Of a stretch of DNA of 64,000 nt, positions 1-64,000 are shown in pieces. A model generated the notes under the pieces. That model saw nothing but the letters and a program-made list of their open reading frames with translations. It did not search any database and was not told where the DNA came from. Position 1 is the first letter of the stretch; each line of letters opens with the position of its first letter. Source of the stretch: Albidovulum sediminis (GTDB lineage Bacteria; Pseudomonadota; Alphaproteobacteria; Rhodobacterales; Rhodobacteraceae); NCBI RefSeq assembly GCF_025380365.1, contig NZ_JAOCQF010000001.1:558001-622000 (forward strand), given 5' to 3'. Made by a program: the position numbers and the translations under genes.

Positions 1-492
1 AAGCGCGCGGTCGAGCTGAACGTGACGCCGGAAGACCCCGACGGCCGCCCGGCCGGGACGCTGCCCGCGCTGACCACCACCGCGGCGGCGGTCCCTGCCG
101 AAGCGGCGACCGTGGAGGCCGCGGCCGAAGACCCCGCCGCCGAGGTGGCGGGCGAACCCGCCGCCGCCGATCCCGCGCTGGTCGAGGCGGGGGAGAAGGT
201 GTTCAAGAAATGCGCCGCCTGCCACAAGGTCGGCGAAGGGGCGAAGAACGGCACCGGCCCGCACCTGAACGGAGTGCTGGGCCGCACCGCGGGCACTCTC
301 GAGGGCTTCCGCTATTCCAAGGCGATGGCCGAGGCGGGGGCGGGTGGTCTGACCTGGGACGAGGCCGCGCTCAAGGCCTATCTCGAGAACCCGAAGGCCT
401 TCGTGAAGGGCACCAAGATGACCTTCGCGGGCCTGAAGTCGGAGGAGGACCGCGCCGCCATCATCGCCTATCTGGCGACACTGGCGCCCTGA
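1..492 (+). CDS. soxD: Cytochrome c, probable C-terminal part of SoxD (5' truncated by window edge)
   Basis: The reading frame is open to the first base, so the N-terminus lies outside the window. What is visible is an Ala/Pro/Glu-rich linker of about 55 residues, then a class I cytochrome c domain with the haem motif CAACH (codons near 211-225) and a likely Met axial ligand in TKMTF. Domain plus linker fits the second domain of SoxD, the dihaem cytochrome subunit of the periplasmic SoxCD sulfur dehydrogenase. The next gene is soxF, as in sox clusters. The alternative is SoxE, the small cytochrome often encoded just before soxF. Only one CxxCH is visible, so dihaem status cannot be checked. 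The cytochrome call is firm and the SoxD name is an inference. Confidence 0.62.
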
Positions 493-543
493 CGGGGCGG
501 GCGCATCCCGCGCCCGTCCGCAAGAGTGCAAGGGGGATCACCG

Positions 544-1806
544 ATGCGCCTGACCCGCAGGACCCTTGTCGCCGCCGGCGCATCGGCGGTCGGCCTTCTG
601 GCCGCGCCCGCCGCCTTCGGGCAGGCGCGCGCGCGTGTCGTCGTGATCGGTGGCGGCGCGGGCGGGGCGAGCGTGGCGCGCCATCTGGCGCTCTCCGCCG
701 CCGAAGCGGTCGAGGTCACGCTGGTCGAGGCCAGCCCGGTCTACACCACCTGCTTCTTCTCCAACCTCTACCTCGGCGGCCTGTTTCCCTTTGATAACCT
801 GCAATTCGGCTACGACGGCCTGACGGCTGCGGGCGTGACGGTCATCCATGACCGCGCCACCGGCGTCGACCGCGACGCGCGGACGGTTACGCTGGCGGGC
901 GGCGCGGTGCTGCCCTATGACCGCCTCGTCCTGTCGCCGGGGATCGACTTCCGCGACGGCGCCGTGCCGGGCTGGACGCTGGCCGACGCCGAGGTGATGC
1001 CCCACGCCTACAAGGCCGGGCCGCAGACCCTGCTCCTGCGCAGGATGGTGGACGCGATGCCCCAGGGCGGGCTTTTCGTGATGATCGCGCCGCCCAACCC
1101 CTACCGCTGCCCGCCCGCGCCCTATGAACGCGCCTCGATGGTCGCGCACCGGCTCCGCGCCACGAACCCGACGGCGAAGATCATGATCCTCGACCCCAAG
1201 GACAGCTTTTCCAAGCAGACACTGTTCGAGGACGGCTGGCTGAAGCATTACGACGGCATGGTAGAGTGGGTGAACCCCGAATTCGGCGGCGCCGACGTGG
1301 AGGTGCGCCCCGCCACGATGGAGGTGCTGATCGAGGGCGAGGCGCAGAAGGTCGATGTCTGCAACGTGATCCCCGCGCAGAAGGCGGGCGCCATCGCCGA
1401 TCTTGCCGGGCTGACCGACGACAGCGACTGGGCGCCCATCGACCCGGCCAGCATGCGCGCGCGGGACGATGCGGATGTCTGGGTGCTGGGCGACGCGGCG
1501 CAGGCCGCCGAGATGCCCAAGTCCGCCGTCGCCGCGCATTCGCAGGCGGGCGTGGCGGTGGCGGCGATCCTGGGCGACCTGAGTGGCCGGCCGGTTCCGC
1601 CCGCGCTTTACGTCAACACCTGCTGGTCGGCGCTGGCGCCGGACGATTCCGTCAAGGTTGGCGGCGCCTATGAGCCCGCGGCGGACCACATCGCCGCCGC
1701 CGAAAGCTTCATCAGCGCGGCGGACGAGGATGCCGAAACCCGCCGCCTGACCCATGCCGAAAGCTTCGGCTGGTATGCCGGCCTGACGGCCGAGATCTTC
1801 GGCTGA
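544..1806 (+). CDS. soxF: Sulfide dehydrogenase flavoprotein subunit (SoxF / FccB family)
   Basis: Periplasmic FAD protein of the flavocytochrome c sulfide dehydrogenase family, 420 aa from ATG 544; an in-frame GTG at 526 is passed over because AGGGGG lies at the right distance from 544. The N-terminus is a Tat-type signal (TRRTLVAAGASAVGLLAAPA). A Rossmann FAD motif follows (VVVIGGGAGG). All three family cysteines are present: Cys70 in YTTCFFSN, matching the residue that covalently holds FAD, and Cys189 (RCPPAPYERA) and Cys360 (NTCW), matching the redox-active disulfide. In known sox clusters SoxF works with a cytochrome partner and speeds sulfide or thiosulfate turnover. It follows the SoxD-like cytochrome by 51 bp. 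Confidence 0.9.
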   Translation: MRLTRRTLVAAGASAVGLLAAPAAFGQARARVVVIGGGAGGASVARHLALSAAEAVEVTLVEASPVYTTCFFSNLYLGGLFPFDNLQFGYDGLTAAGVTVIHDRATGVDRDARTVTLAGGAVLPYDRLVLSPGIDFRDGAVPGWTLADAEVMPHAYKAGPQTLLLRRMVDAMPQGGLFVMIAPPNPYRCPPAPYERASMVAHRLRATNPTAKIMILDPKDSFSKQTLFEDGWLKHYDGMVEWVNPEFGGADVEVRPATMEVLIEGEAQKVDVCNVIPAQKAGAIADLAGLTDDSDWAPIDPASMRARDDADVWVLGDAAQAAEMPKSAVAAHSQAGVAVAAILGDLSGRPVPPALYVNTCWSALAPDDSVKVGGAYEPAADHIAAAESFISAADEDAETRRLTHAESFGWYAGLTAEIFG

Positions 1807-1817
1807 CCCCCCCCCCC
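1807..1817 (+). repeat. Poly-C tract (11 C) between soxF and soxH-like gene
   Basis: Eleven consecutive C residues begin directly after the soxF TGA and end immediately before the GGAAGG ribosome binding site of the next gene. Such tracts can slip in replication or be miscounted in sequencing. Here any length change would alter only the spacer, not a reading frame. Confidence 0.7.
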
Positions 1818-1830
1818 GGAAGGACCGCCC

Positions 1831-2739
1831 ATGCTGACCCGCCGCCATTTCCTTGCCGCTTCCTCCGCCCTCATGGCCAGCCCCGTGACCCGCCTCTGGG
1901 CGGCGAGCACGCTCGACCTTGGCGGGGCGCGGCTCGACACGCTCTCGGACGGCAACCTGGTCCTGCCCGGCGACTTCATCCTCGGCGGCATGCCGCAGGC
2001 GGAGATGGAGGCGATCGTCGGGAAATACGGCCTGCCGATCGACCGGCTGACGCCGCCCTGCAACGTCACGCTCTGGCGCGACGGCACCAACACCGTCCTT
2101 TTCGACGCCGGCTCCGGCCCGGACTTCCAGCCCACCGCCGGCAAGCTCGCGGAGGCGATGGAGGCGATGGGGCTGACGGTCGAGGAGGTGACCCATGTCG
2201 TCTTCACCCATGGCCATCCCGATCACCTCTGGGGGCTTCTGGACGAATTCGACGAGCCAGTGTTCCCGAATGCCGAACACGCCATCGGCGCGGCGGAGTT
2301 CGATTACTGGACCGACCCGGACACCGTGAACACCATCGGCGAGGCGCGCACCGCCTTTGCCGTCGGCGCGGCCCGGCGACTTGCGGTGATCGCCGACCAC
2401 GTCCGCCGTCTGGCCGACGGGGAGGAGGTGCTTCCCGGCCTGACGGCGCGCCTGACGGCGGGGCACACGCCGGGTCACCTGTCCTTCGACCTTGACGGCG
2501 GGCCGGTGCCGGTCAGCATCCTTGGCGATGCGATCGGCAACCACCACGTCGCGTTCGAACGCCCGGACTGGGCATCGGGGTCCGACCAGGACAGGGACAT
2601 GGCCGCCGCGACGCGGGTGGCGCTGTTGGACCGGATCGTTGCCGAGGGGCGGGTGATCGCCGGCTTCCATCTGCCCGAGGGCGGGATCGGCCGGGTGGAA
2701 CGGGCCGAAGCGGGCTACCGCTTTGCCGCCGAAGTCTAG
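1831..2739 (+). CDS. Secreted metallo-beta-lactamase-fold hydrolase, SoxH-like
   Basis: 302 aa protein with an N-terminal export signal (LTRRHFLAASSALMASP, Tat-like twin Arg) and a metallo-beta-lactamase fold. The zinc motif THGHPDH has His127, His129, Asp131 and His132. A further metal-ligand region is GHTPGHLSFDLDGG, and GDAIGNHH may complete the binuclear site. SoxH of Paracoccus-type sox clusters is a hydrolase of this fold encoded after soxF; it is not essential for thiosulfate oxidation and its substrate is unknown. The gene starts 24 bp after soxF with GGAAGG before ATG 1831, so it is probably cotranscribed. Its stop shares the CTAG at 2736-2739 with the convergent transporter gene. 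MBL fold is sure; SoxH orthology rests on position. Confidence 0.75.
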   Translation: MLTRRHFLAASSALMASPVTRLWAASTLDLGGARLDTLSDGNLVLPGDFILGGMPQAEMEAIVGKYGLPIDRLTPPCNVTLWRDGTNTVLFDAGSGPDFQPTAGKLAEAMEAMGLTVEEVTHVVFTHGHPDHLWGLLDEFDEPVFPNAEHAIGAAEFDYWTDPDTVNTIGEARTAFAVGAARRLAVIADHVRRLADGEEVLPGLTARLTAGHTPGHLSFDLDGGPVPVSILGDAIGNHHVAFERPDWASGSDQDRDMAAATRVALLDRIVAEGRVIAGFHLPEGGIGRVERAEAGYRFAAEV

Positions 2740-3797
2740 GCCGCGACCAGCCGGGCGCGCTGATCGACGACAAGGTCGGTCAGCATCGCGCCGATCCACA
2801 TGCAGAAAAGCGCGAGCCACGCGGTCGCGGCAAAGATCGACCCGCCGGTGACGCCCGCGCCGATGGCGCAGCCGCCCGCCAGCATGGCGCCGAAGCCCAT
2901 CAGGACCGCCCCGGTCATCGCGCGGCGCATCTGGCTTTCGCCGTCGAATCCCTGGAAGTGCAGCCCGCCCTTCAGCGCCGCCGACACCAGCGCGCCCGCG
3001 AAGACGCCCGGCACCAGCCCGATGTCGAAGTCGAGCGCGGGGCTCTCGGTCAGGAAGAACATCAACGTGTCGGCCGACGGACCGGAGAACGAGGCGGAGG
3101 TGACGCTGACCGGATCGAAGGCGACCTGCGCCAGCGAATGGGTCAGCACCCAGCCAAGCGCCACAGCGAAGCCCACGCCCGAGGCGAAGACCAGCCGCGA
3201 CCAGCCAAGGCCGTTGCGGAACGCAAGCCACAGCGACAGCGCGGCGATGGCAAGCCCGAGGGCAAGTCCCGAGACGTCGGGCAGGCCAAGCGCGCTGACC
3301 AGATCGACGTTGCGCCCCCCCGGCGTGACCCAGAGTGCCGCAAGCCATTGGCGCAGGGGGGCCAGCCAGCCATGGCGGGCCATCTGCGCGGCGACCGCGA
3401 AGATCAGCCCCGCCACCACCGAACGCAGGTTCCCGGTCGCCGCCAGCACCAGAAGCCGGCCCGAACAGCCGCGCGCCAGAACCATACCCGCGCCGAACAT
3501 CAGCCCGCCGATGATCGCCCCGGACCACGACCCGGCAATCGCCATCATCCGCGCGTCCTCGGGGCGGAACAGGCCAAGGTGGCGTGCGCCCTGCACCCAG
3601 ATCACGGCGGTGGAGAAGGTCAGGAGCCAGACCGCCATGCGTTCGCCAAGCTGTCCGCGCGCGAACTCGACCGCCGCCGCGCGCAGGCAGAAGGCCGAGC
3701 GTTCGGCGGCAAAGCCGAAGACCGCGCCGGTCGCGAGGCCGAGCAGTGCCGCCAGCAGCGGTTCCTCGAAGATGTCGAGAATGGCGGTCAGGTCCAT
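2736..3797 (-). CDS. YeeE/YedE (DUF395) family sulfur-compound transporter, SoxT-like
   Basis: 353 aa integral membrane protein. ATG 3797 is chosen because GAGGAGG precedes it; the frame is open further upstream but without family similarity. Two halves each carry a conserved Cys-containing motif: AERSAFCLRAA and ARGCSGRLLVLAATGN, then GGCAIGAGVTGGSIFA near the C-terminus, typical of this family. Characterised members import thiosulfate or feed sulfur to cytoplasmic enzymes; SoxT paralogues accompany sox operons in alphaproteobacteria. It is convergent with the sox genes and lies 55 bp downstream of mtlK on the same strand. An FNR-type palindrome overlaps the mtlK stop codon (3843-3856) and may give it its own promoter. 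Family is firm; substrate is inferred from context. Confidence 0.8.
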   Translation of the reverse strand: MDLTAILDIFEEPLLAALLGLATGAVFGFAAERSAFCLRAAAVEFARGQLGERMAVWLLTFSTAVIWVQGARHLGLFRPEDARMMAIAGSWSGAIIGGLMFGAGMVLARGCSGRLLVLAATGNLRSVVAGLIFAVAAQMARHGWLAPLRQWLAALWVTPGGRNVDLVSALGLPDVSGLALGLAIAALSLWLAFRNGLGWSRLVFASGVGFAVALGWVLTHSLAQVAFDPVSVTSASFSGPSADTLMFFLTESPALDFDIGLVPGVFAGALVSAALKGGLHFQGFDGESQMRRAMTGAVLMGFGAMLAGGCAIGAGVTGGSIFAATAWLALFCMWIGAMLTDLVVDQRARLVAA

Positions 3798-3842
3798 GGG
3801 CGCCTCCTCGCTTGGGCCTACGGCCGCGGGAGGGGGGGCGCC

Positions 3843-3856
3843 TTGATCTGGATCAG
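3843..3856. promoter_or_regulatory. Candidate FNR/FnrL/FixK-type binding site
   Basis: TTGAT-CTGG-ATCAG matches the FNR-family consensus TTGAT-N4-ATCAA at nine of ten fixed positions. It overlaps the mtlK stop codon and its centre is about 47 bp before the ATG of the YeeE/YedE gene, where an activator site could serve that gene. Binding is an inference from the motif alone. Confidence 0.45.
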
Positions 3857-5325
3857 GCCGCGGCGATGTAGGCCGAGAGCACCGGGCGGACCCCCTCGGA
3901 CCAGAGCCGTCCCAGCGCCGCCTCGAAGGCCGCGGCAAAGCGCTCGTCCTGCCCAAGGTCGCCGAAGATGCGCGCATGGCCAAGGAAGGCCTGCGCGTCT
4001 CCCCGCGCCGCCAGCGCCCGCGCCTTCAGCCCGGCGTGGTCGTCGTCGTTGGGCGGGATCGCGTGGCCGGCCTCGTCGGTCCCCGCGCAATAGCGGCACC
4101 AGAGCGCCACCTCGAGCGCGAGGCCCGCGATCGGCCGCCCGGCGGAGAGCGCATCGCGCAGCGTCGGCAGGATGAACTTCGGCTGCCGGTTCGATCCGTC
4201 GAGGCAGAGCCGCGGGATCGTGTCGCCGACACGCGGGTTCGAGAAGCGCTCGATGATCTTGTCCCGATAAGCCTGGTAGTCGACCCCGGCGATGGGGGCG
4301 AGGGTCGGGATGATCTCGCGCCGCTCCAGAGCATCGAGCCAGGCGCGGATCAGCGGGTCGGCCATGGCGTCGTGGACGAAATGGTGGCCGATCAGCGCGG
4401 AAGGGTAGGCGATGGCCGCGTGCCCGCCGTTCAGGATGCGCAGCTTCATCAGCTCATAGGGCGCGACATCGGTGACGAATTCGGCGCCGACCGCCTCCAG
4501 CGCGGGGCGGCCTTGCGGGAAATGGTCCTCCAGCACCCATTGACGGAACGGCTCGCACACCACTGGGGCGGCATCGACAAGGCCGAATGTGTCTGCCACC
4601 ATCGCACGTTCGCGGTCCGAGGTCGCGGGCGTGATGCAGTCGACCATGGAGTTCGGGAAGGCGACGTTCGCCGCGATCCAGTCGGCCAGGCCCGGGTCCG
4701 ACAGGCGGGCAAGCCCGATGACGGTGCGGGCCGCGACATGGCCGTTTTCGGGCAGGTTGTCGCAGGACATGACGGTGAAGGGCCGGGTCCCCGCGTCCCT
4801 GCGGCGGCGGAGCGCCAGCACGATCATGCCGAAGACGCTCTGCGGCGCATCGGGCGTGGCCGCATCGCGCGCCATGTCGGGATGGGCGGCGTCGAAGCCG
4901 CCGGTCAGCGCGTCGACGTAATATCCCCCCTCGGTGATGGTCAGCGAGACGATGCGGATCGCCGGGTCGGCCATCGCGGCGACGGTCGCGGGCGGGTCGA
5001 CCGGCACGAAATCGGTCATCGAGCCGATGACGCGCGCGTTCAGCCCCGCGGGGTCAAGCTCGACCACCGTGGTCAGCCAGTCCTGAGCAGCCAGCCGCTC
5101 GCGCATCGCCGCGTCCCCGGCCCGGACGCCCGCGCCGCGGATCGCCCAGTCGTGATCGTGGCCCAGTGCGAACAGCCGGTCGAGGTAATGGGCCATGTGC
5201 GCGCGGTGGAAGTTGCCGACCCCCACATGCAGGATGCCGGGGCGCAGGGAAGACCGGTCGTAGCCGGGTGCCGCGACGCCCGCGGGCAGATGGGCAAGGG
5301 CGGCAGCGTTCAGGTGCAGTGTCAT
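3853..5325 (-). CDS. mtlK: Mannitol 2-dehydrogenase
   Basis: 490 aa long-chain NAD-dependent polyol dehydrogenase that oxidises D-mannitol (and often D-arabitol or D-sorbitol) to the ketose. The N-terminal Rossmann segment shows ILHVGVGNFHRAHMAHYLD, the signature start of the mannitol dehydrogenase family. The C-terminal domain has the family signature around LKIRILNGGHAAIAYPS-like residues (here MKLRILNGGHAAIAYPS) followed by a lysine-bearing helix. ATG 5325 overlaps the smoS stop as ATGA, so the two are translationally coupled, and it is the last gene of the smo polyol operon. Length is usual for the family (about 480-490 aa). Confidence 0.92.
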   Translation of the reverse strand: MTLHLNAAALAHLPAGVAAPGYDRSSLRPGILHVGVGNFHRAHMAHYLDRLFALGHDHDWAIRGAGVRAGDAAMRERLAAQDWLTTVVELDPAGLNARVIGSMTDFVPVDPPATVAAMADPAIRIVSLTITEGGYYVDALTGGFDAAHPDMARDAATPDAPQSVFGMIVLALRRRRDAGTRPFTVMSCDNLPENGHVAARTVIGLARLSDPGLADWIAANVAFPNSMVDCITPATSDRERAMVADTFGLVDAAPVVCEPFRQWVLEDHFPQGRPALEAVGAEFVTDVAPYELMKLRILNGGHAAIAYPSALIGHHFVHDAMADPLIRAWLDALERREIIPTLAPIAGVDYQAYRDKIIERFSNPRVGDTIPRLCLDGSNRQPKFILPTLRDALSAGRPIAGLALEVALWCRYCAGTDEAGHAIPPNDDDHAGLKARALAARGDAQAFLGHARIFGDLGQDERFAAAFEAALGRLWSEGVRPVLSAYIAAA

Positions 5326-6094
5326 CAGCTCATCCAGTTCCCGCCGTCGACGTTGTAGGTCTGCGCGACGATGTAGCGGGCCTCGTCCGTGGCGAGGAAG
5401 ATCGCCATGCCGGTCAGATCCTCGGCCACGCCCATGCGTCCGAAGGGCACCGCCGCGCCGACCTCGCGCTTCTTCTGGCCCGGCGCCTTGCCCTCGTATT
5501 GCGCGAAGAAGGCGTCGACGCCGTCCCAATGCTCCCCGTCCACCACGCCGGGCGCGATGGCGTTCACGTTGATCCCGTGCGCGATCAGGTTCAGCCCGGC
5601 CGACTGGGTCAGGCTGATGACCGCGGCCTTGGAGGCGCAGTAAACCGCGACAAGGCTTTCGCCGCGCCGGCCGGCCTGGCTGGCCATGTTGATGATCTTT
5701 CCGCCGCGTCCCCGTGCGATCATGCCCTTCGCCACCGCCTGCAGGGTGAAGAGCGTGCCCGCGACGTTGACCGCGAAGATGCGGTCGTAGTCGGTGCGGG
5801 TGATCTCGACAATCGGGGCGGCGGAGAAGAGGGCCGCGTTGTTGATCAGGATGTCGATGCCGCCGAAGGCCGCCTCGACCGCGGCGACGGCGGCTTCGAT
5901 GCTGGCCTGGTCGGTCACGTCCATCCGCACCGCCATGGCGGCGGGGCCGATCCCCGCCGCGGCCGCCGCTGCGGCGTCGTGGTTGATGTCGGCGATGGCC
6001 ACCCGCGCGCCTTCGGCCGCATAGGCCTGGGCAAAGGCAAGGCCGATGCCGCGCGCCGCCCCCGTGATCAGCGCCGTCTTCCCGTCTAGCCGTC

Positions 6095-6098
<4 letters not shown>
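5325..6098 (-). CDS. smoS: Sorbitol (L-iditol 2-) dehydrogenase, SDR family
   Basis: 257 aa classical short-chain dehydrogenase. It has the NAD-binding motif TGAARGIG near residues 13-20, NNAA in [11 protein letters not shown], the catalytic Ser in [11 protein letters not shown] and the YCASKAA active site (Tyr-x-x-x-Lys). SmoS of Rhodobacter sphaeroides and Sinorhizobium oxidises sorbitol to fructose and galactitol to tagatose. The gene overlaps smoK upstream by 4 bp and mtlK downstream by 1 bp, so it sits inside one transcription unit with the polyol importer. The SDR class is certain; the substrate follows from the strongly conserved operon context. Confidence 0.88.
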
Positions 6099-7099
<1,001 letters not shown>

Positions 7100-7109
7100 G
7101 TCGTGTTCC

Positions 7110-7940
7110 CTATTTGACGGCGCCGAAGGTCAGGCCGCGCACAAGCTGCTTCTGGCTGAACCATCCCATGATCAGGATGGGCGCGATGGCCATCGTCGAG
7201 GCGGCGGAAAGCTTGGCGTAGAAAAGGCCCTCGGGGCTTGAATAGCTGGCGATGAAGGCGGTCAGTGGTGCCGCCTTCGCGGCGGTCAGGTTCAGCGTCC
7301 AGAACGCCTCGTTCCAGGCTAGGATGATGTTGAGAAGCACGGTCGAGGCGATCCCCGGCACCGCCATCGGCGTGAGGACGTAAAGGATCTCCTCGCGAAG
7401 GCCCGCGCCGTCCATCCGCGCGGCCTCGAGGATCTCGGCCGGGATTTCCTTGAAGTAGGTGTAGAGCATCCAGATGATGATCGGCAGGTTGATCATCATC
7501 AGCACGAAGACGAGGCCCGACCGCGTGTCGAGAAGCCCGAAGTCGCGGAACATCAGGTAGAAGGGCACCAGCACCCCGACCGGCGGCAGCATCTTTGTCG
7601 AGAGCATCCACATCAGCACGTCCTTCGTCCGCCGGCCCGGCACGAAGGCCATCGACCAGGCGGCGGGGATCGCGATGACAAGGCCGAGAAGCGTCGATCC
7701 GACCGAGATCGTGACCGAGTTCAGGAAGTGCTTGAAGTAGTCCGACCGCTCCTGCACCGTGGCGTAGCTTTCCGCCGTCCAGGCCGAGGTCAGCACCTCG
7801 ATCGGCGTGCGGATCGCGTCGCCCTCGGACTTGAAGCTGAGGATGACGATCCACAGGATCGGGAAGAAGATCAGGACGCCGACGGTCCAGGCGGCGGCGG
7901 TGGTCAGGGCCTTGCGGCGGGGGGTGACGGCACGGGCCAT
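7110..7940 (-). CDS. smoG: Polyol ABC transporter permease subunit
   Basis: 276 aa permease of the MalG type with about six membrane segments. The EAA coupling loop reads [20 protein letters not shown], the contact to the ATPase SmoK. ATG 7940 has GGGAGAAG at good spacing; an in-frame GTG at 7955 would overlap the smoF stop and is the alternative start. It pairs with SmoF to form the channel of the sorbitol/mannitol importer. Confidence 0.9.
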
Positions 7941-7951
7941 GGGCTTCTCCC

Positions 7952-8824
7952 TCACGCGTCCAGGTTCTTGCCGATCATCCGCATCAGGAAGATCGCGACG
8001 ATGTTTGCCAGCACGATGGCGACGACACCCCCCGCCGATCCGCCGCCCACGTCGAACTGCAGCAGCGACTGGACGTAGATCAGGTAGGTGAGGTTGGTGG
8101 AGGCCGTGCCCGGCCCGCCGTTGGTGGTGACGAGGATCTCGGCGAAGACCGACAGAAGGAAGATCGTCTGGATCAGGATCACCACGGTGATCGCGCGCGC
8201 CAGATGCGGCAGGACGATGAACCAGAAGCGCTTCAGGGGCGGCGCGCCGTCCATCTCGGCGGCCTCAAGCTGCTCGCTGTCGAGCGACTGGAGCGCGGTC
8301 AGCAGGATGAGCGTCGCGAAGGGCAGCCACTGCCAGCTCACGATCCAGATGATCGAGGCGAGCGGCGCCTGCGACAGGAAGTCGTAGGGCTGAAGCCCCA
8401 GCGCCTTGGCGATATGGGCGAAGATGCCGTTGACCGGGTTCATGAACATGTTCTTCCACACCAGCGCCGAGACGGTGGGCATGACGAAGAAGGGTGCGAT
8501 GACCAGGATGCGCACGACCCCCTGGCCCCAGATCGGCTGATCGAGCAGCAGGGCCAGAAGGATGCCCCCGGTCACGGTGATGAGGAGGACGCCGCCGACC
8601 AGAAGCAGCGTGTTCCAGATTGCGTCGAAGAAGGCGGGATCGGTCAGGAAGAAGCGGTAGTTGGTCAGCCCCGTCCACTCCTCCATCCCCGGCATCAGGA
8701 GGTTGTAGCGCAGGAACGAGAAGTAGAGCGTCATCGCGAGCGGAACGATCATCCAGCCCAGAAGCAGGATCACGGCGGGCGAGATCATCAGGCGGGCGGC
8801 GGAGCGGGAAGCTTTCGTGGCCAT
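7952..8824 (-). CDS. smoF: Polyol ABC transporter permease subunit
   Basis: 290 aa permease of the MalF type, with hydrophobic segments throughout and an EAA loop around LEAAEMDGAPPLKRFWFIVL. ATG 8824 is preceded by GAGGATCACC; a longer in-frame start at 8857 lacks this support. It follows smoE after a 168 bp spacer that contains short GC hairpins, a common arrangement in which the binding protein is made in excess of the membrane subunits. Confidence 0.9.
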   Translation of the reverse strand: MATKASRSAARLMISPAVILLLGWMIVPLAMTLYFSFLRYNLLMPGMEEWTGLTNYRFFLTDPAFFDAIWNTLLLVGGVLLITVTGGILLALLLDQPIWGQGVVRILVIAPFFVMPTVSALVWKNMFMNPVNGIFAHIAKALGLQPYDFLSQAPLASIIWIVSWQWLPFATLILLTALQSLDSEQLEAAEMDGAPPLKRFWFIVLPHLARAITVVILIQTIFLLSVFAEILVTTNGGPGTASTNLTYLIYVQSLLQFDVGGGSAGGVVAIVLANIVAIFLMRMIGKNLDA

Positions 8825-8992
8825 CGGTGATCCTCGGCTGAAGTCGGCGGGTGACATCGGGCGGGCCGTCGCCCCGAAGGGCCGGCGCGCGAAGCCTGTG
8901 CCAATTCCTGACGGTTGGATAGGGCGCGGTCGCGCCGGAGGGGAAGGGGGCCGCCCCCCAAGGGAAAGGGACGGCCCGGGGTCCGGGAGGAC
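8825..8992 (-). other. smoE-smoF intercistronic spacer with short stem-loops
   Basis: No gene is visible in these 168 bp. There is a self-complementary GGCGCG-GT-CGCGCC at 8923-8936 and a GCCC-CGAA-GGGC element at 8871-8882, which in the minus-strand RNA is closed by a UUCG loop. Inference: such structures often stabilise the binding-protein part of the message or partly terminate it. Confidence 0.4.
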
Positions 8993-10303
8993 CTACTTGA
9001 TGTAGCCGGCCTTGGCCATCTCGCGCTCGGTCAGCGCCTGCGCGTTGGCCAGCGCATCGGCCGCCGAGGTCTGGCCGGCAAGGGCCGCCGAGAACTGCTG
9101 GCCCACCGCCGTGGCGATGCCCTGGAATTCCGGGATCGCGACGAACTGCACGCCGACATAAGGCACCGGATCGACCGTCGGGCTGGTCGGGTCGGCCGAG
9201 TTGATACTGTCGAGCGTCATCTTGGCGAAGGGCACCGTCTGGTATTCCGGGTTCTCGTAAAGCGAGGTGCGGGTGCCCGGCGGGACGTTGGCCCAGCCTT
9301 CGTTCGCCGCCACCAGCGCGAGGTAGTCCTTCGAGGTCGCCCAGGCCACGAACTTCTTGGCCGCGTCAACCTTCTGCGAGCCTGCCGGGATCGCCAGCGA
9401 CCAGGCCCAGAGCCAGTTGCCGCGCTTGCCGAGCCCGTTGTCGGGCGCAAGCGCGAAGCCCACCTTGTCGGCCACGGTCGAGTCCTTCGGGTTGGTCACG
9501 AAGGACGCGGCGACCGTCGCGTCGATCCACATCCCGCACTTGCCCTGCTGGAAGAGCGCCAGGTTCTCGTTGAAGCCGTTGTTGGATGCGCCCGGAGGTC
9601 CGGCCTCGTTCATCAGGTCGAGGTAGAAGTTGAGCGTGTCGGCCCAGGGCTTCTGGTCGAACTGGGGTTTCCAGTCCATGTCGAACCACTTCGCGCCGAA
9701 GCTGTTGGCGGTCGCGGTCAGGAAGGCCATGTTCTCGCCCCAGCCGGCCTTGCCGCGAAGGCAGATGCCGTAGACCTCGTTCGCCTTGTCGGTCATCTTG
9801 ATCGCGGCGTCGCGGATGAACTCCCAGGTCGGCGCCTCGGGCATCGTCAGCCCCGCCTTCTCCATCAGGTCGGTGCGGTACATGACCATGGAGCTTTCGC
9901 CGTAGAAGGGTGCCGCGTAAAGCTCGCCCTCCACCGTCAGGCCGCCGCGGATCGCGGGCAGAAGGTCGTCGATGTCATAGTCGGCGGGCAGGTCGTTCAG
10001 CGACACCAGCCAACCCTGCTTGCCCCAGATCGGAACCTCGTAGGTGCCGATCGTCATGACGTCGTACTGTCCACCCTTGGTGGCGATGTCGGTCGTCACG
10101 CGCTGGCGCAGGACGTTTTCCTCAAGCGTGACCCATTCCAGCTCGATATCGGGGTTCTTCGCGGTGAAATCGGCGGTCAGGCCCTGCATGCGGATCATGT
10201 CGCCGTTGTTCACGGTCGCGATGGTCAGTGTCTCGGCCTGGGCGAGTGCCGCCGTCGCACTGAGCGCGGTTGCGCCCAGAAGGGCGCGCATCGTCAGATT
10301 CAT
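8993..10303 (-). CDS. smoE: Polyol ABC transporter periplasmic substrate-binding protein
   Basis: 436 aa extracellular solute-binding protein family 1. The start at 10303 has GGAGGAACAG in front; the translation opens with a classical signal peptide (MNLTMRALLGATALSATAALAQA) and the mature protein begins around AETLTIATVNNGDM. SmoE/MtlE of Rhodobacteraceae binds mannitol, sorbitol and related hexitols and hands them to SmoFG. It is the first gene of the transporter after the regulator, and a sigma-70-like promoter can be drawn 47-76 bp upstream. Confidence 0.9.
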   Translation of the reverse strand: MNLTMRALLGATALSATAALAQAETLTIATVNNGDMIRMQGLTADFTAKNPDIELEWVTLEENVLRQRVTTDIATKGGQYDVMTIGTYEVPIWGKQGWLVSLNDLPADYDIDDLLPAIRGGLTVEGELYAAPFYGESSMVMYRTDLMEKAGLTMPEAPTWEFIRDAAIKMTDKANEVYGICLRGKAGWGENMAFLTATANSFGAKWFDMDWKPQFDQKPWADTLNFYLDLMNEAGPPGASNNGFNENLALFQQGKCGMWIDATVAASFVTNPKDSTVADKVGFALAPDNGLGKRGNWLWAWSLAIPAGSQKVDAAKKFVAWATSKDYLALVAANEGWANVPPGTRTSLYENPEYQTVPFAKMTLDSINSADPTSPTVDPVPYVGVQFVAIPEFQGIATAVGQQFSAALAGQTSAADALANAQALTEREMAKAGYIK

Positions 10304-10349
10304 CTGTTCCTCCCTGTCCCTGTGTGGGCAAATGCCAATCAGGTGAGCA

Positions 10350-10379
10350 ATTATTCGCAAATCGAGTGAGTCGAGTCAA
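10350..10379 (-). promoter_or_regulatory. Candidate promoter of the smo operon
   Basis: On the minus strand TTGACT (10374-10379) is followed after 18 bp by AATAAT (10350-10355), a fair -35/-10 pair that would start RNA about 40 nt before smoE. The A+T-rich imperfect palindrome GCGAATAATTGC overlaps the -10 and may be the operator of the SorC-type regulator encoded upstream. Both are predictions. Confidence 0.4.
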
Positions 10380-10461
10380 TGCCCCGCGCACCAGCGTGGC
10401 AGGTCCGGCGCAGCCTAGGCGTGACGCGCCGGTCAAGATGCTGATTTCGGGCGGCTTTCCC

Positions 10462-11424
10462 TCAGCCGGAGGCGAGCAGCGCCTCGGCTGTCGCCTCGTT
10501 GGTGATCATGCCGTTGACCAGCCGCCCGCGCAGCGCGGCGCGGAAGGCGGGCACCTTGGACGCGCCCACCGCCACCGCGATGACGCGCCGTTCCGCCGCC
10601 TTGGGTAGCGGCACCGAGGCGACGCGGGCGTTGAACGGGCAGTCGAGCACATGGCCCTCGCGGTCGTAGATCCAGCTGGTGATCTCGCCCACAGCGCCCT
10701 GCGCGACAAGCGCGTCCATCTCCGCCTCGGGCATGAATCCGTCGACGACAAGCGGGGCGGTGCGTCCCATCTGGCCGATCCCGACCAGCGTCAGGTCCGC
10801 TTTCTGGCAGAGCGCCACCGTGTTGCGCACCGCTTCCTGCGCGTGCAGCGTCCGCAGCTCCGCCTGGTCGCGGGCAACGACCGGCAGCGGATAGGGATAG
10901 TGCATCGCGCCGACCCGCTCGGCCATGGCGATGGTGGCGTTGTAGGGGGTGGCCGACCCGTCGCTCATCATGTTGCCGAGAAGCGAGACGATGCGGTGCT
11001 GCGGGCAGGCCATGCGCGGCACCTGCTCGACCGTCGCCTTCAGCGCGCGCCCGGTTCCCAGCGCGATGATCCGTGGCGCATCGGATTTCAGCACGCGTTC
11101 CAGTTCGGCCGCGGCGGCGATGGCGATGCCGGTCAGAAGGCCCGGCGCGCCGGGGTCCGAGGGGACGACATCACAGGACTGCAGCGCGAAACGTTCGGTC
11201 AGCGCGCCCGCAAGGTCCATGCAGCGCCCGATCGGGTGGTCGATGCGCACCTTCACCAGCTTTTCGGATACCGCCAGCGACACCAGCCTCTGCACCGTCT
11301 GGCGCGACAGTGACAGTTTGCGCGCGATCTCGTCCTGGGTGTTGCCGGCGACATAGTAAAGCCAGCCGGCGCGGGCTGCGTCGTCAAGGCGTGTCGTTTC
11401 CGGGGTGAAGCGTCCGACGGTCAA
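10462..11424 (-). CDS. smoC: SorC/DeoR-family sugar-binding transcriptional regulator (SmoC-like)
   Basis: 320 aa regulator. An N-terminal HTH reads TQDEIARKLSLSRQTVQRLV, and the C-terminal two-thirds is the SorC sugar-binding domain (LGTGRALKATVEQVP, LVGIGQMGRTAPLV). Family members bind phosphorylated sugars or polyols. It lies directly upstream of smoE on the same strand, where smoC is found in Rhodobacter and Sinorhizobium polyol clusters, so it most likely controls this operon. Its start overlaps the stop of the HAD gene (ATGA). Confidence 0.82.
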   Translation of the reverse strand: MTVGRFTPETTRLDDAARAGWLYYVAGNTQDEIARKLSLSRQTVQRLVSLAVSEKLVKVRIDHPIGRCMDLAGALTERFALQSCDVVPSDPGAPGLLTGIAIAAAAELERVLKSDAPRIIALGTGRALKATVEQVPRMACPQHRIVSLLGNMMSDGSATPYNATIAMAERVGAMHYPYPLPVVARDQAELRTLHAQEAVRNTVALCQKADLTLVGIGQMGRTAPLVVDGFMPEAEMDALVAQGAVGEITSWIYDREGHVLDCPFNARVASVPLPKAAERRVIAVAVGASKVPAFRAALRGRLVNGMITNEATAEALLASG

Positions 11425-12092
11425 GGTTCGCGGTCTTTCCTGGCAATCTCCTCCAAGAGGTGGGGGAAATCGCGCCAGTTGTCAAAGCTTCGCACGTCGA
11501 AGGGCGCTTCCGGGGGCTCGCCCCCCATGTGGCCGCCGCCGGTATAGGCAAGGTGCAGCATCCCCGCCGCCCGCGCCGCGATCAGGCCGGGCAGGCTGTC
11601 CTCCACCACCAGCGTGTGCGCCGGCCGCGCGCGCATCCGCTCCGCCGCGTGCAGGAACAGGTCGGGGGCGGGCTTGCCGCGGGCCACCTCGCTGGCAGTG
11701 AAGACATGCGCGCCAAAACGCCCCGCCAGCCCCAGCAGGTCGAGCGTCCGCGCCACCCGCGGCGGGCTCGACGAGGTGGCGACGCAGGCCGGCACCCGAA
11801 GCAGGTCCAGCATCCCGGTCACACCCTGCGTGGGCGCCAGTTCGGTCTCGAACCGTTCCAGCAGCCGCTCGCGGTAGCGCGCTTCGAAATCCGGGGGCAG
11901 GGGATGGCCCAGATCCTCGCGGATGGTGCGCGCCACGGTGGGAAAGCTGCGGCCGAGGAAATGCCGGCGCACATAGGCCGCGTCGATGGTCACGCCCTCG
12001 CGCGCCAGTTCCTCGATCAGCACGCGGGAGGAGATGACCTCGCTGTCCGCCAGTACGCCGTCGCAGTCGAAGATGATGAGGTCGAGCGTCAT
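11421..12092 (-). CDS. HAD-superfamily phosphatase/phosphoglucomutase-like hydrolase
   Basis: 223 aa HAD subfamily IA protein. Motif I is FDCDGVLADSE (nucleophile Asp and general acid Asp), motif II the Ser/Thr in VATSSSPPRVA, motif III Lys in ARGKPAPDLFLHAA, and motif IV VVEDSLPGLIAARAAG. The helical cap lies between motifs I and II. Overlap with smoC puts it in the polyol unit, so a role in clearing or converting a sugar phosphate is plausible. The exact substrate cannot be read from sequence. Confidence 0.82.
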   Translation of the reverse strand: MTLDLIIFDCDGVLADSEVISSRVLIEELAREGVTIDAAYVRRHFLGRSFPTVARTIREDLGHPLPPDFEARYRERLLERFETELAPTQGVTGMLDLLRVPACVATSSSPPRVARTLDLLGLAGRFGAHVFTASEVARGKPAPDLFLHAAERMRARPAHTLVVEDSLPGLIAARAAGMLHLAYTGGGHMGGEPPEAPFDVRSFDNWRDFPHLLEEIARKDREP

Positions 12093-12132
12093 CGGAAAGG
12101 GGGCGGGGCCTTGCCGCCGCGCCGGGCCGCGG

Positions 12133-13362
12133 TCATTTCAGGCCCATTTCGGCGGCCACCGCCTGCAACCGGGCCTGCGCCGCGGCGTCGCCCGCAAAGA
12201 CCGCGCGTGCCCTCTCCAGCGCCGCCCGCGCCGCCTCGGCCTCGCCCAGGACGATGCGCGCGCGGATCAGCCGGTGCCAGCCCTCGAGGTCGTCGGGCGC
12301 CTGTTCCAGCCGCGCGGCCAGCCCCTCGACCATGCCGCGGATCATCACCTGCCGGTCTGCGGCACTCATCTCCTGCGCGGCGGCGATGTCGGCGGCGGTG
12401 GGGCCGGGTGCCGTCGGCGTCTCCGCAAAGCCCGGCTGCCCGGCCAGGTCGATCCCGGCCGCCGGCGCGCGGTCGCGGATGCGGTCGCGCAGTTCGCCCG
12501 TCCAGGCCGCATCGGCCGGCGCGCCCTTCAGGATGTCGAGCCAGAGCGTCACCGCGCCTTTTGCGTCGCCCGCCTGATCCATGGCCAGCCCCTGGAAGAA
12601 GCGCGCGCGCGGGTTCCGCGGGTCGGCCGCCAGCGCCCCGGCAATCGCGGCGTTTGCCCGGTCCGTCACCCGGTCACCATCGGCGCGCACCAGCGCCTCT
12701 GCCCTGAGCGACAGGATCTCGGCGTCGCCGGGGGCAAGCTCGGCCGCGCGGGCATAGGCCGCCGCCGCCTCCTCGAACCGGCCGGTGCCGGAATAGGACC
12801 AGCCGAGCATCTTCCAGCCGTCGAGGTTGTCAGGCTCCGCCTCAAGCCGGGCAGCGAGGCGCGCGATCATGGTGTCGACATCGGCAAGTCCCGGCGCCTG
12901 CGGGCTGGCCGCAGCGGTGCCGGGCGCGGGTGTCATCGCGCCGGTCGGCGGCGGCAGCAGGAGTTGCGGCTGAGGCGGCAGGGGTGCGGCGCGCGGCGCG
13001 CCCGCGGCCAGTTCGGGCCGGCCCGTCGCGCCGTAGAGGAGCGCGCTGCCGACCACGACCCACCCCACCGTCACCGCGGCCACGGCGACCTCCGTGCCCT
13101 TCGCCAGTCCCCTCATCGCGTCCCCTTCCGCCTTGCGCGCGGCCGCCACCACGCGCCGTTCGATCTCGCGCCGCGTCGCCGCGGCATCCTCGGCCGATAC
13201 AGTGCCCTCGGCCACGTCGCGGTCAAGCTGGCGCGCCTGTTCGCGAAAGACCTCGATCCCCGCGACAGCCGGACCCCCGTCCGCGCGCCGGCGCAGGAAG
13301 GGCAGGGCGACCGTCAGCGCCGCGAGCGCCGTCAGGCCCGTCAGCGCCAGCCACAGCGTCAT
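12133..13362 (-). CDS. ccmI: Cytochrome c maturation protein CcmI (CycH)
   Basis: 409 aa apocytochrome c chaperone of the System I haem-ligation complex. Two N-terminal membrane spans (residues about 2-22 and 95-115) flank a cytoplasmic charged loop. The periplasmic part contains TPRs (WKMLGWSYSGTGRFEEAAAA and following) that hold apocytochrome C-termini. Its start overlaps the ccmH stop by 4 bp (ATGA), giving ccmF-ccmH-ccmI in one unit. Confidence 0.9.
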   Translation of the reverse strand: MTLWLALTGLTALAALTVALPFLRRRADGGPAVAGIEVFREQARQLDRDVAEGTVSAEDAAATRREIERRVVAAARKAEGDAMRGLAKGTEVAVAAVTVGWVVVGSALLYGATGRPELAAGAPRAAPLPPQPQLLLPPPTGAMTPAPGTAAASPQAPGLADVDTMIARLAARLEAEPDNLDGWKMLGWSYSGTGRFEEAAAAYARAAELAPGDAEILSLRAEALVRADGDRVTDRANAAIAGALAADPRNPRARFFQGLAMDQAGDAKGAVTLWLDILKGAPADAAWTGELRDRIRDRAPAAGIDLAGQPGFAETPTAPGPTAADIAAAQEMSAADRQVMIRGMVEGLAARLEQAPDDLEGWHRLIRARIVLGEAEAARAALERARAVFAGDAAAQARLQAVAAEMGLK

Positions 13363-13841
13363 CGCTCACGCCCCTCGTCCAGAAGGGCGGTGGCGAGCGC
13401 CCGGTCCGCCTCGCTCATCTCCGGGGCGGGGGCGGGCGCGCGCCGCCGCCAGAGCCGGGCAAAGCCGAAGACCGTCAGCATCAGGAACAGCACCGGGCCG
13501 GACCAGAGGAGCCAGGTCAGCGGCCGGACCGGCGGGTTCAGCAGGACATAGGTGCCGAAGCGGTCGACCAGAAAGGCCACCGCCTCGGCGTCGCTGTCGC
13601 CGGCGACCAGCCGCTCGCGCAGGATCACCCGCATGTCGCGCGCGATGGCCGCGTTCGAATCGTCGATCGACTGGTTGCGGCAGACCACGCAGCGCAGGTC
13701 GCGGCTGAGCGCGCGCGCCCGCGCCTCAAGCGCGGGGTCGGCCAGCACCTCGTCGGGCAGGACGGCGTGGACGGGCAGGGGTGCCAGCGCGGGCAGGGCC
13801 AGCACAAGCAGAAGCGCCAGGCAACCGAGCCACGCCCTCAT
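13359..13841 (-). CDS. ccmH: Cytochrome c maturation protein CcmH (Ccl2/CycL)
   Basis: 160 aa thiol-redox protein of the haem ligase. It has a signal anchor (AWLGCLALLLVLALPALAPL) and the family active site LRCVVCRNQSI, which reduces the CxxCH thiols of apocytochrome, then a second membrane span near residues 108-128. ATG 13841 overlaps the ccmF stop. Length matches the short alphaproteobacterial CcmH, with the TPR function in the separate CcmI. Confidence 0.93.
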   Translation of the reverse strand: MRAWLGCLALLLVLALPALAPLPVHAVLPDEVLADPALEARARALSRDLRCVVCRNQSIDDSNAAIARDMRVILRERLVAGDSDAEAVAFLVDRFGTYVLLNPPVRPLTWLLWSGPVLFLMLTVFGFARLWRRRAPAPAPEMSEADRALATALLDEGRER

Positions 13842-15814
13842 GCCGGTTCCCCCTGCGCTACGGGCCGGGCCGAGAAGGCGCCGACGCGGAAGCGCCGGTC
13901 GGCCAGCGACAGCGCCCCGCCAAGCGCCATCAGGAGCGGCCCGAACCAGATCAGGAGCACGAAGGGGTGGTGGTAGATGCGTGCCCCCCACTTGCCCCCG
14001 TCCGAGGCGCCGCTGACCGAGACGTAGAGGTTGCTGAGGAACCGGGGCGCGATCGCCGCCTCGGTGGTGACGCGCCGGCTGACCGGGTAGAATCGGCGCT
14101 GCGCCTCGAGCGTGGTGACGGGCGCGCCGCCACGGCTGACATCGAAGACCGCCCGCTCGACCTCGTAATTCGCCTCGAGCGCCACCGCGACGCTGCGCAG
14201 GGTGAAGACATAGCCGCCCGCGGTCGCACTTTCGCCCTCGGCCAGCGCGACGATGACCTCCTCTTCCCAGAGCGTGACGCAGGTGATGCCCGCGACCAGA
14301 AGGCCAAGCCCGGCATGGGCGGCGGCCATGCCCCAGGTCGCAAGCGGGGTGGTGCGCAGGAGCGCCCAGGTGCGCGCGGCCGGCAGGCGGAAGGGCTGGA
14401 TGCGGGCAAGGATGATCCAGAAGCTGCCGATGACCAGCCAGAAGGCCAGCCCCAGCCCCAGCGCCGCACCAAGGCCCGCCGCGCCGAAGGCGGCGAGCGA
14501 CCCGCCGGCCACCACCGCCGCACCCGCCAGCGGCCAGCCGAGCCGCGCCAGCGCCGCGCGCAGGTCGTCGCGCTTCCAGCGCAGGAAGGGGCCCGCGGGC
14601 AGCGCCAGGCAGAGAAGCACCATGATCGGCCCGAAGCTGCGGTTGAAGTAGGGCGGCCCGACCGAGATCTTCTCCGGCCCGATCAGTTCGACGAAAAGCG
14701 GGTAGAAGGTGCCCAGGAATACCGTCGCCGTCGCCACCACCAGAAGGATGTTGTTGAGGATCAGCGCGCCCTCGCGGCTGACCGGGCGGAAGGCGGCTGA
14801 GGGGTCGAAACCCTGCGCGCGGGCGGCAAAGAGCGTCAGCGCGCCGCCGGTGAAGGCGACGAGGATCGCCAGCACCCCGATGCCGCGCGCGGGGTCGGTG
14901 GCGAAGGCGTGGACGCTGGTGAGGACGCCCGAGCGCACCACGAAGGTGCCGATCAGGCTGAGCGAGAAGGTCAGGATCGCCAGCAGGATCGTCCACACGA
15001 TCAGCGTCTGGCGCCGCTCCACCACCAGCGCGGAATGCAGGAGCGCGGTGCCCACCAGCCAGGGCATGAAGCTCGCGTTCTCGACCGGGTCCCAGAACCA
15101 CCAGCCGCCCCAGCCCAGTTCGTAGTAGGCCCAGTAACTCCCCAGCGTGATGCCGACGGTCAGGAAGATCCAGGCCGCCAGCACCCAGGGCCGCACCAGC
15201 CGCGCCCAGGCCGCGTCCACCCGCCCCTCGATCAGCGCGGCCACCGCGAACGAGAACACGACCGAGAAGCCGACATAGCCGAGGTAGAGGAAGGGCGGGT
15301 GCAGGATCAGCCCGATGTCCTGCAGCAGGGGGTTAAGCTCCATGCCCTGCTCCGGCGCGGGGTGAAGCCGGGTGAACGGTCCCGAGGTGAAGAGGCTCAG
15401 CGCCAGGAAGGCCGTCGCGATCATGCCCTGAACCGCCAGGGTGCGGGCCTTCAGCGTCGCGGGCAGCGCCCGGCCGAAGAGCGCGACCGCCGCCCCGAAC
15501 AGCGCCAGGATCAGCACCCACAGAAGGAGCGAGCCCTCGTGGTTGCCCCAGGCCGCCGACAGGCGGTAATGGAGCGGCATCGTCGCATTGGCGTTGTTGG
15601 CGACGACCAGGACCGACAGGTCGGCCTCGGCGAAGGCCGCCAGCAGCATCGCGAAGGCCAGCGCCACGAAGCCGAGTGTCGCGACCGCGGCGGCATCGGC
15701 AAAGCGCATCAGCACCGGATTGCGCCGCCAGGCGCCGAAAAGCGGCAGCAGCGACTGCGCCGCCGCGACCATCAGCGCCAGGATCAGGGCGAACTGCCCG
15801 ACTTCAGCCGTCAT
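13838..15814 (-). CDS. ccmF: Haem lyase CcmF
   Basis: 658 aa polytopic membrane protein that transfers haem from CcmE to apocytochrome c. The WWD haem-handling domain is clear (GGWWFWDPVENASFMPW), with conserved histidines nearby (SAAWGNHEGSLLLW; LLQDIGLILHPPFLYLGYVG). It heads ccmF-ccmH-ccmI; ccmABCD, ccmE and ccmG are not in the window. Neighbouring multihaem and sox cytochromes would be its clients. Confidence 0.95.
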   Translation of the reverse strand: MTAEVGQFALILALMVAAAQSLLPLFGAWRRNPVLMRFADAAAVATLGFVALAFAMLLAAFAEADLSVLVVANNANATMPLHYRLSAAWGNHEGSLLLWVLILALFGAAVALFGRALPATLKARTLAVQGMIATAFLALSLFTSGPFTRLHPAPEQGMELNPLLQDIGLILHPPFLYLGYVGFSVVFSFAVAALIEGRVDAAWARLVRPWVLAAWIFLTVGITLGSYWAYYELGWGGWWFWDPVENASFMPWLVGTALLHSALVVERRQTLIVWTILLAILTFSLSLIGTFVVRSGVLTSVHAFATDPARGIGVLAILVAFTGGALTLFAARAQGFDPSAAFRPVSREGALILNNILLVVATATVFLGTFYPLFVELIGPEKISVGPPYFNRSFGPIMVLLCLALPAGPFLRWKRDDLRAALARLGWPLAGAAVVAGGSLAAFGAAGLGAALGLGLAFWLVIGSFWIILARIQPFRLPAARTWALLRTTPLATWGMAAAHAGLGLLVAGITCVTLWEEEVIVALAEGESATAGGYVFTLRSVAVALEANYEVERAVFDVSRGGAPVTTLEAQRRFYPVSRRVTTEAAIAPRFLSNLYVSVSGASDGGKWGARIYHHPFVLLIWFGPLLMALGGALSLADRRFRVGAFSARPVAQGEPA

Positions 15815-15883
15815 GCGGCCGGCCCCCCCGATGCGGGGCCGTCCCCCGTCGCGCGGGGCGAGGGGGAAGGATGCACGCGCCGG

Positions 15884-17017
15884 TCACTTGTAGAGCGAGA
15901 ACTCGATCCGGCGGTTCCTGCCCTTGTTGAAGGCGGAATCGTTCGGAACCATGGGATGCGCCTCTCCGAAGCCCGCCGAGTAGAGCCGGCGCCGGTCGAC
16001 ACCGCGGCTGGCCAGGTAGTCGACGACCGATTGCGCCCGCTTTTCGGACAGCGCCTGGTTGTAGGCGTCGGAGCCGTCGTCGTCGGTGTGCCCCGAGATC
16101 AGGAGCCGCAGGCCGGGGCAGCGTTGAACGATGTCTACCACGGTCCCGAGCAAGAAGTCGCTTTCCTGATCGAGCCGCGCGCTGCCCGAGGCGAAATAGA
16201 TGTTGCCGGTCTCCGACAGGATCTCGAACCGGCCCACGCATTCCTCGTAGGTAAACTCGCCCTGCGTCTCAAGCGCGGCCGAGGGCTGGGGCGCCGGCTC
16301 TGCCGCCCCTTCGGCAGCCGCTGGGGGTGTCGCGACGACGGTGCCGGCCTCGGCCACCTGTGCCGCTGCCCCCGCCACGCGGCGGTTGAAGGTGAACTGG
16401 TAGGTGATGTTCATCTCGGGCACGATGGTGAAGCCGCCCGCGGTCTCCGCGATCTTGCGCAGGTTGTTGCCAAGCTGGAAGTCGTCGACCTTGAACAGGA
16501 TCGGATGGGCCGAGGCCGCCACGAAGCGGTCGTTGCCGTCCGGGGTGATGATCGCGTCGGTGACCAGCCGGTTCGAAGCGCCGTGAATCTCCATCGTGAA
16601 GGGGAACTGCACCTGTTTCTGCCCGCCAGGGGCCAGCCCCGCGGCCATGTCCGGCGTCAGTTGCGCCGTCACCACCGCCTCGGGGAACTTGAAGGTCTCG
16701 AAGAACAGGAACCGCATCCGCACGTTGCGCAGGTCGTTGCGGGTGTCGACGGATTCGAGCTTGACGTTGATCGTGGCCTTGCCGTCCGCCTCGATCGAAC
16801 TGGCGAAGGTCGCGAAGGAGTGGGTTTCGACCACGTCCTGCCCGTCGACGTTCTTGATCGAACTGAAGCGGATGAACGAGGTCGCGGGATCAAGGTCCCA
16901 GCCGGGGGCGAAGGGGCTGTCCTGCGCTACGGCCGCCGGCCCCGAGAGCAGAACGCAGAGCGCCGTGAAGACCGCGGCCAAACGGCCATCGAGTTGCCAA
17001 AATCCCCTGCCAAACAA
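15884..17017 (-). CDS. Secreted YceI-domain / OmpA C-terminal-domain fusion protein
   Basis: 377 aa from TTG 17017, chosen because it gives a signal peptide ending about GPAAVAQ-DS. Longer in-frame starts at GTG 17101 and ATG 17203 add residues that do not look like a signal, and the choice is uncertain. The first part resembles YceI lipocalin-like domains (WDLDPATSFIRFSS, ESVDTRNDLRNVRMRFLFFE), which bind isoprenoids or quinones in the periplasm. After an Ala/Pro linker comes an OmpA-like peptidoglycan-binding domain (LLISGHTDDDGSDAYN; RRIEFSLYK). It lies 70 bp upstream of ccmF on the same strand and diverges from the caspase-like gene. The domain combination is uncommon and suggests a wall-anchored lipid or quinone-binding protein. 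Confidence 0.75.
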   Translation of the reverse strand: MFGRGFWQLDGRLAAVFTALCVLLSGPAAVAQDSPFAPGWDLDPATSFIRFSSIKNVDGQDVVETHSFATFASSIEADGKATINVKLESVDTRNDLRNVRMRFLFFETFKFPEAVVTAQLTPDMAAGLAPGGQKQVQFPFTMEIHGASNRLVTDAIITPDGNDRFVAASAHPILFKVDDFQLGNNLRKIAETAGGFTIVPEMNITYQFTFNRRVAGAAAQVAEAGTVVATPPAAAEGAAEPAPQPSAALETQGEFTYEECVGRFEILSETGNIYFASGSARLDQESDFLLGTVVDIVQRCPGLRLLISGHTDDDGSDAYNQALSEKRAQSVVDYLASRGVDRRRLYSAGFGEAHPMVPNDSAFNKGRNRRIEFSLYK

Positions 17018-17281
17018 TTCCCTGCCCTCGCTGGTTGCCCGCAAACCGGTCGTTGCACGGGACAGGACCCAGATGACCCAAAGGCCGGAAGATCGAATCA
17101 CGCGCGCACCTGGCAAGGCAAGGTTAGCCGTGCCCCGTGAGCTTGCCAAACACTCGTTGCCGTCGGGTAAGGCCGCGGCGGCGCCGTCTGTCGCGTTCGG
17201 CATCGCCCATGGCGTTGCCCTGTTGCGGCGGGGGGCCCTGGGGGCGTATCCTGCGGGCCAGCGCCGAACAGGACCGGGTCA

Positions 17282-18580
17282 ATGACATTGTCTCGTCTGC
17301 TTGCCTTTTTCGTCCTCCTCCTCTCGCTCGCCGCGACCGGCGCGCGGGCCGAGCTTGTGCTGGCCAACAGGGGTGACCAGGGCGAACGGCGCATCGCGCT
17401 GGTGATCGGCAACGGCGGCTACCTATCGATCGGCGGGCTCGACAATACCGTCAACGACGCGGCCCTGATGGCCGACACGCTGACCGGCGCGGGCTTCGAT
17501 GTGACGAAGCTTCTGGACGTGGACCAGAACGCGATGAAGCGCGGCATCGCCAACTTCGGCCGCGCGCTGCGCGAGGCCGGGCCCGAGACGGTCGCGCTGT
17601 TCTACTACGCCGGCCACGCCGTCCAGTCCTTCGGCAACAACTACCTTCTGCCCGTCGATGCGGCGATCCGGGACCAGGCCGACCTCGACCTTGTGGGGGT
17701 GGAGGCGGGCTGGATCCTGCGGCAGCTTTATTCCGCCCGCGTGCGCACCAACATCGTCATCCTCGATTCCTGCCGCAACAACCCGTTCCCGAACGTGATG
17801 GGGTTCCATGACCAGGGCCTGGCCGAGATGAACGCGCCGACCGGCACCTTCATCGCCTATGCGACCGCGCCTGGCAGCGTCGCGCTGGACGGGCTGACCG
17901 GCAACAGCCCCTACACCAGCGCGCTTGCCGACGCGATCCGGAGCGAGCGGGCGTCGATCGAGCTTCTGTTCAAGAAGGTGCGGGTGAAGGTGCTGGAAAC
18001 CACCGGGGGGGCGCAGACGCCGTGGGAAAGTTCCTCCCTGACCGAGGATTTCCTGTTCCACCCCGCCGCGGCACCGGCCACCGCGCCGGCTGCGCCCGCG
18101 GCACCGGGAACCAATGCCGAAGAGACGCTCTGGACCTCGGTCAAGGACAGCGGCGACCGCACGCAGGTCCAGCTTTACCTATGGACCTTCCCGCAGGGCG
18201 CCCACCGGACCGAGGCAGAGGCGCTGCTGGCCGCACTCGCCCAGCCGAAGCCGGCCGCCCCCGCACCCGCGGACGGGCAGGGGGCGGTCGAGGTCACCTT
18301 CACCTCGCCCATCGCAGGAGGGGAGCCGCAGATCGTCGGCAAGTCGATCCAGGAACTGATCAAGTCGCAGCCGCTCTACCCCCCGTTCGAGGGCGTGCCG
18401 GACGAGCTGTGGAAGGGCCAGCAGTGCACCAACTGCCACGAATGGACGATGGAGCGGATCTGCGAACAGGCGCGGTTCTACATCACCGAACAGGCCGAAC
18501 GCTCGCTCGACAAGCCCCATCCGCTCGGCACCGAGTTCAAGCAGCACCTGCGCAACTGGGCGATGGGCGGATGCCGCTAG
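17282..18580 (+). CDS. Secreted caspase-like (peptidase C14) protein with C-terminal CxxCH motif
   Basis: 432 aa with signal peptide (LLAFFVLLLSLAATGARA). Residues about 36-260 form a caspase/metacaspase p20-like domain (RRIALVIGNGGY) with both catalytic residues: His112 in FYYAGHAVQ and Cys164 in ILDSCRNNPF. An Ala/Pro linker and a short helical region follow. The last 55 residues carry CTNCHEW (Cys382-His386), a perfect c-type haem attachment motif, plus further Cys at 394 and 431. Export would let the Ccm system attach haem. It is convergent with the barrel gene, 28 bp apart. A weak promoter, TTGCGG-N18-TATCCT, lies at 17223-17252. Substrate and partner are unknown; haem binding is a prediction. 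Confidence 0.82.
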   Translation: MTLSRLLAFFVLLLSLAATGARAELVLANRGDQGERRIALVIGNGGYLSIGGLDNTVNDAALMADTLTGAGFDVTKLLDVDQNAMKRGIANFGRALREAGPETVALFYYAGHAVQSFGNNYLLPVDAAIRDQADLDLVGVEAGWILRQLYSARVRTNIVILDSCRNNPFPNVMGFHDQGLAEMNAPTGTFIAYATAPGSVALDGLTGNSPYTSALADAIRSERASIELLFKKVRVKVLETTGGAQTPWESSSLTEDFLFHPAAAPATAPAAPAAPGTNAEETLWTSVKDSGDRTQVQLYLWTFPQGAHRTEAEALLAALAQPKPAAPAPADGQGAVEVTFTSPIAGGEPQIVGKSIQELIKSQPLYPPFEGVPDELWKGQQCTNCHEWTMERICEQARFYITEQAERSLDKPHPLGTEFKQHLRNWAMGGCR

Positions 18581-18608
18581 GCTCTGCCGCCCGGTCCGGC
18601 CCGCCGCC

Positions 18609-20414
18609 TCAGAACGATTTCGACACCCCGGCCACCAGATAGAATTCGCGCTGGCGCACGCTCGTCGTCGCGGTATCCCGGTCCGACCAGCGGCCGCCCG
18701 CGTCGAATTGCAGGCTCGTCGTGCGGTCGATGCGATAGCGGAAGTTGACCGAAGGCATGACGAAGGTTTCCTCGCCGTCGTCCATGTCGCGATAGCCGAG
18801 CCGCAGCCGCGGGCTGATGTGCATGTGGTCGCCCAGCGGGATGCGGATCGATCCGTCGGCGACGTAAAGGCTGCTGTCCTCGGCATCGGCATAGCGCAGG
18901 CCGAGGTTCACGCGGTCATCCGGCCGGAAGATGTCCGACCCGGTGAAGCGGACGCCGTAGTAGCCCCGCACGCCGTCGTCGTCGACCGCCGCGACCCCGC
19001 CAGATGCGGGCGTGCCGCTGTTGTGGTAAAGCGTGCCGTCGAGCGACAGGTCCCAGGTCTCGTTCAGCTTGCCGTAGTAGGTGAGCCCCACGGTCGTCAC
19101 CTTGGCCGAGCGGTCGATCGCCAGATCCTCGACCGCATCCTCTCCGAACAGCAGGATCAGGTCGTCGACCGTGTCGGCGGTCTGCCCGATCAGCGCATTC
19201 TCGAGGTTCAGCGTCGGACTGCGGTAGTAGGACAGCCGGCCCGTGACGCGCGCGCTGTTCTCCAGCGTCGCCGCCCCGGTCAGAAGGACGCGGCTGATCT
19301 CCTGGAACTTCAGGTCGTATTCGGCGTTGCCATAAAGGCTGAAGCGGTCGAAGGAGCGTTCGTATTCCACCCCCAGCGCGTGGCGGTAGGTCAGCGATCC
19401 GTCCCGTTCCATCGCGGTGTAAACCGTCAGGTCGCCGGCGCCGCCCAGATCCTCCCAGGTGGCACTCGCGCCCAGAAGCCAGCGGTCGCCCGACAGGAAG
19501 TCGTCGCGCGAGCTTTCCACCACCCGGCCCAGCACCGTGCCCAGCGTCACGCCGCCGGTCGGCCAGCGCAGCGACACGCCATCGGTCCGGTAGGCGATGG
19601 CGCGCGGGTCGAGCCGCTGGCGACCGACGGTGATGACGCCGCCCGAGACCTTGTCCTCGAAGGCGACATAGGCCTCCGACAGGCGCAGGTCGCTCTCGCT
19701 GTCCTCGAAGTCGTGGTCGGCGATGCCGGAGAATGTCAGCCGCATCTCGCGGTCGCCGCGGGTGACGATGCGGGTGTAGTTCAGCCCGGCGACCAGCGCG
19801 TTCTCGAAGGTGTCGTCCTCTTCCTCGGGCTCGTCCGGGTCGGGGACAAGCTCGGTGATCTCGGTCGTGCCCTCGTTGTAGCGGTAGGTCAGGGTGAACA
19901 GGCCGCGGTCCTTCACCGTCGTCCCGGTCGAGGCCGCGTCCGCCGTGGCCGCGGTCTGGGCGGCCGAGCGCCGCGGGGCCGCGGGCCGCACTGCGGCGGG
20001 GCCGGGGGCGGCGGCGGTGGCGATGGACGGGGCAGGCGGGTTCTGCGGGATCGGCGAGGCGCCGGACAGAAGCCCGTTCAGCCGGTCCTGCACCCGCGCC
20101 GCGCCGTCGCCGTTGGGATACTTCTGAAGATAGGTCTCGTACTCCGCCTTGGCATGGGCCAACTGCCCGTTCGCCTCGCGGATATTGCCCAGAAGCTCCT
20201 GCGCGCGGGCGCTGTAGGCGTGCTCGGGCATCGCGGTCAGCCGCGTCAGAAGCTGTACGGCGTGGATGTATTCCTGCGCGTCGATCGCCTGCTGGGCCTG
20301 TTGCATCAGGTTCTCGACCGCGGCACTCGGCGCGGCGGTCTGCGCGGCGGAAAGCTCTGCCTGCCCGATCTGAAGCGCCAGGACCATCAGGCCGATGCTC
20401 TTGATCCTCTTCAT
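18609..20414 (-). CDS. Predicted outer-membrane beta-barrel protein with N-terminal TPR domain
   Basis: 601 aa. A signal peptide (KSIGLMVLALQIGQAELSA) is followed by TPR-like helices (residues about 30-115, AQELLGNIREANGQLAHAKA). An Ala/Pro-rich linker comes next, then about 430 residues of alternating amphipathic strands with aromatic girdles (RGLFTLTYRYNEG, GVTLGTVLGRVVESSRDD, ISPRLRLGYRDMD). It ends in ...GVSKSF, the terminal Phe expected for Bam-dependent barrels. An acidic loop, DPDEPEEEDD, lies between early strands. No CxxC near the N-terminus, as in MtrB/PioB, is seen. It lies 118 bp downstream of the 21-haem cytochrome on the same strand, so the two are probably cotranscribed; a role as sheath or export pore for that cytochrome is an inference. 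Confidence 0.72.
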   Translation of the reverse strand: MKRIKSIGLMVLALQIGQAELSAAQTAAPSAAVENLMQQAQQAIDAQEYIHAVQLLTRLTAMPEHAYSARAQELLGNIREANGQLAHAKAEYETYLQKYPNGDGAARVQDRLNGLLSGASPIPQNPPAPSIATAAAPGPAAVRPAAPRRSAAQTAATADAASTGTTVKDRGLFTLTYRYNEGTTEITELVPDPDEPEEEDDTFENALVAGLNYTRIVTRGDREMRLTFSGIADHDFEDSESDLRLSEAYVAFEDKVSGGVITVGRQRLDPRAIAYRTDGVSLRWPTGGVTLGTVLGRVVESSRDDFLSGDRWLLGASATWEDLGGAGDLTVYTAMERDGSLTYRHALGVEYERSFDRFSLYGNAEYDLKFQEISRVLLTGAATLENSARVTGRLSYYRSPTLNLENALIGQTADTVDDLILLFGEDAVEDLAIDRSAKVTTVGLTYYGKLNETWDLSLDGTLYHNSGTPASGGVAAVDDDGVRGYYGVRFTGSDIFRPDDRVNLGLRYADAEDSSLYVADGSIRIPLGDHMHISPRLRLGYRDMDDGEETFVMPSVNFRYRIDRTTSLQFDAGGRWSDRDTATTSVRQREFYLVAGVSKSF

Positions 20415-20532
20415 CCTCTGCCCCCGTCTGGTTCAGGAGTGGGCCGGCCCTTGCGGCTCGTTTCCCCGGTGTCGCGCGCGTCCCGTTGCGGGCACACGCC
20501 GTGTTTAGTCATGGTGTCCGACGCCACGCCCA

Positions 20533-22230
20533 TCAAAAGCCGGTGTGGCAGCCGCGGCAGTCGTCGATGATGTCATGCGTCTGGCGCCCCGATCCGGGGT
20601 TGTTCGGATTGAGCGTCGAGTCGGCGAAAGTGAAGTGGCAGTCGACGCAGTCGCTGTTGTCGGTGGCCACGATGTGGTTCATCACCGGGGTCGGCGGCTC
20701 GCCCGCGTTGTGGCAATCGGTGCAGTCGTTCGAGGTAATCGCGCTGACCACATGGAAATCCGGCTGCGTCGGCGCGCCCCAGTTGTTGCCCGGAACGTGG
20801 CAGCTTGCGCAGTTCAGCGTCGTCTCGTCGTGGTCGAGCATCGCCGCCGCGAACGAGGAGGTGTCGTGGCAGGCCGCGCAGTCGTCGGTCGTTTCGGTGT
20901 GCCAGACGGGCTGGGTCGGCGCGGTGAAGGTGTTGCCGGCGAAGTGGCAGGTGGCGCAGTCGCCGATCGTCTCGGCGTGGTCCACGTCCAGCGCCGCCGT
21001 GAAGCTGTCGGTCGAGCCGTGGCAGGCGGCGCAGTCGTCCGTCGTCGGCATGTGGTCGCCGGGCTGGCTGGGTGCGCCGAAGGTGTTGCCGGCGAAGTGG
21101 CAGGTGGCGCAGTCGCCGATCACCTCGCCATGGTCCACGTCCAGCGCCGCCGTGAAACTGTCGGTCGAACCGTGGCAGGCGGCGCAGTCGTCCGTCGTCG
21201 GCATGTGGTCGCCGGGTTGGCTCGGCGCGCCGAAGGTGTTGCCGGCGAAGTGGCAGGTGGCGCAGGGCTCCGCCGTCTCGGCGTGATCGAAGGTGCGCCC
21301 GATCGAGAAGGCCATCGTGTTGTGGCATTCCGCGCAGTCCTGCGACACCGGCGGGTGGCTCGGCGGCTGCGATTCCGCGCCCCAGGGGTTGCCGTCGAAG
21401 TGGCAGGACACGCAGGCGCCCGGCACCGCGTCGTGGTCGAGATTGACGACGGTGAAGCTGCGCTCGAAGAAGGGTGTGTGGCAGCTGTCGCAGGTTTCGG
21501 GCGCGGGGATGTGGTCGACCGGCTTGCCCATCGCGGTGGTGCCGTTGTGGCAGTTGGCGCAGGGCTGGTCGATCAGCAGGTGGTCGACCGAGGCCCCGGC
21601 GAAGGTCAGCGTGCCGTGGCACGAAGCGCAGTCGTCCGGTGCCTCGATGTGGTCGGCGGGCTGGCCCGGCGCGGTGGCGCCGTTGTGGCACGAGGCGCAG
21701 GAGCCGATGACGTCGCGGTGGTCGACGCGCACGTCCTTGCGGTTCGTGGTGACGTGGCAGTTGTCGCAGCTGTCGGTGGCCGGAATGTGGTTCGCCGGCT
21801 TGCCGCGCGCCTTGGCTCCGTTGTGGCAGGTGACGCAGTCCTGGCTGATGGCGGTGTGGTCGAAGGCGAAGGGCACGAAGTTGCGCGAGGTGTGGCAATC
21901 CTGGCAGGCGTTGCCGACCGGCGGGTGCGAGGCGGGCTTGCCCCGCGCGATCACGCCGTTGTGGCACGAGGCGCAGTCGCTCGGCGTGCCGGCGGTTGTG
22001 TTGTTGACGTGGCAGGCCTCGCAGAAGATCTCGGCATGGCGCCCGGTCAGCGGGATGCCCCCCGCCTGCACGTGATCGAACCCCGGCATCGAATTGGCGC
22101 TGTCCTGCGCCGCGGCCGGTCCCGCGACGGACAGGATCACGGCGATGAGGAGCGCCACGAAAATTCCGATGGCGGCCGCGCCGCTACGCCGTGCCCTGCC
22201 GATCGACGGTCCGAATGGCCGATGGATCAT
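20533..22230 (-). CDS. Secreted multihaem cytochrome c with 21 CxxCH motifs
   Basis: 565 aa from ATG 22230. A candidate promoter at 22294-22322 would start RNA near 22287, which argues against the in-frame GTG at 22284. A signal peptide (residues about 17-41, ends GPAAAQ) has no lipobox. The mature part holds 21 CxxCH motifs, about one haem per 25 residues. Most are preceded 8-10 residues earlier by a His (FDHTAISQDCVTCH, HIPATDSCDNCH), the spacing of bis-His haem ligands in class III-type multihaem proteins. Early units share CHNG-x-x-A-x-GKP-x-x-H; later units are near-identical 51-residue blocks with two haems each. No other domain is visible, so it is likely an electron wire. The barrel gene follows. 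Known MtrA/PioA decahaem proteins are shorter and differ in layout. Confidence 0.9.
   Translation of the reverse strand: MIHRPFGPSIGRARRSGAAAIGIFVALLIAVILSVAGPAAAQDSANSMPGFDHVQAGGIPLTGRHAEIFCEACHVNNTTAGTPSDCASCHNGVIARGKPASHPPVGNACQDCHTSRNFVPFAFDHTAISQDCVTCHNGAKARGKPANHIPATDSCDNCHVTTNRKDVRVDHRDVIGSCASCHNGATAPGQPADHIEAPDDCASCHGTLTFAGASVDHLLIDQPCANCHNGTTAMGKPVDHIPAPETCDSCHTPFFERSFTVVNLDHDAVPGACVSCHFDGNPWGAESQPPSHPPVSQDCAECHNTMAFSIGRTFDHAETAEPCATCHFAGNTFGAPSQPGDHMPTTDDCAACHGSTDSFTAALDVDHGEVIGDCATCHFAGNTFGAPSQPGDHMPTTDDCAACHGSTDSFTAALDVDHAETIGDCATCHFAGNTFTAPTQPVWHTETTDDCAACHDTSSFAAAMLDHDETTLNCASCHVPGNNWGAPTQPDFHVVSAITSNDCTDCHNAGEPPTPVMNHIVATDNSDCVDCHFTFADSTLNPNNPGSGRQTHDIIDDCRGCHTGF
20941..21246 (-). 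repeat. 153-bp tandem repeat inside the multihaem cytochrome gene
   Basis: Two nearly identical 153-bp units (20941-21093 and 21094-21246) start with the same GAAGTGGCAGGTGGCGCAG, and a third partial copy begins at 21247. Each unit encodes 51 residues with two CxxCH motifs (CATCHFAGN... and CAACHGSTD...). The few differences include silent changes, as expected of a recent in-frame duplication. Confidence 0.9.
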
Positions 22231-22293
22231 CCCGCACTCTCCACGCTGCCCAGCCGACTGCTTCAATTTGTCACGCCCAATCACGTTTTCTTG

Positions 22294-22322
22294 ACGCTAG
22301 GGCGGGGTTTCCCTTGGGTCAA
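22294..22322 (-). promoter_or_regulatory. Candidate sigma-70 promoter of the multihaem cytochrome gene
   Basis: Minus-strand TTGACC (22317-22322) and TAGCGT (22294-22299) are separated by 17 bp. RNA would begin about 57 nt upstream of ATG 22230. The -10 is weak. Confidence 0.4.
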
Positions 22323-22487
22323 CGGTTTTGAGCGGCACGCGCGGGGGCGCCGGCAGAAGGCCCGGAACTGTCACCTCAATGCCGCATGATGTCGCGGCAG
22401 GGGGCGCGCGGCCCCCCCGGCTCCCCCCCATGGACGCCCTGATGCGCTTGCGCTATCAGCGGGGCGCAAGTTGACAGGGAGTTGCGC

Positions 22488-23837
22488 ATGTCCGGCCACG
22501 GTGAACCGGTTCCGATGACCGCCCGCAGATCGGGCGCCCTTCGCGGCGTGGCCGAGGTGCCGGGGGACAAGTCGATCTCGCATCGCGCGCTCATCCTCGG
22601 CGCGCTGTCGGTGGGCGAAACCCGGGTCTCGGGCCTCCTCGAAGGGCAGGACGTGCTCGACACCGCCAAGGCGATGCGCGCCTTCGGGGCCGAGGTGACG
22701 CGGCTGGGCGCGGGCGACTGGTCGGTTCATGGCGTCGGCGTCGGCGGTTTCGCCGAACCGGCCGACGTGATCGACTGCGGCAACTCCGGCACCGGGGTGC
22801 GGCTCATCATGGGGGCGATGGCGACCTCGCCCGTGACCGCGACCTTCACCGGCGACGCATCCCTGCGCAAGCGCCCGATGGGGCGCGTGACCGAACCGCT
22901 CGCGCTCTTCGGCGCGCGCGCCTACGGGCGCCACGGCGGGCGTCTGCCGATGACCGTCGTCGGCGCGGCGGAGCCGGTTCCGGTCCGCTATACCGTGCCG
23001 ATGCCCTCGGCGCAGGTGAAATCGGCCATCCTTCTCGCCGGGCTGAACGCCCCCGGCGAAACCGTCGTGATCGAGAAGGAGCCGACGCGCGACCATTCCG
23101 AACGCATGCTGCGCGGCTTCGGCGCGCAGCTGACGGTCGAGGACGCGCCCGAGGGCCGCATCATCACCCTGACCGGGCGCCCCGAACTGAGGCCGCAGAC
23201 GGTCGCGGTGCCGCGCGACCCGTCCTCGGCCGCCTTCCCGGTCTGCGCGGCGCTGATCGTCGAGGGCTCCGACATCCTGGTGCCCGGGGTCAGCCAGAAC
23301 CCGACCCGCAACGGCCTTTACACCACGCTGGTCGAGATGGGCGCCGACATCGCCTTCGAGAACCCGCGCGAGGAGGGGGGCGAACCCGTCGCCGACCTGC
23401 GCGTGCGCTTTTCCGCGCTCAAGGGGATCGAGGTGCCGGAGGACCGCGCGGCCTCGATGATCGACGAATACCCGGTGCTGTCGGTCGTGGCCGCCTGTGC
23501 CGAGGGCACGACGGTGATGCGCGGCGTCAAGGAACTGCGCGTCAAGGAAAGCGACCGCATCGACGCGATGGCGCGGGGGCTAGAGGCGATGGGCGTGCGC
23601 GTCGAGGAAGACGAGGATACGCTGATCGTGCACGGGATGGGGCCGGGCGGCGTGCCCGGCGGCGCGACCGCGAAGACCCATATCGACCACCGGATCGCCA
23701 TGTCCTTCCTTGTCCTCGGCCTTGCCGCGCAAAAGCCCGTCAGCATCGACGACGGATCGCCCATCGCCACCTCTTTCCCGGTGTTCGAGGGGCTGATGGC
23801 GGGCCTTGGCGCGCAGATCGTGCGGTCCAACGCGTGA
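22488..23837 (+). CDS. aroA: 3-phosphoshikimate 1-carboxyvinyltransferase (EPSP synthase)
   Basis: 449 aa enzyme of the shikimate pathway joining shikimate-3-phosphate and PEP. Visible motifs are [30 protein letters not shown] (PEP-binding; class II-like with Ala) and [22 protein letters not shown] 22488 has AGGGA at 22476-22480. It overlaps cmk (GTGA), the conserved aroA-cmk-rpsA-ihfB order of proteobacteria. Confidence 0.96.
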
Positions 23838-24421
23838 TCTTCACGGTCGCCATCGACGGGCCGGCGGCGGCGGGGAAGGGCACGATCTCGCGCGCGGTGG
23901 CGGCGCGTTTCGGGTTCGCGTATCTGGACACGGGCCTGCTTTACCGGGCCGTGGGCGCCAAGGGTGGCGATCCGGTCGAGGCCGCGCGCACCTTGTCGGA
24001 GGCCGACCTGGCCCGCGATGACCTGCGCACGCTGGAAGCCGGGCAGGCGGCAAGCCGCGTCGCCACCATCCCAGAGGTTCGCGAGGCGCTCGTCGACTTC
24101 CAGCGCCGCTTCGCCCGGCGCGACGGCGGCGCGGTCCTTGACGGGCGCGACATCGGCACAGTGATCTGCCCCGAGGCGGAGGTGAAGCTATACGTCACCG
24201 CGAGCGCGCAAGTCCGCGCCCACCGCCGCTGGCTGGAGGTCGGCGGCGACGAGGCGCAGGTTCTGGCCGAGGTGATGGAGCGGGACAAGCGGGACGCGGA
24301 TCGGGCGGTGTCGCCGTTGAAGGCTGCGGCGGACGCGGTGGTGATCGACACGAGCGATATGGGAATCTCAGAAGCGGTCGCCACCGCGATCGACATCGTT
24401 CGTGCGCGGATCGGCGGCTGA
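23834..24421 (+). CDS. cmk: Cytidylate kinase
   Basis: 195 aa (d)CMP kinase. The P-loop is [23 protein letters not shown] is the nucleotide-monophosphate region and [20 protein letters not shown] the conserved core; the lid region carries [13 protein letters not shown]. The GTG start lies in the aroA stop overlap. It is somewhat shorter than the E. coli enzyme, as is usual in this group. Confidence 0.95.
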
Positions 24422-24468
24422 GGGCCCCGCTCGGGCCGTTGCAGGACGCCGCCACTAGCCCAATCTCC

Positions 24469-24497
24469 TTGCGTCCTTGGCCGCATGCCGCTATAGC
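24469..24497 (+). promoter_or_regulatory. Candidate promoter of rpsA
   Basis: TTGCGT (24469-24474) and TATAGC (24492-24497) are 17 bp apart, leaving a leader of about 130 nt before rpsA. Long leaders before rpsA host S1 autoregulation in other bacteria; no specific structure is claimed here. Confidence 0.4.
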
Positions 24498-24632
24498 GCC
24501 CCCATCCTGAGGCAGGAGTCGCGAGCACCGGGCTATCGTCCGGGCGACGCGGCTTTTTGTCGTGGGGCCAGCAAAGACCGGCGGAGCCAACCGCATGGCC
24601 AGTCAAATCGCTTGAAAAGGAACTGAACACGC

Positions 24633-26312
24633 ATGTGCGCTAAAGCGACCATGGAGGAATTCGAAGCCCTCCTGAACGAAAGCTTCGAGATCGACACCCC
24701 GGACGAAGGTTCGGTCGTCAAGGGCAAGGTCATCGCCATCGAGGCGGGCCAGGCCATCATCGACGTCGGCTACAAGATGGAAGGCCGCGTCGACCTCAAG
24801 GAATTCGCAGCCCCCGGCCAGACCCCCGAGATCGCGGTGGGCGATGAGGTCGAGGTCTATCTCGACCGCGTCGAGAACGCCCGCGGCGAAGCCGTCATCA
24901 GCCGCGAGAAGGCCCGCCGCGAAGAGGCCTGGGACCGTCTCGAGAAAGCCTATGCGAGCGAGGAGCGCGTCGACGGCGCCATCTTCGGCCGCGTCAAGGG
25001 CGGCTTCACCGTCGATCTCGGCGGCGCCGTGGCCTTCCTTCCCGGTTCGCAGGTCGATGTCCGCCCGGTGCGCGACGCCGGCCCGCTGATGGGCATGAAG
25101 CAGCCGTTCCAGATCCTCAAGATGGATCGCCGCCGCGGCAACATCGTGGTGTCGCGCCGCGCCATCTTGGAAGAAAGCCGCGCCGAACAGCGCGCCGAAG
25201 TCATCGGCAACCTGACCGAAGGCCAGGTGGTCGACGGCGTGGTCAAGAACATCACCGAATACGGTGCGTTCGTCGACCTTGGCGGCGTTGACGGCCTGCT
25301 GCACGTCACCGACATGGCCTGGCGCCGCGTCAACCACCCGTCCGAGATCCTGAACATCGGCGAGACCGTGAAGGTCCAGGTGATCAAGATCAACAAGGAA
25401 ACCCACCGCATCTCGCTCGGCATGAAGCAGCTTCAGTCCGACCCGTGGGATTCGGTCGAGGCGAAGTTCCCGCTCGGCTCCGTCCACAAGGGCCGCGTGA
25501 CGAACATCACCGACTACGGCGCATTCGTCGAACTGGAAGCCGGTGTCGAGGGCCTCGTCCACGTCTCCGAGATGTCCTGGACCAAGAAGAACGTGCACCC
25601 GGGCAAGATCGTCTCCACCTCGCAGGAAGTGGACGTCATGGTGCTCGAGATCGACAGCGCGAAACGCCGCGTCTCGCTCGGCCTCAAGCAGACCCAGCGC
25701 AATCCGTGGGAAGTCTTCGCCGAGAAGCATCCCTCGGGCTCTGTCATCGAGGGCGAGGTCAAGAACATCACCGAATTCGGTCTGTTCGTCGGCCTCGAGA
25801 ACGATATCGACGGCATGGTGCACCTCTCCGACCTCAGCTGGGAGAGCCGCGGCGAAGAGGCGATCCAGTCCTACCGCAAGGGCGACGTGGTCAAGGCCGC
25901 GGTCACCGAGGTGGACGTCGAGAAGGAGCGTATCTCGCTCTCGATCAAGGCGCTGGATGCCGACACGTTCTCGGATGCGGTTGACGGCGTGAAGCGCGGC
26001 TCGGTCATCACCGTGACCATCACCGCGATCGAGGATGGCGGCATCGAGGTCGACTACAACGGCATGAAGTCCTTCATCCGCCGTTCGGACCTTGCCCGCG
26101 ACCGCGCCGACCAGCGGCCGGAGCGTTTCCAGGTGGGCGACCACGTGGACGTCCGCGTCACCAACGTCGACAGCAAGACCCGCAAGCTCGGCGTGTCGAT
26201 CAAGGCGCGCGAGATCGCCGAAGAGAAGGAAGCCGTCGAACAGTACGGTTCCTCCGACTCGGGCGCCTCGCTCGGCGACATCCTCGGCGCCGCGCTGAAG
26301 GGCCAGAAGTAA
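24633..26312 (+). CDS. rpsA: 30S ribosomal protein S1
   Basis: 559 aa with six S1/OB repeats. These begin near [15 protein letters not shown] (25), [15 protein letters not shown] (110), [17 protein letters not shown] (198), [17 protein letters not shown] (284), [17 protein letters not shown] (371) and [15 protein letters not shown] (455). Repeats 1-2 dock on the ribosome and 3-6 bind mRNA. A strong terminator follows. Base use is slightly less G+C-extreme than its neighbours, as expected of a highly expressed gene. Confidence 0.97.
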
Positions 26313-26337
26313 GACAGGGGCCACCCGGCCCCGGCAA

Positions 26338-26366
26338 GGCCCCGCGCACCCGCGCGGGGCCTTTTC
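26338..26366 (+). terminator. Rho-independent terminator after rpsA
   Basis: A perfect 10-bp stem GGCCCCGCGC / GCGCGGGGCC with a 4-nt loop is followed by TTTT, 25 bp after the rpsA stop. Confidence 0.9.
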
Positions 26367-26406
26367 GTCTGTTCCGAATCATCGGCGTGGAGGCCTCTTT
26401 GCCGCG

Positions 26407-26429
26407 ATGCGGCATTTGTCTTGCCGCAT
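26407..26429. repeat. 8-bp inverted repeat upstream of ihfB
   Basis: ATGCGGCA-N7-TGCCGCAT is perfectly symmetrical. It lies between the rpsA terminator and the ihfB promoter and could be a protein site or a small hairpin. Confidence 0.5.
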
Positions 26430-26489
26430 TGCGGCGTCCGGCAGAGGCGCGCGGGAGCCGGGGAATTCACGCTTTCGGCGCGGGAAGGC

Positions 26490-26507
26490 AAGCCTTTCCA
26501 AAGGCTT
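26490..26507. promoter_or_regulatory. Palindrome just upstream of the ihfB promoter
   Basis: AAGCCTTT-CC-AAAGGCTT is a perfect 8-bp inverted repeat ending 6 bp before the candidate -35 of ihfB. Its position suits an operator; the binding protein is unknown. Confidence 0.4.
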
Positions 26508-26513
26508 TCCTGT

Positions 26514-26541
26514 TTGTCGACCGGGATTTTGCCCCTATAGT
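26514..26541 (+). promoter_or_regulatory. Candidate promoter of ihfB
   Basis: TTGTCG (26514-26519) is followed after 16 bp by TATAGT (26536-26541), about 57 bp before the ihfB ATG. Confidence 0.45.
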
Positions 26542-26598
26542 CTCGGCAATGAAAAACGGCGGCGGCCGCAGGGCGAGTCGTTCGCGCAGGGGGGTTGC

Positions 26599-26880
26599 AT
26601 GATCCGGTCCGAACTGATCCAGAAAGTCGCCGAGGAAAATCCGCATCTGTTCCAGCGCGATGTCGAAAGGATCGTGAACACGATCTTCGAGGAGATCGTG
26701 GGCGCGCTGGCACGCGGCGACAGGGTCGAGCTTCGGGGCTTCGGCGCGTTCTCGGTCAAGCGGCGCGATTCCCGTCAGGGGCGCAACCCGCGCACCGGCG
26801 CCTCGGTCGACGTGGATGAAAAGCATGTACCCTTCTTCAAGACCGGCAAGCTCCTGCGCGACCGCCTGAACGGCGGCTGA
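26599..26880 (+). CDS. ihfB: Integration host factor beta subunit
   Basis: 93 aa DNA-bending HU/IHF-family protein. ATG 26599 follows AGGGGGG; the upstream open frame is not protein-like. The DNA-inserting beta arm carries [20 protein letters not shown] with the intercalating Pro. Position downstream of rpsA is the classical ihfB site. It works as a heterodimer with IhfA, encoded elsewhere. Confidence 0.96.
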
Positions 26881-26887
26881 CGGGCCG

Positions 26888-27247
26888 ATGCTGCGCTTCC
26901 TGAAATGGATATTCCTGGCCCTCCTGGGCCTCGTCCTGCTTGCGGTGGCCTCCGCCAACCGCGACCCGGTGCTGCTGCGGCTGCTTCCGGCCGAGGTCGA
27001 CAGCTTCTTCGGCTTTGGCCTCGCGATCGAGGTGCCGCTGTTCCTCGCCATCTTCGCGGGCATTGTTGCGGGCCTCGGCATCGGCTTTGTCTGGGAATGG
27101 CTGCGCGAGGCCAAGCACCGCAGCGCCGCGAGCCAGCACCGGCGCGAGGCCGGGCGCCTTGCACGTGAGGTGGATCGCCTCAAGTCCCAGAAGGATGAAC
27201 CCGAGGACGAGGTTCTGGCACTTCTGGACAGCAAGGGCACCCGCTAG
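26888..27247 (+). CDS. LapA-domain (DUF1049) membrane protein
   Basis: 119 aa with two membrane segments (residues 5-22 and 46-68) and a charged C-terminal coiled coil (HRREAGRLAREVDRLKSQKD). LapA-type proteins act in lipopolysaccharide assembly control; in proteobacteria the gene commonly follows ihfB. It starts 7 bp after ihfB, so it is cotranscribed. Confidence 0.85.
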   Translation: MLRFLKWIFLALLGLVLLAVASANRDPVLLRLLPAEVDSFFGFGLAIEVPLFLAIFAGIVAGLGIGFVWEWLREAKHRSAASQHRREAGRLAREVDRLKSQKDEPEDEVLALLDSKGTR

Positions 27248-27296
27248 GGCCCGCGCGGCATTTGTGGCGGCGCGGAATTTCGGCTAGAGCGTCGCC

Positions 27297-27935
27297 ATGG
27301 ACACCGCCGTCAAGATCTGCGGGCTTCGCGAAGCCGCCCATGTCGCCGCCGCCGCCGGGGCCGGCGCGCGATATGTGGGTTTCGTCTTCTTCGCCCGCTC
27401 GCCCCGCAATCTCGCGCTGGCCGATGCCGCCGCGCTGGCGCTCTCCGTGCCCGAAGGCGTGGCCAAGGTCGCGCTGACCGTCAACGCCACCGATGCAGAG
27501 CTTGACGCGATCACCGGTGCCGTGCCGCTCGACATGCTTCAGTTGCACGGGCAGGAAAGCCCCGCGCGGGTGGTCGAGGTGCGCGCCCGCTACGGCCTGC
27601 CGGTGATGAAGGCGGTGGGCCTTTCCGATGCCGCCGATCTTGCTACGCTCGACCTTTACCAGACCGTCGCCGACCAGATTCTCGTCGATGCCAAGCCGCC
27701 TAAGGGGGCGGAACTGCCGGGCGGCAACGGGCTGGCCTTCGACTGGCGGCTGCTGCTGGGGCGGGTCTGGCGACGGCCCTGGATGCTCGCGGGCGGGCTG
27801 ACGCCGGAGAACGTGGCGCTCGCCATCCGCTCCACCAATGCCCGCCAGGTCGATGTCTCCTCGGGCGTGGAAACCGCGCCCGGCGTCAAGGATGCCACCC
27901 TCATCCGCGCCTTCTGCAAGGCCGCCCTCGGATGA
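27297..27935 (+). CDS. trpF: Phosphoribosylanthranilate isomerase
   Basis: 212 aa TIM-barrel enzyme of tryptophan synthesis. The catalytic Cys is in [10 protein letters not shown], the phosphate-binding residues are in [10 protein letters not shown] and [16 protein letters not shown], and Asp is in the barrel strand [17 protein letters not shown]. Its stop overlaps the start of an acetyltransferase, and trpB follows. Confidence 0.95.
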
Positions 27936-28378
27936 TCCGCTTCCGCCCCGCGACCGAGGCGGACGTGCCTGCCGTGGTGGCGCTTCTCGCCGACGACCCG
28001 CTTGGCGCCCGGCGCGAGGCCGGCGATGCCGGGGCTTACCTCGCCGCATTCCGCCGGATGGAGGGCGAAGGCGCCAACCACCTGATCGTCGGCGAGGCGT
28101 CGGGCCGGATCGTCGCCACCTACCAGATCACCTTCATCTCCGGCCTGTCGCTTCGGGCGACGCGCCGGGCGCAGGTGGAATCGGTGCGCGTCGCGGCCGA
28201 CCTGCGCGGGCAGGGGATCGGCGCCGCGATGATGCGGGACGCCGAGGCGCGCGCCCGCGCGGCGGGGTGCCGGCTGATGCAGCTGACCACCAACAAGACC
28301 CGCGCCGATGCCCACCGCTTCTACGAAAGCCTTGGCTTTACCCCATCCCACATTGGCTATAAACGCGATCTGAATTGA
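27932..28378 (+). CDS. GNAT-family N-acetyltransferase
   Basis: 148 aa GNAT fold. The acetyl-CoA pyrophosphate loop reads [16 protein letters not shown], and the C-terminal motif is [19 protein letters not shown] 27932 overlaps the trpF stop (ATGA) and trpB follows after 12 bp, so it is embedded in the tryptophan unit. No link with tryptophan is known to me; the substrate is unassigned. Confidence 0.88.
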
Positions 28379-28390
28379 GAGGAGGCGACA

Positions 28391-29623
28391 ATGGCCGAGG
28401 ACCTGATCAACAGCTTCATGAAGGGGCCGGACGAACGGGGCCGCTTCGGCATCTTCGGCGGGCGCTTCGTGAGCGAAACCCTTATGCCGCTCATCCTGGA
28501 CCTCGAGGCGGAGTACGAGAAGGCCAAGACCGACGCCACCTTCTGGGCCGAGATGGACTGGCTCTGGAAGCACTACGTCGGCCGCCCCTCGCCGCTCTAC
28601 TACGCAGAACGGCTGACGACGCACCTCGGCGGCGCCAAGATCTACATGAAGCGGGACGAGCTGAACCATACCGGCGCGCACAAGATCAACAACGTGCTGG
28701 GCCAGATCATCCTCGCCCGCCGGATGGGCAAGACCCGGATCATCGCCGAAACCGGCGCCGGCCAGCACGGCGTGGCGACCGCGACCGTCTGCGCCAAGTT
28801 CGGGCTGAAGTGCATCGTCTACATGGGCGCCCATGACGTCGAACGGCAGGCCCCGAACGTCTTCCGCATGCGCCTTCTGGGGGCCGAGGTCGTTCCCGTC
28901 ACCTCGGGGCGCGGTACGCTCAAGGACGCGATGAACGACGCGCTCAGGGACTGGGTGACCAACGTCCGCGATACCTTCTACTGCATCGGCACGGTGGCGG
29001 GGCCGCACCCCTATCCGGCGATGGTGCGCGACTTCCAGTCGATCATCGGCAAGGAGGTGCGCTGGCAACTGGCCGAGCAGGAGGGCGAGGGGCGGCTGCC
29101 CGATACCGTGATCGCGGCGATCGGCGGTGGCTCCAACGCGATGGGGCTGTTCTATCCGTTCCTCGACGATCCGTCCGTGCGCATCATCGGCGTGGAAGCC
29201 GGCGGCAAGGGCGTGGACGACCGGATGCAGCATTGCGCCAGCCTCACCGGCGGGCGTCCGGGCGTCCTGCACGGCAACCGCACCTACCTCTTGCAGGATG
29301 CGGACGGCCAGATCCTCGAAGGCTTCTCGATCTCGGCCGGCCTCGACTATCCCGGCATCGGGCCGGAGCATTCCTGGCTTCACGACACCGGGCGGGCCCA
29401 GTATGTCTCCATCACCGACCAGGAGGCCCTGGGCGCCTTTCAGCTCTGCTGCGCGCAGGAGGGAATCATCCCCGCGCTCGAACCCTCGCACGCGCTGGCC
29501 CATGTGATGAAGATCGCGCTGGACCTGCCGAAGGACCACATCATCGTCATGAACATGTGCGGGCGCGGCGACAAGGACATCTTCGCGGTGGCCAAGCACC
29601 TCGGGTTCGAGATCAAGACCTGA
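28391..29623 (+). CDS. trpB: Tryptophan synthase beta subunit
   Basis: 410 aa PLP enzyme condensing indole and serine. PLP lysine lies in [14 protein letters not shown], the catalytic Glu in [14 protein letters not shown], the phosphate-binding loop is [12 protein letters not shown], and the C-terminal motif is [19 protein letters not shown]. Its partner gene trpA is not adjacent but lies 9 kb away on the other strand. Confidence 0.97.
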
Positions 29624-29662
29624 GGCGCGGCGCGCCCGTCCGACCCTGACCCATGCCGAAGG

Positions 29663-29683
29663 GCGCCCCGCCGGGCGCTCTTT
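29663..29683 (+). terminator. Candidate terminator after trpB
   Basis: GCGCCC-CGCC-GGGCGC forms a 6-bp all-GC stem followed by TCTTT, 40 bp after the trpB stop. Confidence 0.6.
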
Positions 29684-29931
29684 CGCATTCGCCTGCAACC
29701 CCGCCGCAAACCGAAATATCACGCCCCTAAACTCAGGTTTATGCGCCCTCATCCCGGGGTTTAGAGACCCGGCGATAAACCTGGGGCAGATTTCAAGGGC
29801 GGGAATTCGCGGTCCTTGTGGTGGGGCGCCGGACGGTAGTGCCCGCGCCGACAAGACGGGCGGGCCAGCAACAGAGGCCAGCACCGGTACGACCACAGAC
29901 AGGACCAAAGAAAACAGCAGGAGCAAAGACG
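29684..29931. promoter_or_regulatory. Intergenic region with clustered GTTTA/TAAAC half-sites before the PepSY-like genes
   Basis: No gene is visible between trpB (29623) and 29932. The A+T-richer part holds TAAAC-TCAG-GTTTA (29728-29741) and GTTTA-N12-TAAAC (29759-29780). CAGGTTTAT (29734-29742) and ATAAACCTG (29775-29783) form a perfect 9-bp inverted repeat. The four half-sites look like an operator array for the downstream genes. SD AGGAG precedes ATG 29932. Confidence 0.45.
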
Positions 29932-30429
29932 ATGTTCAGAACCCTTCTCATGACTTCCGCCACCGCCGCCTTCATCGCGGCCGGCGTGGTCGCCTCGACC
30001 GGCCCGGCGCTCGCGCTGACGACGGACGAGGTGATCTCGGACCTCCAGGCACAGGGCTACGACCGCATCGAGGTCAAGGTCGGCCCGACGCAGATCAAGG
30101 CGGAGGCGTCGAACGGCACCGACAAGGTCGAGTTCGTCTATGACAAGGAGACCGGCGAACTGCTCAAGAGCGAGGCCTATCCCGGCCAGGGCGGCGACGT
30201 CGACCCGGGCATCGAGATCGACAACGAGGACGACGACTTCCTGGACGACGACGACGATGATGACGACGACAGCGACGACGACAGCGACGATGACAGCGAC
30301 GACGATGAAGATGAAGACGACAGCGGCGACGACGACGATGACGACGACGACAACTCCGGCCATGGCGGCGGCGACGATGACGACGACCACTCCGACCACG
30401 ACGGTGGCGACGACAAGGACGACGACTGA
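29932..30429 (+). CDS. Secreted PepSY-like protein with Asp-rich tail (paralogue 1)
   Basis: 165 aa. Signal peptide (MFRTLLMTSATAAFIAAGVV...ALA), then a PepSY-like small alpha/beta domain (residues about 30-82: TDEVISDLQAQGYDRIEVKV, YDKETGELLKSE). The last ~68 residues are mostly Asp with some Ser, Gly and His, encoded by repeated GAC/GAT codons. Poly-Asp tails can bind calcium or other cations, but no RTX nonapeptide is present. A paralogue follows at 30541 and a membrane HTH protein after that. Function unknown; sensing or buffering of metal ions in the periplasm is a guess. Confidence 0.75.
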   Translation: MFRTLLMTSATAAFIAAGVVASTGPALALTTDEVISDLQAQGYDRIEVKVGPTQIKAEASNGTDKVEFVYDKETGELLKSEAYPGQGGDVDPGIEIDNEDDDFLDDDDDDDDDSDDDSDDDSDDDEDEDDSGDDDDDDDDNSGHGGGDDDDDHSDHDGGDDKDDD

Positions 30430-30436
30430 ACCTTGC

Positions 30437-30462
30437 GGCCGCCCCCTGCACCGGGGGCGGCC
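30437..30462 (+). other. Intercistronic hairpin between the two PepSY-like genes
   Basis: A perfect 10-bp stem GGCCGCCCCC / GGGGGCGGCC with a 6-nt loop begins 8 bp after the first stop codon. There is no T-run, so it may stabilise or attenuate the message and is not a standard terminator. Confidence 0.5.
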
Positions 30463-30540
30463 CGCCGGGGCCTTGCGCCGGTGGGGCGCATTGCGGATAG
30501 TGCGGGCAGGGGCGGGAACGCTCCGACGGGGACGCAGGCG

Positions 30541-31002
30541 ATGAAGCGACGGCAATTCATGCTGACGGCGGCCGCGATGATGATCGCGGCCCATCCTGCG
30601 TTTGCGCAGGACATCGTCGGAACCATCACCCAGCAGTTGCGCGTCCAGGGCTACACCTCGATCTCGGTGACGCGCACCTTGCTGGGCCGGCAGCGGATCT
30701 TCGCCCGCAGCAGCGAATATCAGCGCGAGATCATCGTGAACGCCCGCACGGGCGAGATCCTGCGCGACTACTGGACCGTGCTTTCCGGCGCCTCGGTGTC
30801 CTCGGACGGGGGCATGGCGATCGTCGAGGGGGGCTCCGGATCCTCGTCGTCGTCGTCGGCGGCGGACGATGACGATGACGATGACGACGACGCTGATGAT
30901 GACGACGACGCTGATGATGACGAGGACAACTCCGGCCCCGGCAGCAGCGACGACGACGAGAAGGACGACGACAACTCCGGTTCGGGCAGCAGCGATGACT
31001 GA
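30541..31002 (+). CDS. Secreted PepSY-like protein with Ser/Asp-rich tail (paralogue 2)
   Basis: 153 aa, ATG 30541. It has an export signal (MKRRQFMLTAAAMMIAAHPAFA, twin Arg near the start) and a domain alignable with the preceding protein (ITQQLRVQGYTSISVTRTLL; IIVNARTGEILRDYW). The tail of about 50 residues is a Ser run, then Asp with Ala, Gly and Ser. The same architecture next to paralogue 1 indicates tandem duplication followed by divergence of the head. Function unknown. Confidence 0.72.
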   Translation: MKRRQFMLTAAAMMIAAHPAFAQDIVGTITQQLRVQGYTSISVTRTLLGRQRIFARSSEYQREIIVNARTGEILRDYWTVLSGASVSSDGGMAIVEGGSGSSSSSSAADDDDDDDDDADDDDDADDDEDNSGPGSSDDDEKDDDNSGSGSSDD

Positions 31003-31065
31003 GGTCTTGCGCCCCCCTCCGAAGCCACCGGCCGGCCGGAGCCCTGCGGCGAAAGGATCGCCCGG

Positions 31066-31578
31066 GTGACAGGCAAGATCGTTGTAGCCGCCATTCTTTT
31101 CATCCAGTCCGTTTGTGCGATCTTCTTCGTCTCGGACATTGTCCTGTCCGTTTTCAACATCTACGCCTCTCCCATCCCCTGGCAGACGCGCGAGTACCTG
31201 GAGATCGGCGCCGCGCTTGGTCTGGTGATGGGGCTGGTGCTGGGCGCCATGGTCATTCATCACAACCACCGCGAACGCCGCCGCGCCGAGGAAAAGCTGC
31301 GCCGCGCCTCGGGTGCGTTCATGGAACTTCTGGCCGAACGCTTCGACGAATGGGGCCTGACGCCCGCCGAACAGGACGTCGCGCTGTTCGCCATCAAGGG
31401 GATGAGCACGGCCGAGATCGCCCAGTTGCGCAGCACCTCCGAGGGCACGGTGAAGGCGCAGACGAACGCCATCTACCGCAAGGCGGGGGTGGCCGGGCGG
31501 CCGCAGCTTCTGAGCCTTTTCATCGACGACCTGATGGAAGAGGGCCCGCTGAGCCGGATCGAGGCGAAGGCGGGCTAG
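31066..31578 (+). CDS. Membrane-anchored LuxR-type HTH protein
   Basis: 170 aa from GTG 31066 (GAAAGGA upstream). Two predicted membrane helices (residues about 5-28 and 46-66) are followed by a basic linker (HHNHRERRRAEEKL) and a C-terminal LuxR/GerE helix-turn-helix (LTPAEQDVALFAIKGMSTAE, then TSEGTVKAQTNAIYRKAGV). No receiver or autoinducer domain is present, so the signal must come through the membrane part. It lies 63 bp after the second acidic PepSY-like gene on the same strand, suggesting a three-gene unit in which it may regulate that unit. Confidence 0.78.
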   Translation: MTGKIVVAAILFIQSVCAIFFVSDIVLSVFNIYASPIPWQTREYLEIGAALGLVMGLVLGAMVIHHNHRERRRAEEKLRRASGAFMELLAERFDEWGLTPAEQDVALFAIKGMSTAEIAQLRSTSEGTVKAQTNAIYRKAGVAGRPQLLSLFIDDLMEEGPLSRIEAKAG

Positions 31579-31952
31579 GCGTCCTCGCCGCAGTCCTTCA
31601 GAACCGCGAGCGGCACCACCTCCAGCGCGCGCCGGTGCGTCGCCGCCAGCCGGACGCGGGGCGCGCATCCCTCGTCATGGGCCTGCATGAAGCGCGCGGC
31701 GCAGAGGCACCAGCGGTCGCCCGGCCTCAGTCCGGGAAACCGCATCTCGGGGCGCGGGGTCGACAGGTCGTTGCCCACATACTTGGAATAGGCCAGGAAC
31801 TCGGCCGTCATCACCGCGCAGACGGTGTGGCTGCCGCGGTCCTCGGCGCAGGTGTTGCAGTGGCCGTCGCGGAAGAAGCCGGTCAGCGGCGCGTTCGAAC
31901 AGGGCTCAAGCCGCGTGCCCAGAACGTTGACGCTGTCATCCTTCTCGATCAT
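31575..31952 (-). CDS. DUF2237 family protein
   Basis: 125 aa, recognised by NVLGTRLEPCSNAPLTGFFR, CNTCAEDRGSHTVCAVMT and PGLRPGDRWCLCAARFMQA with conserved Cys residues. The function of the family is not established. The stop overlaps that of the convergent HTH gene by 4 bp, and the start overlaps the stop of the DUF2332 gene (ATGA). Confidence 0.85.
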   Translation of the reverse strand: MIEKDDSVNVLGTRLEPCSNAPLTGFFRDGHCNTCAEDRGSHTVCAVMTAEFLAYSKYVGNDLSTPRPEMRFPGLRPGDRWCLCAARFMQAHDEGCAPRVRLAATHRRALEVVPLAVLKDCGEDA

Positions 31953-33028
31953 GCCGCGGTCCCCGTGGTTGCGGGCGCATCGGGCGGAGGGGCCCGCCAG
32001 TCCACCCAGCGGCCGTGAAAGTCGGCGCGCCCGAGGTCGATCCTACGATCCCCCGGCCAAAGCCGCAACGTCAGCGCCGCGCCATTCGCCCCACCGGTCG
32101 CCCCGCCATCCGCCTCCATCCCGAACCAGGCAAGCGGTGCGTCCGCCGCCGCGTGCTGGCCCGCAGCCTCGATCAGGGCGCGCCCGCGGGCCTGAGATTC
32201 GGGCGGGAAATACTGCCAGGCCACCGTCGTATAGATCAGGTGAAGCGTGCCGGGCACCGGGGCAAGCCGGCCCGCCAGCCAGTCGATCGCGTCGCCCCGG
32301 TCGGGCGCCGGTCCCGCGACCGCGAGCGCCGCATCGGTCAGCGCCCGCCGCTCCTCCTGATCGGGCCAGAGATAGGCGCGCAGCCGCAGCCGGTCCTCCG
32401 CCCGCGCCGGGTCGAGCGGGTTGAGGTCGACGCCCGCCCGGCCAGCGACCCGGAACGGCACCCGCGGCGGCAGCGCCCCCCGCCAGTCGGGACTGAGCGT
32501 CAGCGCCGGCTGCGCGGCCCCGAACATCACCGCCCCGGCCCTGAGCGCGAAGCGGTCGAAGGACAGGTTCAGCCCCGCACTCGCCCCCAGTTCCGACAGG
32601 CGCAGGGGCAGGGCATTTGCCGCCGCCAGCCAGTGCGCCAGCGCGATCAGCACGGCGGAGCGGCGAACCTCGTTGGTCTGCGGCGGGCTGTCGATGAAGC
32701 GCCCGATGGCCTCTGCCTCCGTTTCCAGCGCGCGGGCGACGGCGGACCACAGCGCCGCCTCCGTCGCGCTCGCCGGCGGATAGACTGCGCCGAGGCCGGC
32801 GTGGCCCGAGAGCTTCAGCGCATGCAGCGCCCCCGCCAGCCGCAGCGGCACGGAGGCGCCGCGCGGCCCAGGATCGCCGGGCCAGTCGAAGAGCCGGTCG
32901 GTCAGCGCCGTTCCGGGGGCCAACCGTTCGGCCAGCAGGGCCATCAGACGCGCCATGAAGGGCGAGCCGAGGGCGGCACACTGCGCCGCCTGATCCGAGA
33001 GAGCCGCGCGCAGGCGGTCTGCGTTCAC
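31949..33028 (-). CDS. DUF2332 family protein
   Basis: 359 aa, Ala/Arg-rich cytosolic protein with the family pattern (QAAQCAALGSPFMARLMALL; LSELGASAGLNLSFDRF; TLHLIYTTVAWQYFP). Some members are predicted methyltransferase-like; no function is assigned. It lies between pth and the DUF2237 gene with 4-bp overlaps on both sides, so all three are one unit. Confidence 0.82.
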   Translation of the reverse strand: MNADRLRAALSDQAAQCAALGSPFMARLMALLAERLAPGTALTDRLFDWPGDPGPRGASVPLRLAGALHALKLSGHAGLGAVYPPASATEAALWSAVARALETEAEAIGRFIDSPPQTNEVRRSAVLIALAHWLAAANALPLRLSELGASAGLNLSFDRFALRAGAVMFGAAQPALTLSPDWRGALPPRVPFRVAGRAGVDLNPLDPARAEDRLRLRAYLWPDQEERRALTDAALAVAGPAPDRGDAIDWLAGRLAPVPGTLHLIYTTVAWQYFPPESQARGRALIEAAGQHAAADAPLAWFGMEADGGATGGANGAALTLRLWPGDRRIDLGRADFHGRWVDWRAPPPDAPATTGTAA

Positions 33029-33726
33029 CGGAAGCGGTCCATGAGCTTTTGCAGCGTGCTGCGCGTGTCTGTCGGCGCCTCGGGGGAGGGGGCCGCAACA
33101 GGGGCGGGGGCGGGATCGGCTGGCTTGCCAGTGCCCGCGGTCCCGGTCGAAGAGCGCGGCGGCGCTGTCCTAAGCGCCACTGCATTCTGGAACCGCGCCG
33201 CATCGCCCTCGGCCAGCGCCGGGGCGCCGTCGGAGATGCCGCGCAGCAGGTCCTCGATCCAGTCGGCGTCGGCCTTGGCGAAATCCGACAGGACCCAGGG
33301 CGCCACGCGGTCCTTGTGCCCCGGATGGCCGATGCCGATGCGCACGCGCTGATACCCCTCGCCGATATGGGCGTGGAGTGAGCGCAGGCCGTTGTGGCCG
33401 GCATGCCCGCCGCCGGTCTTGACCCGCAGCTTTCCCGGCGCGAGGTCCAGTTCGTCGTGAAAGACGATGACCTCGGCCGGCTCGACCTTGAAGAAGCGCA
33501 GCGCCTCTCCGACCGACTGGCCGGACAGGTTCATGAAGGTCTGCGGCTTCAGGATCGCCACCCGTTCCCGCCCCAGCCGCCCCTCGCTCAGCATGCCCTG
33601 GAACTTGCCGCGAAAGGGGGGGAAGTCGTGGTCGGCGGCGATCCGGTCCACGGCCATGAAGCCGATATTGTGACGGTTCCGGGCGTATTTCGGACCCGGA
33701 TTTCCAAGGCCCACGAAAAGCCGCAT
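33025..33726 (-). CDS. pth: Peptidyl-tRNA hydrolase
   Basis: 233 aa enzyme releasing tRNA from dropped-off peptidyl-tRNA. Motifs are GLGNPGPKYARNRHNIGF (catalytic His in RHN), KPQTFMNLSG, FHDELDL (Asp) and GGHAGHNGLRS. The last ~45 residues are a Pro/Ala/Thr-rich extension beyond the usual ~190 aa, seen in other Rhodobacterales. It follows rplY, the usual neighbour, but a terminator lies between. Confidence 0.95.
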   Translation of the reverse strand: MRLFVGLGNPGPKYARNRHNIGFMAVDRIAADHDFPPFRGKFQGMLSEGRLGRERVAILKPQTFMNLSGQSVGEALRFFKVEPAEVIVFHDELDLAPGKLRVKTGGGHAGHNGLRSLHAHIGEGYQRVRIGIGHPGHKDRVAPWVLSDFAKADADWIEDLLRGISDGAPALAEGDAARFQNAVALRTAPPRSSTGTAGTGKPADPAPAPVAAPSPEAPTDTRSTLQKLMDRFR

Positions 33727-33822
33727 GGGATCATCCTTCTCTTGCGGGGCAGGCTAGGGTGCCGGCCGCGAAGATGCAACGCCCCACGCCGGCGCGCCCG
33801 CCGCGGGCGATGGGGCGGCCCG

Positions 33823-33856
33823 CAAACGAAAACGCAGGGCCGCGAGGGGCCCTGCG
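33823..33856 (-). terminator. Rho-independent terminator after rplY
   Basis: On the minus strand CGCAGGGCC / GGCCCTGCG (9 bp, 6-nt loop) is followed by GTTTTCGTTT, 25 bp after the rplY stop. Confidence 0.85.
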
Positions 33857-33880
33857 CCAGACTGTCGCCGGGAAAGCCGA

Positions 33881-34492
33881 TCAGGCTTCGGCGGCAGCAC
33901 CTTCCTCGTCCGAGGACCGCAGGCCCGAGGGCGCCGCGATGTTCGCGATGACGAAGTTGCGCGCGATCGTCGGCTTCACGCCTTCCGGCAACGCCACGTC
34001 GCCGATGTGGATGACATCGCCGATCTCGCGCCCCGTCAGGTCGACGGTGATGTGATCGGGGATGTCGCCCGCGGTCACTTCCAGTTCGACTTCCGGGCGC
34101 ACGATGGTGACGGTGCCGCCCTTCTTCAGTCCCGGGGCCTTCTCGTGGTTGATGAAGGTCACGTGGATGAAGAGGTTGACGCGGGTCGTGCGGCGGATGC
34201 GCATCAGGTCGACATGCGTCGGCAGGTCCTTGACCACATCGCGCTGGACGCCGCGGCAGATCACCCGCACGTCGTCCTGGCCGTCAACCTTGAGGTTGAA
34301 CAGCGTCTGCAGGAAGCGGCCGGCCTTCAGGCGCTTCAGCAGGGTATAGTATTGGATGTTGATCGGCAGGGGCTCTGCGCCGCCGCCGTAAACGATGCCG
34401 GGTACGTAGCCCTCACGACGAGCTTGACGAGCGGCCCCCTTGCCTGTCCCCGTCCGTACCTCGGCGACAAGATCAGGGATCTCACCAGCCAT
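33881..34492 (-). CDS. rplY: 50S ribosomal protein L25 (Ctc type)
   Basis: 203 aa: an N-terminal L25 5S-rRNA-binding domain ([20 protein letters not shown]) followed by the Ctc/TL5 C-terminal beta domain ([18 protein letters not shown]). ATG 34492 is chosen because the family begins here; open frame upstream is not related. A terminator separates it from pth downstream. Confidence 0.95.
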
Positions 34493-34664
34493 TGGTCTCT
34501 CCATAGATGTAAAGGGCATCCTCCAAGGGTGCATGCCCATGAGCGGCGGGCTATAGAGGCATTTCCCGGCGAAGGAAAGCGCAAAATGCGGGGGCGCGTG
34601 TCGCGGGCGGAAAAGTCCGCGCGGCCTTGCCCGCGCTAGAAGCGGGGGATACGGAGTGTCCGCC

Positions 34665-35849
34665 ATGTCCCTCTTGCGCCAGATCCGCCTTGCCCGCGCC
34701 CCCATCGTCGCCTTCGCCGCGATGGGGATGCTCTGGGGCGCCTTCGCGGCGCTGGTGCCCGATGTCAAGGCGATGCTGGGCGCCTCGGACGCGGAATACG
34801 GCATGCTTCTCTTTGCCACGCCGCTGGCCGCGGTCGCCGCGATGCTGGCCGCCCCCGCGCTCGCCCCCCGGCTGGGGCGGCATGTCCTGCCGGTGTCGAT
34901 GGCGCTGCTGGCGCTGTCCTTCCTGCTGCCGGGCTGGATGTCGGTTCCGGTCCTCTTCGCGGTCGCGATGCTTGCGGTGGGGGCGAGCAACGGTTTTCTC
35001 GATGTCACCATGAACGCCCGCGTCAGCGCGCTGGAACTGTCGCACGGGCTGCACCTGATGAACCTCAACCACGCCGCCTATTCCTTCGGCTATGCCGGGG
35101 TGGCGGTGGCGACGGGGGCCGCGCGCGCCGCCGGGTACGCCCCGGGCGAGATCCTGAGCGTGGTCGCGCTGGTGATCGGGGCGCTCGCGCTCCTGACGGT
35201 GGAGCGGGGGCCTGACATCAACGGCTTCGACCGCGCGGCGGGTTTCGGCGGGCGGCTTGGCGCGCTGCCGGTCTGGGGCGGGGTGATCGTGCTGATCGCC
35301 TTCCTGTCCGAGAACGCGGCCGAGAACTGGTCGGCGCTCCATATCGAGCGCACGCTCGGCGGGTCGGTGCAGGAAGGCAGCTTCGGCCCCGCGGTCATGG
35401 CGCTGACGGCGGGGCTTGGGCGCATCGCCGGGCAGGTGGTCGCCGCGCGCGTGGCCGAGGCGGTGCTGATGCGCTGGGGCGTCCTGCTTGCCGCCGCGGG
35501 CATGGTGCTGACCGCGCTGGCCCCTGCGCCCGCGGTCGTGCACATGGGGCTTGTCGTGACCGGGCTTGGCGCCTCGGTCATCGCGCCGACGGCCTTTTCG
35601 GTGGTCGGGCGGCTGTCGGACCCCGGGCGGCGCGCGCTGATGATCGCGCGGGCCACCACGCTCGGTTATCTCGGCTATTTCTTCGGTCCGCCCGCGCTTG
35701 GCCTCGTGGCCGAGATGTTCGGCCTGCGCGCGGCCTTCCTCGGCATCGCCGGGGTGATCCTGGCCGTCCTGTGGCTGTTCCCGCGGCTTCTGGCCTGCGG
35801 CGGCAGGGGCGCCGCGCCGGAAGACCGGCCCGAGGCACCGGCAGCATGA
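34665..35849 (+). CDS. MFS transporter (first of a tandem pair)
   Basis: 394 aa, about 12 membrane segments, of the MFS group with the signature [17 protein letters not shown] between the halves. Start ATG 34665 has GGAG upstream and aligns with the start of its twin; GTG 34656 is possible. Its stop sits inside an ATGA shared with an alternative start of the next gene. Substrate unknown; bacterial relatives are annotated as sugar or drug exporters without proof. Confidence 0.8.
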
Positions 35850-35866
35850 CGGGGCGGGGGGGCACC

Positions 35867-37024
35867 ATGGCCACGCTGATGGAGGCGGCGCGGCTGTCGC
35901 GCGCGCCGAGCCTGGGGCTGATGGCGGTGGGCGTCTTCTGGGGCGCCTTCGCCGCCTACATCCCCGAGATCAAGGTGCGCGCCGCCGCGCCGGACGCCGC
36001 CTTCGGGCTGGCGCTGATGATGGCCGCGGCCGGCTCCATCGTCTCGATGCAGGCGGCCCCGCGGGTGCTTGCCCGGTTCGGCCGCGCGACCATGCCGGCG
36101 GCGGGCGCCTTCGCCGCCCTCGTGGCGCTTGCACCGCTTGCAGTCGGCGACACCGTGGGGCTTGGCGTGGCGCTCTTCTTCATGGGGGCCGCGATCGCGA
36201 TGATCGACATCACCGCCAACATCCGCCTCTCGCTCGAGGAGGCGGCGCGCGGGGTGCATCTGATGAACCTCTGCCACGCGGGCTTTTCCTTCGCCTTTGC
36301 CGGGGCCGCCTTCGCCGCCGCCGAGGCGCGCCGGAGCGGCTGGCCGCCCGAGGCGTTCCTGCCGCTCTCGGCCTTGGTGGTCCTGGCGCTGGGCCTGGCC
36401 ACGCGCGAGGGCGCGGGCTGGCGCGCGCCGCCCGCGGCGCCCAACGGGGCGGGGCGGTCGGACGGGCTTCTGCGTGCAATCCTGCCGGTCGCGGTCCTGC
36501 TGTTCCTCGCCTTCGTCTGCGAGAACGCGACCGACAACTGGTCCGCGCTCCATATCGAGCGGACCCTGGGCGCCGAGGCGGGCTTCGGCGGCTACGGCCC
36601 GGCGATGCTGGGGCTGACCATGGGGATCGGGCGACTTTGCGGGCAGGTCGCCGCGCAGCGCCTGGGCGAGGCGGGGCTGATCTTCGGCTCCGCCCTCGTG
36701 GGCACGTTCGGCGCCATCGTCACGGCGATTGCCTGGGCGCCCTGGGTCGGGGTCCTGGGCGTGGCCTGCATCGGCCTTGGCGCTGCCGTCACCGTGCCCT
36801 CGGCCAACACGATCCTCGGCCGCCTCGTCCGGCCAGACCAGCGCGGGCTGGCCCTGTCGCGGGCCTGGATCTTCGGCTTCGCCGGGTTCTTCGTCGGCCC
36901 CTCGCTGATGGGGCAGGTTTCCGCCGCCTTCGGGCTGCGCTGGGCCTTCGGCGCCATCGCCATCCTGATGGCGCTGATGCTGCCGGTCGCCCTTGCCCTC
37001 GGCCGGATGGAACGGCGCCGCTAG
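35867..37024 (+). CDS. MFS transporter (second of a tandem pair)
   Basis: 385 aa paralogue of the preceding permease: compare WGAFAAYIPEIKV with [13 protein letters not shown], and [17 protein letters not shown] with [17 protein letters not shown]. Start 35867 aligns with its twin and has a G-rich SD; ATG 35846 overlapping the upstream stop is an alternative. Tandem duplication with marked divergence suggests different substrates or a heteromeric pair. Confidence 0.8.
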   Translation: MATLMEAARLSRAPSLGLMAVGVFWGAFAAYIPEIKVRAAAPDAAFGLALMMAAAGSIVSMQAAPRVLARFGRATMPAAGAFAALVALAPLAVGDTVGLGVALFFMGAAIAMIDITANIRLSLEEAARGVHLMNLCHAGFSFAFAGAAFAAAEARRSGWPPEAFLPLSALVVLALGLATREGAGWRAPPAAPNGAGRSDGLLRAILPVAVLLFLAFVCENATDNWSALHIERTLGAEAGFGGYGPAMLGLTMGIGRLCGQVAAQRLGEAGLIFGSALVGTFGAIVTAIAWAPWVGVLGVACIGLGAAVTVPSANTILGRLVRPDQRGLALSRAWIFGFAGFFVGPSLMGQVSAAFGLRWAFGAIAILMALMLPVALALGRMERRR

Positions 37025-38188
37025 TCAGGTGTAGGCGTCGAGAAACCCGCGGGGCAGCAGCACGTTGTGCCGCCCGACCGCCGCGATGTCGCGTTCGCCG
37101 CAAAGTGCCATCGAGGTGTCCAGCTCCTTGCGGATCACCTCGAGCGCGGTCGTCACGCCCTTTTCGCCCATCGCGCCAAGGCCATAGACGAAGGCGCGCC
37201 CGATCATCGTGCCCTTCGCGCCAAGCGCCACCGCCTTGAGCACGTCCTGCCCCGACCGGATGCCGCCGTCCATCCAGACCTCGGTCCGGTCGCCGACCGC
37301 CGCCACGATCTCCGGCAGCATCCGGATCGAGGACAGCGCCCCGTCAAGCTGGCGCCCGCCGTGGTTCGACACCACGATCGCATCGGCGCCGACGCCCACC
37401 GCGCGCTCCGCATCCTCGGCGTCGAGGATGCCCTTGAGGATGACCTTGCCGCCCCACTTGTCGCGCAGCTTCGCGATCTTGTCCCAGTCAAGCGCCGGGT
37501 CGAACTTCTGCGCCGTCCAGGACGAGAGCGAGGCCGGGTCGTCCACCCCCTCGACATGTCCGACGATGTTGCCGAAGAAACGCCGCTTCGTGCCCAGCAT
37601 CTCCAGCCCCCAGGCCCATTTGGTGGCCAGGTTCAGCATCGTCGGGATGGTCAGCTTCGGCGGGGCCGAAAGGCCGTTCTTCAGGTCCTTGTGGCGCTGG
37701 CCGAGGATCTGCAGATCGACGGTGATGACCAGCGCCGAACAGCCCGCGGCCTTCGCCCGCCCGATGATCCGCGCGTTGAAGTCGTCGTCGTTCAGCGTGT
37801 AGATCTGGAACCAGAACGGTTTGGTGGTATGCGCCGCGACATCCTCGATCGAGCAGATCGACATGGTGGAGAGCGTGAAGGGCACGCCGAACTTCTCGGC
37901 CGCGCGCGCCGCCTTGATCTCCCCGTCCGCGTTCTGCATGCCGGTCAGGCCCACGGGGGCGAGCGCCACCGGCATCGCCACCTCCTGCCCGATCATCCGC
38001 GTCGCGACCCGACGGCCGGTCATGTCGCGCGCGATGCGCTGGCGCAGGCGGATCGCGGCAAAGTCGGTGGAGTTCTCGCGGAAAGTCTGTTCGGTCCAGC
38101 TGCCCGATTCCGCGTAGTCGTAGAACATCCGCGGCACCCGCCGGCGATAGAGGCGCTTTAGATCGTCGATGCAGGTGATGACGGGCAT
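37025..38188 (-). CDS. lldD: L-lactate dehydrogenase (FMN-dependent, quinone-linked)
   Basis: 387 aa alpha-hydroxy-acid oxidase family protein oxidising L-lactate to pyruvate at the membrane. FMN and active-site motifs are ALAPVGLTGM, YTLNDDDF, VITVDLQILGQRHKDLKNG (Asp-Arg), the catalytic His in VVSNHGGRQLDGALSS, and MDGGIRSGQDVLKAVALGA. ATG 38188 follows AGAGGT. A TGGTAA-N7-TTACCA operator lies just upstream. Glycolate or mandelate oxidase are less likely alternatives. Confidence 0.88.
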   Translation of the reverse strand: MPVITCIDDLKRLYRRRVPRMFYDYAESGSWTEQTFRENSTDFAAIRLRQRIARDMTGRRVATRMIGQEVAMPVALAPVGLTGMQNADGEIKAARAAEKFGVPFTLSTMSICSIEDVAAHTTKPFWFQIYTLNDDDFNARIIGRAKAAGCSALVITVDLQILGQRHKDLKNGLSAPPKLTIPTMLNLATKWAWGLEMLGTKRRFFGNIVGHVEGVDDPASLSSWTAQKFDPALDWDKIAKLRDKWGGKVILKGILDAEDAERAVGVGADAIVVSNHGGRQLDGALSSIRMLPEIVAAVGDRTEVWMDGGIRSGQDVLKAVALGAKGTMIGRAFVYGLGAMGEKGVTTALEVIRKELDTSMALCGERDIAAVGRHNVLLPRGFLDAYT

Positions 38189-38206
38189 GGGAACCTCTCG
38201 CGTGAA

Positions 38207-38227
38207 CTGGTAAAGTTTCATTACCAA
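38207..38227. promoter_or_regulatory. Inverted repeat in the lldD promoter region, possible GntR/LldR-type operator
   Basis: CTGGTAA (38207-38213) and TTACCAA (38221-38227) form a near-perfect inverted repeat with a 7-bp spacer, about 20-40 bp before lldD. TGGT/ACCA palindromes are recognised by GntR-family regulators such as LldR and PdhR; no regulator gene is adjacent. Confidence 0.5.
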
Positions 38228-38321
38228 TTTATGCCGATCAGTGCAAACCCCTTGCGCATGGCCGCGTCCCGATGCCGCGCGGGCGGCCTCGGGTGAAAGT
38301 GTCGCGGACAGCGAAGGCGGC

Positions 38322-39113
38322 TCAGGCGCTGTGGGCGCCGTCCGCAAGGCCCTTCACGAAGGCGAGGATCTCGGGGACCTTGTGACCCTGTTCGACCATC
38401 TTCACGATGGCCGATCCCACGACCGCGCCGTCGGCGACCGAGGCGATGGCGCGCGCGGTCTCCGGCGAGCGGATGCCGAAGCCCACGATCACCGGCAGGT
38501 CGGTCGCCGCCTTGATCCGCGCGACCTCGGGGCCGACGTCGGCCGCCTCGGCCGCCGCCGCGCCGGTGATGCCGGTGATCGAGACGTAGTAGACGAATCC
38601 GGAGGTGTTCTGCAGCACCTTGGGCAGGCGGCGATCGTCGGTGGTTGGCGTGGCGAGGCGGATGAAGTTGAGCCCGGCCCTTTGCGCGGGGATGCAAAGC
38701 TCGTCATCCTCCTCGGGCGGCAGGTCGACGACGATGAGGCCGTCGACGCCCGCGGCCTTCGCATCGGCAAGGAAGCGGTCGACGCCGCGCGAATGGATCG
38801 GATTGTAGTAGCCCATCATCACGATGGGCGTGGTGTCGTCGTCCTTGCGGAAGGCCGCCGCCATGTCGAGCGTCTTCTGAAGCGTCTGCCCGCCGTCGAG
38901 CGCGCGCTGCCCGGCAAGCTGGATCGTCGGGCCGTCTGCCATCGGGTCGGTGAAGGGCATGCCAAGCTCGATGACGTCGACGCCGGCGGCGGGCAGGCCC
39001 TTCATCAGCGCCAGCGAGGTTTCAAGGTCGGGGTCGCCGGCCATGATGTAGGCGACGAAGGCCTTGCGGCGCTCGGCCTTCAGGGCGGCAAACTTGCGGT
39101 CGATCCGGGTCAT
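38322..39113 (-). CDS. trpA: Tryptophan synthase alpha subunit
   Basis: 263 aa TIM-barrel subunit releasing indole from indole-3-glycerol phosphate. The catalytic Glu is in [17 protein letters not shown] (with the Asp of the same strand), and the phosphate loop is [16 protein letters not shown]. It stands alone here, about 9 kb from trpFB and on the other strand. Confidence 0.96.
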
Positions 39114-39206
39114 GCGACGTCTCCTTGAGCCTTGGCGCGCGCGCCTTGGCTCTTGCAGAAAAGCGCAGGGAAAATCAATGGGGCTCGGATCGGGCCGGCA
39201 AGTCGC

Positions 39207-39737
39207 TCAGAACGACCGGCGCAGGCGCAGCGATACCGCGTTCACGCCCGGGTTTCGCTCCGATGTCCCCGCGTTCGACTTGTGGGTAAGGGCCAGGGAG
39301 ATCGCCGTGGTGTCGTTGAGCCGGCGCCCGATGCCGACAAGGCTGCGGATCTCGAAGTTGCTGCCAAGGTCGTTGCCGTCGCCGCTGTCGCGGAAATAGC
39401 CGGGCATGACGCTGGCCTCGACGAACCAGCGGTCGCGCAGCGGCCAGAGCGCGGCCGGCCCGCCGCCGATGAAGAGGTCGCCCTCGGAATGGGCGACGAT
39501 GGCGGCGGCGATGGACCAGTCAGCCCCGGCGAAGTGCCAGCGCGGGCGGGAATGGACCTCTAGCTCCAGGATCGCGCTGTTGCTCGCGGCGGGTTCGTTG
39601 AAGTCGGAATAGCCCAGCCCGAAGACGAGGTCGGCTGCCGCGGCCGGAATCGGCCCGGCCAGGGCGAGCGCGATCAGGGCAGGGCGCAGCAGCGCCGGTA
39701 GCAGGCCGGCAGGACGAAGCGGGACGGAAGGGCGCAT
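39207..39737 (-). CDS. PagL-like lipid A 3-O-deacylase (acyloxyacyl hydrolase)
   Basis: 176 aa from ATG 39737. After a signal peptide ([17 protein letters not shown]) comes a small outer-membrane barrel ending in LRRSF. The PagL catalytic signature is visible near the C-terminus as ALTHKSNAGTSERNPG (His and Ser of the dyad, plus the NPG element). It would trim one acyl chain from lipid A at the cell surface. It lies 94 bp upstream of trpA on the same strand and diverges from ychF. Confidence 0.8.
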   Translation of the reverse strand: MRPSVPLRPAGLLPALLRPALIALALAGPIPAAAADLVFGLGYSDFNEPAASNSAILELEVHSRPRWHFAGADWSIAAAIVAHSEGDLFIGGGPAALWPLRDRWFVEASVMPGYFRDSGDGNDLGSNFEIRSLVGIGRRLNDTTAISLALTHKSNAGTSERNPGVNAVSLRLRRSF

Positions 39738-39913
39738 TCTGGAACTCGGGCTGTCGTGACACCTGACCCAGATGTCGGGGATGGGCCGTCGATGGGCAAA
39801 TGACATGCCATCACAACCGCTCCATCGGCCTGTGAGGGCCCCCGGGAAGGCCGCGCTTGCGCCCCCCGGCGCGCCGGACTAAAAGCGCCGCGACCGTGGC
39901 AGGAGTGGCGCAA

Positions 39914-41011
39914 ATGGGTTTCAGGATGGGCATCGTCGGGCTGCCGAACGTGGGCAAGTCGACGCTTTTCAACGCGCTGACGCGAACCGCCGCCGCGCAG
40001 GCCGCAAACTTCCCCTTCTGCACCATCGAGCCCAACGTGGGCGAGGTCGCGGTGCCCGACGCGCGGCTGGAACGCCTTGCTGCCATCGCCGGGTCGAAGC
40101 AGATCATCCCGACGCGCATCACCTTCGTCGATATCGCGGGCCTCGTGCGCGGCGCGTCCAAGGGCGAGGGGCTCGGCAACCAGTTCCTCGCCAACATCCG
40201 CGAGGTCGACGCCATCGCCCATGTGCTCAGGTGCTTCGAGGATGGCGACGTGACCCATGTCGAGGGCCGGATCGACCCCATCGCCGACGCCGAGACGATC
40301 GAGACCGAACTGATGATCGCCGACATGGAGAGTATCGAGCGGCGGCTGGCCAACATCGCCCGCAAGATCAAGGGCGGCGACAAGGAGGCGGTGGCGCAGG
40401 AACGGCTGATGAAACAGGCCCTCGCCGCGCTGGAAAACGGCCAGCCCGCGCGCACCGTCAAGGTGGCGGAGGAGGACGAGAAGGCCTGGCGCATGCTCCA
40501 GCTCCTGACCGCCAAGCCGGTCCTCTATGTCTGCAACGTCGAGGAGGCGAAGGCCGCCACCGGCAATTCCCAGTCCGACCGCGTGGCGGCGATGGCGGCG
40601 GCGCAGGGTGCGGGCGTCGTCGTGATCTCGGCCAAGATCGAGGAGGAACTGGCGCAGATGCCCGCCGAAGACGCGGCGATGTTCCTTGAGGAGATGGGCC
40701 TGCACGAGGCCGGGCTCGACCGGCTGATCCGCGCGGGCTACGACCTGCTCGGCCTACAGACCTATTTCACCGTCGGCCCGAAGGAGGCCCGCGCCTGGAC
40801 CATCGAGAAGGGAACGCTGGCCCCGGCGGCAGCCGGCGTCATCCACGGCGACTTCGAACGCGGCTTCATCCGTGCCGAAACCATCGCCTACGACGACTAC
40901 GTTGCCGGCAACGGAGAGGCCGGCGCGCGCGAGGCCGGCAAGTTCCGGGTCGAGGGCAAGACCTACGAGGTCAAGGACGGCGACGTCCTGCACTTCCTCT
41001 TCAACGCCTGA
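39914..41011 (+). CDS. ychF: Ribosome-binding ATPase YchF
   Basis: 365 aa Obg-related P-loop ATPase. G1 is GIVGLPNVGKST, G3 DIAGLVRGASKGEGLGNQFL, the ATP-preferring G4-like region CNVEEAKA, and the C-terminal TGS-like domain YFTVGPKEARAWTI. ATG 39914 has AGGAG upstream. It hydrolyses ATP in preference to GTP and acts in stress response and translation. Confidence 0.95.
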   Translation: MGFRMGIVGLPNVGKSTLFNALTRTAAAQAANFPFCTIEPNVGEVAVPDARLERLAAIAGSKQIIPTRITFVDIAGLVRGASKGEGLGNQFLANIREVDAIAHVLRCFEDGDVTHVEGRIDPIADAETIETELMIADMESIERRLANIARKIKGGDKEAVAQERLMKQALAALENGQPARTVKVAEEDEKAWRMLQLLTAKPVLYVCNVEEAKAATGNSQSDRVAAMAAAQGAGVVVISAKIEEELAQMPAEDAAMFLEEMGLHEAGLDRLIRAGYDLLGLQTYFTVGPKEARAWTIEKGTLAPAAAGVIHGDFERGFIRAETIAYDDYVAGNGEAGAREAGKFRVEGKTYEVKDGDVLHFLFNA

Positions 41012-41018
41012 GGCGTGC

Positions 41019-41408
41019 TCAGCCCTCGGGCGAGAACTGCGCGCTGACGGCAAGCCAGCCCTCGGCGCCCTCGCGGAGGAGTGCGGCCAGGATCACGCCG
41101 ACCCGCCCCGCATCGCTTCCGTCCGGGTGCGAGAGCCCGGACAGCACGAAGCGCTGGAGAACCTGCGCGACACCTGGCGCGACCGCGCGCAGCCGCGTCC
41201 GCCCCGTCACCAGCTTTACGCGCGCGAGCGTTCCGGCAAGTTCGGCGGCCAGCACCTCCTCAACCGCCTCGCGCCCTTCGGCCCAGGCCCCGGTCAGGGA
41301 CACGAAATCCGCGTCCGGCGTGAAAAGCCGCCCGACCGCGCCAAGATCGCGGGCGGAGAAGGCGTTGGCGAAGGCGCGCGGGAAATCGGCCGGGTCGGCA
41401 AGGCTCAT
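41019..41408 (-). CDS. SnoaL/NTF2-like protein
   Basis: 129 aa alpha+beta cone-fold protein of the SgcJ/EcaC-like NTF2 group (FANAFSARDLGAVGRLFTPD at the start, ending LAVSAQFSPEG). No catalytic residues can be named. It overlaps the stop of the FAD oxidase gene by 4 bp on the same strand. Confidence 0.75.
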   Translation of the reverse strand: MSLADPADFPRAFANAFSARDLGAVGRLFTPDADFVSLTGAWAEGREAVEEVLAAELAGTLARVKLVTGRTRLRAVAPGVAQVLQRFVLSGLSHPDGSDAGRVGVILAALLREGAEGWLAVSAQFSPEG

Positions 41409-42781
41409 TGCGAAACCTCCACGACCTTGCCGGGGTTGAGGATGCCGTCGGGGTCAAGCGCGCGCTTGATCCGCGCCATGACATCCCAGGCCTCCCCGTG
41501 TTCCAGCGCCATCAGGCCCTTCTTGCCCACGCCCACGCCATGCTCGCCGGTGATCGTGCCGCCCAGCCGCAGCGCGCGTTCCGCCAGCCGCCGGGTCACC
41601 TCCTTGGCGCGGGCCAGTTCCCCGGCGTTGCCGCGTTCCAGGAGCAGGATGGCGTGAAAGTTCCCGTCGCCGACATGGCCGAGGATCGGGCCTTGCAGCC
41701 CGAGGTCGGCGATGTCGGCGCGCGTCTCCGCCACCGCCTCGGCCAGGCGCGAGATCGGCACGCAGATGTCGGTCACCATCCCCATCGAACCGGGGCGGGC
41801 GGCGATGCAGGCGCGATAGGCCCCGTGCCGCATCCGCCAGAGCCGGTTTCGCTCCTCCGTCGTCGTGGCCCAGTCGAAGCCGAGGCCGCCGAACCCCTCG
41901 GCGATCTCGCCGAAGCGGCGGGCATCCTCGGCGGCCGAGGCTTCCGAGCCGTGGAACTCCACCATCAGGTGCGGCAATTCGGGAAAGGCCGTCCCCGACT
42001 GCGCGTTGAAGATGCGCGCCACGGTTTCGTCCACGAACTCGATCCGCGCCATAGGGATCGCGGACTGGATCGTGGCGATGACCGCCTCGACGGCGGCGGC
42101 GAAATCGGGGAAGGCGCAGACCGCGGCCGACACCGCCTCGGGCTGGCCATGCAGGCGCAGCGTCAGTTCGGTGACAAGGCCAAGCGTGCCCTCGGAGCCG
42201 ACGAAAAGCCCGGTCAGGTCATAGCCGGCCGAGGACTTGCGCGCCCCCGACCCGGTGCGGATCACCCGCCCGTCGGCCAGCACCACCTCAAGCGCCAGGA
42301 CGTTGTCGCGCATCGTGCCGTAGCGCACCGCCGTGGTCCCCGAGGCACGCGTGGCGGCCATCCCGCCCAGCGTCGCGTTCGCCCCCGGATCGACCGGAAA
42401 CATCAGCCCGGTCGCCCGCAACTCCGCGTTCAGCCCCTCGCGTGTGATACCGGGCTGGACCACCGCCTGCATGTCGCCGGGCCGCACTTCCAGCACCCGG
42501 TTCATGCGCGCGAAATCGACGACGACACCGCCCGCAAACGCCAGCGCATGCCCCTCGAGCGAGGTGCCCGCCCCCCAGGCCACCACCGGGCAGCCGTGGC
42601 GGGCGCAGATCGCGACAAGGCGCGCCACCTCCTCGGTCGTCTCGGGCCAGGCCACCGCGTCGGGCGGGGTTTCGGGAAACCAGGTCTCGTTCTGACCGTG
42701 CTGGGCCAGATCGGGCTTGGACCGGCTCAACCGATCCCCTAGAAGAAGCGTCAGTTCGGCAAGCGCCGCGTCGTGGGGCAT
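41405..42781 (-). CDS. FAD-linked oxidase, D-lactate/glycolate dehydrogenase (GlcD/LDHD) family
   Basis: 458 aa. ATG 42781 has GGAAGGACACC in front. A PCMH-type FAD domain (PVVAWGAGTSLEGHALAF; PGANATLGGMAATRASGTTA; SAGYDLTGLFVGSEGTLG) is followed by the GlcD/D-LDH C-terminal domain with metal-ligand motifs (ILGHVGDGNFHAILL; TGEHGVGVGKKGLM). Single-gene form without glcE/glcF neighbours favours a D-lactate dehydrogenase. Together with lldD it could give both lactate enantiomers entry to respiration. Confidence 0.82.
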   Translation of the reverse strand: MPHDAALAELTLLLGDRLSRSKPDLAQHGQNETWFPETPPDAVAWPETTEEVARLVAICARHGCPVVAWGAGTSLEGHALAFAGGVVVDFARMNRVLEVRPGDMQAVVQPGITREGLNAELRATGLMFPVDPGANATLGGMAATRASGTTAVRYGTMRDNVLALEVVLADGRVIRTGSGARKSSAGYDLTGLFVGSEGTLGLVTELTLRLHGQPEAVSAAVCAFPDFAAAVEAVIATIQSAIPMARIEFVDETVARIFNAQSGTAFPELPHLMVEFHGSEASAAEDARRFGEIAEGFGGLGFDWATTTEERNRLWRMRHGAYRACIAARPGSMGMVTDICVPISRLAEAVAETRADIADLGLQGPILGHVGDGNFHAILLLERGNAGELARAKEVTRRLAERALRLGGTITGEHGVGVGKKGLMALEHGEAWDVMARIKRALDPDGILNPGKVVEVSQ

Positions 42782-42872
42782 GGTGTCCTTCCGGCTGGTG
42801 GCGCGGGCGACCCTAGGCCAAGCGGGCGGGCCGGGGAAGCCCCCGGCATCGCCGCCCGCGGAAAGGTGCCGG

Positions 42873-44558
42873 ATGGGGACGCCGGGGCAGGACAGCTTGC
42901 GCCGCATCGCCGGCGACTGGCGCGCCGCGGGGGCACGCGCGCTCGCCGTCATGCGGGCCGCGGGGCCGAGCCAGATCCAGTTCTGGTTCATCGCGCTGGC
43001 CCTCGGGGTGGCGGCGGGCACGGCGGCGCTTTTCTTCCGCAAGGCGATTTCCGCGATCCAGACCGCGATCTACGGCACCGACGATGTCCTTCTCGCCTCG
43101 GCGGCGGAGTGGCTGCCGTGGTGGTGGATCCTCTCCATCCCGGCCCTCGGCGGGCTGGCCGTCGGCCTCATCCTGCATCGCTTCACCCCCGACGGGCGGG
43201 TGCGCGCCGTGGCCGACGTGATCGAGGGCGCGGCGCTCCGGCAGGGCCGGGTGGAGCGGCGCGCCGGCGTGGCCTCGGCCCTTGCCTCGCTCATCACGCT
43301 CTCCACCGGCGGCTCCTCGGGACGCGAGGGGCCGGTCGTGCACATGGCCGCCGTCATTTCCACCTGGGTCGCGCGGCGGATCAACGCGAACGGGATCACC
43401 GGGCGCGACCTTCTGGGCTGTGCCGTCGCCGCGGCGGTCTCGGCCAGCTTCAACGCCCCCATCGCCGGCGCGATCTTCGCGCTCGAGGTGGTGCTGCGCC
43501 ACTTCGCCGTCCATGCCTTCGCCCCCATCGCCATCGCCGCGGTCGCGGGCACGGTCATCAACCGGATCGAATACGGCGGCGTCACCGAGTTCATGCTGCC
43601 GGGCGAGGGCGGGATCGCCTTCTTCTGGGAACTGCCGGCCTTTCTCCTGCTCGGGGTGGTGTCGGGCCTTGTCGCGGTGGCGCTCATGCGCGCGGTCTTC
43701 CTGGCCGAGGATCTCGGCGACCGCCTGCAGCGCGCGACGGGCCTGCCGCGCTGGCTGCGCCCGGCGCTGGCCGGCGCCATCGTCGGCGCCATCGCCATCG
43801 CCTTTCCCCATGTGATCGGCGTGGGTTACGAGACCACGTCGGCCGCGCTGACCGGCCGCATCGGCCTGGCGACCGCGATCCTCTACGCGGCGGTCAAGGT
43901 CGTCGCCGTCGCCGTCACCCTTGGCGGGCGCATGGGGGGCGGCATGTTCTCTCCCGCGCTGGTCGTGGGCTCGCTCACCGGCCTCGCCTTCGGCCTGATC
44001 GCGACCGGCCTCCTGCCCGAGGTATCGGGGGCCGAGACGGTCTATGCGCTGGCCGGCATGGGCGCGGTCGCCGCCGCCGTCCTCGGCGCGCCGATCTCGA
44101 CCACGCTCATCGTTTTCGAGATGACGGGCGACTGGGAAACCGGCATCGCCGTGATGGCGGCGGTGTCGCTGTCGACCGCGCTCGCCTCGCGCCTGGTGGA
44201 GCGGTCCTTCTTCCTGACGCAACTGGAACGGCGCGGGGTGCGGCTGGCGGCCGGCCCGCAGGCGTACCTTGCCGCCACCATTCCCGTCGCCCGCGTTCTT
44301 CGCCCGCGCGAGGCACCCCGCGCGGCACCCGCGGACGCCTGCCGCGACCTGATCGCGCAGGGGTTCCTCTTGACCGACGCGCAGACGCTGGACGCGGCCC
44401 TCCGGCTGTTCGAAACCTCGGGCGCGGAGTTCCTGCCGGTGGTGCGCGCCACCGCGCTGGAAGGCCCGCCCGAACTGCTCGGCGCGGTGTTCGAGGCGGA
44501 CGCCCTGCGCGCCTACACCCGCGCGCTGGCCGACACCGCCGCCGAGGAGCATAGCTAG
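42873..44558 (+). CDS. ClC-family chloride channel or H+/Cl- antiporter
   Basis: 561 aa. ATG 42873 has AAAGGTG. The ClC selectivity motifs are present: STGGSSGREGPVVHMAA (with gating Glu in GREGP) and GGRMGGGMFSPALVVGS, and about 12 membrane segments. After the channel, residues from about 480 on form a degenerate CBS-pair-like tail (DACRDLIAQGFLLTDAQTLD). Whether it is a channel or antiporter cannot be told from the motifs checked. It is convergent with pepP, 7 bp apart. Confidence 0.88.
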   Translation: MGTPGQDSLRRIAGDWRAAGARALAVMRAAGPSQIQFWFIALALGVAAGTAALFFRKAISAIQTAIYGTDDVLLASAAEWLPWWWILSIPALGGLAVGLILHRFTPDGRVRAVADVIEGAALRQGRVERRAGVASALASLITLSTGGSSGREGPVVHMAAVISTWVARRINANGITGRDLLGCAVAAAVSASFNAPIAGAIFALEVVLRHFAVHAFAPIAIAAVAGTVINRIEYGGVTEFMLPGEGGIAFFWELPAFLLLGVVSGLVAVALMRAVFLAEDLGDRLQRATGLPRWLRPALAGAIVGAIAIAFPHVIGVGYETTSAALTGRIGLATAILYAAVKVVAVAVTLGGRMGGGMFSPALVVGSLTGLAFGLIATGLLPEVSGAETVYALAGMGAVAAAVLGAPISTTLIVFEMTGDWETGIAVMAAVSLSTALASRLVERSFFLTQLERRGVRLAAGPQAYLAATIPVARVLRPREAPRAAPADACRDLIAQGFLLTDAQTLDAALRLFETSGAEFLPVVRATALEGPPELLGAVFEADALRAYTRALADTAAEEHS

Positions 44559-44565
44559 GGCGCGA

Positions 44566-46374
44566 CTAGATCGCGGCCGTCGCCTTTTCGAGCCACCGGC
44601 GCGCCCCGTCCGACAGGCGCGGCCCGATCTTCGCGCGCACCTCGGCGTGGTAGGCGTTCAGCCAGTCGCGCTCCCCCGCCGACAGTGCGGCGGCATCGAC
44701 CAGCCGCAGGTCCACCGGCGCGAAGGTCAGGGTGCGAAAGGCCAGCATCCGGCGCTGCGCGTCGCCGCCGGGCAGGAGGGGCGCCTCCTCCACCACGACG
44801 AGGTTCTCGATCCGGATGCCAAAGGCGCCCTCGCGGTAGTAGCCCGGTTCGTTCGACAGGATCATGCCGGGCTCAAGCGGCACGTCCGACAGCCGCGACA
44901 GCCGCTGCGGCCCTTCGTGGACCGAAAGATAGGCGCCGACGCCGTGGCCGGTGCCGTGGTCGAAATCCTGCCCGGCGAGCCAGAGGTGGTAGCGCGCCAG
45001 GCTGTCCAGATGCGCGCCCGCCACGCCGCGCGGCCAGCGCAGGCGCGAAATCGCGATCATGCCCTGCAGGACGCGGGTGAAGCAGGCGCGCACCTCGGGA
45101 TCCACCGGGCCGACCGGTACCGTGCGGGTGATGTCGGTCGTCCCGTCCAGATATTGCCCGCCCGAATCGATCACCACGACCTCGCCCGGCAGGATCGGGC
45201 GGTCGCTCTCCTCGGTCACGCGGTAGTGCATGATCGCGCCGTGCGGGCCGGTGCCACAGATCGTCTCGAAGCTGATGTCCTCCAGCGCGTTGGTCGCGCG
45301 GCGGAACCCTTCAAGCGCGCGGACGGCGTCGATCTCGCTCAGTCCGCCCCCCGCTGCGGCGCGGTCGAACCAGGCGAGAAACTCCACCATCGCGGCGCCG
45401 TCGCGTAGGTGCGCCTCGGCCATGCCGGCGATCTCGGCGGCGTTCTTGCGCGCCTTGGGCAGGATGCAGGGATCGGAGCCCCAGGCGACGGCGATGCCCG
45501 CCTCCTTCAGGATGCCCGACACCGCAAGGGGGGCGGTCGTCCGGTCCACCCGGACCGGGCCGGAGAGTGTGCGCAGCGCGGGCTCGAACGCCTCGGGCGG
45601 GCGGATGGTTATGTCGGGGCCCAGATGGGCGCGGACCGCGTCCGAAAGCTTGTCGCCCGCGACGAACAGGGTCACATGCCCGCCCGCCTCGAGGATCGCG
45701 AAGGCGTGGACGACCGGGTTGCGGGGAATGTCGGTGCCGCGGATGTTGAGAAGCCAGGAAATCGAATCCGGCAGCGTCAGGATCGCCGCCGCCTGTCCGG
45801 CGCGTGCGAGATCGTCGCCGAGGCGTGCGCGCTTGTCGGCTGCGGCCTCGCCCGCGACCTCCAGCGGGTGGGTACGGATCGGGCCCAGTGGCGGGGGCGG
45901 CTGATCGGGCCAGACAGAATCGACAAGATTCCTTGTCTCGCAGATCTCTATGCCGGTATCCTCAAGTGCCGCGCGAAGATCCTCGATCTCCTTCGCGGTG
46001 TGAAGCCACGGGTCGAAGCCGACCTTGCCTCCGCCAGGCAGCATCTCCTTCAGCCAGTCGGCCGGCTTCACCTCGGGCCAGTTCACCGGGGTGAAATGGG
46101 TCAGATCGACCTGCACCTTCACCTGCGTGCGGTAGCGGCCGTCGACGAAGACCCCGGCAATCGCCGGCAGCACGATGCAGAACCCTGCCGATCCGGTAAA
46201 GCCCGTGAGCCAGGCCAGACGTTCGTCACGGGGGGAGACATATTCACCCTGATGCGCGTCGGCGCGCGGCACCAGAAAGCCATCCACCCCGGCGCCGGCC
46301 ATGACCGCGCGCAGCGCGGCGAGGCGGGCGGGGCCCTGTTCGGGGGAGGCGGAGGCGTGGAAGGTCTGGAACAT
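44566..46374 (-). CDS. pepP: Aminopeptidase P (Xaa-Pro aminopeptidase), M24 family
   Basis: 602 aa long-form aminopeptidase P with two creatinase-like N-terminal domains and a C-terminal pita-bread domain. Metal ligands are recognisable in VVVIDSGGQYLDGTTDITRT (two Asp), GTGHGVGAYLSVHEGPQ (His) and SNEPGYYREGAFGIRIENLV (Glu residues). It removes N-terminal residues preceding Pro in the cytoplasm. Confidence 0.92.
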   Translation of the reverse strand: MFQTFHASASPEQGPARLAALRAVMAGAGVDGFLVPRADAHQGEYVSPRDERLAWLTGFTGSAGFCIVLPAIAGVFVDGRYRTQVKVQVDLTHFTPVNWPEVKPADWLKEMLPGGGKVGFDPWLHTAKEIEDLRAALEDTGIEICETRNLVDSVWPDQPPPPLGPIRTHPLEVAGEAAADKRARLGDDLARAGQAAAILTLPDSISWLLNIRGTDIPRNPVVHAFAILEAGGHVTLFVAGDKLSDAVRAHLGPDITIRPPEAFEPALRTLSGPVRVDRTTAPLAVSGILKEAGIAVAWGSDPCILPKARKNAAEIAGMAEAHLRDGAAMVEFLAWFDRAAAGGGLSEIDAVRALEGFRRATNALEDISFETICGTGPHGAIMHYRVTEESDRPILPGEVVVIDSGGQYLDGTTDITRTVPVGPVDPEVRACFTRVLQGMIAISRLRWPRGVAGAHLDSLARYHLWLAGQDFDHGTGHGVGAYLSVHEGPQRLSRLSDVPLEPGMILSNEPGYYREGAFGIRIENLVVVEEAPLLPGGDAQRRMLAFRTLTFAPVDLRLVDAAALSAGERDWLNAYHAEVRAKIGPRLSDGARRWLEKATAAI

Positions 46375-46407
46375 GCGCTTCTTGATCCCTGTCGCGGCGG
46401 CAAGACC

Positions 46408-48276
46408 TCAGCCCGCCTTCCTGATCCCCATCACCCGCGCCCGCGCGCGCGGGTCGCTGTCAAAGAGACTGGCCAACTGCTCGGTCATGGCGCCCGCCAG
46501 TTGCTCGACGTCCGTGATGGTCACCGCGCGCTGATAGTAGCGGGTCACGTCATGGCCGATGCCGATGGCGATCAGTTCCACGGCCTTCTTCCGCTCCACC
46601 ATGGCGATCACGTCGCGCAGGTGCTTTTCCAGGTAGTTCGCGGCATTGACCGACAGCGTGGAGTCGTCGACCGGGGCGCCGTCCGAGATCACCATCAGGA
46701 TCTTGCGCTGTTCGGGCCGACCGATCATGCGCCGGTGCGCCCATTCCAGCGCCTCGCCGTCGATGTTCTCCTTCAGGAGTCCCTCTTTCATCATCAGCCC
46801 GAGGTTCGAGCGTACCCGCCGCCACGGCGCGTCGGCGCCCTTGTAGATGATGTGGCGCAAGTCGTTGAGCCGCCCCGGCTGCTGCGGCCGGCCCTGCGCC
46901 AGCCAGCGTTCGCGCGACTGCCCGCCCTTCCAGGCGCGGGTGGTGAAGCCGAGGATCTCCACCTTGACCTGGCAGCGTTCCAGCGTGCGCGCCAGCACGT
47001 CGGCGCAGATCGCGGCGATGGAGATCGGCCTCCCGCGCATCGAGCCGGAGTTGTCGAGGAGCAGCGTCACGCAGGTGTCGCGGAACTCGGTGTCCTTCTC
47101 GACCTTGAAGGACAGCGGCGTGGTCGGGTTCGCCACCACGCGAGCAAGGCGGCCAGCGTCGAGAATCCCCTCCTCGCGGTCGAATTCCCAACTGCGGTTC
47201 TGCTGCGCCTGAAGCCGGCGCTGAAGCTTGTTGGCCAGCCGGCTGACCGCGCCCTTCAGCGGGTCGAGCTGCTGGTCGAGATAGGCCCTAAGGCGTTCAA
47301 GCTCGGCCGGTTCGGCCAGATCCTCGGCCTTGATTTCCTCATCGAAATCAGTTGTGTAGACGGAATAGTTCGGGTCCGCGTCGGAATGCGGCGCGGGCGG
47401 CGGCGGCTCCAGCGGGGCATCGCTCTCGGGAAGCTCGGCCTCCTCGCCGTCCTCCATCTCGGCGGCCTCGTCCATCATTACCTTGGACTGGGAACTGTCC
47501 TGCTGGTCCTCCTGGCTCTGGTCAGGTTCGGCGTCGGCCTCTTCGCTTTCGCTTTCCTCCTGACCTTCGGAGGTGTCGGGCTGGTCCTCGGTCTCCTCGC
47601 CCTCACCCTCCTCCTCGTCCTCGAGGTCGGGGTCGTCGCCAAGCTGGTCGCCGTAGCCCAGGTCCTTGATCACCTGGCGGGTCAGCCGGGCAAAGGCCGC
47701 CTGGTCGGCCAGCACCTCGTTGACATGCTCCAGCGTGCCGCCCGCCTGCTCCTCGATGAAGGGGCGCCAGAGGTCCATCACGTTGCCCGCGCCGCCCGGC
47801 ATCGGCCGCCCGGTGGCAAGATGGCGGATGAGATAGCCCGCGGCCTGCGCCAGCGGCGCCTCCTGCGCGGAGCGGATCTGGGAATAGCCCTTGCGCTCAG
47901 CCTCCTGCGCGATCTTGGCGTCGATGTTGCCGAGCGTGCCGGGCATGGAGCGCGCGCCCACCGCCTCGCAGCGGGCGGTTTCCATCGCCTCGTAAAGGTC
48001 GCGCGCCATCTGGCCGGTGGGGGAATACTTCGCGGCCACCGCGTCGTCGTGGTGGCGCCGGCGCAGTGCCAGCGCGTCGGCGGTGCCGCGCGCGATCAGC
48101 ACTTCTTCCCGCGTCATCCGGCGCGAGACCTGCGGCAGGCGCATCGCGTCCGCCGTCATGCCCGGCGGATCGACGGAATAGGTGACGGTCAGGTCAGGGT
48201 CGTCCGCCAGCGTCTTCGTCGCCTCGGCGAGCGCCTTCTTGAACGGATCGGCGGGGTTGTCGGAGGTTCGGGTCAT
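46408..48276 (-). CDS. cobT: Cobaltochelatase subunit CobT
   Basis: 622 aa, ATG 48276. N-terminal CobT domain, a very acidic middle region (residues about 210-290, Glu/Asp/Ser/Gln rich, typical of CobT and BchD-like proteins), and a C-terminal von Willebrand A domain with the MIDAS motif [12 protein letters not shown]. With CobS (AAA+) and CobN it inserts cobalt in the aerobic cobalamin pathway. CobS lies 1.6 kb upstream on the same strand, separated by two unrelated genes; cobN is not in the window. Confidence 0.95.
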
Positions 48277-48342
48277 GGGGCGCAATCAACCACCATGACC
48301 GGGGCGCCGCAAGGGCCGAGTGAGGCAGGGGCGCAGTCCATC

Positions 48343-49107
48343 TCAGGTCTGCATCCGGATCGTGGCCGTCCCGTCGACGACAACATTGGCGCCCGAGACG
48401 AAGCCGGCCCGCGGGCTGGACAGGAAAACCGCCACGTTGGCGATGTCTTCCGCCGTGGCCATCCGGCCCATCGGGTTGAAGGCGAGGTTCTGGGCAAAGC
48501 CTTCCGGGTCTTCCTGGCGCACCTTGTCCCAGAACCCGCCCGGAAACAGCGTCGTCCCCGGAGAGACGACATTGGCGCGAATCCCCCTTGCCGCAACATG
48601 GCGCGACAACGACTTGATGTAGAAGAACAAAGCCGCCTTCATCGTGCCGTAGGAGACGCCGTCGTAGCCATAGTCCTCGATCCCCGAGATCGAGGAGATG
48701 GCGACGATCGACCCGGCACCGGAGCGTTCCAGATGGGGGATGGCGGCCTCTGCCGCCGCCCGCGTGTGCATCAGGTCGACGCGGAAGGCGGCCTCGAAAT
48801 CCTCCGCCGTGGTGCCCGATGCCATGGCGCTGGTGTTGGCGACGACCCCGTCAAGCCCGCCCATGTGCCCTGCCGCGTCCCGGACAAAGGCCGTCAGCGC
48901 GGCCTCGTCTGCCACGTCCAGCGCGCGTCCGAAGGCGCGGACGCCCTTCGCCTGCAGCGAGGCCACCGCCTCCTGTACCGCCGCGTCGTCGCGCGCGCAG
49001 AGCGAGACGTCCGCACCCTCGTCGGCGAAGGTTTCGGCGATGGCCCGCCCGATGCCGCGCGTGCCGCCGGTGATCAGGAAGTGCTTGCCCTTCAGGTGCA
49101 GGTCCAT
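48343..49107 (-). CDS. Short-chain dehydrogenase/reductase
   Basis: 254 aa classical SDR: NAD(P) motif TGGTRGIGRA, VVANTSA in place of NNAG, catalytic Ser in AISSISGIEDYGYDGVSYGT (Tyr and then Lys of MKAALF). The NAG replacement by NTS is unusual but occurs. No substrate can be inferred. It lies between the racemase-like gene and cobT on the same strand. Confidence 0.85.
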   Translation of the reverse strand: MDLHLKGKHFLITGGTRGIGRAIAETFADEGADVSLCARDDAAVQEAVASLQAKGVRAFGRALDVADEAALTAFVRDAAGHMGGLDGVVANTSAMASGTTAEDFEAAFRVDLMHTRAAAEAAIPHLERSGAGSIVAISSISGIEDYGYDGVSYGTMKAALFFYIKSLSRHVAARGIRANVVSPGTTLFPGGFWDKVRQEDPEGFAQNLAFNPMGRMATAEDIANVAVFLSSPRAGFVSGANVVVDGTATIRMQT

Positions 49108-49122
49108 GGGATCTCCCTCGGT

Positions 49123-49845
49123 TCAGAACGCGCCGGGGGCGGTGGGCATGTCCGCCACGTCTTCCAGCCTGCAGCGGCCGGTGGCCAGGTCGGCCAGCAC
49201 CCCCACATGCACGTCCAGCGCATCGATCACGCGGTAGCCGGGGTCCTGCCCGTCGAAGGCGAGGTTGAGGTCGGTTCCCGCCAGAACGATCGCCTCGGCC
49301 CCCAGGTCATCGACCAACCGCCGCCCGGCGTCGATGAACAGCCGGCGCTGCTCCGTCGTGCAGGTACCGGCTACGGCCATCTCCTGATAGGCCTGCCCAA
49401 GGGTCTCGATCTCTGCGTCAAGGGCCACCGCCTCAGTCCGGCGCAACTGGCCGTAAAGCCGCGTCCGCATCACCACGCGGGTGCCCAGAAGGCCGACCCG
49501 ACGGATGCCCTCGCGGCCGAAGAAATCGTCTAGCGGCGCGACCGCGGACACCAGCGGCAAGGACGAGACGGCGCGCGTTTCGTCGTAGCAGAAATGCCCG
49601 CCCAGCGAGGTGATCGCGACGCAATCCGCGCCCGCCGCCCGCAGCCGGTCGATCAGCGGCATGTATTCTTCCGCCTGCTCGGCCCGGCGATCGGAAAGGT
49701 TGTTGCGGATCAGCACGTTGATGTCGGGCGTATGGGCGATGGTCAGATTGACCGCGCCGCCCCGCCGCGCCACCTCGGCGGTCAGGCGCTGATAGTAGAC
49801 GACCGTCGCCGCGACGCCAATGCCACCGATCAGGCCGATGTGCAT
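49123..49845 (-). CDS. Aspartate/glutamate racemase-superfamily protein lacking both catalytic Cys
   Basis: 240 aa. The start MHIGLIGGIGVAATVVYYQ and overall order match the Asp/Glu racemase superfamily. The first catalytic Cys segment (usually CNTAH) reads AITSLGGHF, and the second (usually LGCTE) reads VLAGTDLNLAF, so both cysteines appear replaced. Some YgeA-type homologues carry Thr at the first site, but loss of both suggests a different reaction or a non-enzymatic role. It lies 4 bp downstream of cobS and 15 bp upstream of the SDR gene. Confidence 0.8.
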   Translation of the reverse strand: MHIGLIGGIGVAATVVYYQRLTAEVARRGGAVNLTIAHTPDINVLIRNNLSDRRAEQAEEYMPLIDRLRAAGADCVAITSLGGHFCYDETRAVSSLPLVSAVAPLDDFFGREGIRRVGLLGTRVVMRTRLYGQLRRTEAVALDAEIETLGQAYQEMAVAGTCTTEQRRLFIDAGRRLVDDLGAEAIVLAGTDLNLAFDGQDPGYRVIDALDVHVGVLADLATGRCRLEDVADMPTAPGAF

Positions 49846-49849
49846 GGCG

Positions 49850-50836
49850 TCACCGGATGCTTTGGCTCGCCGCGCTCTCCGGCAGTTCCTCGTCGAAGCA
49901 GCGCTGGTAGAACTCGGCCACGGTCTTGCGCTCCAGCTCGTCGCACTTGTTCAGGAAGGTCAGCCGGAAGGCATAGCCCAGGTTGCGGAAGATCTCCGCG
50001 TTCTGGGCCCAGTTGATGACGGTCCGGGGGCTCATGACGGTCGAGAGATCGCCGTTCATGAAGGCGGTGCGCGTCAGGTCGGCGACGGTGACCATCTGGC
50101 CGATCTGCCGCCGGCCCTTCTCGGTGTTGTAATGCGGGTTCTTGGCCAGCACGATGGCGGCCTCGGCGTCGTGGGACAGGTAGTTCAGCGTCGCGACCAG
50201 CGACCAGCGGTCCATCTGCGCCTGGTTGATCTGCTGGACGCCGTGGTAAAGCCCGGTCGTGTCGCCCAGACCAACCGTGTTCGACGTCGCGAACAGCCGG
50301 AAATAGGGGTTCGGCGTGATGATCTCGTTCTGGTCGAGAAGCGTCAGCTTGCCGTCATGCTCCAGCACGCGCTGGATCACGAACATCACGTCGGCGCGGC
50401 CTGCATCATATTCGTCGAAGACGATGGCGACGGGGTTCCTCAGCGCCCAGGGCAGGATGCCCTCGTGGAACTCGGTCACCTGCTTGCCATCGCGCAGCTT
50501 GATCGCGTCCTTGCCGATCAGGTCGATCCGGCTGATGTGGCTGTCGAGGTTGACGCGCACGCAGGGCCAGTTCAGCCGTGCCGCCACCTGTTCGATATGG
50601 GTCGATTTCCCCGTGCCGTGATAGCCCTGGATCATGACGCGGCGGTTGTAGGCAAAGCCCGCGAGGATGGCCAGCGTGGTGTCGGGGTCGAACTTGTAGG
50701 TGTGGTCGACCTCGGGCACGCGGTCGCTGCGGTCGGCGAAACCCTTCACCTTCATCTCGGTGTCGATCCCGAAGACCTCGCGGACGGAGATCTCCTCGGT
50801 GGGTTTCGCGGTCGTGTCCAGCATCGTCTTGCCCAT
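49850..50836 (-). CDS. cobS: Cobaltochelatase subunit CobS
   Basis: 328 aa AAA+ ATPase of the aerobic cobaltochelatase. Walker A is GYHGTGKST, Walker [11 protein letters not shown], sensor region [24 protein letters not shown] 50836 is used; ATG 50824 is an alternative. A J-domain gene, a frequent cobS neighbour, is found 1.3 kb upstream, but two plus-strand genes intervene. Confidence 0.95.
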
Positions 50837-51049
50837 TCTGATCAAGGGCCCCAAGGGGCGGGGCCGCCACCCGCGATTGATGGATCATATCGCCGGGGGG
50901 TGCAAGGGCACGGGGGGCGAATTCCGCGCGCCAGATTGCCACAAACGATGGTGCCAGCGTCTGCGCAAGCCCTGCACGAAACCTGCGCGGAGGCTGCGCC
51001 GGTGGCGTGCCAGAACCCTGGGAACGCAGCCCCAAGGCAAGAGGTTCCC

Positions 51050-51508
51050 ATGCTCTCCAGCCCCCACATCCGGATCGCGGCCCTTTTGGGGGCCAGCGGC
51101 GGAACGGTCATGTTCGCGATCAACCTGACCGCCAACGCGGTGGCGGGCCCCGACGACTGGCTCCGGCTGAGCGCGATGGCGGCACTTGGCGCCTTCGCGG
51201 GCGGCCTGCCGGTGGCGGCACTCTTCGGGCGCGCCGGTCGGGCGGGTGCCGCCCTCGCGCTGGTCGGCGCGGTGGTGGCGACGGCGTTCGGCGCCGGCCT
51301 CGGCGCGGCGCTGGCACTCTGGCCCGGCGAAAGCCTCGCGGGGCTGATCCTCGGTCCGGTGTTCGTGGCCGCCTCGGTCGCCACCTCGCCCGCGGTCGGC
51401 GCGGCCTGGACGCTCTCGATGATCGGCGTCCAGATCGACGCGCGGCGGGCGCGGGGCCGGATCGGGGGTCAGATCACGACATTGCGATCCCGCGCGGACA
51501 AAGGCTGA
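51050..51508 (+). CDS. Hypothetical small membrane protein
   Basis: 152 aa from ATG 51050 (AGAGG upstream). Four hydrophobic segments (about residues 9-30, 38-60, 67-95 and 102-130) and a short basic cytoplasmic tail (DARRARGRIGGQITTLRSRA). I do not recognise the family. It sits upstream of msrB on the same strand, in a two-gene insert between cobS and the J-domain gene. Confidence 0.6.
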   Translation: MLSSPHIRIAALLGASGGTVMFAINLTANAVAGPDDWLRLSAMAALGAFAGGLPVAALFGRAGRAGAALALVGAVVATAFGAGLGAALALWPGESLAGLILGPVFVAASVATSPAVGAAWTLSMIGVQIDARRARGRIGGQITTLRSRADKG

Positions 51509-51571
51509 GTGACCCCGGCGCCGGTTTGCGGCATGATGGCGGCCATGCCGTCACCGAGCCCGGAGGGGCCC

Positions 51572-52045
51572 ATGCTCACCCGCAGAACCATGCTCGCGCT
51601 TGTCGGCGCGGGGCTTGCCGGGGTATCCCCCTCGGCCCGCGCCCGCGCCGAGGGCGAATTCGAATTCACCCTCACCGATGCCGAATGGCGCGCCCGCCTC
51701 AGCCCCGCGCAATACCGAGTCCTGCGCGAGGAGGCGACGGAACCCGCCTTCTCAAGCCCGCTCAACGACGAACACCGGGCCGGCCTCTTCCACTGCGCGG
51801 GATGCGACCTCGCCCTCTTCGACGCGGCGACGAAATACGACAGCGGCACCGGCTGGCCCTCCTTCTGGGCGCCGCTTCCCGACGCGGTGTCCACGAAGGC
51901 GGACTGGGGTCTCCTCGGCCGGCGGACCGAGGTGCACTGCCGGCGCTGCGGCGGCCATCTCGGCCATGTCTTCGACGACGGACCGAAGCCGACCGGCAAG
52001 CGTTACTGCATGAATGGCCTGGCCCTGGCCTTCCGCCTGGCCTGA
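51572..52045 (+). CDS. msrB: Tat-exported peptide-methionine (R)-S-oxide reductase MsrB
   Basis: 157 aa from ATG 51572 (GGAGGGG upstream). A Tat signal LTRRTMLALVGAGLAG precedes the MsrB domain: CxxC zinc sites (HCAGCD and CRRCGG), SGTGWPSFW and the catalytic Cys in GKRYCMNG. Export to the periplasm implies repair of oxidised envelope proteins. A Cys for recycling is expected at CNG-like positions but no second redox Cys is evident, so the reductant is unclear. Confidence 0.92.
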   Translation: MLTRRTMLALVGAGLAGVSPSARARAEGEFEFTLTDAEWRARLSPAQYRVLREEATEPAFSSPLNDEHRAGLFHCAGCDLALFDAATKYDSGTGWPSFWAPLPDAVSTKADWGLLGRRTEVHCRRCGGHLGHVFDDGPKPTGKRYCMNGLALAFRLA

Positions 52046-52140
52046 TCGCCCGGACCCCGCCCTGGCCCTTCTTCTTTTCGCAAATATCCCGGGGGTCCGG
52101 GGGCAGCGCCCCCGGCGGCCTCGCGGCTGGCCCCGCGCGG

Positions 52141-52767
52141 TCACTCCTTGAAGTTGCGGCTGTCCTTGATCTGGTCCCAGGCCCAGACGACCTCCTGCAG
52201 GCGCTCCTCGTCCGAGCGGTCGCCGCCGTTCATGTCGGGGTGAAGATCCTTCACGAGGCTCTTGTATTGCCTGCGAATTTCCACCTTCGTCCAGGTATCC
52301 CTGGCCTCCAGGATGTCCAGCGCCTTGCGCTCGGTCGGGGGCAGCTTCCGCCCCGCGGAACGGCCCGGGTTCTGGGTGGCGTTCGCCCCCAGAAGCTCCA
52401 TCGGGTCGGCGATGCCCAGCCGGGCCCAGGCGCGGTCCTCGGTTCCGCGTTTCCCGAAGGGCTTGGTCTCGCGGCCCCAGACGCGGTCCTTGTCGATGAA
52501 GGTCTCGAACTCTTCCTCGGTCGTTCCCTGGAAGAAGTTCCACTTCAGGTTGTACTCGCGCACGTGGTCGCGGCAGAACCAGTAATAGTCGTCAAGCGAG
52601 TCGGGCGACTTCGGGGCGCGGTACTGCCCTGCCTCGGCGCAGCCGGCGTGGTCGCACAGGCGTGTCGATGTCTCGAAGGCGCCGGACATGCCGCGCTTGG
52701 CCTTGGCGCGGCGCTTCTTGTCCGACGCGGCCGAAATGTCGAAGCCGAAGGGGTCGTTCCTGCTCAT
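52141..52767 (-). CDS. J-domain (DnaJ-like) protein
   Basis: 208 aa from ATG 52767. An N-terminal segment with paired Cys (LCDHAGCAEAGQYRAP; WFCRDHVREYN) may bind zinc. A C-terminal J domain has helix II and the HPD motif in KSLVKDLHPDMNGGDRS, followed by WAWDQIKDS. This C-terminal J layout is typical of the gene commonly found beside cobS in alphaproteobacteria. It would stimulate DnaK on a specific client, possibly cobaltochelatase. Confidence 0.88.
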   Translation of the reverse strand: MSRNDPFGFDISAASDKKRRAKAKRGMSGAFETSTRLCDHAGCAEAGQYRAPKSPDSLDDYYWFCRDHVREYNLKWNFFQGTTEEEFETFIDKDRVWGRETKPFGKRGTEDRAWARLGIADPMELLGANATQNPGRSAGRKLPPTERKALDILEARDTWTKVEIRRQYKSLVKDLHPDMNGGDRSDEERLQEVVWAWDQIKDSRNFKE

Positions 52768-52922
52768 CCTGCCTACCGAAAGCTCGCACTGCGACTCGGG
52801 GCACCGAGTGTAGGGCTTTTGGCCGGGCTTGGAAGGGGCAGGATGCAAAAAAGTCGGTGATATCATTCACCGCGCGGACCCACGCGCCGATGCGCGCGTG
52901 GGCGTGCCGGGGAACGCCGGGA

Positions 52923-53318
52923 TCAGCTGGCCAGAAGCGGCAGCGCGGGTCGACGCGTCATTATCGGGCGGTTGGTGCCGGCGCCGGGGTTGAGCACGCG
53001 GACGCGGCGCGGTTTGACCTCCGGTTCGCGCCAGGCTTCGACGCTTTCGCCCGGGCGCGGTCCGATGAGAAGCGGCACATGCGCGCGGATGTCGGTCGGG
53101 CGGCGGAACACCATGAAGGATTCCTCGCGCTGGCGCATCCTGCCGAACCAGCCGCGCATCAGGATCGGGCGCATCTCGAGCCCGATGAATTCCCAGCCGG
53201 CGTCAGCCAGAAGGTCCATTTCGCGAGAGGTGAGGTCGGAGAGGGTGCTGCGGCCGGCTTTCGCGGATTTGCCACGGCGAACAGGCTTGGGAGCCTGGAA
53301 ATACTTGAACTCGTACAT
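52923..53318 (-). CDS. Hypothetical protein, DUF4177-like
   Basis: 131 aa. The start MYEFKYFQAPKPVRRGKSAK, the middle AGWEFIGLEMRPILMR and EESFMVFRRPTD follow the same pattern as the protein at 53624-53995 (MQRYEYKAVSLPEKG ... GWDYVRTDTF ... QTLMIFRRPI). The tail is basic and Pro-rich. The two are probably diverged paralogues of an unknown family with an upstream regulatory region between them. Confidence 0.65.
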   Translation of the reverse strand: MYEFKYFQAPKPVRRGKSAKAGRSTLSDLTSREMDLLADAGWEFIGLEMRPILMRGWFGRMRQREESFMVFRRPTDIRAHVPLLIGPRPGESVEAWREPEVKPRRVRVLNPGAGTNRPIMTRRPALPLLAS

Positions 53319-53623
53319 CTGGGGTCACCACTTAACAACAACCTGAAGGTGCAGGACATTTCCTTGCCTGGCAAGTCTCTTGCGCCCGTCCTTGAGCGGC
53401 AGGCCCGGCGCAAGTCCCGCGAATCTTCACGATTCGTTATCGTTGTCAGAGGGTTAATGCGGTTAACCTTGCGGCAAGCGAGGCCCGGTTGGCCTGTCCG
53501 GCGAGAACCGATTGTCCATGTCGGGTGAAGAATGGCGCGCAACTTGCGCGAATGTTCGCGGACTGACCGCGGCCATGACATCTCACCCCAACGTGATTCC
53601 CTCGCGAGCGTGCGGGCAGGGCG
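53319..53623. other. Gene-free region between two minus-strand DUF4177-like genes
   Basis: No gene is seen in these 305 bp. The minus strand, before the 52923 gene, is A+T-richer at 53420-53480. It contains GGTTAACC-like repeats near 53456-53466 and a hairpin CGAATC-TTCAC-GATTCG at 53420-53436. A promoter for the downstream gene is expected here but none is clear enough to name. Confidence 0.5.
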
Positions 53624-53995
53624 TCAGTCGCCGTCCTTGCTCAGGCGCGGTTCCTTGCGCTCCAGGATCAGCGGCTCCCAGGCCGGCGTGCCTTCGGGCG
53701 TGCGCGCCGCGGTGAAGGACGGGCGCGGGGTTTCCGAGGGCGTGGCGGCAAAGCTGTCGCCGATCGGCCTGCGGAAGATCATCAGCGTCTGGTGCACGGT
53801 GACGGAGCGGCGGGCAAGGCCCACCTTGTCCTCGCGCGTGAAGGTATCGGTGCGCACGTAATCCCAGCCGTCGCGGCCGAGGCGATTCATCATCTGCACG
53901 ATCGCATGGGCAAAGCGTTCATCGGCCGTCTTCGCGCCGGGTGCCTTCTCGCCCTTTTCGGGCAGGGAAACGGCCTTGTATTCGTAGCGTTGCAT
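53624..53995 (-). CDS. DUF4177-like hypothetical protein
   Basis: 123 aa from ATG 53995. N-terminal YEYKAVSLPEKGEK, then FAHAIVQMMNRLGRDGWDYV and TVHQTLMIFRRPIG, the small alpha/beta fold of DUF4177-type proteins. The remaining ~45 residues are polar and Pro-rich. Function unknown; the 52923 gene is a likely paralogue. Confidence 0.72.
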   Translation of the reverse strand: MQRYEYKAVSLPEKGEKAPGAKTADERFAHAIVQMMNRLGRDGWDYVRTDTFTREDKVGLARRSVTVHQTLMIFRRPIGDSFAATPSETPRPSFTAARTPEGTPAWEPLILERKEPRLSKDGD

Positions 53996-54183
53996 CGGCC
54001 CTCTCCGCTCGGGTCCCCACAAGTCCGCGCACCATAGCGCGATTCGAGGACGAGCGGCACCGGGGGCACGAAATCGGCGCCCGGGGCGGGGAAAGCCTGC
54101 AACAGGATCGTCCGGGCGGCTGCGGGGGCTTGCCAGGCGGGGGCGTGTCGGTGAACTTTGCCCTGCGAAACGCGGAGAGGCGG

Positions 54184-55293
54184 ATGGCCACGGGATTCTA
54201 TTTCGACGAACGATGCATGTGGCATTCGGCGGGGGAACATGCGTTCTTCCTGCCGGTCGGGGGCTATGTGCAGCCGCCCGCGGGCGGGCAGCATGCCGAA
54301 AGCCCCGAGACCAAGCGGCGGTTCCGCAACCTTCTCGATGTCTCCGGGCTCCTCGGCCGTCTCGAGGTGCGGACCGCACCGCCCGCGACCCGCGCCGATC
54401 TGGAGCGCGTGCACCCCGCGGCCTACCTCGACCGTTTCAAGGCGCTCTCGGACGCGGGCGGCGGCGACATGGGCGAAGAGGCGGCCTTCAGCCGGGGCGG
54501 CTACGAGATCGCGGCGCTGGCGGCGGGGCTGGCGATGCGCGGGGTCGCCGACGTGATGGCGCGCAAGGTGGACAACGCCTATGTGCTTTCGCGCCCGCCG
54601 GGGCACCACTGCCTGCCGGACAAGGGCATGGGTTTCTGCCTTCTGGCCAACATCGCCATCGCGCTTGAGGCGCTGCGGGCCGCGCAGGGACCGCTCCGGG
54701 CCGCGGTGGTGGACTGGGACGTGCACCACGGCAACGGGACCGAGGCCATCTATTACGACCGCGACGACACGCTGACGATCTCGCTGCATCAGGAGGCGTG
54801 CTATCCGACGGATACCGGCCGGGCCGGGGACCGGGGGCGGGGCAGGGGCGAGGGCTTCAACCTGAACGTGCCGCTGCTGCCGGGCGGCGGGCATCGCGCC
54901 TATCTGGATGCGATGGAACTGCTGGTCCTGCCCGCGCTCAGGGCCTTCCGCCCCGACATCATCGTCATCGCCAGCGGGCTCGATGCGAACGGCCACGATC
55001 CGCTGGCGCGCATGCTGGCCACCTCCGAGACCTTCCGCGAGATGACGCGCATGCTGAAGGCCGAGGCGGCCGCGCTCTGCGGCGGGCGGCTGGTCGCGGT
55101 GCACGAGGGCGACTATTCCGAGGTGGTCGTGCCCTTCTGCGGCCTTGCGATCGTCGAGGAACTGTCGGGCCTCGGCACCGATGTGGAGGACCCGTTCCTG
55201 GTCGCGCTGAGCGAGGGTCAGCCGGCGCCGGATCTGGTGGCCTTCCAGCGCGCGCGGCTACAGGCGCAGGCCCGTGCGACCTTCGGGGGGTAG
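54184..55293 (+). CDS. Class II histone-deacetylase-like amidohydrolase
   Basis: 369 aa from ATG 54184. Zinc-dependent deacetylase fold with SRPPGHHCLPDKGMGFC (catalytic His pair), VVDWDVHHGNGTEAIYY (Asp and His zinc ligands) and IASGLDANGHDPLARM (third ligand Asp). Bacterial members deacetylate acetylpolyamines or other acetylated amines; the substrate here is not evident. Followed by an NTF2-like gene. Confidence 0.9.
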   Translation: MATGFYFDERCMWHSAGEHAFFLPVGGYVQPPAGGQHAESPETKRRFRNLLDVSGLLGRLEVRTAPPATRADLERVHPAAYLDRFKALSDAGGGDMGEEAAFSRGGYEIAALAAGLAMRGVADVMARKVDNAYVLSRPPGHHCLPDKGMGFCLLANIAIALEALRAAQGPLRAAVVDWDVHHGNGTEAIYYDRDDTLTISLHQEACYPTDTGRAGDRGRGRGEGFNLNVPLLPGGGHRAYLDAMELLVLPALRAFRPDIIVIASGLDANGHDPLARMLATSETFREMTRMLKAEAAALCGGRLVAVHEGDYSEVVVPFCGLAIVEELSGLGTDVEDPFLVALSEGQPAPDLVAFQRARLQAQARATFGG

Positions 55294-55379
55294 GGCGGCG
55301 AACGAACCGGTGGCAGATGCCGCTTCGTGCGGCATGATGAGACACGATTTTCATACGTCAGCGCGGGGGGAATGGCGCG

Positions 55380-55739
55380 ATGCAGGCACCGGACCGGGAC
55401 GAGATCGAGGCTGTCGTCCGCACCTATGTCGAAGGAATGATACGGGGCGACCGCGAGATGCTGGAACGCGCGTTTCATCCCCGGATGAGCGAGATCGGCC
55501 ATTATCAAGGGGAGTTGATGTGGAACGACCGCGAGCAGTTCATCGGGCTCTGCCAGGACGTCGCGGACCCCGGCGCGCCGGTGTCATGGAAGGTCCTCAG
55601 CCTGTCCGTGGCGGGCGACATCGCCTCGGTTCATATCGAGGACGACTGGGCGGGGGCGAGCTTTGACGACTACCTGCTTCTCTTGCGCAGCGAAGGCCGC
55701 TGGCAGATCGTCTCGAAGGCTTTTCGCGTACGGCCATGA
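55380..55739 (+). CDS. Lumazine-binding-like NTF2-fold protein
   Basis: 119 aa, family pattern of the putative lumazine-binding (Lumazine_bd_2) group: EAVVRTYVEGMIRGDREMLE, AFHPRMSEIG and LLLRSEGRWQIVSKAF. ATG 55380. Function unknown; distinct from the NTF2-like gene at 41019. Confidence 0.78.
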   Translation: MQAPDRDEIEAVVRTYVEGMIRGDREMLERAFHPRMSEIGHYQGELMWNDREQFIGLCQDVADPGAPVSWKVLSLSVAGDIASVHIEDDWAGASFDDYLLLLRSEGRWQIVSKAFRVRP

Positions 55740-55855
55740 TGGCCGGCTTGACACATGAAGGGGCAGGCGCGCAGTCCGTGGCATCTGTCGGCCGCTGGTC
55801 TACGCCGGCCCGCGCTGGCTGCCCCGCCTGAGACCCCTTCACATCGGAGACCCGC

Positions 55856-56296
55856 ATGACCCTGACGATCCGCCCCCTGCGCCCCGAGGTCGAGCCGGAG
55901 TGGCGCCGGCTCTGGACCGCCTACCTCGCCTTCTACGAGACCGCGGTGAGCGAGGAGGTCTACCGCACCACCTTCGCGCGGCTGCTTGACCCCGCGCGGC
56001 CTGAGCAGAAGGCGCTGGTGGCCGAGGCGGACGGACGGCTTGTCGGCCTTGTCCACTACATCTTCCACCCGCACAACTGGCGGGTCGAGGACGTGTGCTA
56101 TCTGCAGGACCTCTACGTCGACCCGGAGGTGCGCGGCACCGGCGCGGGGCGCGCGCTGATCGAGGCGGTCTATGAGGCCGCCGATCGGAACGGCACGCCC
56201 GCCGTCTACTGGCTGACGCAGGACTTCAATACCACCGCGCGCCAGCTTTATGACCAGATCGCGAAGGTGTCGCCCTTCATCCGCTACAACCGTTAA
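55856..56296 (+). CDS. GNAT-family N-acetyltransferase
   Basis: 146 aa GNAT: CoA-binding segment [20 protein letters not shown] and C-terminal [20 protein letters not shown], resembling diamine or amino-acid acetyltransferases (ATDase-like). It is convergent with gatB, overlapping by 4 bp at the stops. Confidence 0.88.
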
Positions 56297-57810
56297 AGGC
56301 CGAGTTTCTTCGCCACGAGGTCGTTGACGGTGGCGGGGTTGGCCTTGCCGCCCGTCGCCTTCAGCACCTGGCCGACGAACCAGCCGGCGAGCTTGGGGTT
56401 GGCCCTGGCCTTTTCCACCTGCGCGGGGTTTGCCGCGATGACCTCGTCCACCGCCGCCTCGATCGCGCCGGTGTCGGTGACCTGCTTCATGCCGCGCGCG
56501 GCGGCAACCTCGGCCGGGTCGGCGCCCCTCTCCTCGGTCCAGAGGATCTCGAACAGGTCCTTGGCCATCTTGCCGGAGATGTCGCCCGAGGCCATCAGGT
56601 CGAGGATGCCGCCAAGCTGGGCCGCCGAGAGCGGGCTGTCGGCGATGGCGAGCCCTTCCTTGTTCAGCCGGCCGAACAATTCGTTGATGACCCAGTTCGC
56701 CGCCTGCTTGCCGTCGCGGCCCTGTGCCACCGCCTCGAAGAAGGCGGCGTTCTCGACCTCGGCGGTCAGGACGCCCGCGTCATATTCGGTCATGCCGTAG
56801 CCGGTGACGAAGCGCGCCTTCTTCGCGTCCGGCAGTTCCGGCATGGAGGCGGCGATGTCGTCGACCCAGGCCTGTTCGATATCCAGGGGCAGCAGGTCGG
56901 GGCAGGGGAAATAGCGGTAATCGTGCGCCTCTTCCTTGGACCGCATTGAGCGCGTCTCGCCCTTGTCGGGGTCGTAAAGGCGGGTCTCCTGCACCACCTT
57001 GCCGCCATCCTCGACGATGGCGATTTGGCGGCGGGCTTCATATTCAATGGCGGCCTGGATGAAACGCATCGAGTTCATGTTCTTGATCTCGCACCGCGTT
57101 CCAAGCACCGAGTGATCGCCGGTCGCCTGATACCTTTCGTAGTCCCCCGGCTTGCAGACCGAGACGTTGACGTCCGCGCGCAGGTTGCCGTTCTGCATGT
57201 TGCCGTCGCAGGTGCCAAGGTAGCGCATGATCTGGCGCAGCTTGGCGACATAGGCCGCCGCTTCCTCGGGCCCCCGGATATCGGGGCGCGAGACGATCTC
57301 CATCAGCGCGACGCCGGTGCGGTTCAGGTCGACGAAGGACATGTTGGGGTCGAGGTCGTGGATCGACTTGCCCGCGTCCTGTTCGAGGTGGATGCGCTCG
57401 ATCCGGACGCGACGGGCGACGCCGGGGCCCATGTCCACGATCACCTCGCCCTCGCCGACGATGGGGTGGTAGAGCTGGCTGATCTGGTAGCCCTGCGGCA
57501 GATCGGGATAGAAATAGTTCTTGCGGTCGAAGGCGGAGCGCAGGTTGATCGCGGCCTTGAGGCCCAGCCCGGTGCGCACCGCCTGGGCCACGCAGAATTC
57601 GTTGATGACCGGCAGCATCCCCGGCATCGCCGCATCGACGAAGGAGACGTTGGAATTGGGTTCCGCCCCGAATTCGGTCGAGGCGCCGGAGAAAAGCTTG
57701 GCACGGGAGGCGACCTGTGCGTGCACCTCAAGCCCGATCACCAGTTCCCAGTCGGAGGTCGCGCCGGCGATCACCTTGGGTTTCGGGGTTTCAAAGGTCA
57801 GGTCGAGCAT
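56293..57810 (-). CDS. gatB: Asp-tRNA(Asn)/Glu-tRNA(Gln) amidotransferase subunit B
   Basis: 505 aa, ATG 57810. The GatB cradle domain has [36 protein letters not shown] and RADVNVSV. The C-terminal YqeY-like tail is [17 protein letters not shown]. With GatA and GatC (not in the window) it converts misacylated Glu-tRNA(Gln). Its being apart from gatCA is common in this group. Confidence 0.96.
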
Positions 57811-57873
57811 GGGCGGGATCCTTCGCGCTGTCCGGGGCTTTCTAAGGGACAGGCCGGCCCGAGACAAGAAGCC

Positions 57874-58440
57874 CTAGCGCAGGCCGCGCGCGGTGGCTTC
57901 CGCCTCGAAATCGGCGGCGGCGGCGTCGAACGGGCCAAGATCCCAGGACCGCGACTGCATTTTGCCGTAGCGGTCGGCGAAGTCGAAGCGCCAGGCGCCG
58001 CCCGCGCGCAGGGTGGCGTAAAGCGCCGCGGCCTCCGCTCCCTCGAAGACGCAAGTGCCGCCGGTCAGGCAACCCGCCGCCGTCGCGGTCCATTGCGCCG
58101 CGCCGTCGCGTTCGATCCGGTGGCCACCCGGCAGGAACCGGGTGCCGCGCTCTGATCCGTATTCCACCCGCACGCCCTCCGCCTCGGGCGTGACGAAGAC
58201 GAAATGCGCGGCGAAGTCCGGCCGGGGCGAGAAGACGTCGACCTGCCGCAGATAGCAGCGCTGACGCAGCGTGCCGTCCTCGGTCCGCTCGTCGCAGACC
58301 GAATCCCACCCGCCGAAGGGCTTCTGATGGGTCACCACCCAGTCGCCGGGCGTGTTGTTGCCGGCGCGGTCCTGCGCTGCCGCGGGCAGGCCGGACAGAA
58401 GCAGGCAGAGGGCACAAGAGACGAAGGGAAAACGTGTCAT
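57874..58440 (-). CDS. Invasion-associated locus B (IalB)-like secreted protein
   Basis: 188 aa with a signal peptide (FPFVSCALCLLLSGLPAAAQ). IalB pattern GDWVVTHQKPFGGWDSVCDE, then RQRCYLRQVDVF, and later Cys residues in AAGCLTGGTCVFEG that could form a second disulfide. The molecular function of the family is unknown; it is common in free-living Rhodobacterales, so the name says nothing about virulence. It lies 63 bp upstream of gatB on the same strand. Confidence 0.78.
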   Translation of the reverse strand: MTRFPFVSCALCLLLSGLPAAAQDRAGNNTPGDWVVTHQKPFGGWDSVCDERTEDGTLRQRCYLRQVDVFSPRPDFAAHFVFVTPEAEGVRVEYGSERGTRFLPGGHRIERDGAAQWTATAAGCLTGGTCVFEGAEAAALYATLRAGGAWRFDFADRYGKMQSRSWDLGPFDAAAADFEAEATARGLR

Positions 58441-58617
58441 GGCAGCGCCCTAGCACGGATCACGATCACGAAGCGGTCACGTTCGGGCGAGTGGCGGCGT
58501 GCGCCGGAGGCGGCCTGCGGCGGCGAATCTCCGCCGATACGGAAAACGCGCGCTTGCACAAGGGGGTCCGATGCGGAATTTGTCGCCTGCCGGACGCGGT
58601 GGGGCCGGCCCGACAGG

Positions 58618-59247
58618 ATGACACGCACGATGCGGCTTACGTCCCGAAAGCTTGGTCTGGTGGCGGCGGCGCTTGCGCTGTCGGCCCTCTCGGCCTGCGT
58701 CACGCCGCAGGCGACGATGGGGGCCAACCAGCTGCCGCCGATGCGCTGGGACCACCTGCCGGGAACCGAGGCATGGACCGTGTCGACGCTTCAGGCCCTG
58801 CGCGGCCATGGCGCGGCACTGGCGCTGACCGTGCCCCAGGACATCGACACCTTCTGCCCCGGCTACCGCAGCGCCAGCATGGAAGACCGGCGCGCCTTCT
58901 GGGCCGGGCTTCTGTCGTCGATCGCGAAGTACGAAAGCACCTGGAACCCCGCGGCCAAGGGCGGCGGCGGGCGCTGGATCGGGCTGATGCAGATCGCGCC
59001 GCGGACCGCGCAGGCCTATGACTGCGCGGCGCAGGACCGGGAAGAGCTTCAGGACGGGTCGGCGAACCTGTCCTGCGCGGTGCGCATCGCCGCAAGCCAG
59101 GTCGCGCGCGACGATGCCATCGTCAGCGACGGCTCCGGCGGCTGGCGCGGCATCGCGCGGGACTGGGCGCCGATGCGTTCCGCGGACAAGCGCGCGGAGA
59201 TCGCCGGCTGGACCCGCAGCCAGAGCTACTGCGCCGCCAGGGGCTAG
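58618..59247 (+). CDS. Lytic transglycosylase (SLT) domain lipoprotein
   Basis: 209 aa. An N-terminal signal with lipobox LSALSAC predicts lipid attachment. The SLT-like domain has the catalytic Glu in SIAKYESTWNPAAKG and the GLMQIAP core, with a Cys-rich C-terminal half. ATG 58618 is used; ATG 58630 with AGGA 11 bp upstream is equally possible. It would cleave peptidoglycan at the inner leaflet of the outer membrane. Confidence 0.85.
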   Translation: MTRTMRLTSRKLGLVAAALALSALSACVTPQATMGANQLPPMRWDHLPGTEAWTVSTLQALRGHGAALALTVPQDIDTFCPGYRSASMEDRRAFWAGLLSSIAKYESTWNPAAKGGGGRWIGLMQIAPRTAQAYDCAAQDREELQDGSANLSCAVRIAASQVARDDAIVSDGSGGWRGIARDWAPMRSADKRAEIAGWTRSQSYCAARG

Positions 59248-59657
59248 ATCAGGATCGGCAGCCCGAGCCCGCCGAACTCCGCCACCAGGCGACGGGTGCC
59301 GAAGCGGTGTGCCCCCGGAAGCGACAGCCGGTCGCCCGACCGCAGGTTCAGGATGCAGCGTGTGCCTTCCCCGCGCGCCTCGTAGACGGTGACGCTGGCG
59401 ATGTCGCCAAGCGCGATCTGGCGGCGGTAGCGACCCTCGAAGAAGTCCAGGCCGTCCTGCGACAGGCGAAAGCCGCGGATCGGATTGTCGGCGATGCGCC
59501 ACAGCACCACGCCCACGAACAGCACCGCAAGCAGCTGGTGCAGGTGGGGCAGCGAAAGATTGTGGACAAGATAGGCGGAGGCCATCGCGGCCCCGAGCGC
59601 CAGGTAAGTTGCAGGCGTGCGCGCCTGATCGCGGTATTCGAAGATTTCACTCAACAT
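59244..59657 (-). CDS. Hypothetical membrane protein with PH-like tail
   Basis: 137 aa: two membrane helices (about residues 15-31 and 37-56) and a beta-rich cytoplasmic domain (RLSQDGLDFFEGRYRRQIAL; TRCILNLRSGDRLSLPG) resembling bacterial PH domains. Its stop overlaps that of the convergent SLT gene by 4 bp. Function unknown. Confidence 0.65.
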   Translation of the reverse strand: MLSEIFEYRDQARTPATYLALGAAMASAYLVHNLSLPHLHQLLAVLFVGVVLWRIADNPIRGFRLSQDGLDFFEGRYRRQIALGDIASVTVYEARGEGTRCILNLRSGDRLSLPGAHRFGTRRLVAEFGGLGLPILI

Positions 59658-59891
59658 GATCGGTCACTCGTTACACTGATGCCAGAATGACGCCGGGCCT
59701 GCGGATCGCAAAGCGTCCCGCGCATTTGGCCACGTATGCGAAACGGTTCTGCCGGCCGATGGGCCACTGTTTGCGGCGCCGGTCCTGTCCGGGCCGGCCG
59801 GCCGGGTGCTCCCCGCCCGACCCGGCCGCCGCGCCGGGGCCGGGGCCGAGGCTCGATTCGGCGGGCAGGCGCGTGGGCCGGGCGCGTGGGG

Positions 59892-62477
59892 TCAGGCGCC
59901 GAGGATGCGGGCCGTCATCTCCGACAGGTCGCGGCTCAGGTCCGGCGTGGCGCGGATGCGCTCCAGCTCGGCCCGGACGAGCGCGCGCCGGTCCGCGTCG
60001 TAGCGCGCCCAGGTCTCGAACGCCGTCGACAGCCGTGCCGCGATCTGCGGGTTGACCGGATCGAGCCGGAGGAGCCAGTCGGCATAGAAGCGGTAGGCTG
60101 CCCCCGAGGCGTCGTGGAAGCCCGCGTGGTTGGCCGCAAGCCCGCCCAGAAGCGCGCGCGCGCGGTTGGGATTTCTCCAGTCGAAATCGGCGTGTGCCGC
60201 CAGTTGCCCGGCAACGCCTGCGGCATGCGCGGGTGCCGCGTGAACCACCTGGAGCGTGAACCATTTGTCGATGACCAGGCGGTTGTTCCGCCAGCGGTCG
60301 TGGAACGCGGCCAGCGCCTCCGCGGCGCGGCCCGCCTCGATCAGGCAGGCCAGTGCCGCGGCCCGTTCGGTCATGTTGGTCGCACCGTCGAAAAGGTCTG
60401 CCGCCCGCGCGCCGCCATCCAGATGGTTGAGCAGCGCCAGCGCCGCCACCCGCAGCGACCGTCGCCCTGCCGCCGCCGCATCGGGCGAAAAGGGGCCGCC
60501 GTCGGCCATCGCCTCGAATGTCGCGGCCAACGGGCGTTCAAGCGCCTGAGCGACGGCGCGGGCCAGATCCTCGCGCGCGGCGTGGATGCGGTCGGGGTCG
60601 GGGGTGCGCCCGGTATCGGCCAGCGTCTGCGCCAGGTCATCCTCGGCCGGCAGGCGCAGGCAGAGCGCGCGGAAGGCGGGGTCGAGCGCGTCGTCGGCCA
60701 GAAGCCGGCCGAGGGCCGCGATGTAGTCGGGCGAGGCGGGTGCATCCTCTGCCACCATCCGCACCAGCGTGTCCTTGGCCAGCGCGCGCCCGGCTTCCCA
60801 GCGGTTGAAAGGGTCGGTGTCGTGGGCGAGCAGGAAGGCGTGTTCGGCGGCCGGGACCGAACGCTCCAGCACCACGGGGGCGGAAAAGCCGCGCAGGATC
60901 GAGGCGACCGGGCGGCTGGCGAGCCCGTCGAAGCGGAAGCTTTGCGTGGCCTCGGTCATCTCCAGCACCGTGGTCGGCACCACCTCGTCGCCGTTGGGGT
61001 TGAGAAGGCCCACGGCAATCGGGATCACGCGGGGCGGCTTCACCTCCTGCCCCGGCGTGGGCGGGGTCGACTGCGTGAAGGTCAGCGTGAAGGTGCCGCC
61101 CTGATCGCCGGGGGCCCAGTCCTCCGCCACGCTCAGCCGCGGGGTGCCCGCGTCGGTGTACCAGCGCCGGAATTGGGAAAGGTCGCGCCCGGTCGCATCC
61201 TCGAACACCTTCAGCCAGTCCTCGATCGTCGCCGCATCGCCGTCGTGCCGGTCGAAGTAGAGGTCGAGCGCGCGGGCGTAGCCGTCATCGCCGACCAGCC
61301 GCTTCAGCATCCCGATCACCTCGGCGCCCTTTTCGTAGACGGTCGCGGTGTAGAAGTTGTTGATCTCGACAAAGCTCGACGGGCGCGGCGGGTGGGCGAG
61401 CGGCCCCATGTCCTCGCGGAACTGGCGGGCGCGCAGCGTCAGCACGTCCTCGATCCGCTTCACCGGGCCCGAGCGCATGTCGGAGGTGAACTGCTGGTCG
61501 CGGAAGACCGTCAGCCCCTCTTTCAGGCAAAGCTGGAACCAGTCGCGGCAGGTGATGCGGTTGCCGGTCCAGTTGTGGAAATACTCATGCGCGATCACGC
61601 CCTCGATCCGCTCGAAGTCGAGGTCGGTGGCGGTTTCGGGGCTGGCGAGGACAAGCTTGGAGTTGAAGATGTTCAGCCCCTTGTTCTCCATCGCGCCCAT
61701 GTTGAAATCGTCGACCGCGACGATGTTGAAGACGTCGAGGTCGTATTCGCGGCCATAGGTGTCCTCGTCCCACTTCATCGACCGGATCAGGCTGTCCATG
61801 GCGAAGGCGCAGCGGTCGAGGTCGCCGGGGCGCACCCAGATGTTGAGGTCGACCTTACGGCCCGAACGGGTGGTGAAGCGGTCGGGCAGGTTGACGAGGT
61901 TGCCCGCGACAAGGGCAAACAGGTAGGCGGGCTTCGGCCAGGGGTCGTCCCATTCGGCCCAGCCCGCGCCCGCGCCGACCGGGTTGCCGTTCGACAGCAT
62001 CACCGGCAGGTCGCTTTCGATGCGGACGCGGAAGGGCGCCATGACGTCGGGCCGGTCGGGGTAGTAGGTGATCTTGCGGAACCCTTCGGCCTCGCACTGG
62101 GTGCAATACATCCCCCCCGACATGTAGAGCCCTTCGAGCGCGGTGTTGCCCTCGGGGTCGATCTCGACCTCCGCCTCCCAGAGGAAGGGGCCTTCGGGCA
62201 GGGCGTGGGCCGCAACCGTCAATCCCTCGTCGGTCACGACCAGGGCCGCGGCCGGCACCGGCGTGCCGTCGATCCGCGCGGAGAGGAGCCGGAGCCGTTC
62301 GCCGTGCAGGAAGAGGTCGTGGCGGCCGGGGCGGTCGGGATTGGCGGCGAAGGCGATGCGCGAGAGCACGCGGGTCGCGCGGGGGGAAAGGCGGAAGGTC
62401 AGCTCCACCCGCGCGACGCGGAAGGGGTAGGGCTGGTAGTCGGCAAGGTGGATCGTCTGCGGGCTGGCGTCTTTCAT
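59892..62477 (-). CDS. pepN: Aminopeptidase N
   Basis: 861 aa M1 metallopeptidase, ATG 62477. The exopeptidase motif is GAMENKGLNIF, zinc-binding HEYFHNWTGNRITC (HExxH with Glu downstream in LKEGLTVFRDQQF), and the proton-donor Tyr region NNFYTATVYEKGAEVI. Domain IV helical array follows from about residue 550. Length is typical of the E. coli-type PepN. It works in cytoplasmic peptide turnover. Confidence 0.95.
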   Translation of the reverse strand: MKDASPQTIHLADYQPYPFRVARVELTFRLSPRATRVLSRIAFAANPDRPGRHDLFLHGERLRLLSARIDGTPVPAAALVVTDEGLTVAAHALPEGPFLWEAEVEIDPEGNTALEGLYMSGGMYCTQCEAEGFRKITYYPDRPDVMAPFRVRIESDLPVMLSNGNPVGAGAGWAEWDDPWPKPAYLFALVAGNLVNLPDRFTTRSGRKVDLNIWVRPGDLDRCAFAMDSLIRSMKWDEDTYGREYDLDVFNIVAVDDFNMGAMENKGLNIFNSKLVLASPETATDLDFERIEGVIAHEYFHNWTGNRITCRDWFQLCLKEGLTVFRDQQFTSDMRSGPVKRIEDVLTLRARQFREDMGPLAHPPRPSSFVEINNFYTATVYEKGAEVIGMLKRLVGDDGYARALDLYFDRHDGDAATIEDWLKVFEDATGRDLSQFRRWYTDAGTPRLSVAEDWAPGDQGGTFTLTFTQSTPPTPGQEVKPPRVIPIAVGLLNPNGDEVVPTTVLEMTEATQSFRFDGLASRPVASILRGFSAPVVLERSVPAAEHAFLLAHDTDPFNRWEAGRALAKDTLVRMVAEDAPASPDYIAALGRLLADDALDPAFRALCLRLPAEDDLAQTLADTGRTPDPDRIHAAREDLARAVAQALERPLAATFEAMADGGPFSPDAAAAGRRSLRVAALALLNHLDGGARAADLFDGATNMTERAAALACLIEAGRAAEALAAFHDRWRNNRLVIDKWFTLQVVHAAPAHAAGVAGQLAAHADFDWRNPNRARALLGGLAANHAGFHDASGAAYRFYADWLLRLDPVNPQIAARLSTAFETWARYDADRRALVRAELERIRATPDLSRDLSEMTARILGA

Positions 62478-62610
62478 CGGGGCTCTCCGGTGCGTCACGG
62501 GGCGGAGCCTAGGCGGCACCCGCCGGATCATCAAGGGCACCGAGTTCGCAGCCGATACAATCGCGCCGCGCCGTGCTAGAGTCGAATGTGCCCCAGGGAG
62601 CCCCGGAGTC

Positions 62611-63222
62611 ATGGCAAGCAAACTCTTCCACGACGGCAACCGGCATTTCCAGGACCTGTTCGACAGCCGCCGGATCGCCGACCGGCTGGAGGCCGTCACC
62701 TTCCGGCAGGCATTTACCGACGACGACCGCGCCTTCATCGGCAATGCGGAATTCTTCTTTCTGGCCAGCGCCGATGCCGAAGGCCGGCCCGACTGCTCGT
62801 TCAAGGGCGGCGCGCCGGGGTTCGTGCGGGTGACCGGACCGGATGAACTGGCCTTTCCCGACTATGACGGCAACGGCATGTTCAAGAGCCTCGGCAACAT
62901 CTTCGCCAACCCCCATGTCGGACTTCTGTTCATCCGCATGGGTGACCGCCCCGCCCGCCTCAGGGTGAACGGCACGGCGAGCGTGTCGCGCGACGACCCC
63001 GAGATCGGGGACTACGTCGGCGCCCAGCTTCTGGTTCGGGTCAGGGCGCGGGCGATCTTTCCGAACTGTCCCCGATACATTCCGGGACAGGACGGACCCT
63101 CGATCTACAATCCCCAGGCGGGCGTCCCGCCGGTGGAGCCTGCCTGGAAAGGATTTGACGCCTTTCGCGATGCAGTCCCGCGCCGGGCACCGCCGCCACG
63201 CCCGAAGGGCAGGGCCGACTGA
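62611..63222 (+). CDS. Pyridoxamine 5'-phosphate oxidase-like flavin-binding protein
   Basis: 203 aa with a split-barrel FMN fold: FFFLASADAEGRPDCSFKGG, FPDYDGNGMFKSLGNIFANP and VGLLFIRMGDRPARLRVNG. Members of this subgroup are not true PNPOx and their substrate is unknown. The tail is Pro/Arg-rich. It diverges from pepN and is convergent with the SRPBCC gene. Confidence 0.85.
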   Translation: MASKLFHDGNRHFQDLFDSRRIADRLEAVTFRQAFTDDDRAFIGNAEFFFLASADAEGRPDCSFKGGAPGFVRVTGPDELAFPDYDGNGMFKSLGNIFANPHVGLLFIRMGDRPARLRVNGTASVSRDDPEIGDYVGAQLLVRVRARAIFPNCPRYIPGQDGPSIYNPQAGVPPVEPAWKGFDAFRDAVPRRAPPPRPKGRAD

Positions 63223-63228
63223 TGTCGG

Positions 63229-64000
63229 CTATCGGGCGCCGATGAACCGTGCGAGCTTGCCCAGCGTCTCAAGCCCAAGCTCGACCGCGCCGAAGCCCTT
63301 CGCGGTCTGGAACTCCGCCGCCGTCGCGAAGACCATCGACAGGGTGACGCGGGTGCCCCCGCCCGGACCCCCGCCCAGATCCTCGAACGTCGCCGAGGCG
63401 TCGGCGTGCTTCGGCCCGTCCTCGCCCCAGTGCAGCGTGTAGTCGATCCGCGCCATCGCGTCGTGGCGCAGGTAGCGGTGGTGGTTGGGGTAGACGGTGC
63501 CGTCGGGGCCGATCATGTCGAACACCCATTCGCCGCCCGCGCGCAGGTCGATGCGGGTGGTGCGGCAGGAATAGCCCTCGGGCCCCCACCACTGCGGCAG
63601 CGCCTTCGGGTCGGTCCAGGCCGCCCAGACCGCCGCCACGGGGGCCGCGATGGTGCGGTCGATGACCATGGTTCGGGCGGCCAGCGCGGCCATGTTGTCA
63701 AGGCCCGCGTCGAAGCCCGCGCGATAGTCGCCCGCCATGTCGCGGTCGGCGAGCGAGGCGATCTGCACCGTCAGCGCGAGGCGCGCGCCTGCGCCCGTGT
63801 CGGCAATCTCGGCGGTGACCAGGGCGGCAGACAGCGTCCGGCCCTCGGCCTCCACGACCTCGGAGTTGACGCTGCGCCGGCCGGGATCGAGCGCCAGCCA
63901 GCGCGATTCGACGCGGAACTCGGGGTCGCCCGGCGACCGGCAAAGGGCCACTTCGCGCCCGCCCACCTTGGTGTCGGACTCAAGGTAGGTGACGCTGACC
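63229..64000 (-). CDS. SRPBCC/AHSA1-domain protein, two domains, 5' end outside window
   Basis: The frame remains open to base 64000, so the N-terminus is missing; 256 codons plus stop are visible. The C-terminal half of a first SRPBCC domain (residues to about 95, VGGREVALCRSPGDPEFRVE) is followed by a complete second domain (TIAAPVAAVWAAWTDPKALP; RAGGEWVFDMIGPDGTVY; LELLG-like end, here LGLETLGKLARFIG). AHSA1-type START folds bind hydrophobic ligands; no specific role can be given. Confidence 0.82.
   Translation of the reverse strand, partial: VSVTYLESDTKVGGREVALCRSPGDPEFRVESRWLALDPGRRSVNSEVVEAEGRTLSAALVTAEIADTGAGARLALTVQIASLADRDMAGDYRAGFDAGLDNMAALAARTMVIDRTIAAPVAAVWAAWTDPKALPQWWGPEGYSCRTTRIDLRAGGEWVFDMIGPDGTVYPNHHRYLRHDAMARIDYTLHWGEDGPKHADASATFEDLGGGPGGGTRVTLSMVFATAAEFQTAKGFGAVELGLETLGKLARFIGAR

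Follow-up and report, generated by a model that had tools for sequence, protein, structure and literature searches.

A 21-haem cytochrome and a TPR-barrel protein of Albidovulum sediminis as the probable outer-membrane half of a PCC3-type conduit

Does a locus of Albidovulum sediminis in which a secreted 21-haem cytochrome adjoins a predicted outer-membrane barrel encode a new route for electrons across the outer membrane? We examined this question in a 64,000-nt stretch of the genome (contig NZ_JAOCQF010000001.1, positions 558,001 to 622,000; hereafter the window). A preliminary description had read the two genes as a possible new conduit recalling the Mtr/Pio systems, and had placed beside them, by position, a convergent gene for a secreted caspase-like protein with a CxxCH motif of its own.

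The locus and its surroundings

Three genes were confirmed at positions 17282-22230 of the window: the caspase on the plus strand, and the TPR-barrel protein and the secreted protein with 21 CxxCH motifs, which are adjacent on the minus strand as had been described. The features discussed below are the following:

20533..22230, minus strand: secreted c-type cytochrome of 565 aa with 21 haems, homologous to the extracellular-type multihaem cytochrome of PCC3
21331..22104, minus strand: conserved N-terminal half of the cytochrome (residues 43-300), 90% identical to its counterpart in Defluviimonas sp. WL0075 (genome G011)
18609..20414, minus strand: TPR-barrel protein of the outer membrane (601 aa), homologous to the porin of PCC3
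20064..20324, minus strand: TPR-like stretch at the N-terminus of the barrel protein (about residues 31-117), from an 8-homologue profile compared with the CpoB TPR
18612..19901, minus strand: predicted beta-barrel part (about residues 172-601), from a strand scan and homology
17282..18580, plus strand: secreted caspase-like (C14) protein, 432 aa, with a C-terminal CxxCH domain (Peptidase_C14, E = 2.5e-36)
18263..18577, plus strand: last 105 residues of the caspase, its C-terminal CxxCH domain, conserved in 8/8 sequences
15884..17203, minus strand: YceI-OmpA protein, the usual caspase partner (OmpA, E = 2.4e-21; YceI, E = 2.9e-11)

Of the sox and ccm genes said to lie in the window, ccm genes are present (CcmF, 13838-15814; a CcmH/CycH-type TPR protein, 12133-13362), while for sox the genes scanned yielded only the flavoprotein of a flavocytochrome c sulfide dehydrogenase (526-1806). 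The GC3 of the caspase, barrel and cytochrome genes (0.89-0.93) is like that of their neighbours (0.86-0.93), and horizontal gain was rejected as judged from base composition. Upstream of aroA, 15 relatives were compared over 6-8 kb and showed no match to ccmF, the caspase, the barrel or the cytochrome, and nothing more of the locus than one 71-aa partial OmpA match (L118); gene order thus differs, and no clean insertion edge is seen. A promoter and terminator scan gave nothing above chance, and full-text literature searches, judged by title and the start of the abstract, returned no paper on this conduit locus.

Homology of the cytochrome and barrel to PCC3 components

When the residues of the cytochrome were shuffled 2000 times, CxxCH appeared 0.22 times on average and never more than 3 times, against 21 in the protein itself. 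The protein has 22 further histidines, of which 21, or one per haem, remain when His3, preceding the signal anchor, is set aside; there are 26.9 residues per haem. PF14522 (cytochrome c7/c3 type) scored above its cut-off in 13 stretches, so that the haem-binding repeats match this type, from which the protein differs in having many more haems, in its pairing with a barrel and in a TIGR04257 nanowire-domain score (32 bits) below the 40-bit cut-off. Searched against solved structures, a cytochrome profile aligned with portions of UndA, MtrC, MtrF and further multihaem proteins; a single-sequence search gave weak hits that partly looked like chance.

PCC3 is a putative porin-cytochrome complex proposed in 2017 (He et al., PMC5566968). 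That paper reports it from Alpha-, Beta- and Gammaproteobacteria, suspects a role in iron oxidation, gives a range of 22-39 residues per haem, and describes a periplasmic multihaem cytochrome of 21-27 haems together with an inner-membrane protein of about 300 aa carrying SGxxG, two WX3HX13H motifs and five transmembrane helices.

The window cytochrome matched the 27-haem protein of a PCC3-type cluster in genome G416 (36% identity, E = 2.8e-94), with which it shares its first eight haem spacings (16, then 23 seven times), and also the 24-haem protein of G416 (25% identity, E = 7e-16). The barrel protein is homologous to two PCC3-type porins, that of G298 (29% identity, E = 9e-53) and that of G416 (25% identity, E = 2e-38), a homology assessed also in a tree of eight sequences. 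Both window proteins are therefore homologous to PCC3-type components, and they stand in the same order, cytochrome and then porin.

Read by eye, the N-terminus of the barrel protein is a hydrophobic leader with an AxA-like site at its end, and the C-terminal Phe is invariant across the eight aligned homologues. The N-terminal TPRs noted earlier reached 17.9 bits, short of the 25.5 that Pfam requires, and were firm in the 8-homologue profile (CpoB, E = 8.6e-8). An extra N-terminal region of the relatives (a SPOR domain in G298) is absent here. The strand scan found 19 amphipathic-strand-like peaks where shuffles average 13; because 12/500 shuffles also reach 19, the scan is weak by itself and homology is the main evidence for a barrel (20 peaks in the G011 protein, reached by 2/500 shuffles). 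The barrel part matched no Pfam family, MtrB included, at E <= 1, and the protein has no cysteine at all, in agreement with the reported lack of an MtrB-type CxxC; an MtrB-type barrel was rejected on both grounds. Against solved structures, the barrel profile retrieved TPR proteins and one weak non-TPR chain (E = 0.78). AlphaFold models of the barrel and the cytochrome, each built from a two-sequence alignment (window and L045), were unusable, with mean pLDDT values of 30.8 and 31.2.

A similar multihaem gene lies directly upstream of the barrel gene in all six full-length relatives outside the genus; in G772, G476 and G298 this ORF runs open to the end of the stretch, so that its CxxCH count is a minimum, and ORF starts in the fetched loci, taken as the first possible start, can be too long. 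In four of the six genomes the periplasmic cytochrome and the inner-membrane protein of PCC3 are present as well; in the other two this region is hidden by contig ends. We call these clusters PCC3-type by published gene content and motifs (they carry the published inner-membrane motifs), not by named PCC3 sequences; crude hydropathy gave their four inner-membrane proteins 4, 1, 4 and 3 segments under strict and 5, 5, 6 and 5 under looser settings, so that the five helices described for PCC3 did not emerge cleanly. The G298 genome (96% complete, 8% contamination) has its cluster split over two contigs. Genomes were sampled from larger groups at class level (385) and phylum level (398), with the window genome (G000) and G416 in both samples. 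A pattern scan of genome contigs gave seven loci, one of them close; it missed PCC3-type clusters that a later genome search found, and is thus not a census. A gammaproteobacterial MAG (L046) encodes an 80-haem relative, its stretch holding no barrel match. Plasmid records held no barrel match and one cytochrome relative, from Emticicia (27% identity), whose adjoining 538-aa protein had no Pfam match at E <= 0.01.

An outer half and its possible function

In the window genome and Defluviimonas sp. WL0075, whole-genome protein and profile searches found no periplasmic multihaem cytochrome: they hit only the 21-/20-haem gene and two further stretches (E = 0.63 and 0.11), the weak G000 stretch having no CxxCH, where the independent control, G298, gave 1.1e-95. 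Nor did whole-genome searches of the two find the PCC3 inner-membrane protein, the best E values being 0.0975 and 0.125 in G000, the former in a 57-aa frame interrupted by a stop, and 0.061 in G011, none in a stretch with a WX3HX13H ORF; G298 again served as independent control (4.2e-51), controls at 1e-128 being rows of the profile itself, and G772 and G476 stood outside this genome-wide inner-half search. NapC/CymA (PF03264) was found in 0/2 of these genomes, and among 14 control genomes E. coli was positive.

The window pair thus shares with PCC3 a homologous extracellular-type cytochrome and porin, their gene order and a similar number of residues per haem, but differs from it in that neither the periplasmic multihaem cytochrome nor the inner-membrane protein with two WX3HX13H motifs was found in the genome, and in a porin N-terminus shorter than in the relatives read. 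With MtrCAB, MtoAB and PioAB it shares the layout of cytochrome and outer-membrane barrel, and in profile comparisons its cytochrome weakly resembles the MtrC, UndA and DmsE/MtrA models, whereas the barrel has no MtrB/PioB match and the haems number 21, not 10; for the decahaem DmsE/MtrA family, TIGR03508 scored 74.2 bits against a cut-off of 192.2.

We consider it probable, at roughly two chances in three, that the cytochrome and barrel make up the outer-membrane half of a porin-cytochrome conduit of PCC3 type. Apart from the homology itself, this is favoured by the cytochrome gene upstream of the porin in six of six relatives outside the genus, by the 26.9 residues per haem, which fall inside the PCC3 range, by the shared occurrence of full-length matches in 2/101 genomes, by purifying selection and by the profile matches to the surface cytochromes UndA and MtrC; the low-confidence structure models and a strand scan weakly above chance count against it. 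The conduit suggested at the outset is still the best reading, through PCC3 homology, although not as a new type, because many haems and a barrel of non-MtrB type already characterise PCC3. From sequence comparison, the two genomes appear to keep the outer half alone, and the absence of the inner half would be what is new here. We judge the pair to be a reduced form of PCC3; its function as a conduit rests on analogy because PCC3 is itself described as functionally unverified (PMC12442390), and the electron path is incomplete as known because the periplasmic and inner-membrane partners were not found.

Under this reading, both proteins would be exported and the porin would sit in the outer membrane. 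The first ~10 haems might dock in or on the porin: residues 43-300, which hold the first ten and one CxxCH at 299 that the boundary interrupts, are the conserved part, while residues 301-565 (62% identical to G011) would extend from the cell as a bis-His haem chain. The pair would link a metal, a mineral or another cell outside electrically to the periplasm; there, some other carrier may stand in for the partner that is missing, or the chain of 21 haems may itself span the periplasm. A tentative extension, to which we give less than even odds, is a self-sufficient module of one long cytochrome and a barrel, in which the 21-haem chain takes over the tasks of the two PCC3 cytochromes and connects to ordinary periplasmic carriers; if so, PCC3 would be modular and portable between respiratory chains. 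The locus suggests that PCC3 does not always occur as a block of four genes, and a natural two-gene version offers a small system for exploring the capabilities of an outer half by itself. Should the pair conduct, bacteria of the Defluviimonas type would be added to the candidates for extracellular electron transfer.

TPR-plus-barrel layouts also occur in transporters such as Slam and PgaA, and the barrel could instead serve to export or anchor the cytochrome, which would then act by itself at the cell surface as an electron store or sink and not as a conduit through the membrane. The N-terminal TPR region, the variable C-terminal half of the cytochrome and the lack of a found periplasmic partner would all suit such a channel, which we nevertheless regard as rather unlikely given a barrel part outside any Pfam family at the threshold used and the company of a similar multihaem gene in six of six relatives outside the genus. 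Still less likely is a decaying PCC3 leftover, functionless after losing its inner half: the missing partners and shortened porin N-terminus would fit, but both genes are open in two species, their GC3 is like that of the neighbours, and their dN/dS against G011 is about 0.28 (cytochrome 0.28, barrel 0.29; caspase 0.21), values at which all three genes look to be under purifying selection.

The caspase and its usual partner

The caspase is secreted and carries one CxxCH, at residue 382, as first described; its C-terminal domain keeps the CxxCH, a third Cys, an HP pair and a near-terminal Cys in 8/8 sequences, and the His/Cys dyad motifs are present in 7/7 full caspases. Its proposed link to the cytochrome and barrel did not hold. 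Full-length matches to those two occurred in the same 2/101 genomes, so that the expected co-occurrence was borne out for the pair, but the caspase occurs without them, with matches in 42/101 genomes. Among nine caspase loci read, picked for the strongest or C-terminal matches, YceI-OmpA lay within about 0.8 kb in 7/7 that had the caspase with its CxxCH domain. That caspase, cytochrome and barrel form one new system is very improbable: the arrangement is the same in both conduit-carrying genomes and caspase and barrel converge 28 bases apart, but caspase and YceI-OmpA occur without the conduit genes in five genomes, four times adjoining type VI secretion (T6SS) genes, and PCC3-type stretches outside the genus gave no caspase match at E <= 1e-4. 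We rejected the caspase as a conduit part because of this pairing in conduit-free genomes; judged by these neighbourhoods, it is a neighbour belonging to a separate set of genes, one that often goes with T6SS. The window caspase and OmpA genes are members of this pair, which in the same bacterial family occurs beside T6SS genes; within the 64 kb no VipA, VipB or ImpA match was found, and, unlike the T6SS-adjacent pairs elsewhere, the window pair stands beside conduit genes instead.

The cytochrome-barrel gene pair

The locus comprises four genes:

15884-17203, minus strand: YceI-OmpA protein, neighbour of the caspase
17282-18580, plus strand: secreted caspase-like protein with one CxxCH
18609-20414, minus strand: predicted barrel, 601 aa, with a signal-like leader, a TPR-like N-terminus and a barrel-like remainder
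20533-22230, minus strand: secreted cytochrome, 565 aa, with 21 CxxCH

The arrangement noted in the preliminary description, a secreted 21-CxxCH protein adjacent to a predicted barrel on the minus strand and a secreted, CxxCH-bearing caspase on the plus strand, is present in full, with 118 bases separating the cytochrome from the barrel. The 21 motifs of the cytochrome compare with a mean of 0.22 and a maximum of 3 in residue shuffles (2000 trials). Besides the 21 motif histidines and His3, the protein contains 21 further, regularly spaced histidines, a number and spacing that would fit bis-histidine ligation of every haem. Selection seems to keep both genes, because their dN/dS values against Defluviimonas sp. 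WL0075 (G011) are 0.28 (cytochrome) and 0.29 (barrel); the reference genes aroA, ccmF and cmk gave 0.10-0.23 in the same comparison. Cytochrome identity to G011 is 90% at residues 43-300 and 62% at residues 301-565.

Full-length barrel matches occurred in 2 of 101 genomes, namely the window's own (G000; 4.29 Mb, completeness score 100%) and G011, in which the ccmF-to-rpsA gene order of the window is conserved. Cytochrome matches were confined to the same two genomes, so that the two genes co-occur; weak partial barrel matches were found in G057 and G071. In a class sample of 385 genomes, nine had barrel matches (E <= 0.001): those in the window's genome, G416 and G298 covered most of the protein, and the other six were short and N-terminal. 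When 398 genomes from the phylum were searched with a barrel profile, 15 matched at E <= 1e-5: six full length (G000, G416, G664, G770, G772, G476) and nine short, in the TPR part.

Relationship to PCC3-type clusters

We inspected the barrel neighbourhoods of the six genomes outside the genus with a full-length barrel, and in all six a multihaem gene resembling the window's cytochrome lies directly upstream (weakly in G476, E 8.5e-15). It carries 27 CxxCH in G416, 11 in G770 and 34 in G664, and 10, 11 and 6 in G772, G476 and G298, as counted from ORFs that run past the stretch end. G416, G770 and G664 share one gene order, in which the inner-membrane protein is followed by the 24-motif cytochrome, then the variable cytochrome and last the barrel. 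In G298 a contig separate from that of the barrel carries the inner-membrane protein together with a 21-motif cytochrome, and the G772 and G476 contigs end short of this region. In gene content and motifs these clusters match the published description of PCC3, a putative complex in which a porin is joined by one multihaem cytochrome outside the cell, another in the periplasm, and a ~300-aa inner-membrane protein with WX3HX13H and SGxxG motifs (PMC5566968). Two WX3HX13H and SGxxG are common to all four inner-membrane proteins (G416, G770, G664, G298). Five membrane helices, also given for this protein (PMC5566968), were reproduced at the loose threshold only (5, 5, 6 and 5; strict threshold 4, 1, 4 and 3). 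Reported motif numbers are 21, 24 and 27 in the periplasmic subunit and 10-35 in the extracellular one (PMC10734462). PCC3 copies whose haems number 24 plus 14 or 24 plus 12 are also described, in a source that calls the complex functionally unverified (PMC12442390). Passages of PMC13386937 and PMC11475568 contain nothing contrary to the PCC3 reading. In G770, extracellular-type cytochromes with 11 and 13 motifs flank the PCC3-type barrel, one per side (L093:8937-13474).

By alignment, the window cytochrome is much nearer the variable 27-haem protein of G416 (36% identity, E 2.8e-94, first eight haem spacings identical) than its 24-haem protein (25%, 7e-16). The window barrel is 29% identical to the G298 porin and 25% to the G416 porin over ~600 columns, and in a tree G298 is closest to the window and G011 barrels (support 92/93, not starred; G476 forms a long branch). 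The window thus shares with PCC3 a homologous extracellular-type cytochrome and porin, with the cytochrome gene upstream, as judged from homology and gene order. In contrast, the porins of all six relatives have a longer N-terminus, with an extra region (including a SPOR domain in G298) that is absent from the window barrel.

A probable outer-membrane module, and an inner half not found

The PCC3 inner half, a periplasmic multihaem cytochrome plus an inner-membrane protein, was not found in G000 or G011 by sequence search, an approach to which a replacement of unrelated sequence would be invisible. The G416 inner-membrane protein recovered the G298 control at E 4.2e-51; its sole hit in G000 was a stop-containing 57-aa frame (E 0.0975), and G011 gave nothing. 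With a profile built from four such proteins, whose controls (1e-128 or better) were themselves among its rows, the best E values were 0.125 for G000 and 0.061 for G011. None of these low-scoring stretches held an ORF with WX3HX13H. With the 24-haem protein as query, G000 gave no match and G011 its 20-haem cytochrome gene plus one stretch at E 0.11, the G298 control being recovered at 1.1e-95. The four-row periplasmic-cytochrome profile returned the window-type cytochrome itself in both genomes and, in G000, one 34-position stretch (E 0.63) with no CxxCH nearby. NapC/CymA family members were likewise not matched in either genome.

We read the cytochrome-barrel pair as a reduced two-gene PCC3-type outer-membrane module, most likely an electron conduit. 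We do not class it as a full PCC3, because defining features of that complex were looked for and not found; it is probably a variant that works like the PCC3 outer half. The outer-membrane conduit proposed initially therefore stands as the most likely reading, but not as a new type, given the PCC3 homologues. We infer an outer-membrane location, complex formation and electron transfer: the more conserved first half of the cytochrome would dock with the barrel, the second half would extend outward, and the conduit would connect to a periplasmic partner other than the inner half found in relatives. Partial PCC3 sets have been seen before, with 26 complete and 11 partial sets reported in Gallionellaceae genomes (PMC10734462), though here the genome is scored complete.

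Titles and abstract openings retrieved for PCC3 porin-cytochrome with Rhodobacteraceae, and for Defluviimonas with multiheme or extracellular electron transfer, contained nothing on this locus; PCC3 with multiheme and Alphaproteobacteria yielded PMC5566968 and PMC10734462 only.

Other multihaem and redox genes were seen in passing. A gammaproteobacterial MAG encodes a 2054-aa ORF with 80 CxxCH (L046:4149-10313) whose repeats share 38% identity with the window cytochrome; an ECF sigma factor lies upstream of it, and the stretch gave no match to the barrel. On the Emticicia plasmid pEMTOL02, two cytochrome c3 family genes lie side by side, accompanied by a CcsA gene and one for an unassigned 538-aa protein (L052:6846-13373), possibly a plasmid-borne multihaem cluster. 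Near the left edge of the window lies a flavocytochrome c sulfide dehydrogenase flavoprotein gene (526-1806).

The caspase gene set

The proposed link of the caspase to the cytochrome and barrel, drawn from position, was not upheld: the caspase and YceI-OmpA genes occur together at five loci that lack the conduit genes. Caspase-domain matches were found in 42 of 101 genomes, and among the window and nine further loci inspected, seven combine the caspase with a CxxCH domain (window, G011, G005, G025, G026, G028, G033). Because a YceI-OmpA gene lies within ~0.8 kb at 7/7 of these, and T6SS genes follow at 4/5 conduit-free loci, the caspase is assigned to a separate, often T6SS-linked, gene set. 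At those four (L037, L038, L040 and L041, from G005, G026, G028 and G033), where the caspase stands at the edge of the T6SS genes, the order continues with a 474-aa-type protein, a 210-aa-type protein, ImpA, VipA and VipB; no ImpA/VipA/VipB-type match was present in G025 (18 kb), G011 (18 kb) or the window (64 kb). The C-terminal CxxCH (a candidate haem-binding site), two further cysteines and an HP pair are kept in 8/8 sequences. The G096 genome has two caspases without CxxCH, and in G010 the CxxCH domain stands alone, in an ORF of 138 aa that lacks the caspase portion (L042:8294-8710).
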